Shown: piece by piece, positions 1-30,964 of the stretch | Numbering within the stretch: position 1 is the first letter of the stretch | Layout of the letters: each line of letters starts with the position of its first letter | IMG/VR virus record: IMGVR_UViG_3300027963_000225 | Span: 1 to 30,964 of that record | Reading direction: 5' to 3' (one strand) | From: a virus | Length of the DNA stretch: 30,964 nucleotides | The notes under the pieces: model-generated | Told to the model about the DNA's origin: nothing | Database searches by the model: none | Seen by the model: only the letters and a program-made list of their open reading frames with translations | Made by a program: the position numbers and the translations under genes

Positions 1-1
1 C

Positions 2-349
2 GTTCCAGCGCCTAAAAACGACCCACACGGGTACGGCAGTGCGTTAACCTATGCAAGACGTTACTCCCTTTCCGCTTGCTTCGGAGTGATCCAAGAAGAT
101 GACGACGCAAATGGAGCTACCAACCTACGTACAACGGGAGACATTAACAAGGTTCAGAGCAAAAAGGAAGCCGCTCCAAAGTTCGCAAAGGCTGACGAAC
201 TGCAACCATTTACGGCTGAAAAGTATGCAAAGCTTTTAGAACTTCACGAAACCGATCCTGAGTTATGCAAGAAGTTGGAATCGCATTACCGCATCACTTC
301 TGAAATCAAAGCACAATTCAAAAAAGATACTGGAAAGGATTGGAAATGA
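2..349 (+). CDS. ERF-family ssDNA annealing protein, 3' part (start lies outside the window)
   Basis: This frame is open from the first bases and ends at TGA 347-349. It matches the C-terminal 115 residues of the complete protein at 30083-30688, with about 18 base differences in 348, most of them silent. ERF proteins anneal single strands during phage recombination and genome circularisation; that role is family knowledge. No start is present here because the window opens inside the gene. An internal ATG at 86 exists, but the upstream residues (GYGSALTYARRYSL) belong to the same conserved domain, so 86 is not the true start. The next gene's ATG overlaps the stop (ATGA). It is best read as the same gene as the copy at the other end, from another strain variant. 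Confidence 0.85.
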   Translation, partial: VPAPKNDPHGYGSALTYARRYSLSACFGVIQEDDDANGATNLRTTGDINKVQSKKEAAPKFAKADELQPFTAEKYAKLLELHETDPELCKKLESHYRITSEIKAQFKKDTGKDWK

Positions 350-687
350 TGACAAAGGAAGATAAAATCAAAGTGATCAGGGAACTTTACTCAAAGATTA
401 AAAACTGCGACCTTGCAAAGATGCTCGACATGACTCCCGCATTAATTCTTTACTATGCTCGAAAATACAACCTTAAAAAAGAGGGTGAATTTTTAGAAGA
501 TCAAATGAGACGTAGCGTTGCTAAAATGAGGGAAGTAAAAAGATTGCAAAATGAACAATTTAACATTTTAAGAGAAAAAGAAATGCCCTATTGGGATCGA
601 GTAAAGGAATTTAGAAAACAGCAATACGAAACCCATGGACGTTTTCACCCATTCTACAATTTGATAAAAAAGCAATACAATGAATAG
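346..687 (+). CDS. Small basic phage protein with possible helix-turn-helix
   Basis: 113 residues, starting at ATG 346 or the adjacent ATG 349, overlapping the ERF stop. Residues about 5-45 (DKIKVIRELYSKIKNC, then LAKMLDMTPALILYYARKY) look like a short helix-turn-helix in which the second helix would read DNA. The remainder is lysine/arginine-rich and helical. A second, 5'-complete copy is at 30685-30964 and starts with MTHED instead of MMTKED. I do not recognise the family. A DNA-binding regulator or recombination accessory is possible, but this is inference from the fold pattern and from translational coupling to ERF. Confidence 0.75.
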   Translation: MMTKEDKIKVIRELYSKIKNCDLAKMLDMTPALILYYARKYNLKKEGEFLEDQMRRSVAKMREVKRLQNEQFNILREKEMPYWDRVKEFRKQQYETHGRFHPFYNLIKKQYNE

Positions 688-1153
688 TATCATAACCGAA
701 TCCAACAACCTGCTTTCATCCGTAACTGGACGGGAGCAGGTCGAGTTGATGCACCAAGAGTTTCGCATTCAAATTGAAGAGGGTAATATCAACCCATTGG
801 AGTTTGCGATCAAAGCACGCATGATTATTAAGGCATTAGAGCAGACTTTAACCGATACGCAGTATCTTGCAATCAACGAGCAGGAAAAGCACGGGAAAAC
901 GGCTGAAATGTTTGGAGCGGTGGCCACAACTTCGGAAATGGGTGTTAAGTACGACTACGAAAGTTGCAACGATATCGAATGGATTATTTTGAAGGAAAAC
1001 GTAGAACGTACAACAGAAATGCTGAAAGCCCGTGAAAAGTGGTTAAGATCACTAACGAAGCCTGAAAACATTGTGGACGGTAACGGTGAAATAGTTACCA
1101 TTACCCCACCAATAAAAAGAAGTACAACGACCTTAAAAGTTACAATGAAATGA
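680..1153 (+). CDS. Hypothetical early phage protein (helical)
   Basis: 157 residues, overlapping the previous gene by 8 bases. The sequence is mostly predicted helical with charged heptad-like stretches (residues about 95-125, ILKENVERTTEMLKAREKW), followed by a Thr-rich tail ending in TLKVTMK. It has no cysteines beyond one, no signal peptide and no membrane segment. I do not recognise a family. It sits in a run of overlapping small genes directly downstream of ERF, so a part in early DNA metabolism is plausible but not shown by any motif. Confidence 0.75.
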   Translation: MNSIITESNNLLSSVTGREQVELMHQEFRIQIEEGNINPLEFAIKARMIIKALEQTLTDTQYLAINEQEKHGKTAEMFGAVATTSEMGVKYDYESCNDIEWIILKENVERTTEMLKAREKWLRSLTKPENIVDGNGEIVTITPPIKRSTTTLKVTMK

Positions 1154-1422
1154 GAACAAGCCCACAACAACTAATTGACTTCATTCAAGGTATTAAACTT
1201 AAAGCCATGGAAGTACACGTAAATGCGGAATACACCGCAAAGAAACTTGACCTTTCAAAGGTTAGCCGTTTCGATATTTTAAACCAACGGATGCAACGGT
1301 TGTACCGTTTACGTTCCCAGTGCATTGAGCATAAGGACTTTTTTAAGGCACTCCAAGCCATGCACCTGATTAACCGTGTTGGGTTTGAACTTTCCAAGAC
1401 TTACAACTATACAGCACTATGA
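1150..1422 (+). CDS. Hypothetical small basic protein
   Basis: 90 residues with a 4-base ATGA overlap to the gene before and another to the gene after, which supports it as part of a translationally coupled early operon. It is rich in Arg, Lys and Gln and reads as two or three amphipathic helices (FDILNQRMQRLYRLRSQ). No catalytic motif is visible and I do not recognise the family. Confidence 0.7.
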   Translation: MRTSPQQLIDFIQGIKLKAMEVHVNAEYTAKKLDLSKVSRFDILNQRMQRLYRLRSQCIEHKDFFKALQAMHLINRVGFELSKTYNYTAL

Positions 1423-1787
1423 ACTACCCCGACCCAACCAAAGAACAGTTAGCCGTAACCCGTGCCGTGGTGTTGATGCAAGCCCTTGCGGAAACCTTGG
1501 ATGACCTAAAACGCACCAAGGCCTACCGTCAATCCTTGAAGAACAGATTGAACCTTTTAGAGCAAGACCTATCAGTTTACCTCAACACGCTTTCCGTAGC
1601 GTTTTGGGGTGAGGATGAAGAACTTATGATGCAAATAAGTCGAGGTATTGATGCGGTTACGGGTGCGCTTGCAACCTGGCATCCTGCACAAATGGCGGTA
1701 CTGGAAGACGTATTAAATCAAATCGAAGAACAATTTAATCAAACACAAAATGAAATATCAGAAACCACAGAACAAACAGGACATTGA
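1419..1787 (+). CDS. Hypothetical helical protein
   Basis: 122 residues with an ATGA junction to the upstream gene. It is almost entirely helical, with Leu/Gln/Glu-rich stretches that could form a coiled coil (residues about 35-60 and 90-118). The composition is acidic, unlike the basic protein before it. No enzyme motif or membrane segment is visible and the function is unknown. The last 38 bases overlap the next small gene in another frame. Confidence 0.7.
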   Translation: MNYPDPTKEQLAVTRAVVLMQALAETLDDLKRTKAYRQSLKNRLNLLEQDLSVYLNTLSVAFWGEDEELMMQISRGIDAVTGALATWHPAQMAVLEDVLNQIEEQFNQTQNEISETTEQTGH

Positions 1788-1959
1788 ATCCCTAAAATGG
1801 AAAATGAGTTACTTGGAAAACCAATTAACGGGGCAACTATGCGATGAAGAAATGGTACTGCGTCAAGAGATCAGCGAAATTAAACAACTGCTTCGATCGG
1901 TTGAATACCCTGAACGTCCTAACGACTCCAACTTTGACTGTTTCGGTTGTGGAAGTTAA
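1750..1959 (+). CDS. Small hypothetical protein with a C-terminal Cys pair
   Basis: 69 residues, beginning inside the end of the preceding gene. The first part is a charged helix; the last residues are FDCFGCGS, a CxxC-type pair that could bind metal or be redox-active, although one pair alone is weak evidence. It is the last gene before the 153-base promoter and leader region, so it probably ends the early operon that begins upstream of ERF. Confidence 0.6.
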   Translation: MKYQKPQNKQDIESLKWKMSYLENQLTGQLCDEEMVLRQEISEIKQLLRSVEYPERPNDSNFDCFGCGS

Positions 1960-1977
1960 CGTTTTTTAGTAAAAATA

Positions 1978-1992
1978 TCAGGTTAAACCTGA
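1978..1992. promoter_or_regulatory. 15-bp perfect palindrome, probable operator
   Basis: TCAGGTTAAACCTGA is two 7-base arms around a single A. It covers the place where the -33 element of the promoter at 2003-2010 should lie, so a dimeric protein bound here would block transcription of the methyltransferase locus. The binding protein is unknown. Candidates in the window are the HTH-like products at 346 and 29146. Confidence 0.55.
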
Positions 1993-2010
1993 CAATTCAT
2001 GATATCTTTG
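1981..2010 (+). promoter_or_regulatory. Bacteroidetes-type promoter for the methyltransferase locus
   Basis: TATCTTTG at 2003-2010 matches the Bacteroidetes -7 consensus TAnnTTTG. No good TTG is found 19 bases upstream; that position is occupied by the palindrome, which suggests a weak, regulated promoter. Transcription would start near 2016 and leave a leader of about 97 bases before ATG 2113. The leader contains a perfect stem (GCAAAT 2025-2030 with ATTTGC 2037-2042) and the small ORF at 2058. Confidence 0.55.
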
Positions 2011-2057
2011 AAGCAGAAACAAAAGCAAATTAGCGGATTTGCCTTTTATAAAACCTA

Positions 2058-2135
2058 ATGACCCTGCCTTGGACGTGTACCGCTATACCGTTCTTGGTGG
2101 GGTTTATTATTTATGAAACATGGAAGTTTATTTAG
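2058..2135 (+). CDS. Possible 25-residue hydrophobic leader peptide
   Basis: ATG 2058 to TAG 2133-2135 encodes a short hydrophobic peptide (core IPFLVGFII). It lies in the leader of the methyltransferase mRNA and overlaps that gene's start by 23 bases in another frame. It could couple or regulate translation of the methyltransferase, or it may be a chance ORF: it is short and no ribosome site is evident. I list it because it fills an otherwise unexplained leader. Confidence 0.25.
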   Translation: MTLPWTCTAIPFLVGFIIYETWKFI

Positions 2136-3126
2136 TGGAATCGGTGGCTTTGATTTAGCTTCCGAGTGGATGGGTTGGGAGAATGTATTTCACTGCGAGT
2201 GGAATGACTTCGGTAAAAAAGTTTTAAAATATTATTGGTCAAAATCAATTAGTTACGATGACATCACAAAAACAGATTTCACTATTCACCGAGGAGGAAT
2301 TGACATCCTCACTGGAGGTTTCCCATGTCAACCCTACTCAACAGCAGGAAAGCGACTTGGAAAGGAAGACGAACGCCATTTATGGCCTGAGATGCTTAGA
2401 GCAATTCGAGAAATTCAACCACGTTGGATTGTGGGCGAAAACGTTCTCGGCCTTGTTAATTGGAATGGAGGGTTGGTATTCGAAGAGGTGCAAACTGACT
2501 TGGAAAATGAAGGGTACGAAGTACAACCGTTTATACTTCCAGCTGTTTCCGTCAACGCACCACACCGACGGGACCGAGTTTGGTTTGTTGCCTACTCCGA
2601 TGGCGCAAGATCGAGCGACAACGGTAGAACAAACAATAAAGAGGAAAGAGAAGTACGGGGGCAAAACAAGGGGAATGTATCTACAAAATTTTGCAGTAAT
2701 GGGGATGCTACCAACACCGACAAGGGTTCAAATGAATTACAAACAAAAAGAGGGTTGGGAATGGACGGGACTTTATTGGAAAAACGAAAAAGGGAAAAAG
2801 AAGCAAACAGATTTAACTGCAACAATCAATCAAATGATTTACCAAGGGATGCTACCAACACCAGTAAAGAGCGATTCAAATGCAAGAAGACCAAGCGAAA
2901 ATTGGAAGGGGGACGATTTAGGTTCATTCATAAACAGGGGGAACAGTGGCAAAATTTCCCAACTGTCTCCCCAATTTGTAATGGAAATGATGGGATTTCC
3001 AACCGATTGGACGGAATTACCTTTTCTAAGTGGAGAAACGAATCAATCAAAGCAGGAGGAAACGCAATAGTGCCTCAGGTTGTTTTACAAATATTCAAAG
3101 CAATAGAACTGTATGAACTTGATTGA
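2113..3126 (+). CDS. DNA (cytosine-5-)-methyltransferase
   Basis: 337 residues carrying the C5-methyltransferase motifs in the usual order. Motif I is GSLFSGIGGFD (residues 4-14, SAM binding). Motif IV is PCQ with the catalytic Cys at about residue 72. Motif VI is ENV (109-111), motif VIII is HRRDRVWF (151-158), and motifs IX/X are WRNESIKAGGNAIVPQVV near the C-terminus. It would methylate C5 of cytosine in phage DNA, probably as protection from host restriction, since no partner endonuclease is seen. The segment between motif VIII and the C-terminal motifs (about 165-295) is unusually polar and low in hydrophobic residues, with two DATNT repeats. That segment also encodes another protein in the next frame, which probably explains its odd composition. 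Confidence 0.95.
   Translation: MKHGSLFSGIGGFDLASEWMGWENVFHCEWNDFGKKVLKYYWSKSISYDDITKTDFTIHRGGIDILTGGFPCQPYSTAGKRLGKEDERHLWPEMLRAIREIQPRWIVGENVLGLVNWNGGLVFEEVQTDLENEGYEVQPFILPAVSVNAPHRRDRVWFVAYSDGARSSDNGRTNNKEEREVRGQNKGNVSTKFCSNGDATNTDKGSNELQTKRGLGMDGTLLEKRKREKEANRFNCNNQSNDLPRDATNTSKERFKCKKTKRKLEGGRFRFIHKQGEQWQNFPTVSPICNGNDGISNRLDGITFSKWRNESIKAGGNAIVPQVVLQIFKAIELYELD
2258..3070 (+). CDS. LPTP-repeat phage protein nested inside the methyltransferase gene
   Basis: 270 residues in the +1 frame relative to the methyltransferase, entirely inside it. The protein looks real rather than like a shadow. It has normal composition, a Trp/Tyr-rich conserved-looking block (residues about 45-95, GLWAKTFSALLIGMEGWYS, then CKLTWK, NRLYFQLFPST), three LPTP motifs (GLLPTP, GMLPTP, GMLPTP) and a C-terminal block LSPQFVMEMMGFPTDWTEL. 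From memory, proteins with these features occur in Bacteroidetes phages beside or overlapping C5-methyltransferases, but I cannot check that here. Function is unknown; it might form or modulate target recognition. ATG 2258 has no obvious ribosome site, so translation may be coupled. Confidence 0.72.
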   Translation: MTSQKQISLFTEEELTSSLEVSHVNPTQQQESDLERKTNAIYGLRCLEQFEKFNHVGLWAKTFSALLIGMEGWYSKRCKLTWKMKGTKYNRLYFQLFPSTHHTDGTEFGLLPTPMAQDRATTVEQTIKRKEKYGGKTRGMYLQNFAVMGMLPTPTRVQMNYKQKEGWEWTGLYWKNEKGKKKQTDLTATINQMIYQGMLPTPVKSDSNARRPSENWKGDDLGSFINRGNSGKISQLSPQFVMEMMGFPTDWTELPFLSGETNQSKQEETQ

Positions 3127-3880
3127 TTACAATTTTCGCCTTAATTCGATCATTAAGGAAGGCATATTAACGACCAATGAAATCGCTTTGATGTTCGTTA
3201 TTATCAACCTACAAAACACGCTTAGATCGGAGTTATTTGGTTTACCTACCCGTACAACCTCGGCACATTTGAACCTATCCCATCCAACCTATTACCGTAC
3301 ACTTGAAGGCCTGCAATCAAAAGGATTGATCGCAATTTTGGAGCAAGGAAAGAAGAACCAAGCACCCATTATTCGCATCACATTCGATAAAAAAATTTTA
3401 GCGAATCCGTTTAGCATTTCACAATTCGAAACGAATGCGATAAAAGAAAATGAACAAATGCTATTAAAAAATTTTAGCGAATCCGTTAACATAAATAAGA
3501 AAGAAGAAAGAATCAAAAATAAAGAATCTACTAATAGTAGTAGTAGTATTAAAGAGCCATTTCAAAATTTGAAACCAAGTGACTGCAAAGAGTACATCAA
3601 CGAGCAATTAGAACTTCACATTCACAACCTAAAACAGGCAACAAATTACACCGTTGAACAAATACAAACCGCAGTCGATACCTTTGTGAACTACCAAGAA
3701 CTTGAAGCAAAAATGTACCACTTCAAAGCGGATTCATTCAAACACTTTGCGCACTGGATAAAACGCATTGACCTGAACAAGATTAACAAACCAAAAGAAC
3801 AAAAGCTTGACGCTAACCAAATGACAGCCGACGAAATTGCTCAGTGGGTGGTCGAGAGAAAATTCGGAAAACAACCATAA
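3113..3880 (+). CDS. Probable replication initiator (winged-helix N-terminus)
   Basis: 255 residues, overlapping the methyltransferase end by 14 bases. Residues about 1-90 read as a winged helix-turn-helix: TTNEIALMFVIINL, then SAHLNLSHPTYYRTLEGLQSKGLI as recognition helix and wing. A low-complexity linker follows (about 120-150, Lys/Glu/Ser-rich, with a Ser run from a TAG microsatellite near 3535-3547). The C-terminal helical domain (about 155-225) resembles the second domain of phage replication proteins. The role is inferred from this architecture, from the DNA-level repeats inside the gene (3390-3487), which resemble an origin, and from the lack of any other initiator. A transcriptional regulator is the alternative. 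Confidence 0.65.
   Translation: MNLIDYNFRLNSIIKEGILTTNEIALMFVIINLQNTLRSELFGLPTRTTSAHLNLSHPTYYRTLEGLQSKGLIAILEQGKKNQAPIIRITFDKKILANPFSISQFETNAIKENEQMLLKNFSESVNINKKEERIKNKESTNSSSSIKEPFQNLKPSDCKEYINEQLELHIHNLKQATNYTVEQIQTAVDTFVNYQELEAKMYHFKADSFKHFAHWIKRIDLNKINKPKEQKLDANQMTADEIAQWVVERKFGKQP
3390..3487. repeat. 22-bp direct repeats with a degenerate third copy: iteron-like origin candidate
   Basis: A perfect 22-base repeat occurs at 3390-3411 and 3466-3487 (core TTTTAGCGAATCCGTT). The copies are 76 bases apart, so they are read in different codon phases and give unrelated residues (ILANPF versus NFSESV). Conservation is therefore at the DNA level. A weaker copy, AACGAATGCGAT, lies at about 3430-3441. 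A strongly AT-rich stretch follows (3488-3560). Iterons plus an AT-rich block inside the initiator gene is the lambda O arrangement. Confidence 0.55.
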
Positions 3881-3890
3881 AAAAAACGAT

Positions 3891-4646
3891 ATGAAAATAA
3901 AAGAAATGCAACCATCAACCAGAGCGGAATACCTAACCAAACAACTGCTCAAACTTTACGATTACTTCAACAACAATGTAACCGTTGGGGAAAACATTAT
4001 GCGCCAGGTCGAAGCCTTAGAAGAAGACCTTGAAACATACACCAACCTAACAACCGACCAATTCGAGCAAGCACTCAGAAACGGACGTAAGGAAAGCACC
4101 GAAGCATTTAAACCTTCCATTCGCCTGATTGTGCAATGGGTAAGTAACTACGTTGTGCGCTTCAACAAATCCGAGCAAAAGATTACCCACTCAGGAGCAA
4201 CTCTCACACGTAACTACCCAATTGAACAGCGCAAAGCGTGGATCATTTCAAGCTACCGTCAATACCACGAAGAAAACAAGGACATGACCAAGTTTTACGA
4301 TTTCGGTGCACCTACCTACGAGGCAATCTACAAGTACTGCGGTTACAACCTAAGCAACGAACAGCGTGAATGGTGCTTTGAAATGAGCAAACGTTTATCA
4401 CTTTCGCAAATGTTCAATGCGTTTCTTACCCGTGACGAAAGCGACGAATTCAGAAACAACGCAACTGCGTGCGCTTACGCCTGCAAATTATTCTTTGATC
4501 AGTTCGCTACGGAAACCGATTTAAGAATGCAGTTAGGCTATTTCGATAACGTTTCCAAAGACCACTATGTAGCCAGTTACGAAAAGACTCCGTCGTTGGT
4601 AGCGTACATGAAAAAGAAGAACGAAAATAATTTTGGACTTTCTTAA
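3891..4646 (+). CDS. Hypothetical protein, possible replication partner
   Basis: 251 residues starting at ATG 3891. The frame stays open upstream to 3837, but that would be a TTG start inside the previous gene. The N-terminal 90 residues are helical and charged; the C-terminal half contains aromatic and Cys residues (CGYNLS, CFEMSKRLSL, ACAYACKLFF) without a recognisable metal-site spacing. No Walker or nuclease motif is visible. It follows the putative initiator by 10 bases, in the position where lambdoid phages put a helicase loader, but nothing in the sequence proves such a role. It ends just before a strong early promoter. Confidence 0.75.
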   Translation: MKIKEMQPSTRAEYLTKQLLKLYDYFNNNVTVGENIMRQVEALEEDLETYTNLTTDQFEQALRNGRKESTEAFKPSIRLIVQWVSNYVVRFNKSEQKITHSGATLTRNYPIEQRKAWIISSYRQYHEENKDMTKFYDFGAPTYEAIYKYCGYNLSNEQREWCFEMSKRLSLSQMFNAFLTRDESDEFRNNATACAYACKLFFDQFATETDLRMQLGYFDNVSKDHYVASYEKTPSLVAYMKKKNENNFGLS

Positions 4647-4654
4647 AAAAAAAG

Positions 4655-4684
4655 TTGCACAATTAAATTTTACCCTTATCTTTG
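4655..4684 (+). promoter_or_regulatory. Early promoter with shared upstream box
   Basis: TTG 4655-4657, 19 bases, then TATCTTTG 4677-4684: a full Bacteroidetes -33/-7 promoter, with the start expected near 4690 and ATG at 4707. The upstream part, GTTGCACAATTAAATTTTAC, is almost the same as at 28308 and 30034, so the three promoters form a class that is probably controlled together. Confidence 0.8.
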
Positions 4685-4706
4685 TAATACCAAAAACAAA
4701 CAAGCT

Positions 4707-4913
4707 ATGAACACAATGTTTTCAAAATCAGTAGAAGAAAGAGCGATTAACCTAATTATCGCAGGAGTTGACCCAATCGAGGCAGTTAAGCAAGCCTTAA
4801 ACCAAGATACTCAACTTTGTGAGGAAATGATCGCACAAACAACCGAGCGAAGTAAAAAAGCAAAAACACAAATTTGCAAAAATGTTTACGGTTTAATCCA
4901 TATCACTGCCTAA
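4707..4913 (+). CDS. Small hypothetical early protein
   Basis: 68 residues, the first gene after the early promoter at 4655-4684, with a short leader of about 16 bases. It reads as three small helices (EERAINLIIAGVDPIEAVKQAL, a UBA-like three-helix rhythm) and a basic segment near the C-terminus. I do not recognise a family. Its place as first gene of a strong early unit suggests a host-takeover or DNA-metabolism role, which is inference only. Confidence 0.65.
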   Translation: MNTMFSKSVEERAINLIIAGVDPIEAVKQALNQDTQLCEEMIAQTTERSKKAKTQICKNVYGLIHITA

Positions 4914-4916
4914 GCT

Positions 4917-5174
4917 ATGACACACGATTTAGAATTTGATGACTTCATCGTTTACTTCGAGAACCCTTGGAATAAGCAAATCAAGATCACCAAGATCACG
5001 GATTACGAAGATAACGTAATCGAAAAGAGTGATCGAGAACTTGACCGCATTTTTAAGCAAATCTTAAACCATTGCGAGTATAACGATTGGTTTGGTGAGC
5101 GTGAAAAGTTTACCTATGTGGACGAATGGTTTAACCAAAACATCGACTTCGACAAAGCAAGGGGAATTATTTAA
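4917..5174 (+). CDS. Small acidic hypothetical protein
   Basis: 85 residues, 3 bases after the previous stop. Strongly acidic (many Asp/Glu) with aromatic residues (FDDFIVYFENPWN, EYNDWFGEREKF). Small acidic early phage proteins are sometimes DNA mimics or inhibitors, but no specific motif supports that here. It lies immediately before the tRNA-like gene. Confidence 0.65.
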   Translation: MTHDLEFDDFIVYFENPWNKQIKITKITDYEDNVIEKSDRELDRIFKQILNHCEYNDWFGEREKFTYVDEWFNQNIDFDKARGII

Positions 5175-5180
5175 AATAAA

Positions 5181-5261
5181 AGTCAGGTAATGCGTAATGA
5201 GAAAACGGTATCTTACCCTTAAGTGGTTGCATCGTTGCAGGTTCGAGTCCTGTCCTGACTA
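5181..5261 (+). tRNA. tRNA-like gene, tentative anticodon UAA (Leu)
   Basis: The acceptor stem is a perfect 7 bp (AGTCAGG with CCTGACT) followed by discriminator A 5261. The T arm is GCAGG-TTCGAGT-CCTGT, with a standard TTCGA loop. A D stem, ATGC/GTAT with one wobble, closes a long 14-base loop. The anticodon arm TTACC-CTTAAGT-GGTTG has one T-T mismatch and one wobble and would give UAA. The variable loop is only 7 bases, short for tRNA-Leu, and CCA is not encoded. So it is clearly tRNA-derived in acceptor and T arm, but its identity and function are uncertain. It lies between two genes of an early operon and could be cut out of that transcript. Confidence 0.65.
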
Positions 5262-5273
5262 CAAAACAAAAGC

Positions 5274-5594
5274 ATGATTAAACGCTCAAAATACAACAAT
5301 AAAAAAACTAAGGTCAACGGCATTACCTTCGATAGCAAGAAGGAAGCCGATAGATACGTTTTTCTGACGCATAGAGCGACGATCGGGGACGTGTTAGACC
5401 TACACCTCCAAGTGCCTTTCGTTTTCGCCTTAGAAGGCAAAAAAATGTTCACGTACAAAGCCGACTTTGTTTACTACGACAAAATGCTAAGCAAGACGGT
5501 AATCGAGGACGTGAAGGGTATGCGAACGCCGTTGTATAAATTGAAGAAGAAACTAATCGAGCACCAACACAAAATAACAATTACGGAAACATGA
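5274..5594 (+). CDS. DUF1064 family, PD-(D/E)XK nuclease-like phage protein
   Basis: 106 residues with the DUF1064 pattern. The N-terminus is basic (KYNNKKTKVNGITFDSKKEA, with the conserved Glu in SKKEADRY). Then comes YKADFVYY with the acidic residue, and IEDVKG as the (E/D)xK element. The family has a nuclease fold related to Holliday-junction resolvases and is common in phage replication modules. It would trim or resolve branched DNA; this is family inference. Length is typical. The ATGA junction with the next gene indicates coupling. Confidence 0.85.
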   Translation: MIKRSKYNNKKTKVNGITFDSKKEADRYVFLTHRATIGDVLDLHLQVPFVFALEGKKMFTYKADFVYYDKMLSKTVIEDVKGMRTPLYKLKKKLIEHQHKITITET

Positions 5595-5962
5595 GACATC
5601 CATTTGACAAATACAAATTCAATCGGTTTGGCTTTGAAGTAGGTCAAGAACTGGAATGGTTCGAGTGGCTGCACAATTACCGTGCATCGCTAAAAGAGTA
5701 CCGAAATCAACTGAAAGAGGAACGGTTTGAAGATGAGGAAATATTAAAGCGGTTTATTGAAATCAAAGAGGAACTAATCCAAATATCCCAAACCATCCAC
5801 ACCTTTGCATCCAAGTTAGCATTCCGACCCTATCACAAATCTTTCTTGGAGTCCAAAAAAATAGACAAGGCGGACCTATTGAGGTTCAAAAATATCTTGT
5901 TAAAAAACTACGAAGAAAGCGAAAGTAAAGACGCAAAGTATTATCTTTCAATCATTAAATAA
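5591..5962 (+). CDS. Hypothetical charged helical protein
   Basis: 123 residues, overlapping DUF1064 by 4 bases. It is highly charged and nearly all helical, with a likely coiled coil at about residues 40-75 (Glu/Lys-rich, ILKRFIEIKEELIQISQTI). No catalytic or binding motif is visible. It may act with the nuclease-like protein because their translation is coupled. The family is not recognised. Confidence 0.7.
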   Translation: MRHPFDKYKFNRFGFEVGQELEWFEWLHNYRASLKEYRNQLKEERFEDEEILKRFIEIKEELIQISQTIHTFASKLAFRPYHKSFLESKKIDKADLLRFKNILLKNYEESESKDAKYYLSIIK

Positions 5963-5970
5963 AAACTGAA

Positions 5971-6004
5971 CGATAATTTAAGTTATCGCATAACTAAACG
6001 ATAA
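5971..6004. promoter_or_regulatory. CGATAA inverted repeat plus third copy in a 72-base gap
   Basis: CGATAA 5971-5976 and TTATCG 5983-5988 form an inverted repeat with a 6-base spacer, and CGATAA recurs at 5999-6004. The gap 5963-6034 is AT-rich and has no TAnnTTTG promoter. The repeats could be a regulator site or a processing hairpin; evidence is weak. Confidence 0.3.
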
Positions 6005-6034
6005 ACAATTCATTAACCCATAAAAACCAAAATT

Positions 6035-6226
6035 ATGAATGAAACAATCACCATCACCGTTGCAATCGCAACGAACGAGGAAACCACAACAATCAACGTG
6101 GAGTTTCCGTACACTGGAACGATTAAAGACCTCGAATCGTTTTTAACAAATACCCACCTTTTAGCCTATCGGTTAGGTTATGCCGATCAGACGGTAGACG
6201 AGGTGAAGCAAAGATTAATACTCTAA
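6035..6226 (+). CDS. Small hypothetical protein
   Basis: 63 residues. The first half is Thr/Ile-rich and beta-like (alternating Thr and hydrophobic residues at 3-25); the second half is a helix ending VDEVKQRLIL. It has a short intergenic leader and is followed after 2 bases by the phosphoesterase gene. No family is recognised. Confidence 0.6.
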   Translation: MNETITITVAIATNEETTTINVEFPYTGTIKDLESFLTNTHLLAYRLGYADQTVDEVKQRLIL

Positions 6227-6228
6227 CC

Positions 6229-7107
6229 ATGGAAACAACTAAGCACGGGCGTAATATCGTATCAATCCGATGCAAAGACGGTGACCAGTTCTTAATGCTA
6301 TCCGATCTTCACTTTGATCACCCGAAATGTAGGCGTGACCTACTTGAAGATCACATCGAGAAAGCCATTAACCTGGGAGCGAAAATCCTGATCAATGGCG
6401 ACTTCTTTTGTATCATGCAAGGAAAGTACGACAAACGTGCGAGCAAAGACGATATTCGTCCAGAGCATCAAGGCGGTAATTACTTTGACTTGGTTGTTAA
6501 CGAGGCAGTTGAATGGTGGGCGAAGTACGCTCACCATTTACTTTTTGTAGGGTACGGTAACCACGAAACCGCAGTGAGTAAACGCCACGAAATAGACCTC
6601 ACCGAGCGGTTCGTTTCTTTGCTGAATTACAAAACGGGAGCAAACGTTCTGAATGGTGGATACGCTGGGTGGATCGTGTTCAACGTACATCGACGGGACG
6701 ATGCTAAAACGTACCTAAACTTCAAAATGAAATACCATCACGGCCACGGGGGAGGTGGGGTAGTAACAAAGGGAGTAATCCAACATCAAAGGATGGGGGC
6801 ACAAGTTGACGGTGCAGACGTTCTTTGGATGGGGCACGTTCACGAACTTTACCACCACATAAATATTAAAGAAGCTTTGCAAGTGGTTGCACCTTACGAA
6901 GTGAAACAACGCATCCAACACGATATCAGAACCTCAACCTACAAAGACGAGTTTACGGACGGAGCTTTCGGTTGGCACATCGAACGGGGTGCGTATGGCA
7001 AACCAATTGGAGGATATTTAATGCGATTGAATTACGTTAGGGATAGGAGAGAAAAAGAGCGTAATTACATCAACCCTGATTTTCAAGCGATTTATTCAAA
7101 CATTTAA
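6229..7107 (+). CDS. Calcineurin-like metallophosphoesterase
   Basis: 292 residues with all metal-binding motifs of the family in order: SDLHFDH (Asp26, His28), GDFF (Asp58), GNHE (Asn111, His112), YHHGHG (170-174) and GHVH (202-205). These bind two metal ions and hydrolyse phosphate esters; related phage enzymes act on DNA ends, RNA or nucleotides, and the substrate here cannot be read from sequence. The length suits a single catalytic domain with a C-terminal extension. Its position, between nuclease-like and SSB-tailed genes, suggests nucleic-acid or nucleotide processing. Confidence 0.9.
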   Translation: METTKHGRNIVSIRCKDGDQFLMLSDLHFDHPKCRRDLLEDHIEKAINLGAKILINGDFFCIMQGKYDKRASKDDIRPEHQGGNYFDLVVNEAVEWWAKYAHHLLFVGYGNHETAVSKRHEIDLTERFVSLLNYKTGANVLNGGYAGWIVFNVHRRDDAKTYLNFKMKYHHGHGGGGVVTKGVIQHQRMGAQVDGADVLWMGHVHELYHHINIKEALQVVAPYEVKQRIQHDIRTSTYKDEFTDGAFGWHIERGAYGKPIGGYLMRLNYVRDRREKERNYINPDFQAIYSNI

Positions 7108-7111
7108 AAAT

Positions 7112-7384
7112 ATGGAAAACGAAAAGTATGTAGGCAAAGGTTGGGCGAACCAGTACGGGGTAAAGGTTCAACTGAAAAAACAAGATTTGCTCGACTTACC
7201 CACCAACCAATACGGGGACATCGAGGTATTTGTAGGACAACGCAAAGAGGTTGACCAAAAGAGCAAAGCAACCCATTGGGTAAAATGGAAGGCGAAAGAT
7301 GCACCCATGCAAGCCCCGAGCGAAATCCACCCCGCACTAACAAAATCAGGTTGGACGCCTGACGATGAAGGGTTACCTTTCTAA
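7112..7384 (+). CDS. Small protein with SSB-like acidic C-terminal tip
   Basis: 90 residues, 4 bases after the phosphoesterase. The N-terminal 60 residues are mixed beta-like with basic and Trp residues (THWVKWKAK). The protein ends in WTPDDEGLPF, very like the acidic DDxxPF tip by which bacterial SSB recruits partners. The usual OB fold is not obvious at this length, so it may be a minimal ssDNA-binding protein or one that competes with host SSB for partners. The tip is seen directly; the function is inference. Confidence 0.7.
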   Translation: MENEKYVGKGWANQYGVKVQLKKQDLLDLPTNQYGDIEVFVGQRKEVDQKSKATHWVKWKAKDAPMQAPSEIHPALTKSGWTPDDEGLPF

Positions 7385-7405
7385 GAAATCCCATTCAATA
7401 AGTAT
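7372..7405 (+). promoter_or_regulatory. Bipartite GTNAC / CCCATTNNATAARTAT motif, copy 1
   Basis: GTTAC 7372-7376, then 13 bases, then CCCATT 7390-7395 and ATAAGTAT 7398-7405, whose last two bases start ATG 7404. It lies before the sigma-like gene and partly inside the end of the SSB-tailed gene. The other copies are at 13458, 20234 and 22439. Proposed as a phage-specific promoter. Confidence 0.55.
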
Positions 7406-7916
7406 GCACCCACTGATCGCAGACGTACTCCAACACCAAAGCTATCGTAAATCATGTTACGACATTGTGAGGGGTACGCACTTCGATGGTGAAGACCTAT
7501 ACCAAGAAATGCTACTTGCGTTACTGGAAAAAGAGGAAGTTAAGTTGTGGGAGGTTTGGCATTCGGGAGGTCATCGGTGGTACGTGCTTTCACTTATTTA
7601 CCGTTTGTTTTTGGGTAAGGGTTCGTTGTGGGATCAAAAGTACCGTGACCGTTTGTTGCGTGTTGACGTTGACTGGAGCCGTGTTGAAGTGATTGCAGAA
7701 ATATACGACCATGAAAGTGAGGTTCAAACGAGTAAGCAAATGGAAGCGATTAAGGATGCAATAGCCGAACTGCATTGGTACGAGCGTAACCTGTTCATGG
7801 TTTACGTAGAAGCCAAAAATATGCGACGTATTAGCACATCAACCACGATACCATACAACAGTATAAGATTGACCATTAACACGGTTAAAGACAAATTAAA
7901 AAAGAAATTGAAATGA
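7404..7916 (+). CDS. Sigma-70/ECF-like RNA polymerase factor
   Basis: 170 residues from ATG 7404. The frame is also open from ATG 7365, but 7404 avoids overlapping the previous gene and sits at the end of a recurrent upstream motif. Residues about 28-40 (DGEDLYQEMLLAL) match the region 2 pattern DxxDLxQExxL. The last 28 residues (ISTSTTIPYNSIRLTINTV, then basic Lys residues) look like the region 4 helix-turn-helix. It would direct host RNA polymerase to phage promoters; this is inference from a remote similarity. A replication-control or terminase-like DNA-binding protein is the alternative. Confidence 0.65.
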   Translation: MHPLIADVLQHQSYRKSCYDIVRGTHFDGEDLYQEMLLALLEKEEVKLWEVWHSGGHRWYVLSLIYRLFLGKGSLWDQKYRDRLLRVDVDWSRVEVIAEIYDHESEVQTSKQMEAIKDAIAELHWYERNLFMVYVEAKNMRRISTSTTIPYNSIRLTINTVKDKLKKKLK

Positions 7917-8170
7917 TTTACTTACAAATATTATTTATAGCGTTTTTCTCTGCGTGTGCGGGGGTAACGATTACCAAGCTAACGGGTATTGGCGATAAGA
8001 TTGGGTTCAAGCCGTTCAATTGCTTTGTATGCCTTTCGTTTTGGACTGCGGTTGCTTCATTCTTTGCTACCGTTAGCCTTCCAGTGTTGAGCCTATTTGC
8101 TTATTCGATTGGGTGCGGTTTTATCGCTTGCATCATTGCTTACTTTTTAATCGATAGGATTTACCGATGA
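7913..8170 (+). CDS. Small membrane protein with CxxC
   Basis: 85 residues with an ATGA junction upstream. Two to three hydrophobic segments (about 3-20, 40-60 and 62-82) predict an inner-membrane protein. Between the first two lies FNCFVCLSFW, a CxxC in a short polar loop. The pattern is one I associate with Bacteroidetes phages, but it has no function assigned. It is far from the lysis genes, so a holin role is unlikely; superinfection exclusion or host-envelope modification is possible but not shown. Confidence 0.75.
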   Translation: MIYLQILFIAFFSACAGVTITKLTGIGDKIGFKPFNCFVCLSFWTAVASFFATVSLPVLSLFAYSIGCGFIACIIAYFLIDRIYR

Positions 8171-8358
8171 ATCCCGAACACTACGATAGGAAGGTGCAAC
8201 CGATTGACTTAATCGATGCCTTTGAGTTGAACTTCAACTTAGGTAACGTGATTAAATACACCGCAAGGGCAAACTACAAACACGAAAACCCAAAAGAGGA
8301 TTTGATTAAAGCAATTTATTATTTACGACGTGAATTAAAGAAATATGAAAATAGCTAA
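8167..8358 (+). CDS. DUF3310 family protein
   Basis: 63 residues, 4-base overlap with the membrane protein gene. It matches the DUF3310 pattern: HYDRKVQPIDLIDAFELNF, then NLGNVIKYTARA, then the EDLIKAIYYLRREL helix. The family is small, phage-borne and often linked to nucleotide metabolism genes. Its biochemical role is not established. Confidence 0.85.
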   Translation: MNPEHYDRKVQPIDLIDAFELNFNLGNVIKYTARANYKHENPKEDLIKAIYYLRRELKKYENS

Positions 8359-8731
8359 CAAAATGACCGACGAACAGTTAAAGCGGTTAGAACCATTGTA
8401 TCCAAAATGGGTACAGTTTCAAAATGAAAAGACCTTGCGCCTGAGTGCTGAACAGGTAGCGTTAATGGGTGGGGTATGGAGTGAGGTTATGGGTAAACGT
8501 TGGACGGGTGGATGCCAGGCCTGCACCGTTAACGCATTCTCGACGATCATGAACCACTACGATGCTGAATTAGACCTAAGACATCAAGCTATCCATTTGC
8601 AAGCTATGAAAGAAGCAAACGATGCGATTGGTAAAGCTGTGTTCACGGAAAGTGAACCGACCGAAATTGTGAACACTAAACAAACAACCGATGCCACTAC
8701 CGAAAAGAAACCAAGACGAAACAAAAAGTGA
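8345..8731 (+). CDS. Hypothetical protein with CQAC motif and basic tail
   Basis: 128 residues starting at ATG 8345; ATG 8363 in the same frame would avoid most of the overlap. Residues 1-90 are helical and include GGCQACTVNAFSTI, a CxxC that may be structural. The C-terminus is a low-complexity Thr/Lys tail ending KKPRRNKK, probably nucleic-acid binding. The end overlaps the next gene by 41 bases in another frame. Family not recognised. Confidence 0.7.
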   Translation: MKIANKMTDEQLKRLEPLYPKWVQFQNEKTLRLSAEQVALMGGVWSEVMGKRWTGGCQACTVNAFSTIMNHYDAELDLRHQAIHLQAMKEANDAIGKAVFTESEPTEIVNTKQTTDATTEKKPRRNKK

Positions 8732-9143
8732 GTTCATGGATCGTTGCATGATCAACACGGTCATGAAGACGGAGTATGAAGACCCCATTCAACGGTTAGC
8801 GGTTTGCAACGCTTTGAGCCGTAAGGAAAGTTACGCAAAGTTCGAAAGCCATTCTGATTACCCCGAAGCAGTGAAGAACAATGCAAAGCGAGGTATTGAA
8901 CTGAACGACAAAGAGGGTAACAAATGCGCCACTCAGGTGGGTAAGGTTCGAGCGCAACAGCTTGCAAATGGTGAACCGTTAAGCGTTTCAACGATCAAAC
9001 GAATGTACTCCTATTTGAGCCGTGCAAAGACGTACTACGAAACGGGAAAGCCTACCGATTGCGGTTACATTTCCTACCTTCTTTGGGGTGGTTTAGCTGG
9101 CCTTCGTTGGAGTGAATCAAAGCTTAAAGAATTGGACGTATGA
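8691..9143 (+). CDS. Conserved phage protein of unknown function (KRGIELN / YLLWGG type)
   Basis: 150 residues. The start at 8691 is favoured although it overlaps the previous gene, because MPLPKRNQDETKSEFMDRCM is a typical N-terminus in this group. The second part (about 60-150) has KNNAKRGIELN, GNKCATQVGKVRAQQLA, IKRMYSYLSRA and YLLWGGLAGLRWSESKL. I know this block from several tailed-phage genomes, often near head or protease genes, but with no established function. Here it is apart from the head module, in the early-to-middle region before the second methylase. Confidence 0.75.
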   Translation: MPLPKRNQDETKSEFMDRCMINTVMKTEYEDPIQRLAVCNALSRKESYAKFESHSDYPEAVKNNAKRGIELNDKEGNKCATQVGKVRAQQLANGEPLSVSTIKRMYSYLSRAKTYYETGKPTDCGYISYLLWGGLAGLRWSESKLKELDV

Positions 9144-9439
9144 AAGTAGGTTTTGATTTCGACGATACGCTAACGACTGAAAAGGGAATGCGAGTAGCGA
9201 GGTTTAGAAATAGCCCAAACAACGAATTGTATATCGTTTCAGCAAGGCACGAAGTAGGCAGTGATATGCTCGCAAAGGCGAAAGAGTTAGGAATAAGTCC
9301 GAGCCATGTGTTTGCAACTGGAAGCAATAAAGCAAAGGTTGAAAAGATAACATCGCTTGGTTTGCGTATGTTTTACGATAACAATATCGACGTAATCGAT
9401 GCGTTGAAAGGTACGGATGTTAAAGCGTTTCAAATATGA
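9140..9439 (+). CDS. Small HAD-like hydrolase
   Basis: 99 residues with the HAD motif I FDFDDTLTT (nucleophile Asp6, general acid Asp8), a motif II-like Ser in YIVSARHE, a Lys (about 55-60) and a motif IV-like MFYDNNIDVID. The family hydrolyses phosphates through an aspartyl-phosphate. At under 100 residues it lacks most of a cap domain, so it is minimal; phage versions include 5' nucleotidase-like enzymes. The substrate cannot be inferred. Junctions on both sides are 4-base overlaps. Confidence 0.8.
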   Translation: MKVGFDFDDTLTTEKGMRVARFRNSPNNELYIVSARHEVGSDMLAKAKELGISPSHVFATGSNKAKVEKITSLGLRMFYDNNIDVIDALKGTDVKAFQI

Positions 9440-9630
9440 CCGAGGAAAAACAACCCGACGTAATTGATCAGGCAATTAGTGCGGTGGAGTTGTATGCTTC
9501 CATTGCTAACTTGCTAATGGATATTGCAGAAACTGCCGACCATGTGAGCGTTGGCGGTGCGACCGATTACGAATTAAAGCTTATGTGCATGAATAAGCTA
9601 AAAGAAATCGTTAACAAAATAGAAGTATGA
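9436..9630 (+). CDS. Small hypothetical helical protein
   Basis: 64 residues, coupled on both sides by ATGA overlaps. It is mostly helical and acidic (AISAVELYASIANLLMDIAE), with no recognised motif. It precedes the ParB/methylase fusion and may be an accessory of it, but nothing direct supports this. Confidence 0.65.
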   Translation: MTEEKQPDVIDQAISAVELYASIANLLMDIAETADHVSVGGATDYELKLMCMNKLKEIVNKIEV

Positions 9631-11135
9631 AGATTGAAAAGTGGAAAGTATCGGAGGTTAAAGCGAACCCAAACAATCCAAGGGTAATTAAAGACGATAA
9701 GTTTAAAAAGTTGGTGAAGTCGATTCAGGACTTTCCTGAGATGTTGGAATTACGTCCGATCGTTGTGAATTCTGACGGGATTGTTTTGGGTGGTAACATG
9801 AGATTGAAGGCGTGCAAGGAAGCAGGGTTGAAAGAAGTTCCAGTGATCAAAGCCGAAGACCTAACCGAAGAACAACAAAAGGAGTTTATCATTAAGGACA
9901 ATGTTGGGTTTGGTGAATGGGATTGGGAAGACCTTGCAAGTAATTGGGATGCCGAAGAACTTACGGAGTGGGGATTGGATTTACCGACTGATTCGTTTGT
10001 AGAAATGGAAGCGGTTGAGGATGACTTTGAAGTTTCGGAAGATGGAATTGAAACGGATATTGTGTTGGGTGATTTAATCGAAATAGGTGAGCATCGTTTG
10101 CTTTGTGGGGATAGTACGGATAGCGACCAAGTTGCTCGGTTAATGAATGGGGAAAAAGCTGACATGGCTCACAATGACCCACCTTACGGAATGAAAAAAG
10201 AAAACGAAGGGGTATTAAATGACAATCTAAATTTCAACGATTTACTTGACTTTAATCGTGACTGGATTTCTGTTCAATTTATGCACATTAAAGAAAACGG
10301 AAGTTGGTATTGTTGGGGTATTGATGAACCATTAATGGATATTTATTCAAATATTATTAAGCCGTATGTTTCACAAAACAAAGCAACTTTCAGAAATTTA
10401 TTAACTTGGAATAAAGGTTACGGACAAGGCCAAACAACTGAAAGTTATAGAATGTTCCCAATAGCAGACGAAAAGTGTTTGTTTGTCATGTTGGGAGTTC
10501 AAGGGTTTAATGATAGTGCCGAAAATTATTATGAAGGTTGGGATTCGATTCGGGATTATTTTATTAGTGAAAAAAATAAACTTGGATGGAATATAAGTAA
10601 GATCATCGAAATAACTGGCAAATCTTCTGCCTCGCATTATTTCGCAAAAAGTCAATGGTTTTTCCCAACACGTGAGCACTATGATTCAATGAAAAAAGAA
10701 GCTAATGGGAAAGCATTTTTAAAGGAATACGACGAAATCAAAAAGGAATACGACGAAATCAAAAAGGAATACGACGAAATCAAAAAGGAATTTTATTCAA
10801 CCCGTGCATATTTTAATAATACGCACGATAATATGAACAATGTTTGGAACTTTGAGCGTCACAAAAAAACGGGAATTGAAGGAGGTCATGCAACACCAAA
10901 GCCAATACCATTGTGCGAGCGAGCAATTAAAAGCAGTTGCCCCGATGGTGGTTTAGTTTTGGATTTCTTTTTAGGTTCAGGTTCAACCATGGTAGCATCC
11001 CACCAACTTAAACGTAAATGCTATGGGATGGAACTCGACCCAAAGTATTGCCAAGTCATTATTGACCGCATGAAAAAAATAGACCCATCGTTAACCATTA
11101 AAATAAACGGAGTATGCCAAGTGGAGAAAAACTAA
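9627..11135 (+). CDS. ParB-like domain fused to N6-adenine/N4-cytosine DNA methyltransferase
   Basis: 502 residues. Residues 1-115 are a ParB/Srx-like domain (NPNNPRV, then GIVLGGNMRLKAC), common at the front of phage methylases. The methylase follows: motif IV NDPPYG (183-188), then a long target region, then motif I LDFFLGSGSTMVA (445-456). This order (IV before I) marks the beta class. It transfers methyl groups from SAM to an exocyclic amino group. The centre (about 190-410) has much lower GC than the flanks and includes three tandem KEYDEIK heptads, suggesting a swapped target-recognition domain. No restriction partner is seen, so protection of phage DNA is the likely role. Confidence 0.93.
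   Translation: MKIEKWKVSEVKANPNNPRVIKDDKFKKLVKSIQDFPEMLELRPIVVNSDGIVLGGNMRLKACKEAGLKEVPVIKAEDLTEEQQKEFIIKDNVGFGEWDWEDLASNWDAEELTEWGLDLPTDSFVEMEAVEDDFEVSEDGIETDIVLGDLIEIGEHRLLCGDSTDSDQVARLMNGEKADMAHNDPPYGMKKENEGVLNDNLNFNDLLDFNRDWISVQFMHIKENGSWYCWGIDEPLMDIYSNIIKPYVSQNKATFRNLLTWNKGYGQGQTTESYRMFPIADEKCLFVMLGVQGFNDSAENYYEGWDSIRDYFISEKNKLGWNISKIIEITGKSSASHYFAKSQWFFPTREHYDSMKKEANGKAFLKEYDEIKKEYDEIKKEYDEIKKEFYSTRAYFNNTHDNMNNVWNFERHKKTGIEGGHATPKPIPLCERAIKSSCPDGGLVLDFFLGSGSTMVASHQLKRKCYGMELDPKYCQVIIDRMKKIDPSLTIKINGVCQVEKN
10722..10790 (+). repeat. 21-bp tandem repeat, 3.3 copies, encoding KEYDEIK heptads
   Basis: Three identical 21-base units start at 10722, 10743 and 10764, plus a partial fourth. The period is a multiple of three, so gain or loss of units keeps the frame and would only change the length of a helical spacer in the methylase target region. 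Confidence 0.95.
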
Positions 11136-11557
11136 AAGGTAAAGCACCTAAAAACGGGTTCGATACTAATTCCGAAAACATCAACCGAAATGGAAGGCCA
11201 AAGCTATTGAAAAACGTAATTAAAGATACCTTCCTACAAGAGTTCAACGTTAGGTTAAGCCATTCCCAAGCGAATGAAATCATTACTGGAATACTTGGAA
11301 TGACCCGTACGCAGTTGATGGATTATGCAAAGAGTGACGACGTACCGTTTTGGATTTCAATGATTGCAAAAAAAGCACAACGGGATTACGAGCGTGGTTC
11401 AATTCACTTGATCGAGGTGTTGATGGATAGGGTGTACGGTAAACCGAAGGAAACGGTTGATACTACTGTGAGCCTACCAAAGGCCGAAATTCAGATTGGG
11501 TTGGTTCAAAGTGTTACACCGCTTTCAAATAGTGAGGATGCAATTATTCTCGATTGA
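11114..11557 (+). CDS. Terminase small subunit
   Basis: 147 residues, overlapping the methylase end by 22 bases. The N-terminus has NRNGRPKLLKNVIKD, a common GRP-type start in small terminase or packaging proteins of Bacteroidetes phages. The middle is helical with FWISMIAKKAQRDYERGS, and VLMDRVYGKPKE is the signature just before the C-terminal segment. It would recognise the packaging site and load the large subunit. The stop overlaps the large-subunit ATG (TGATG), which strongly supports the call. Confidence 0.85.
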   Translation: MPSGEKLKGKAPKNGFDTNSENINRNGRPKLLKNVIKDTFLQEFNVRLSHSQANEIITGILGMTRTQLMDYAKSDDVPFWISMIAKKAQRDYERGSIHLIEVLMDRVYGKPKETVDTTVSLPKAEIQIGLVQSVTPLSNSEDAIILD

Positions 11558-12714
11558 TGTTTCAAACGTCTGTCATATTCGATCGCAATTACAATTCGAC
11601 TGCTGAGGTTATCGTTAACCAAGGCGGTACAAGTTCGGGCAAAACTTACTCGATATTACAGGTGCTATGCTTGAAAGCCATCGGAGAAAATGACCAAGTG
11701 ATTAGCGTTGTAGGTCAAGACGTGCCAAACCTTAAAAGCGGTGCGCTCAGGGATATGCAAACGATTGTAGCGAGTTCGCCTGATATTCAAAGTTGGATTA
11801 AAGGGTACAATGCGAGCGATCGTATCTACACGTTCCACAACGGATCAATCATAGAATTCAAAAGCTATCAAGATTCTCAGGATGCAAAGAGCGGAAAACG
11901 TGACTATTTCTTTTTAAACGAAGCGAATGGTATTAGTTATGAAATTTACTCCGAGCTTGCAATGCGTACAAAGAAGAAAGTGTTTATTGACTACAACCCT
12001 AACGCTCGGTTTTGGGTGCATGATAAATTAATTGGGAAGGAAGGCGTTGAGTTGATCATTTCCGACCACAGACATAACCCGTTTTTACCCGATATCATTC
12101 GTAAGAAAATCGAAGCGATCAGGAGCGAGGATGAGGAACTTTGGAAGGTGTACGCCCGTGGGATGACTGGAAAGATTGAAGGGTTAATCTACCGTAATTG
12201 GGGCACGATTGGAACGATACCAAGCGATGCTCAGTTGATTGGGTACGGCATGGACTTCGGATTTACTAACGACCCGACCGCAGTGGTTGGAGTGTACCGT
12301 TACAACGGTGAGTTAATCATTGACGAGGTAATGTACCATAAAGGACTCACAAACCAAGATATTAGCCTTTTTATGACCAGTTGTGCAGTTGATAGGAGCG
12401 TTACCATTGTAGCGGATTCCGCTGAACCGAAAAGCATAGAAGAACTTAGGCGAATGGGATGGCGAATAGAGGGTGCTAATAAAGGGAAAGATAGCATACT
12501 AAACGGGATTGATATATTGAAACGTTTTCGCTTTAATGTAACGAATAGGTCCAGTAACATACTCAAAGAATTGAACGCTTACAAATGGAAGGAAAAAGAC
12601 GGGAACGCCACCAACGTACCCATTGATTCATTCAACCACGGCATGGATGCTTTGAGGTATTTAGCGTTAAATAAATTAGCAGAAAAAAATAGGGGAAAAT
12701 ATGCGATACAATAA
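11557..12714 (+). CDS. Terminase large subunit
   Basis: 385 residues from ATG 11557; an in-frame TTG lies just upstream at 11554. The ATPase has Walker A GGTSSGKT (23-30) and Walker B YFFLNEA (117-123, Glu122 catalytic), followed by the coupling segment FIDYNPNARFW. The RNase H-like nuclease has Asp233 in GMDFGFTNDP, Asp287 in VADSAE and the final HGMDALRY (Asp364). It pumps DNA into the prohead and cuts it. Length is slightly short but complete. Whether packaging is cos or headful cannot be read from it. Confidence 0.95.
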   Translation: MFQTSVIFDRNYNSTAEVIVNQGGTSSGKTYSILQVLCLKAIGENDQVISVVGQDVPNLKSGALRDMQTIVASSPDIQSWIKGYNASDRIYTFHNGSIIEFKSYQDSQDAKSGKRDYFFLNEANGISYEIYSELAMRTKKKVFIDYNPNARFWVHDKLIGKEGVELIISDHRHNPFLPDIIRKKIEAIRSEDEELWKVYARGMTGKIEGLIYRNWGTIGTIPSDAQLIGYGMDFGFTNDPTAVVGVYRYNGELIIDEVMYHKGLTNQDISLFMTSCAVDRSVTIVADSAEPKSIEELRRMGWRIEGANKGKDSILNGIDILKRFRFNVTNRSSNILKELNAYKWKEKDGNATNVPIDSFNHGMDALRYLALNKLAEKNRGKYAIQ

Positions 12715-13318
12715 CATTTGGAAAAAATTAACGGTTGGCCAATACCAACTTTTAGCCGACCTCAACCACTTGGAAGGGTGGGAGTATATGCGTTCAGTTG
12801 TAGCTATCGTTGAGGGTAACGGTTTCGATGCGGTGGATAATTACCCGTTGATTGACTTACGCAAGCGATACGAAGCCATTGCAAAGCAGTTAGAGAAAGA
12901 ACCGTTTAAACCGTTTAAATCATTCGTAAAGATTGACGGAAAGCGTTATTACGTTACAAGGTTCTTTGACGAAATAAATACCGCTCAGTTCGTAGAAATA
13001 AGTGAGTGGAATAAGACAAAAGAAGACGGAGTAAAGAACTTGCATTTGTGCGTTGCATCGCTTTTGCGTGAAACGAAGTTCGGATATTTTCCTAAAAAGT
13101 ACAACGGGAAAGATCATGCAAAGCGTGCGACGTTGGTGAAGGAAAAGATGTTAGCGGTTGAAGCATTGGGGTTGTCCGCTTTTTTTTTGGCCAGTTGGGT
13201 GAAGTTGCTCGAAGATTTACCAACCTATTTGGATCGGGAAATTCAGACGTTGAAGGCGGAAATGGAAGCCCTGACCTTGGAACAGGATTCACCGAGCGTT
13301 ACGGGTGGATTGTCGTAA
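12701..13318 (+). CDS. Tail assembly chaperone, short form (gpG-like)
   Basis: 205 residues, overlapping the terminase by 14 bases. Pattern: KLTVGQYQLLADL at the start, then FVKIDGKRYYVTRFFDEI, then a helical block NLHLCVASLLRE, and LGLSAFFLASWVKLL near the end. This matches chaperones upstream of tape measure genes in Bacteroidetes siphophages as I know them. They coat the tape measure during tail assembly. A run of nine T inside the AFFL codons gives a T_TTT_TTT slip site, and the -1 frame is open for 93 more codons, so a longer form is expected. Confidence 0.8.
   Translation: MRYNNIWKKLTVGQYQLLADLNHLEGWEYMRSVVAIVEGNGFDAVDNYPLIDLRKRYEAIAKQLEKEPFKPFKSFVKIDGKRYYVTRFFDEINTAQFVEISEWNKTKEDGVKNLHLCVASLLRETKFGYFPKKYNGKDHAKRATLVKEKMLAVEALGLSAFFLASWVKLLEDLPTYLDREIQTLKAEMEALTLEQDSPSVTGGLS
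13180..13188 (+). other. Probable -1 ribosomal frameshift site (T9)
   Basis: In the upstream frame the run reads GCT TTT TTT TTG, giving the heptamer T_TTT_TTT, a classical -1 slippery sequence. The -1 frame is closed upstream by TGA 13159-13161 and open until 13461. Its product looks like the T part of a G/GT chaperone pair. The zero frame ends at 13318. Confidence 0.75.
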
Positions 13319-13461
13319 TTGATAGGTTAGCGAATAGCGATGTTCTTAAATGGAATGAAGTATTTGAATTGCCAGCGATGGAGTTCCTGAACTATGCAAG
13401 TTACCAAGTAGAAAAAAGCAAACATGAGGCATTTGAAATAAAGCGTCGAGCCAATGGGTAA
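13183..13461 (+). CDS. Tail assembly chaperone, frameshift extension (gpT-like)
   Basis: About 93 codons in the -1 frame after the T9 run, with no credible start of its own (only TTG 13195). The distal part, ERYGWIVVIDRLAN, then KWNEVFELPAMEFLNYASY, is the conserved pattern of T-type extensions that bind tail tube subunits. The expected product is a fusion of about 160 residues of the short chaperone with this segment, roughly 253 residues in all. The first 20-25 residues after the slip site are Gly-rich and probably a linker. Confidence 0.72.
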   Translation, partial: FFGQLGEVARRFTNLFGSGNSDVEGGNGSPDLGTGFTERYGWIVVIDRLANSDVLKWNEVFELPAMEFLNYASYQVEKSKHEAFEIKRRANG

Positions 13462-13490
13462 CTTTTTTGATTTACCCATTTAATAAGTAT
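13458..13490 (+). promoter_or_regulatory. Bipartite GTNAC / CCCATTNNATAARTAT motif, copy 2
   Basis: GTAAC 13458-13462, 12 bases, CCCATT 13475-13480, ATAAGTAT 13483-13490. The last two bases start ATG 13489 of the gp10-like tail gene. The motif fills the whole 27-base intergenic gap and begins at the previous stop. Confidence 0.6.
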
Positions 13491-14055
13491 GGCATTTATC
13501 GAGTTCAACGATGTGAGTGGTGCGTTCAATCCTGCGGTTGGTGGGTTTGGCACTACCGACGTTGACCAAGCTTTTGAAGGTGTTGAAAAGGAAATCGTCG
13601 ATTGGTGTAATGAGCAAATCGAACTTTTTAGAAAACAGATTGATGCAAACAAAAGCCGTGCGACGGGTAACTTACAGCAGTCGTTAATCGTTGCACCGAT
13701 TAAAAGGTTTGGAAAAGGTTACGAAGTTGAAATCGAAGCCCCTGCATACTGGAAGACGTTGGAGTACGGGCAACGTGGTACGGAAAGCAGTTCAAAAGCC
13801 CCTAACTCCCCATTTACCGTTAAGGAGTACCCAAGGTTGGAGGATATGGTGAAATGGGTACAATTCAAAGCGATGGCCACGGGTAAAAATGATGTTTATT
13901 CTTTGGCTTCCCGTGTACGTAGAAGCATTTACAAAAAGGGAACGTATGCACACCCATTCGTTGAACCAACACTTACCGAAAACCGATTAAATGATTTAGC
14001 GCAAAGGGTTGCAGAATTTACAGCCCAAGCGATGACCGCAGTGATTTTTAAATGA
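13489..14055 (+). CDS. HK97 gp10-like tail/neck protein
   Basis: 188 residues. Pattern of the gp10-like group: AFEGVEKEIVDWCNEQIELF, then SRATGNLQQSLIVAPI, YEVEIEAPAYWKTLEYGQRGT (the conserved Y-x-E-x-G block) and a C-terminal AHPFVEPTL. These proteins join tail to head or complete the tail tube. The C-terminal helix (LNDLAQRVAEFTAQAM) is typical. It starts directly after motif copy 2 and so may head the late tail transcript. Confidence 0.75.
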   Translation: MAFIEFNDVSGAFNPAVGGFGTTDVDQAFEGVEKEIVDWCNEQIELFRKQIDANKSRATGNLQQSLIVAPIKRFGKGYEVEIEAPAYWKTLEYGQRGTESSSKAPNSPFTVKEYPRLEDMVKWVQFKAMATGKNDVYSLASRVRRSIYKKGTYAHPFVEPTLTENRLNDLAQRVAEFTAQAMTAVIFK

Positions 14056-14056
14056 T

Positions 14057-15328
14057 ATGGCAATAACGATAGAATCAAATCCGCAGACATTTACGACGAT
14101 GGGCAATCCAATTACGTTTGTTTTGTCGAGTACCAACGTAGCGCAACCTAATTTTAAATACGTGGCTGATGTTTCCTTTAATGGAAACTTAGTTGCAAGG
14201 TTGAAGACTACACCAAATCCAACAAACGATTACGGTTACTTCAACATTCGTGAGGTATTACGTTATTTTATTACAATTGATACCGACATTGAGGAAGGAC
14301 GTGGTTTTGAGTGCCCAAATATGTGGGGAAGTTACACCGTTGAATTTTCGGAAGAGTACACGGGTGCAAGTGCTACAACGTACGATTTTACAGGAACTTT
14401 GTACTGTGGTGCAATTGATAGCCTTTCCTTTCCCCAGTACGACTTTAATGATTACGTGGTTAGTTCAACACCTTCAATCCATCAACTGCTAACAAATCGA
14501 CCTCAATCAGTAACTGCCATTGCTCAAAATTTGGCATATATGCAAAGCGGTTACTTGTACGTTCCATGCACGATTGAAACCGTGGCCAATATTGACTACG
14601 TTCGTTATCGGTATTACGATAAAGGTGGTACGATAATTCGTGAATTTTATTTTGAAACTAAGAACTTCGGGTATCACAATGCGAGCGATCCTAACGAAAA
14701 TAGTGTAATAGCTGTTCCATTCATGCCTGCCGAGGTGTTTATTATACCGGGGGCATACACTAACGATTCAAATTCTGGAGATGTTGACTTTCCTTTCGAT
14801 GAAGGTTACTACTCATTGACGCTTTCCAAGGCTGCAAATGATTTGACTTTGCAAAGTGCTGAATACTTTGTTTTCTTGAATACTAACTGCCAACGCTATA
14901 ATCTTACCGAAGTACACTTTCAAAATCAACTTGGTGGGGTAGATAGTTACGTGTTTAACAAGCCTAACCGTGAACGACAGAGCATCCAACGAATTGAAGC
15001 GAGCAAACCATTGCTCACGATGGGCGAAACTTATTCATATACTCAAAGCAGTTTTAGCCGTTTCAATGCGAGCGTGGATTATTCGAAAGAGTTTACCGTT
15101 ATGAGTGATTGGTTAACCGATGCGGAATTTGAGTGGTTAGCTGAAATGGTGCGCTCCCCTCGTTTATGGGTTAAGATGGTGTTTGATGTTAGCGGTACAC
15201 CAACACCGATGTTAGTTCCCATTTTGGTAACCGATACGACTTACAACGTTTGGAAGCGTGACTTCGATCAACTTCATACGCTTACCATGACTTACAAATT
15301 TACCTTTGATGAAGCGATGCCATTATGA
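14057..15328 (+). CDS. Tail structural protein (Bacteroidetes siphophage type)
   Basis: 423 residues, beta-rich with regular Thr/Tyr/Phe alternation and no helical domain. The block LTEVHFQNQLGGVDSYVF, followed near the C-terminus by WLAEMVRSPRLWVKM and VPILVTDTTYNVW, is one I associate with tail or baseplate proteins of Bacteroidetes phages. The gene overlaps the next tail gene by 4 bases and stands upstream of the tape measure. It may form the tail tip or a distal ring; the exact role is unknown. Confidence 0.72.
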   Translation: MAITIESNPQTFTTMGNPITFVLSSTNVAQPNFKYVADVSFNGNLVARLKTTPNPTNDYGYFNIREVLRYFITIDTDIEEGRGFECPNMWGSYTVEFSEEYTGASATTYDFTGTLYCGAIDSLSFPQYDFNDYVVSSTPSIHQLLTNRPQSVTAIAQNLAYMQSGYLYVPCTIETVANIDYVRYRYYDKGGTIIREFYFETKNFGYHNASDPNENSVIAVPFMPAEVFIIPGAYTNDSNSGDVDFPFDEGYYSLTLSKAANDLTLQSAEYFVFLNTNCQRYNLTEVHFQNQLGGVDSYVFNKPNRERQSIQRIEASKPLLTMGETYSYTQSSFSRFNASVDYSKEFTVMSDWLTDAEFEWLAEMVRSPRLWVKMVFDVSGTPTPMLVPILVTDTTYNVWKRDFDQLHTLTMTYKFTFDEAMPL

Positions 15329-17526
15329 TAACAGAACTTTACATAGACGGGCAAAGGCTTGATTTAAGCGACGATATTGATATTCGCTTAACCTATTCCA
15401 TCACTGACATTGAAAACCCCGTAGAGCGCAAAGGAACGGTTAGTAGAACTATCGAAGTGCCAGGAACATCACACAACGATAACGTGTTTGGTTCAATTTA
15501 TCGTTTCGATCAGTGGGTAATTGGATTTGATCCGAGCGTGCGGGCAAATGCTTACGTGTTGCAGAACGGTGTTGAGGTATTTAATGGGATTGCGCAATTA
15601 TTGGCAATCAAGAGTGACGGCCAATTTAAGACTTACGAACTTGGTTTGTACGGTGAAAACGTGAACTTGTTTAAGCAGTTAGGCGATAGCGAATTGACTG
15701 ACTTAGATTTCAGCGAGTTGAACCATGAATGGGATGCGCCTAATATTGTGGATTCGTGGACTAATTCGGTAGGCAGTACGGGCAATGATTACTATTACCC
15801 TGCTATCGACTACGGTCAAGCGAGTTTCACACGCACCCAAGCCCCTGCACCTTATGCAGACGTGTTTACTACGGGTGATTTTTACCCCGCTATTTCGGTA
15901 AAAAAGTATCTCGATAAAATTGTGAGCGGTGCGGGATTTACTTATGAAAGTGACTTCCTTACGTCGCAATGGTTTAAGCAGTTGATAGTACCGTACGGCG
16001 TTAGTGGAAAACCTTATATTACCAACGAACAAGCGCAAACAAACTTGTTTTATATTGGCCAAAATACTGATTTAACATATACTGGAACTATTGCAAGCAC
16101 GGTTTACCAATTTGGTACAGATACCCCCGCTCCTTTTTTCAATGGTGGTTCATATAATCCAAGTACTTACAAATTCACCGCCCCATCTGATAGAACTTAC
16201 AATTTTCAAGTAAATGTAAATGCGACTTGTGTAAGTGGTACGCTCCCTTTTGGTCAAGTATTAGTTAGGAGTAGAATTAGAAAAAATGGTATTTTAATTG
16301 GTTCAAATTTTGACGTTGTTTTTGGATTTAATACGCCTGCAAATACTACAAAATCACAAAGCTTTTTCCTTCAAGATACTGCAAGTGCAGGTGATCAATA
16401 CGATGTAGTTTATTTGATTACTCAAAATATTACAGATGTAACCCGAATAAATAACGAATCTTATTGGTTAAACCAAATTGAAGGCACTCCATTAATGGAA
16501 CCTGGGGATAGTTGGGATATGAACCAAACAATCATTCCAAAGATTAAGCAATCCGATTTTCTTATGTACTTGGTTAGGATGTTTAACCTGTTTATCATGC
16601 CCGACAAGTACGACCAAAAGAAACTTTACATTGAACCGTTTTCCGACTTTTACGATACTTCAACTTACCTCGATTGGACGGGATTGTGGGACGTTGAGAA
16701 AGGTTACGAAGTAGTTCCATGTGGGTACATGAATCCAAAGACGTACAAGTTCAGCTACAAGGATGCAGGCGGTTACTTCGAGAAGCGTTACCAAAGTGCG
16801 TACCAATCAAGTTATGGTTCACGTACGTACGTAAGTGCAAACGAATTTAGCAACGGTGAGCAATCCGAGGATGTTGGATTTGGCAATAGCGTAATGGTTG
16901 GATTTTCTCCAAGCCCACGTATTTACGCACGCTATTACGACATGGATAACAAAGGAACTGCGAGCGGTGGCGATGTTGAATTGAACGTGAAACCCGTTAC
17001 CCCTAACCTTCGTATTCTTTACCATGAGTACATTGAATTTCCAAGTGAAACCGAATTTGTTTTCGAGGGTACTGAATACACCAGTTATCCGTACGCAGGT
17101 AATTTGGATAACCCATACAACCCTACTTACGATTTATGTTTCGGCATCCCACGGGAATTGTACTATCAATCAGACGAAACCACTGGTGCGATTTATAGGT
17201 ACACCAACAACAACCTATTCAATCGCTTTTGGTTGGATTACGTAAAGTTATACACTGACAAGGATGCAAAGAAAGTAAAGTTATATGTGCAACTTTCGGC
17301 GGTTGACGTGTTGAACCTTGACTTTAGGAAACCGATCTACATTAACGGTACTTTGTTTTACCTTTTATCGGTAAACGATTACGATGCAAACAGCGATGAA
17401 AGTACAAGCATCGAGCTTTTGAAAGTATTGGATTTGGCACCATTCACCCCAACTGTGTTTACATTAACCGGTGGTATCGGTGCTTTCATTTCAGACGAAC
17501 CAAAACCCCAATTAATAACAGAATAA
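15325..17526 (+). CDS. Large tail/baseplate protein
   Basis: 733 residues. The N-terminus ITELYIDGQRLDLSDDIDIR, then IEVPGTSHND and GVEVFNGIAQLLAI, matches a baseplate-type protein found widely in Bacteroidetes phages. The C-terminal part is beta-rich with many Tyr and Asp. The middle, about codons 240-390 (16040-16500), drops to about 31% GC against about 41% just downstream, which suggests an exchanged domain, perhaps one that contacts the host surface. The stop overlaps the tape measure start (TAATG). Adhesion or baseplate hub is the most likely role. Confidence 0.72.
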   Translation: MITELYIDGQRLDLSDDIDIRLTYSITDIENPVERKGTVSRTIEVPGTSHNDNVFGSIYRFDQWVIGFDPSVRANAYVLQNGVEVFNGIAQLLAIKSDGQFKTYELGLYGENVNLFKQLGDSELTDLDFSELNHEWDAPNIVDSWTNSVGSTGNDYYYPAIDYGQASFTRTQAPAPYADVFTTGDFYPAISVKKYLDKIVSGAGFTYESDFLTSQWFKQLIVPYGVSGKPYITNEQAQTNLFYIGQNTDLTYTGTIASTVYQFGTDTPAPFFNGGSYNPSTYKFTAPSDRTYNFQVNVNATCVSGTLPFGQVLVRSRIRKNGILIGSNFDVVFGFNTPANTTKSQSFFLQDTASAGDQYDVVYLITQNITDVTRINNESYWLNQIEGTPLMEPGDSWDMNQTIIPKIKQSDFLMYLVRMFNLFIMPDKYDQKKLYIEPFSDFYDTSTYLDWTGLWDVEKGYEVVPCGYMNPKTYKFSYKDAGGYFEKRYQSAYQSSYGSRTYVSANEFSNGEQSEDVGFGNSVMVGFSPSPRIYARYYDMDNKGTASGGDVELNVKPVTPNLRILYHEYIEFPSETEFVFEGTEYTSYPYAGNLDNPYNPTYDLCFGIPRELYYQSDETTGAIYRYTNNNLFNRFWLDYVKLYTDKDAKKVKLYVQLSAVDVLNLDFRKPIYINGTLFYLLSVNDYDANSDESTSIELLKVLDLAPFTPTVFTLTGGIGAFISDEPKPQLITE

Positions 17527-19640
17527 TGGCAGACATAGAAAGAGATATAGTTTTACGAGTAAAGTCGGAAACGGACCAAGCCCAAGGGCAATTCAAGAAC
17601 TTGAAGCAAGAACTTCGCTCGATTGAAAACGAGTTAAACAAGATGGCCGCTGCCGGGCAAACTGGGACGGCGGCCTTCAATGAATTGCAACAGAGAGCGG
17701 GTGAGGTAAAGGATCAAATCGGCGATACCAAAAACGCAATCAAAGCTTTGTCTTCTGATACGTTCAAGCTTGATGCGTTCGCCCAAGGAGCCCAAGGTAT
17801 TGCCGGTGGTTTCGCAGCTGCGCAAGGTGCGATGGCTTTGTTTGGCTCGGAGAACAAAGCGGTTGAGGAAGCGATCAAGAAAACACAGGGCGCAATGGCA
17901 TTGCTTGAAGGGGTAACGGCTATCACAAACATCCTTCAAAAAGACAGTGCGTTTTCGTTGATGTTTTTGGGTAAGGCGCAAACCGAAAATGCGGTAGCGA
18001 CAAACGTAGCAACGACGGCCACAAAGGGATTTTCCCGTGCGTTAATTGCCACGGGTATCGGTGCTATTATTGTTTTGATTGGTACGCTTGTAGCATATTG
18101 GGATGATCTTAAAGAAGCGGTTGGTGGCGTATCGAAAGAAACTGAAAACTACATTGAAGTATCTAAACAAGATACAGAACAAGCGCAAAAAAAATATGAT
18201 TTAACCAAGGACACCGAGAACATTCTAAAATTACAGGGAAAGTCCCAACGTGAAATCTTAAACATCAAAATCAAAGAAATCGATGCGGTTATTATTGGAA
18301 TAAAGAACCAAATCAAAGGCCAACAACTTGCGACAAAGCAAGCGGTTGAAGCTTCTAAACGTAACCAAGAAATTGCCAAAGGCGTTATCATGGCACTTTT
18401 CAGCCCTATTAAAGCGGTTACATTAATGGTTGACGGCTTGATTAATGGATTGATTAAAACAGCTAACTTTTTTGGTGCGGGTATTGACTTTAAATTAAAC
18501 CTTTCAAGCTTTGACCAATTACTTGCAGAAACAATTTTTGACCCCGAAAAGGTTGCAGAGGAAGGAAAGAAAACCGAAGAAGAACTACAAAAATCACTTG
18601 ACAAAATAACCAACGAACAAGCGGGTTTTAAGTTGGAAATTCAAAAATTAGATGAAGAAGATAAGAAAAAACGTGAAGAAGCGGAGAAAAAAGCGAGAGA
18701 AGCAGAGGAAAAAGCACGCCAAGAAAAGGTAAAAAAAGACGAAGAACTAAAAAAGAAATTAGAACAAAACGCAAAGGATTTTCAAGAGCGCACAAACAAA
18801 GAGTACGAGGATAGCAAAAAGTCAAGTGACGCATACTACGACCATTTAATAAACAATGCGAAATTAAACGGGCAAAGCACCGAGGAATTGGAGTTGCAGA
18901 AATTGCAAAACCTACTTCAAATTCAAAAGGATTACGGGCAGTCAACTGTTGAAATAGAAGATCAAATCGCTTTAAAGAAAAAAGAAATTTCCGATAAGCA
19001 ATTAGAACAACAACGTGCGCAACTTGAAATCCAACGTCAAGATTATTCTCAAAGCTACGATCAAATCAAAACCATTTTAGATAATGCGTATAAAAATGGA
19101 TTGATGAACCAAAAACAATACAATGAAGCAACCCAACAATTAGATACCGCACAACTTCAAGGAAAGGTAGCGTTGACAAAGGCAATTGCTGATTTGTTTG
19201 GTAGCTTATCGGATGCGTTAGGTAAGGAAACAAAAGCGGGCAAAGCACTCGCAACCGCTCAAGCTTTGATTAATACCTATCTTGGTATTTCGGAAGTGTT
19301 AAGAGCAAAGAACCCGTACCCCGAACCATTTGGAACGGCAGTAAAAATTGCCAGTGCTGCAACAATTGGTATCAATGGGTTTAATACCGTTCGCTCAATT
19401 AACAAAGTTCAAGTGCCAGGTGGTGGCGGTGGTGGTGCGGTTGCTTCAATGCCTAACCTTTCGACCGCCCCTTCTGCAATGGCTACAACTACACCAACAA
19501 TCGGAAGCACCCAACTTGAACTTGATGCACAGGGTAACTTAAAACAACAAACAGTTAGAACCTACGTACTTGAAACCGATATATCAGATAAGCAAAAACG
19601 CTCGCAAAGATTACAAAGAACCGCAACATTAGGAAAATAA
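17526..19640 (+). CDS. Tail tape measure protein
   Basis: 704 residues. The N-terminal 60 residues are a coiled coil, followed by Ala/Gly-rich helices. A membrane-like segment GFSRALIATGIGAIIVLIGT lies near residue 170. A long Lys/Glu/Arg coiled coil (about 355-530) follows, then hydrophobic helices (GKALATAQALINTYLGISEV) and a Gly-rich hinge GGGGGGA near 640. This is the classic tape measure layout: it sets tail length and helps DNA cross the inner membrane. At about 0.15 nm per residue it would imply a tail near 100 nm, by the general rule. Confidence 0.9.
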   Translation: MADIERDIVLRVKSETDQAQGQFKNLKQELRSIENELNKMAAAGQTGTAAFNELQQRAGEVKDQIGDTKNAIKALSSDTFKLDAFAQGAQGIAGGFAAAQGAMALFGSENKAVEEAIKKTQGAMALLEGVTAITNILQKDSAFSLMFLGKAQTENAVATNVATTATKGFSRALIATGIGAIIVLIGTLVAYWDDLKEAVGGVSKETENYIEVSKQDTEQAQKKYDLTKDTENILKLQGKSQREILNIKIKEIDAVIIGIKNQIKGQQLATKQAVEASKRNQEIAKGVIMALFSPIKAVTLMVDGLINGLIKTANFFGAGIDFKLNLSSFDQLLAETIFDPEKVAEEGKKTEEELQKSLDKITNEQAGFKLEIQKLDEEDKKKREEAEKKAREAEEKARQEKVKKDEELKKKLEQNAKDFQERTNKEYEDSKKSSDAYYDHLINNAKLNGQSTEELELQKLQNLLQIQKDYGQSTVEIEDQIALKKKEISDKQLEQQRAQLEIQRQDYSQSYDQIKTILDNAYKNGLMNQKQYNEATQQLDTAQLQGKVALTKAIADLFGSLSDALGKETKAGKALATAQALINTYLGISEVLRAKNPYPEPFGTAVKIASAATIGINGFNTVRSINKVQVPGGGGGGAVASMPNLSTAPSAMATTTPTIGSTQLELDAQGNLKQQTVRTYVLETDISDKQKRSQRLQRTATLGK

Positions 19641-19641
19641 T

Positions 19642-20226
19642 ATGAATACTTACAATGATTTACCCGTTTACTCGCTTGTAGTAAACGATGAAGAAGGTAC
19701 AGGTGTTGACTTCGTAGCACTTGTTAACGCTCCTGCAATCGAGCGCAATTTCCAAGCTTTCAACAACCGTGTGAAGTTCACCGCTAACGAAGACAAAAGG
19801 TTGGTCACGGGTCCGTTAATGATACCCGATTCAATGATTTTCAGACGTGACGAAAAGTTTGGTGAGTATTACGTAACATATACCGCTGAAACGATTAAGA
19901 AGATAGCGGAAAAGTTTATGCTGAATCAGTACATTTCCAACGTCAATACCGAACACAAAACACCAGTGAAGGACGTGTTCATGATCGAGTCATTTATTAC
20001 CGATGCAGATCGTGGTATTGGTTCGCCAAAAGGCTTCGAGGATTGCCCCGATGGTACTTGGTTTGGTACGTACAAAGTGAACAACGAAGACGTATGGAAT
20101 CAGGTTAAGGATGGAACATTTAAAGGTTTCAGCGTTGAAGGGGATTTTATTCACGCACCTTTCCAAGCCTCAAAGCAACTACCGTTAGAATTGATTTTGA
20201 TTGACGAAATCCTTTCGATGCTATAA
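19642..20226 (+). CDS. XkdF-type prohead serine protease
   Basis: 194 residues starting 1 base after the tape measure stop. NEEGTGVDFVALVNAPAIERNF-like openings, then LVTGPLMIPDSMIFRRDE, NVNTEHKTPVKDVFMIESF (the conserved His in the EH pair) and GTWFGTYKVNN, DGTFKGFSVEGDF, match the XkdF/Peptidase U35-like group. It would cleave scaffold and capsid precursors during maturation. It stands right before the scaffold-like and capsid genes, as expected for that role. (The first segment is paraphrased: VVNDEEGTGVDFVALVN, then APAIERNF.). Confidence 0.85.
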   Translation: MNTYNDLPVYSLVVNDEEGTGVDFVALVNAPAIERNFQAFNNRVKFTANEDKRLVTGPLMIPDSMIFRRDEKFGEYYVTYTAETIKKIAEKFMLNQYISNVNTEHKTPVKDVFMIESFITDADRGIGSPKGFEDCPDGTWFGTYKVNNEDVWNQVKDGTFKGFSVEGDFIHAPFQASKQLPLELILIDEILSML

Positions 20227-20233
20227 TTTTTTT

Positions 20234-20267
20234 GTCACTTTTTTTTGCATTCCCATTTCATAAGTAT
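20234..20267 (+). promoter_or_regulatory. Bipartite GTNAC / CCCATTNNATAARTAT motif, copy 3
   Basis: GTCAC 20234-20238, 13 bases including a T8 run, CCCATT 20252-20257, ATAAGTAT 20260-20267. Here the gene start is ATG 20282, 16 bases past the position that is ATG in the other copies, so the motif is not part of the start codon and cannot be only a translation signal. It would drive scaffold and capsid genes. Confidence 0.6.
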
Positions 20268-20281
20268 AAAACTTTTATCAC

Positions 20282-20851
20282 ATGGATATTAAAGCTGAAT
20301 TGCTAAAAATTAAAAGCTATCTGATGTCGAGTGAAGTTACCCCAACCGCACAAGAGTTCGCCATGTACGACCTTGCAAGTGGTGGTCAAGTATCAATCAA
20401 CGGTGAGATCGTTGTAGGTGCGGAGGTAATGGTAATCGACGGGGATGGTAACGCAGTTCCTGCTCCCGATGGTGAGCATGAATTGGTAGGTGTTGCTAAG
20501 ATCAAAACCGAAGGCGGTAAGATTGTTGAAATCATGCCTATGGAAGAGGAAGCACCCGTTGAAGTAAATATTGAAGCAAGCGAGGAAATGGCCGAAGCAA
20601 TGCCAATGCCCGACCACGCTAAGGAAATGGAATCAATGAGCGAGCGTATCACCAAGTTGGAGGGTATGATTGCTGACATGATGACCAGCATGGATGGAAT
20701 GGGTAAAGCAACCGAAGCTATGTCCGCAGTTGTTGAGGAAGTCGCAAGCCGACCAACTGCCGAAGTTTCAAAGCCTGTTGCTTTCACTTATTTGAATCCA
20801 AAGGAAAAGCAAAACGATAAATTTTCAAATCTTTTAAACGCATTAAAATAA
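20282..20851 (+). CDS. Scaffold-like protein
   Basis: 189 residues directly before the major capsid gene. It is very acidic and rich in Met, Ala and Glu. The first half is beta-like with Val/Gly pairs (GGQVSINGEIVVGAEVMVID); the second half has a coiled coil (about 115-150, MSERITKLEGMIADMM) and ends in a short basic tail KEKQNDKFSNLLNALK. The position, acidity, coiled coil and basic C-terminal helix are those of capsid scaffolds that the neighbouring protease would remove. Confidence 0.75.
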   Translation: MDIKAELLKIKSYLMSSEVTPTAQEFAMYDLASGGQVSINGEIVVGAEVMVIDGDGNAVPAPDGEHELVGVAKIKTEGGKIVEIMPMEEEAPVEVNIEASEEMAEAMPMPDHAKEMESMSERITKLEGMIADMMTSMDGMGKATEAMSAVVEEVASRPTAEVSKPVAFTYLNPKEKQNDKFSNLLNALK

Positions 20852-20857
20852 ACAAAA

Positions 20858-21811
20858 ATGAGTTACACTTTTACAGGGTTAAGTACTTATACTAATCAAC
20901 AGACCCTACCCCTAATCACCAAGTCGTTATTCAACGCACGCACCATTTCCTTGATCAACAAGCAAGTTGGTGTGAAGTATGTTTCTGCTTTGAACTTGTT
21001 GGATACCACAACTGCCTTCACTTATGGCAATACTTGCGGTTTTAATGGTTCAGGAAACACAACCGACTTCACACAGCGTAACTTGACTGCGGTTCACACC
21101 AAAGTTCACGAAGCAATGTGCCCAAAGGCTTTGGAACAGTATTGGATGCAAACCCAATTAACTGCGGGTTCAATGCCTACAACTATTCCATTCGAGCAAG
21201 TTTACGCAGAGCAAAAAGTTGCTTCTATTCAGAAGGCTTTGGAAACTGCGGTTTGGCAAGGTGATGGTTCAGGTACTCCTGCTTCAATTACTGGCTTTGC
21301 TTCTATCTTCGCTGCTGCTTCTGTTACCGATTTAAACGATACCGCTTACGGTTGGGCTACTGATCTTACTTTCGCTACTTTGCAATCAACTGCTTCAAAT
21401 GCTATCAAGTTGTTGAATACGTTTGAAACTTACCTTCCTGCGGACATCAAAGGTTACGATGACGTTGCTATTTTCTGCGGTGTTGACGTATTCACTGCGA
21501 TTAAGCAAGGTTTGGTTGCTCAAAACTACTTCAACATTTCTTACTTGAATGGTGTTGAGAATTACGAATTGACTTTGCCAGGTTCTAACATCAAGCTTTA
21601 CGGAGTAAACGGATTGAACGGAACTTATGATTTGTACGCAGGTCGCACTTCTCACTTTGTTTTCGGAACTGACCTTCTTAACGAAGAAGAGAAATTCGAA
21701 ATCTTCTATGCTAAGGAAGCAGATGAAGTTCGTTTCGTTGCTGAATTCAAGGCAGGCGTTCAAATCGCATTCCCTGATCAGTGCCGTCGTTTCATGATGG
21801 CCGCATCTTAA
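20858..21811 (+). CDS. Major capsid protein
   Basis: 317 residues, 6 bases after the scaffold-like gene and followed by a strong terminator. The N-terminal arm (TLPLITKSLFNARTISLINK) leads into an HK97-like body, with AEQKVASIQKALETAVWQGD as spine helix and a C-terminal FVAEFKAGVQIAFPDQCRRF. Codons are noticeably biased to GCT, ACT and TTG compared with neighbours, as expected for the most abundant protein. Family assignment is by layout and pattern, not by alignment. Confidence 0.85.
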   Translation: MSYTFTGLSTYTNQQTLPLITKSLFNARTISLINKQVGVKYVSALNLLDTTTAFTYGNTCGFNGSGNTTDFTQRNLTAVHTKVHEAMCPKALEQYWMQTQLTAGSMPTTIPFEQVYAEQKVASIQKALETAVWQGDGSGTPASITGFASIFAAASVTDLNDTAYGWATDLTFATLQSTASNAIKLLNTFETYLPADIKGYDDVAIFCGVDVFTAIKQGLVAQNYFNISYLNGVENYELTLPGSNIKLYGVNGLNGTYDLYAGRTSHFVFGTDLLNEEEKFEIFYAKEADEVRFVAEFKAGVQIAFPDQCRRFMMAAS

Positions 21812-21837
21812 TCGAACGATTGAACAATTAACCGAGG

Positions 21838-21867
21838 GGGTGGGTGAAATCGCCCACCCTTTTTTTT
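21838..21867 (+). terminator. Intrinsic terminator after the capsid gene
   Basis: GGGTGGGTG pairs with CGCCCACCC (9 bp, one wobble) around the loop AAAT, followed by eight T. It probably trims or attenuates transcription after the capsid gene. The next gene at 21892 has no clear promoter, so partial read-through is likely. Confidence 0.9.
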
Positions 21868-21891
21868 AAACAAAAATAAAAAAATAAAGAT

Positions 21892-22383
21892 ATGAGTTGC
21901 GCATTAACCGCAGGATATTCACTCGCTTGTAAAGACAGCGTTGGTGGATTAAAAAAAGTTTACATTGATAACTTTGAAGACGTTGACTACGGTTCAGTTA
22001 CAAACGGTGCTATTTCAACCGCTACAGGTGGTTTCTTTGAATTTGAATTGCCAATGAACACGGCACAATTCACCGAAACAGTTACATCGAGCGTTGAAAA
22101 CGGTACTACCTTTTACCAAACCGAACTTTCAATCGTATTGCCTAAATTAACCGCTGACCTTCGTAACCAATTAAAGCTATTGGCGCAAGCTAAATTGGCC
22201 GTAATTGCTACTGATAGAAACGGTGCGCAGTGGGTTATGGGATTGGAGAACGGAGTTTATTTGACTACTGGAACTTCAGCTACTGGAACTGCGATGGGTG
22301 ATTTGAACGGCATGACTTTGACGTTTACTTCCATGGAAAAAGACCCAATCGTTGTATTCACAGGCACTGTACCTTTGGATTAA
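21892..22383 (+). CDS. Probable major tail tube protein
   Basis: 163 residues, beta-rich. CKDSVGGLKKVYIDNFED at the start, FFEFELP, FYQTELSIVLPKLTADLRNQL in the middle and IATDRNGAQWVMGLENGVYL near the end, closing with GDLNGMTLTFTSMEKDP, match tail tube proteins of Bacteroidetes siphophages. It stands alone between two terminators, as a protein needed in large amounts would. A head-decoration role is the alternative, since it lies between capsid and portal genes. Confidence 0.68.
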   Translation: MSCALTAGYSLACKDSVGGLKKVYIDNFEDVDYGSVTNGAISTATGGFFEFELPMNTAQFTETVTSSVENGTTFYQTELSIVLPKLTADLRNQLKLLAQAKLAVIATDRNGAQWVMGLENGVYLTTGTSATGTAMGDLNGMTLTFTSMEKDPIVVFTGTVPLD

Positions 22384-22408
22384 CCCTACACACTTTCCAT
22401 ATTTTGAA

Positions 22409-22434
22409 GGGGGGCGTTTACGCTCCCTTTTTTT
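22409..22434 (+). terminator. Intrinsic terminator after the tube-like gene
   Basis: GGGGGCG pairs with CGCTCCC (7 bp, one G-T wobble) around TTTA, then eight T. Motif copy 4 begins only 4 bases after the T tract, so a new promoter is expected exactly there. Confidence 0.85.
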
Positions 22435-22438
22435 ATTC

Positions 22439-22472
22439 GTTACATTTTCGTTTTTTCCCATTATATAAATAT
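22439..22472 (+). promoter_or_regulatory. Bipartite GTNAC / CCCATTNNATAARTAT motif, copy 4
   Basis: GTTAC 22439-22443, 13 bases, CCCATT 22457-22462, ATAAATAT 22465-22472; its last two bases start ATG 22471. It immediately follows an intrinsic terminator, the best positional argument that the motif is a promoter. Confidence 0.65.
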
Positions 22473-22839
22473 GCAGTTGATCACAACAAACGCAGTTAAT
22501 CGCCTATACTTTACCGCAACCGAGAACATGGTTAGCGGTGCATGGGTATATTTAAACATTCACCACGTAGCAACAAATGAAGACTATTTTTTTAGCTTTG
22601 AAAAGGCTCAAAACCTTAGCTTATTTACTGGCCGTTTTGATGCTTGGGATTGCAATGTTGGTAATCTACCCGTTGGTCAGTGTTTATATACACTTTACGA
22701 GGGTAATTCAGGAGCAATCAATCCTGAAAGCGAAGAAATTTTAAACGTGTTGGAGGTTGGATTGTACGAGGTTTTGGCGAATGAAAACACCGACATCGTA
22801 TTTGACAACAATACAACTTACATAGAGCCAAATTTATGA
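22471..22839 (+). CDS. Structural protein upstream of the portal
   Basis: 122 residues, beta-rich (LYFTATENMVSGAWVYLNIH, then DYFFSFEKAQNLSLFTGRF) with a Glu/Asn-rich C-terminus. It overlaps the portal gene by 4 bases. The pattern of a small jelly-roll-like virion protein is familiar from Bacteroidetes phages, but I cannot name a function. Head decoration or a head-tail connector accessory are the likely options given its place. Confidence 0.65.
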   Translation: MQLITTNAVNRLYFTATENMVSGAWVYLNIHHVATNEDYFFSFEKAQNLSLFTGRFDAWDCNVGNLPVGQCLYTLYEGNSGAINPESEEILNVLEVGLYEVLANENTDIVFDNNTTYIEPNL

Positions 22840-24686
22840 GTTCAAGAAGAGTAAAAAATGCGTATGGTATGCCTACCAGTTCGCCCATTGTACGACAGGA
22901 CTTTGAAACGAAGTTACCTGAGTACAAGATTGCGAATGGTAAGGATTGGGTGATGTACGGTGAGCATAACCGTTACCCCGATTACTTGTTGGAAATGTAC
23001 CAACGTAGCGCAAAGCACAACGCTATTTTAAACGGGAAGGTAAACTACATCACGGGTAAGGGTTGGACGTATGAAGCCGACAAAGTACCGAGCGAAATGC
23101 TTGATGAATTGAACCGATTATTAGAGAATCCAAACCCTTACGACGATTTAAACGATATTCTATATAAGACGACGTTAGACTTTGAGATTTTTAACGGCTT
23201 TGCGTTGGAAATCGTGTGGAATATGAACGGGAAGATTAGCCAAATTGCACATAAAAACTTCGGTAACCTACGTCGCAACGTGGATGGAAGTAAGTTCTAT
23301 TACGCTGACGAGTGGAAAGAGTTTGGTGAACCTGAAGGATTGACGGAATATATGCCATTCGATCCCGAAAAACGTTTGGGTAAGCAACTATTTTACTATT
23401 GTTCATACGCTCCAAGCGTTAGATATTACCCCATTCCTGAGTATTTGGGTGCGCTTGCTTACATCGAAACGGATGCACGCATTGCAAATTACCACGTGAA
23501 CAACTTACGTAATGGTTTCCTTGGTGGATTTTTGTTCAACTTCAATAACGGAGTACCTTCAAACGAAGAGCAAAGGGAAATCAAACGTCAATTACAAAAG
23601 CAATTAAAAGGCGATGACGGGGAGCGTATCGTGGTGAACTTCAACGATAGTGCTGATACTGGATTAAAGATTGAACCATTAAACGCTAACGACCTCGATA
23701 AGCAGTTTAACATTCTAAACGAAACCATCCAGCAAGAAATCTTTGTTGCTCACCGTGTAACTTCACCGATGCTTTTCGGTGTACGTGTTTCAGGGCAACT
23801 TGGTGGGCGTTCTGAATTGGTGGAAGCTTATGAACTGTTTAAAGCCGTTTACGTTAATGACCGAGTTCAAAAGTTGGAAAAAGTATTCAACTACATTTTT
23901 TCTTTCAATGGTTTGGGTGTGTTGGAAATCGAACCTACCGAGCCAATTACCGAAAGATTAACGGAGCAGTCATTGCTTCAAATCATGACCAAAGACGAAC
24001 TGCGAGAAAAGGCGGGTTTACCACCTTTGGCCGAAGTAACCGTTACCGAGCAACCGCAGTCATTTGCGCACCACGATTTTCGCAAAGAGAAAGAAGAGTT
24101 AGCGTTGTTTCAAAAGTTTGGCCGTGACGCTTCCGAGTTTGTAGAAGTTACACGCAGACCCATGCGCTACGGGTTCGAGTTATTGGAGCAAGAATTTGCG
24201 AGCGAGTATGCCGAATTGGACGCTGATATTTTGAAGTTGATCGAGAAAGACCCTGCCATTACTTCCGATAAATTAGCGGGAAAGTTAGGTAAGGACATAC
24301 AGCTAATTTCAGACCGTATAAGCGCACTTATTGAAGCAAAGGCTATCAATATACGTGGAGCGTTAAAAGAGCTTGGAGAGTCTGCAAAAGACTTTATTAA
24401 GCCACGTAACCCCGAAGGGGAACCATTGGTGCAAGTGATGTACAAATACGACGTACTTCCTGAATTCGGCCCTCAAAAATTGATCGCTGGCAGTCGTGAA
24501 TTTTGCTCGAAAATGATTGACTTAGGAAGGTATTACACCCGTCAAGACATCAACCAAATTTCCGATATCATGGGTTACTCGGTTTGGGAGCGAAAAGGCG
24601 GTTGGTATACGAAATCTGGAACTAACCAACACTTTCCTACGTGCCGTCACACTTGGATGCAAACCTTAGTAAAACCGAAAGCATGA
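22836..24686 (+). CDS. Portal protein with C-terminal head-morphogenesis-like extension
   Basis: 616 residues. Residues 1-400 have the portal pattern: MYGEHNRYPDYLLEMYQRSA, LNGKVNYITGKGW, a long clip and wing region, RSELVEAYELFKAVYVNDRV and VAHRVTSPMLFGV. Residues about 440-530 read like a helical or winged-helix insert (EKDPAITSDKLAGKLGKDIQ). The last 90 (EFCSKMIDLGRYYTRQDINQ, GGWYT, FPTCRHTW) resemble the C-terminal block of Mu F-type minor head proteins. It would form the dodecameric DNA gate, and the extension may replace a separate minor head protein, which is not otherwise seen. Confidence 0.88.
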   Translation: MSSRRVKNAYGMPTSSPIVRQDFETKLPEYKIANGKDWVMYGEHNRYPDYLLEMYQRSAKHNAILNGKVNYITGKGWTYEADKVPSEMLDELNRLLENPNPYDDLNDILYKTTLDFEIFNGFALEIVWNMNGKISQIAHKNFGNLRRNVDGSKFYYADEWKEFGEPEGLTEYMPFDPEKRLGKQLFYYCSYAPSVRYYPIPEYLGALAYIETDARIANYHVNNLRNGFLGGFLFNFNNGVPSNEEQREIKRQLQKQLKGDDGERIVVNFNDSADTGLKIEPLNANDLDKQFNILNETIQQEIFVAHRVTSPMLFGVRVSGQLGGRSELVEAYELFKAVYVNDRVQKLEKVFNYIFSFNGLGVLEIEPTEPITERLTEQSLLQIMTKDELREKAGLPPLAEVTVTEQPQSFAHHDFRKEKEELALFQKFGRDASEFVEVTRRPMRYGFELLEQEFASEYAELDADILKLIEKDPAITSDKLAGKLGKDIQLISDRISALIEAKAINIRGALKELGESAKDFIKPRNPEGEPLVQVMYKYDVLPEFGPQKLIAGSREFCSKMIDLGRYYTRQDINQISDIMGYSVWERKGGWYTKSGTNQHFPTCRHTWMQTLVKPKA

Positions 24687-25264
24687 GCCAAAAAGCCCTA
24701 TTCATAACCGAGAAGCAATTAAAAGATGCTTCATTGATTAACGAAAACGTAAGCATGGTGAAGTTGCGCCCTACGTTGATCATGTGCCAAGAAATGCACA
24801 TTCAACCAATTTTAGGTAGCGACCTTTACAAAGAAATTGCCAGCCAAATTATTGCTAACGATTTAACACAGGAGAATGAAGACTTGCTTATTGACTACAT
24901 TCAGCCATGTTTGCAAATGTTTGTACAAATGGAGTTCCCGATGGCCTTCGGTTTCCAATTACGAAACAAGAACGTTGAGCGTGGTACTGATCAAAATAGC
25001 ACACAGGCCTCCATGAGTGAACTTCAAAGATTGATTGATTACTACAAATCGAAAGCGGAGTGGTATGCTGAAAGAATTACCCGTTTTATTTTGACAAATA
25101 TTACCGACTTCCCTGCGTATCAATCCCCGACAGGACAAATTGATACCATTTTACCAAACCGACGTAATTACACTGCGGGATTGGTGTTGAATAATTACGG
25201 TTGTTGCGGTGATTTTGCGAGTCGTTACCAAGCTAATTTCAATCGTGATTGTGACTGTTATTAA
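24683..25264 (+). CDS. Head-tail adaptor (DUF6712-like)
   Basis: 193 residues from ATG 24683, overlapping the portal stop (ATGA). The frame is open further upstream to 24641, but inside the portal gene. The pattern LFITEKQLKDASLINENVS, then QEMHIQPILGSDLYKEI, then a helical half, fits gp6-like neck adaptors of Bacteroidetes phages. The C-terminus is Cys-rich (NNYGCCGDF, NRDCDCY), which is unusual and could bind metal. It would sit below the portal ring. Confidence 0.8.
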   Translation: MSQKALFITEKQLKDASLINENVSMVKLRPTLIMCQEMHIQPILGSDLYKEIASQIIANDLTQENEDLLIDYIQPCLQMFVQMEFPMAFGFQLRNKNVERGTDQNSTQASMSELQRLIDYYKSKAEWYAERITRFILTNITDFPAYQSPTGQIDTILPNRRNYTAGLVLNNYGCCGDFASRYQANFNRDCDCY

Positions 25265-25269
25265 AATCT

Positions 25270-25392
25270 ATGAGTTACCACAAAAAGAACGTCGACAAAT
25301 TAAGGATTTACCTATCAAAAGAGAAAGATGCAAAGTTGGAACACGATAAAAAGAAGCTTAAAGGAGTTCAGCGAGAGCCATCCGCTCGTTAA
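25270..25392 (+). CDS. Small basic ORF (40 residues)
   Basis: ATG 25270 follows the adaptor stop by 5 bases and TAA is at 25390-25392, overlapping the next gene by 65 bases. It is very lysine-rich (KKNVDKLRIYLSKEKDAKLE) and could be a helical connector peptide. Without it the 63-base gap before 25328 would be empty. Its good spacing and lack of rare features make it plausible, but short. Confidence 0.4.
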   Translation: MSYHKKNVDKLRIYLSKEKDAKLEHDKKKLKGVQREPSAR

Positions 25393-26143
25393 TTCGTTCG
25401 GTACTGGTAACATCCTCGAACCCGATAGCGCACAAATTACCAACTTTGTTACTCCAGAAATCGATCGGGTATATTACCCGTTAGTGTTTGCTACCTTGGA
25501 CGGTGCAAGGTTTGGTTCTAATTCAGCTACATTCACGGTAGGTTTGGTTTTCATGGATAAGATTGAGGAAAGCCAAAAGGTAGCAGACCGTCCGACGGGT
25601 TCAAATGCTTTGAACTTCCAAACGCTACAACCCGACGAGGTAATGAGCGATATGACTCAACTTGCTGGGGATTTCATGATTAAATACCAACGCACTTTTG
25701 GCAATGACTTTGATATTTCGGTGGATGCTAACGTGGATTACTTCGTTGATCGCTTTGGGGATCGTGTAGCGGGATGCAGGGCGGTGGTATCGTTTAACGT
25801 TCCATTGGCTTTGTCTATTTGCGAAATTCCTTCAGATATTCAAACCGATACCATTTACTACGGAGCGGTTGAATCGTTGATTGATATTGACTATTTCGAC
25901 GGAAACACGCTAAGCATTATACCAAATACCCCGATCAACGTGGTATTCGATAGCACTGCAACAAGTAATAAATTCCTTTGGTTTGGTGCGCCTGAATCGT
26001 ACAACTTTACAACGTGGTTTAGAAGTTCATTTGACCAAGGTAATTTTGATGACCTTTTCGAATTGATTTATAATAACGATGGGTTCGATTTTTACGCTTC
26101 CAAATGGCAAACAATAGCAACAATTAACATGGTAATTCAATGA
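25328..26143 (+). CDS. Neck/tail completion protein
   Basis: 271 residues. The N-terminal 180 residues have the mixed alpha/beta pattern of tail-terminator-like proteins: SWNTIKRSLKEFSESHPLVN, then VYYPLVFATLDGARFG, then TFTVGLVFMDKI and VAGCRAVVSFNVPL. A C-terminal part of about 80 residues (IPNTPINVVFDSTATS, FRSSFDQGNFDDLFE) is extra and beta-like, perhaps for contact with the fibre encoded next. The stop overlaps the fibre start (ATGA). Assignment is by pattern and place. Confidence 0.65.
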   Translation: MQSWNTIKRSLKEFSESHPLVNSFGTGNILEPDSAQITNFVTPEIDRVYYPLVFATLDGARFGSNSATFTVGLVFMDKIEESQKVADRPTGSNALNFQTLQPDEVMSDMTQLAGDFMIKYQRTFGNDFDISVDANVDYFVDRFGDRVAGCRAVVSFNVPLALSICEIPSDIQTDTIYYGAVESLIDIDYFDGNTLSIIPNTPINVVFDSTATSNKFLWFGAPESYNFTTWFRSSFDQGNFDDLFELIYNNDGFDFYASKWQTIATINMVIQ

Positions 26144-27540
26144 TACAATTAACCGATAATTTAGAAATCAACAAGCCCGCTCCCGTCGACGATCGATTGG
26201 GTGTTTTTGAATCAACTGCCGAGGCACTTGCTTACACAAACGAAGACCGACGTTACGTTGGTTTAACCGTTATTGTTGATAGTGGAAGCGGTGCGACTGA
26301 GTATTGGTTCAAAGACGGTATTACGGATGCTGACCTTGAAGTAAAGTCAACAGGTGATGGTGGTCAGGTTAATTCAGATTGGAACGCTACGAGTGGAGTT
26401 GCTGAAATCCTGAATAAACCAACTATTCCTTCGATTGATGGTTTAGTTCCTTACACGGGAGCTACCGAGGATGTCGACTTAGGCACTCATGATTTGTACA
26501 CGAATAAGGTTTATTTATTAGATGAAGTTAATAATAATCATGGTAGCATTCATTACACGGATGGGGATTTTCACATTGAAGATGCAGACGGTCACAAACT
26601 TTTGGTAATTGAAGACGGTTTTATGCAGTTGCATTTAACTGATACTATTCAATCAAATATATTTACCTCCAATTTAACACAAACACGTGATCATTATTTA
26701 CCCAATGCGAGCGGAACTATTGCCCTAACAAGTGATATAACCAAAAGTGCGGTCGGCCTTGGAAACGTCGATAATACCACTGATTTAAATAAGCCTATTT
26801 CAACTGCCACACAAAATGCCTTAGATTTAAAAGCACCCATTAACAACCCTACATTTACGGGAACGGTTGGAGGCGTTACAAAAAGCATGGTAGGACTTGG
26901 AAACGTGGATAATACGAGCGACGTAAACAAGCCCATAAGCACCGCCACTCAAACGGCTTTAGATGCAAAAGCACCCATTGCATCACCTACTTTTACAGGC
27001 ACAGTTGGAGGTATTACCAAATCAATGGTAGGACTTGGGGACGTTGATAATACAAGCGATGCAAATAAGCCTATTTCAACGGCCACACAAACCGCACTTA
27101 ACCGCATTACAAGCCTTTTCCAAGACGTTAGCCAATTAAGTACTACATCAACCACTGCGGTAACTTTAACGACGTTTACAGTCGCTTCTGCAAACATTCC
27201 AGTCGGTGGTGTTATTCGTATTTCGGGAGTAATCGAGCGAACCGCAGGAACGGGAAATACAACGGTAGGAATAAACGTTAATTCAGGCGGTGCAAGGTAT
27301 TTGCAATCCTCAGGAACTAACTCGCAGTTTGAAATGCTTATTTGTAAAACAACGTCTACAAACGTTCGCTACGGGTTGGGTGCATCGAATACCACGGGCA
27401 GTTCCTTTACAGGCCATAATTCAGCGACTGTTAGCGTTGCACAAGATGGAAGCAGTAATTTCAATATTGCTTTCCTTGGGTTAGTTGGGACGGCAGGAGC
27501 TACGTTAACCGTTCAATTTGTTAAAGGTAATCTTTTATGA
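26140..27540 (+). CDS. Tail fibre protein with repeated shaft motifs
   Basis: 466 residues. Residues 1-200 are a virion-attachment part with EYWFKDGITDADLEVKS, a typical tail-fibre start. From about 202 comes a 46-residue repeat, VGLGNVDNTTDLNKPIS, repeated as VGLGNVDNTSDVNKPIS and VGLGDVDNTSDANKPIS, each followed by ATQ-ALD-K and PTFTGTV. The C-terminal 140 residues are beta-rich and Thr/Ser-rich and would form the receptor-binding tip. It is the only clear fibre gene. It would determine host range. Confidence 0.85.
   Translation: MIQLTDNLEINKPAPVDDRLGVFESTAEALAYTNEDRRYVGLTVIVDSGSGATEYWFKDGITDADLEVKSTGDGGQVNSDWNATSGVAEILNKPTIPSIDGLVPYTGATEDVDLGTHDLYTNKVYLLDEVNNNHGSIHYTDGDFHIEDADGHKLLVIEDGFMQLHLTDTIQSNIFTSNLTQTRDHYLPNASGTIALTSDITKSAVGLGNVDNTTDLNKPISTATQNALDLKAPINNPTFTGTVGGVTKSMVGLGNVDNTSDVNKPISTATQTALDAKAPIASPTFTGTVGGITKSMVGLGDVDNTSDANKPISTATQTALNRITSLFQDVSQLSTTSTTAVTLTTFTVASANIPVGGVIRISGVIERTAGTGNTTVGINVNSGGARYLQSSGTNSQFEMLICKTTSTNVRYGLGASNTTGSSFTGHNSATVSVAQDGSSNFNIAFLGLVGTAGATLTVQFVKGNLL
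26743..27108 (+). repeat. Three 138-bp direct repeats in the fibre gene
   Basis: Units start at 26743, 26881 and 27019 (138 bases, 46 codons); the third is partial. The sequences differ mainly at third positions and a few residues, so the repeats are old enough to have diverged but remain good substrates for recombination that changes shaft length. Confidence 0.9.
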
Positions 27541-27674
27541 AGTACTTAGTTATTTATGATAATACCAACCATTTCTTTGAGGACTTTGAAACTGCAAAAG
27601 CGGAGTTCGAAGCGAATGGGGGTTTATTTTTAGAAGAAAAAGCACCAAATGTTTATGAAGCAGTTACTACATGA
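27537..27674 (+). CDS. Small protein between fibre and holin (45 residues)
   Basis: ATG 27537 overlaps the fibre stop (ATGA) and TGA is at 27672-27674. The product starts KYLVIYDNTNHFFEDF and reads as a small alpha/beta unit. It overlaps the holin-like gene by 20 bases. Tight coupling on both sides makes it likely real; function unknown. Confidence 0.6.
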   Translation: MKYLVIYDNTNHFFEDFETAKAEFEANGGLFLEEKAPNVYEAVTT

Positions 27675-27954
27675 CCTCGGAATAAACCTCGGCCTATCAT
27701 TTGCAGGCTTTGCAGGTTCGCTCGTTATGATTGGAAAGAAAGAATTTTCATGGAAAAAAGCGTTGGTGAGTATTCCCAGCGGTGTTTTTTCTGCAAACTA
27801 TCTTACCCCGATTGTAGTTGAAGGTTTGGGGATGGAGCAAGGTTCAGCCGAGTACGGCATTGCTTTTATCATGGGTTACCTTGGATTGAAAGGAACGGAA
27901 ATTTTTGCAACTAAATTTATTCAAAATGAAAAATCTAAAAAACCTAATGCCTAA
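27655..27954 (+). CDS. Holin-like membrane protein
   Basis: 99 residues from ATG 27655; ATG 27649 in the same frame is an alternative, and a two-start arrangement is known from holins. Hydrophobic segments lie at about 9-28 (INLGLSFAGFAGSLVMIG), 40-55 (ALVSIPSGVFSANYL) and 66-85 (YGIAFIMGYLGLKGTEIF), with a basic C-terminus. This fits a small phage holin that opens the inner membrane. The endolysin is not adjacent but 1.6 kb downstream at 29570, which is unusual and lowers certainty. Confidence 0.7.
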   Translation: MKQLLHDLGINLGLSFAGFAGSLVMIGKKEFSWKKALVSIPSGVFSANYLTPIVVEGLGMEQGSAEYGIAFIMGYLGLKGTEIFATKFIQNEKSKKPNA

Positions 27955-28177
27955 GAAGGCAAACGAAATGTCGGTATATGAAAGAGCGACGGCCGAAACC
28001 CCTCCGTTTTTTAAGAAACTGCGCACTATTGGCATTGTGGTTGGTGTGGTCGGGGGTGCTTTGGCTACTGCGCCTATTGCATTACCAGCGTCGATTGTAG
28101 CGTTGAGCGGTTATTTGATCACTGCGGGTACAATTATTACCACGGTTTCGCAAATAACTGTTGACGAAGGAAAATAA
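27926..28177 (+). CDS. Second small membrane protein in the lysis region
   Basis: 83 residues from ATG 27926; the open frame upstream would need a TTG at 27905. The N-terminus is basic (MKNLKNLMPKKANE), then come two hydrophobic segments (GIVVGVVGGALATAPIALPA and SIVALSGYLITAGTIITTVS). It overlaps the holin-like gene by 29 bases. It may be a second holin, an antiholin or a spanin-like protein. The -33/-7 promoter at 28161-28190 overlaps its end. Confidence 0.7.
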   Translation: MKNLKNLMPKKANEMSVYERATAETPPFFKKLRTIGIVVGVVGGALATAPIALPASIVALSGYLITAGTIITTVSQITVDEGK

Positions 28178-28190
28178 AGTCGTATCTTTG
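28161..28190 (+). promoter_or_regulatory. Bacteroidetes-type promoter at the end of the late operon
   Basis: TTG 28161-28163, 19 bases, TATCTTTG 28183-28190: exact consensus spacing. It lacks the upstream box shared by the three early promoters. The only thing between it and the terminator at 28240 is about 45-50 bases without an ORF. Confidence 0.6.
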
Positions 28191-28195
28191 TAGAG

Positions 28196-28266
28196 TAAGC
28201 CACGTTTTTGCGTTGTTTTCGTAGTTTAATTTTTGGTTGAACCCCTGAGAAATCGGGGGTTTTTTT
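28196..28266 (+). ncRNA. Candidate phage small RNA of about 70 bases
   Basis: This segment lies between a consensus promoter (28161-28190) and a strong intrinsic terminator (28240-28266) and contains no start codon. Its 5' part is U-rich and mostly single-stranded, ending in the terminator hairpin, the layout of small regulatory RNAs. The alternative is that the promoter match is accidental and the hairpin only ends the lysis operon. Confidence 0.4.
28240..28266 (+). terminator. Intrinsic terminator after the lysis genes
   Basis: AACCCC 28240-28245 pairs with GGGGTT around a loop of about 9 bases, with a run of seven T. It separates the late operon from the early promoter at 28309. Confidence 0.9.
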
Positions 28267-28308
28267 ATGCCTTCAAAAAAAAAAGTTTAATTTTTTTTCT
28301 CAAAAAGT

Positions 28309-28338
28309 TTGCATAATTAAATTTCATTCCTATCTTTG
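28309..28338 (+). promoter_or_regulatory. Early promoter with shared upstream box
   Basis: TTG 28309-28311, 19 bases, TATCTTTG 28331-28338. The upstream box GTTTGCATAATTAAATTTC is nearly identical to those at 4654 and 30034, and the bases after the -7 element (TAATACCAAA) match those after 4684. It drives the small early genes from 28361. The rest of the 183-base gap 28178-28360 holds the small RNA candidate, the terminator and A/T runs. Confidence 0.8.
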
Positions 28339-28360
28339 TAATACCAAAGAGAAACACACT

Positions 28361-28576
28361 ATGAAAACAGCAATTACAACCAAGAAATTTACGAGAGTAG
28401 AAAACACAGATGCTGAATTTTTACAAGCTGGCGTTGTAGCTTTTCAACTTGTTCAAATTAGCTATTCATTTTACGGACAAGAAATGACTGAGGTATTTGA
28501 TACCAAAATTATGAACGACGGAAGCCAAATTGTAATTGATGGCAATGGGTTTATTAAATCAGGATTTCAACTATAA
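28361..28576 (+). CDS. Small hypothetical early protein
   Basis: 71 residues, first gene after the early promoter at 28309. It is mixed alpha/beta (AEFLQAGVVAFQLVQISYSF) with Thr- and Lys-rich ends. No motif is recognised. As the first product of a strong early promoter it is a candidate host-takeover protein, which is only inference. Confidence 0.65.
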   Translation: MKTAITTKKFTRVENTDAEFLQAGVVAFQLVQISYSFYGQEMTEVFDTKIMNDGSQIVIDGNGFIKSGFQL

Positions 28577-28587
28577 AAACACGGGGG

Positions 28588-28606
28588 GTGCGCATCCGTA
28601 ACGCAC
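28588..28606 (+). promoter_or_regulatory. Hairpin between two early genes
   Basis: GTGCG and CGCAC form a 5-bp stem with a 9-base loop, preceded by a run of G. No T tract follows, so it is not a terminator. It may affect translation or stability of the downstream gene at 28624. Confidence 0.35.
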
Positions 28607-28623
28607 AAATAAACCAAAAAACA

Positions 28624-28764
28624 ATGAACAAAACGCAAACAACAATTTGGGGAATCGTAACGCTTTACGTGTTTCTTCTGACCAAAAATCCATTCACACT
28701 TATTTACATGGTGTTTATCGGGGCTTACATTTCAAAAAGAATTCAAACCAAAAAATCAAAATAA
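28624..28764 (+). CDS. Small membrane protein (46 residues)
   Basis: ATG 28624 to TAA 28762-28764. Two hydrophobic stretches (TIWGIVTLYVFLL and PFTLIYMVFIGAYI) separated by a short Lys-Asn-Pro turn, then a basic tail KRIQTKKSK: a two-pass inner-membrane hairpin. It fills the gap between 28576 and 28766 neatly, with 1 base to the next ATG. It is early rather than late by position, so interference with superinfection is a possible role. Confidence 0.65.
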   Translation: MNKTQTTIWGIVTLYVFLLTKNPFTLIYMVFIGAYISKRIQTKKSK

Positions 28765-28765
28765 T

Positions 28766-29146
28766 ATGAAAACAATGAACGAAAAACAATTTCCAGTTGA
28801 CGCTTTACGCTTTTGGAAAGTAATACCGAGCCACGATAAAACTGCAGTAGGTTGGGACATCTTTATTGGCCATGCACATTCTGAGAATATGTGCGACCCT
28901 TTAAGTCACTACATTTTCCAAGATGTGATGGAAATCTTCAAACATCTTCGAGGCTACATTGACCACGAAGACCGCCACGTTGGGGAACTGCTTAACGAGG
29001 TAATTCAATGGGACTTAAAAAATCCAGAGTTATGCGTTACCGATGCAAGTTTCAGCGAGCAAATTGGAATCGGTGTAGCGATCAGTTTTAAAATGAATTT
29101 TAACACGGTAGAAAACTATTCAGTCATATTTAGTTATTTCAAATAA
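28766..29146 (+). CDS. Hypothetical early protein
   Basis: 126 residues; ATG 28775 is an in-frame alternative. The sequence is mixed with several His, Asp and Trp residues (WDIFIGHAHSEN, YIDHEDRHVGELLNEV), with no standard metal-site spacing. It ends with an alternating beta-like stretch (GVAISFKMNF). The family is not recognised. The stop overlaps the next start (TAATG). Confidence 0.7.
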   Translation: MKTMNEKQFPVDALRFWKVIPSHDKTAVGWDIFIGHAHSENMCDPLSHYIFQDVMEIFKHLRGYIDHEDRHVGELLNEVIQWDLKNPELCVTDASFSEQIGIGVAISFKMNFNTVENYSVIFSYFK

Positions 29147-29355
29147 TGCGAGAAATTAAACAAATCAAACGGGGGCGAAAACCTGCTCGCCCCTTGGTTT
29201 CCACGGCCTTAGCGCAACGATGGGAGCAAATCAGGAACGAACGGAAAATATCCGTACATCGATTACCAGTTAGCCCACCGACTTACCGAAAGGTAATTAA
29301 CACGGGATACTGTGATCAGCAAACATTGGTAAAACTAACAAAATTTTTCTTATGA
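29146..29355 (+). CDS. Small HTH-like regulator
   Basis: 69 residues. A basic N-terminus (KQIKRGRKPARP) is followed by LAQRWEQIRNERKISVHRLP, then VSPPTYRKVINTGYCDQQTL and a closing hydrophobic helix. This is the rhythm of a short Xre/Cro-type helix-turn-helix (helix, turn around KISVHRLPVS, recognition helix TYRKVINTG). It could bind one of the operator-like sites, such as the palindrome at 1978. Distant similarity only; overlaps on both sides. Confidence 0.6.
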   Translation: MREIKQIKRGRKPARPLVSTALAQRWEQIRNERKISVHRLPVSPPTYRKVINTGYCDQQTLVKLTKFFL

Positions 29356-29573
29356 AACAGACGGCAGTAGAATGGTTTAACCAACAATTAGTTAATAGAC
29401 AAAATGGAGAAGGTGATAGTAGAAGCTGGGATGAAATCCTTGATCAAGCTATTGGAATGTTTGAGAAGCAGATTATAAATGCTTACAAAATGGGTAAATA
29501 CGAGCATGATAAAATAGTAATGTCAGATACATTTTATGCAGAACAATACTACAACGAAACTTTTGAAAAATGA
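29352..29573 (+). CDS. Small acidic hypothetical protein
   Basis: 73 residues with 4-base overlaps on both sides. It is helical, with WFNQQLVNRQNGEGDSRSWD then a helix AIGMFEKQIINAYKMGKYEH. The pattern WFxxQL...ILDQAxGMFEKQI...AYxxG occurs in small phage proteins of unknown function. It precedes the endolysin gene. Confidence 0.7.
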   Translation: MKQTAVEWFNQQLVNRQNGEGDSRSWDEILDQAIGMFEKQIINAYKMGKYEHDKIVMSDTFYAEQYYNETFEK

Positions 29574-30025
29574 AAATAAGCAAACACATTACACTAACCG
29601 AGGCCACAAATAGCAACACGGCCACACGCCTTGGAATTGACAACACACCAAACGAAGAAACCATTGAAATCATGAAGCTAACCGCTGAAAAGATTTTCGA
29701 ACCATTACGGGAAATACTTGGTGCAATCCGAGTTTCAAGTTTCTACCGTTCACCCGATCTTAACCGTGCCATTGGTGGGAGCAAAACATCACAACATTGT
29801 AAAGGTGAAGCGATCGACATGGAAGGTTTAAATACTACAAACGCTAAACTATTTCAAGAAGCGTGCAAGCTACCCGATTTCGATCAAATAATTTGGGAGT
29901 TCGGCAATAAACAAGAGCCAGCATGGGTACATATTAGTTACTCAAAAACCAACAACCGCAAACAAATTTTACGTGCAACAAAGATCGGAAACCGCACCGC
30001 CTACGTGCCTTACCGCAAAGATTAA
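29570..30025 (+). CDS. Endolysin, peptidase M15 family
   Basis: 151 residues. The zinc-site motif SQHCKGEAIDM (SxHxxGxAxD) and the second site AWVHISY identify the M15 D-Ala-D-Ala carboxypeptidase/endopeptidase family. SSFYRSPDLNRAIGG upstream is also typical. It cuts peptide bonds in peptidoglycan to release the phage. No signal peptide is visible, so it depends on a holin. It lies in the early-gene cluster, away from the holin-like gene, and ends just before an early promoter. Confidence 0.93.
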   Translation: MKISKHITLTEATNSNTATRLGIDNTPNEETIEIMKLTAEKIFEPLREILGAIRVSSFYRSPDLNRAIGGSKTSQHCKGEAIDMEGLNTTNAKLFQEACKLPDFDQIIWEFGNKQEPAWVHISYSKTNNRKQILRATKIGNRTAYVPYRKD

Positions 30026-30035
30026 AAAAAATAGT

Positions 30036-30065
30036 TTGCACAATTAACTTTCCTTTTTATATTTG
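30036..30065 (+). promoter_or_regulatory. Early promoter for ERF
   Basis: TTG 30036-30038, 19 bases, TATATTTG 30058-30065. The upstream box GTTTGCACAATTAACTTTCC is shared with 4654 and 28308. The expected start near 30071 rules out a GTG start at 30065 for ERF. Confidence 0.78.
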
Positions 30066-30082
30066 TGAACCAAAACAAAATT

Positions 30083-30688
30083 ATGGACAATATCAAAAAC
30101 TTGGCGAAAGCTTTGGTTAAAGCAACCGCCCAAATCGAAGGTGCTACAAAAGACAGTACCAACCCTCATTTCCGCAACAAGTACGCAGACCTTGCGAGCG
30201 TTACGGATGCCATCAAGAAACCGCTAAACGAGAATGGTTTAACCTACTCACAAATCATTCACCGCTTAGAGGGTGGCGTTGGTGTAGAAACGTTGATCAT
30301 TCATGAATCGGGTGAAACTATGTCGAACGGTATTGCGTTCGTTCCAGCGCCTAAAAACGACCCACACGGGTACGGCAGTGCGTTAACCTATGCAAGACGT
30401 TACTCCCTTTCCGCTTGCTTCGGAGTGATCCAAGAAGACGACGATGCAAATGGGGCTACCAACCTACGTACAACGGGAGACATCAACAAGGTTCAGAGCA
30501 AAAAGGAATCCGCACCAAAGTTTGCAAAGGCTGACGAACTGCAACCATTCACGGCTGAAAAGTACGCAAAGCTTTTAGAACTTCACGAAACCGACCCCGA
30601 ACTATGCAAGAAGTTGGAAGCACATTACCGCATTACGTCTGAAATCAAAGCACAATTCAAAAAAGATACAGGAAAGGATTGGAAATGA
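30083..30688 (+). CDS. ERF-family ssDNA annealing recombinase
   Basis: 201 residues from ATG 30083. A GTG at 30065 would extend the frame but lies inside the promoter. The ERF pattern is clear: LAKALVKATAQIEGATKDST, NPHFRNKYADLASVTDAIKK, ENGLTYSQII, ETLIIHESGETM, then GYGSALTYARRYSLSACFG. The C-terminus after DDDANGA is a polar linker and a small helical tail. ERF proteins bind ssDNA and anneal strands, allowing circularisation of terminally redundant DNA, which fits the permuted ends of this contig. The stop overlaps the next ATG. Confidence 0.93.
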   Translation: MDNIKNLAKALVKATAQIEGATKDSTNPHFRNKYADLASVTDAIKKPLNENGLTYSQIIHRLEGGVGVETLIIHESGETMSNGIAFVPAPKNDPHGYGSALTYARRYSLSACFGVIQEDDDANGATNLRTTGDINKVQSKKESAPKFAKADELQPFTAEKYAKLLELHETDPELCKKLEAHYRITSEIKAQFKKDTGKDWK

Positions 30689-30964
30689 CACACGAAGACA
30701 AAATCAAAGTGATCAGGGAACTTTACTCAAAGATTAGAAACTGCGACCTTGCAAAGATGCTCAATATGACTCCCGCATTAATTCTTTACTATGCTCGAAA
30801 ATACAACCTTAAAAAAGAGGGTGAGTTTTTGGAAGATCAAATGAAACGTAGCGTTGCTAAAATGAGGGAAGTAAAAAGGTTGCAAAATGAACAATTTAAT
30901 ATTTTGAGAGCAAAAGAATTGACATATTGGGAGCGTGTAAAGGAATTTCGCAAACAGCAATTTG
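30340..30964 (+). repeat. Terminal homology to window positions 1-628
   Basis: Position 1 aligns with 30340. The first 99 bases are identical, then about 18 differences occur by the end of ERF, mostly silent, plus a 3-base indel at the junction with the next gene. The direct overlap implies a circular or terminally redundant genome of about 30,339 bp. Confidence 0.9.
30685..30964 (+). CDS. Small basic HTH-like protein, 5' part (cut by the window end)
   Basis: 93 codons, open at the window end. It starts MTHEDKIKVIRELYSKIRNC and is about 90% identical to the product of 346-687, with changes such as D to N in KMLNMT and a different E/L pair near the end. It is the same gene seen from another strain variant. 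Confidence 0.8.
   Translation, partial: MTHEDKIKVIRELYSKIRNCDLAKMLNMTPALILYYARKYNLKKEGEFLEDQMKRSVAKMREVKRLQNEQFNILRAKELTYWERVKEFRKQQF

Follow-up and report, generated by a model that had tools for sequence, protein, structure and literature searches.

Does the 270-codon frame nested within a phage cytosine methyltransferase gene encode a protein, and if so, what does that protein do beside the enzyme whose gene surrounds it? The window, by which we mean the whole stretch of DNA that was analysed (30,964 bases; IMG/VR record IMGVR_UViG_3300027963_000225), is a tailed-phage record in which we found terminase, portal, and tape-measure genes. It also holds another DNA methyltransferase, the N-terminal part of which is ParB-like (9627-11135; phrog_498 and ParB-like families) and, at 7104-7394, two ATG-started open reading frames of 90 and 96 codons that lie on opposite strands and overlap almost completely. 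The locus of interest is on the + strand, as are all of the features described for it below. At 2113-3126 lies a gene for a C5 cytosine methyltransferase of 337 aa, here called alpha (PF00145, 4e-44), which is also matched by TIGR00675 and phrog_363 and has a structural match to the catalytic domain of M.HhaI. Entirely inside it, in the +1 frame relative to alpha, is an open reading frame of 270 aa at 2258-3070, here called beta (phrog_1008, 6e-21). Both were found where a sequence-only reading of the window had placed them.

We collected relatives by scanning IMG/VR with four different betas and by adding annotated records, giving a first set of 294 loci. Alpha was found in 290 of these, and every overlap longer than 200 bases was on the same strand and in the +1 phase. 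Because scans with beta queries select for beta, we repeated them with alpha as the query: A nested beta, always in the +1 phase, was present in 105 of the 106 loci retrieved, the sole exception being a truncated match. Scanning bacterial genomes with a beta profile yielded 80 loci from many phyla, all of them with an overlapping alpha hit (a few of these truncated) and with beta in the +1 phase. Phage-type neighbours, namely helicase, terminase, integrase, recombination, or replication genes, were present at five of the six cellular loci sampled, no restriction endonuclease was recognised at these six among the few genes scanned per locus, and the pair occurs on two Escherichia coli chromosomes, in one case within an apparent P2-like prophage. 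Among C5 loci sampled through Pfam, beta accompanied all eight alpha-type hits (some of them copies) versus none of the 24 canonical genes. Furthermore, in a catalytic-domain tree built by a quick method, one well-supported branch parts monomeric from split genes, and the split alphas form one group, found in phages and prophages of many phyla. In a minority of relatives a stop interrupts one frame; outside the motif IV class described below, these stops may reflect decay, sequencing error, or real variation. Homologues of beta, on which the sequence-only reading had let its case for a second protein depend, extend far beyond close shadows of the methyltransferase, and the two-in-one gene, an old one, occurs widely among phages. 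We found no description of this wide phage distribution in the literature searched, the coverage of which was incomplete. In PHROGs, the beta family phrog_1008 is labelled "DNA methyltransferase," and in annotated records (L084, L085, and L086) one frame or both often appear as partial ORFs or hypothetical proteins.

The two frames share out the conserved motifs of a C5 enzyme. In alpha we located motif I (LFSGIGGFDLA, 2128-2160), motif IV with the catalytic Cys (GGFPCQPYS, 2314-2340; invariant in a 47-row alignment), motif VI (ENVLGL, 2437-2454), and motif VIII (RRDRVWFVA, 2566-2592), and the segment KAGGNAIVPQVV (3049-3084) is motif X by its alignment with the canonical motif, a motif that remains conserved in the alphas of relatives. 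Alpha matches canonical C5 enzymes in motifs I-VIII and X and nowhere else in the alignment. The earlier statement that alpha holds all of the C5 motifs is therefore wrong for motif IX, which lies in the nested frame (QLSPQFVMEMMGFPTDW, 2960-3010). There it is the one credible match between the beta profile and the canonical C5 profile, scoring 26.0 where the best of 60 column shuffles reached 16.6 and covering 22 columns at an E-value of about 0.01 that is modest alone. Of 417 pairs, nearly all have this motif in the beta frame, and one has it in the alpha frame. Two plasmid loci of Ca. Megaera polyxenophila (L088, 2131-3156, and L530, 2131-3153) are informative exceptions that represent a natural frame swap, having motif IX beside motif X in the alpha frame and the LPTP blocks still in the +1 frame.

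Upstream of motif IX, betas mostly contain one to six LPTP-like blocks spaced ~40 residues apart. The beta of the window has the three already noticed in the sequence-only reading (2588-2599, 2708-2719, and 2852-2863), and the 17-bp direct repeat reported there is likewise present: GGGATGCTACCAACACC, with copies at 2702-2718 and 2846-2862, encodes DATNT in alpha and MLPTP in beta. In alpha, residues 164-283 (2602-2961) form a variable linker that is unconserved and mostly predicted to be disordered, the constraint being carried by the beta frame. The structural model of alpha is confident at both ends (the first ~160 and the last 20 residues) and disordered over residues 190-316, and Foldseek pairs it with M.HhaI over ~167 columns, covering the catalytic half only.

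Judged from sequence, the locus very probably encodes one two-subunit C5 methyltransferase in which alpha catalyses and beta gives target recognition and motif IX. Alpha, with motifs I-VIII and X, would catalyse and bind the cofactor, its middle serving only as a linker; beta, translated from its own internal start, would supply the parts that alpha lacks, namely variable recognition modules (the LPTP blocks) and motif IX; and the two would assemble into the active enzyme, the assembly itself, the need for both chains, and the reading of DNA by the LPTP blocks all being presumptive. The role of the LPTP blocks in recognition is guessed from their position and variability. As to origin, the ancestor may plausibly have been monomeric, with a pair of frameshifts shifting its recognition region and motif IX into the +1 frame. 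An earlier guess had made beta a target-recognition partner of its host enzyme, and the presence in beta of variable repeat modules and of the motif missing from alpha supports it for what would still be a putative subunit.

Beta might instead be a separate protein that is no subunit at all, such as a regulator, an inhibitor, or an anti-restriction protein that lies by chance inside the methyltransferase gene. It has no Pfam family and no known structure or function: Searches of beta against Pfam, NCBIfam, PADLOC, and PDB sequences returned nothing of use, the AlphaFold model of beta alone is weak (pLDDT 65), and a fold search with this weak model found no fold. We regard this reading as improbable, however, since beta was never seen without an overlapping alpha, save in truncated or partial matches, and since it carries the motif IX that is absent from alpha.

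The region before the beta start bears on how beta would be made. Counting a ribosome-binding site at 4 or more matches, we find one before the chosen beta start in 62% of Firmicute-type, 64% of Proteobacterial-type, and 55% of cellular loci, against a background of 13-17% at other positions of the same phase. A Lactobacillus group has such a site before beta in 1 of 13 loci, and the window's own group has none before beta and almost none before alpha, which is as expected for Bacteroidota-like hosts but adds no positive support. Were beta made by programmed frameshifting from alpha, the outcome would be a trans-frame fusion enzyme with motifs I-VIII and the motif IX of the next frame joined in one chain. 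This is very unlikely, given that a stop a few codons upstream of the beta start closes the beta frame in most loci, that ribosome-binding sites precede that start, and that the fusion would be without motif X despite its conservation in alpha.

That the +1 frame encodes a real protein, as the sequence-only reading had proposed, is borne out by the length of the open run, by its retention in relatives, and by selection in its own frame. The run comprises 280 codons; when the synonymous codons of alpha were permuted 20,000 times, the run averaged 104 codons and never exceeded 269. The longest open run in the +2 frame of alpha is 38. We compared 122 independent pairs of relatives and obtained, by alpha codon position (1/2/3), substitution rates of.079/.053/.274 for the 5' stretch that alpha has to itself,.087/.044/.192 for the overlap of beta with motifs II-VIII,.313/.212/.258 for the variable region,.142/.047/.117 for the final 35 codons of beta, and.134/.086/.343 for the 3' stretch, again of alpha only. 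In both the variable zone and the final one (motif IX), rates peak at the third beta position, which means that more of the constraint there falls on the beta frame, in agreement with the earlier suggestion that this frame carries the constraint in the shared middle. Relative to doubly silent substitutions, those that change beta and are silent in alpha stand at 0.43, 0.48, and 0.17 over motifs II-VIII, the variable region, and the last 35 beta codons, respectively, and those that change alpha and are silent in beta at 0.13, 0.64, and 0.21, ratios that are approximate because they come from a simple mutation model (transition weight 2) with few doubly silent changes. Substitutions are constrained in both the alpha and the beta frames; changes to beta are not free, the point on which the sequence-only reading had proposed an alignment of homologous loci. 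We conclude that beta is a real gene.

An untranslated shadow of alpha coding is accordingly an extremely unlikely account of beta: Composition tends to keep the +1 frame open, as the shuffled mean indicates, but never to the length observed, selection follows the beta frame where alpha varies, and ribosome-binding sites stand before beta. Least credible of all is a homing endonuclease hidden in the alternative frame, for which one report provides a precedent (an alternative-frame HNH gene in a phage methylase, the ShiLan insertion; PMC11855218), since 0 of 121 betas match HNH or any Pfam family convincingly and alpha contains no removable insertion.

M.EcoHK31I has its small subunit encoded within the gene for the large one, in a different reading frame, and the same holds for M.EaeI; to our knowledge, the only characterised enzyme split in this overlapping way is one little-known bacterial enzyme. 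In M.EcoHK31I, which consists of two polypeptides, the large subunit has motifs I-VIII and X and the small subunit has motif IX (PMC3404938), and the predicted recognition domain was placed in the large subunit (PMC3404938). The motif partition over two polypeptides is thus the same in this YGGCCR enzyme and at our locus, a likeness of described layout. The placement of the recognition domain counts against beta as the recognition subunit, whereas at our locus the middle of the large subunit looks like a linker. M.EcoHK31I moreover belongs to a restriction system, in contrast to a phage gene beside which no restriction partner was recognised. By analogy, and leaving aside homology of the small subunits, we suggest that the locus works like M.EcoHK31I and is a member of the same kind. 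With this two-polypeptide precedent (PMC3404938), and with the arrangement common among phages, dual coding here is only partly the exception that the sequence-only reading had made of it.

Other split and monomeric enzymes are less close in layout or already share it. M.AquI is a C5 enzyme naturally split in two, but its small subunit contains half of the variable region together with motifs IX and X, whereas here motif X is in alpha and the genes overlap. The gp55/gp56 pair of Paenibacillus phage Shelly, already annotated in GenBank, has the same nested arrangement and homologous proteins, with identity to those of the window of only about 29-34%; the product of gp56 is named DNA methyltransferase, and the accompanying note adds nothing beyond the gene being internal ("g55 internal gene"). 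The monomeric C5 enzymes M.HhaI and M.HaeIII share the catalytic domain fold and motifs and, unlike alpha, unite these with the recognition region and motif IX in a single chain; none of the 24 monomeric genes sampled has a nested beta.

We further find that some relatives carry an insertion just before the catalytic Cys, which the alpha of the window does not have. In 46 distinct alpha-type genes of 342 examined, a set enriched by a targeted scan, 6 bases are inserted exactly between FP and CQ of motif IV, always as a stop (TAA in 27, TGA in 13, and TAG in 6) followed by CTN, CCN, or TCN and never by TTN, and no other insertion lengths up to six codons were seen. The loci are 53 of L531-L596, together with L071, L073, L077, L167, L428, L438, L448, and L476; an untargeted alpha scan found the insertion in 4 of 80 loci, and a widened scan added one more case. 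All cases come from metagenome contigs, and the pattern was found in 0 of 396 Bacteroidota genomes. On a tree made by a quick method, with several gappy or long-branched rows, the trait needs 11 changes. Downstream of the stop alpha is open and under constraint, the third-position excess persisting in 15 pairs. Code reassignment was not found, the insertion contigs reading well in the standard code with all three stops in use, and neither suppressor tRNAs nor downstream RNA structure was found in these contigs. At one locus (L607, reverse strand, 6713-6738), the insertion is TAACCA, and the beta frame is closed there and seemingly begins further downstream; this one case argues against the insertion being kept for the sake of beta.

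A 2016 review knew of no natural in-frame stop hop (PMC5009743). Tentatively, and with more doubt than confidence, we suggest that alpha is made in these relatives through a natural in-frame stop hop at CCN-stop-YYN: A proline tRNA would hop over the stop, so that these nine bases yield one proline and the chain reads GGFPCQP. Readthrough, regulated termination, or recurrent inactivation are possible explanations of the insertion as well. If true, the stop hop would be a natural in-frame case, and one that concerns the family of the window and not the window itself.

No restriction enzyme was recognised among the window proteins scanned, which cover part of the window, and with none recognised near alpha the enzyme likely protects phage DNA against host restriction. 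Long dual coding on one strand is generally taken to be rare, and yet nested frames look like the standard design for a large class of phage methyltransferases, probably of a single origin, that are entered in databases as single genes or mislabelled fragments. Split methyltransferases have already been used to engineer targeted methylation, and this class offers varied natural ones with an apparently modular recognition subunit. It also provides hundreds of natural replicates for measuring the selection shared between two proteins on one sequence.
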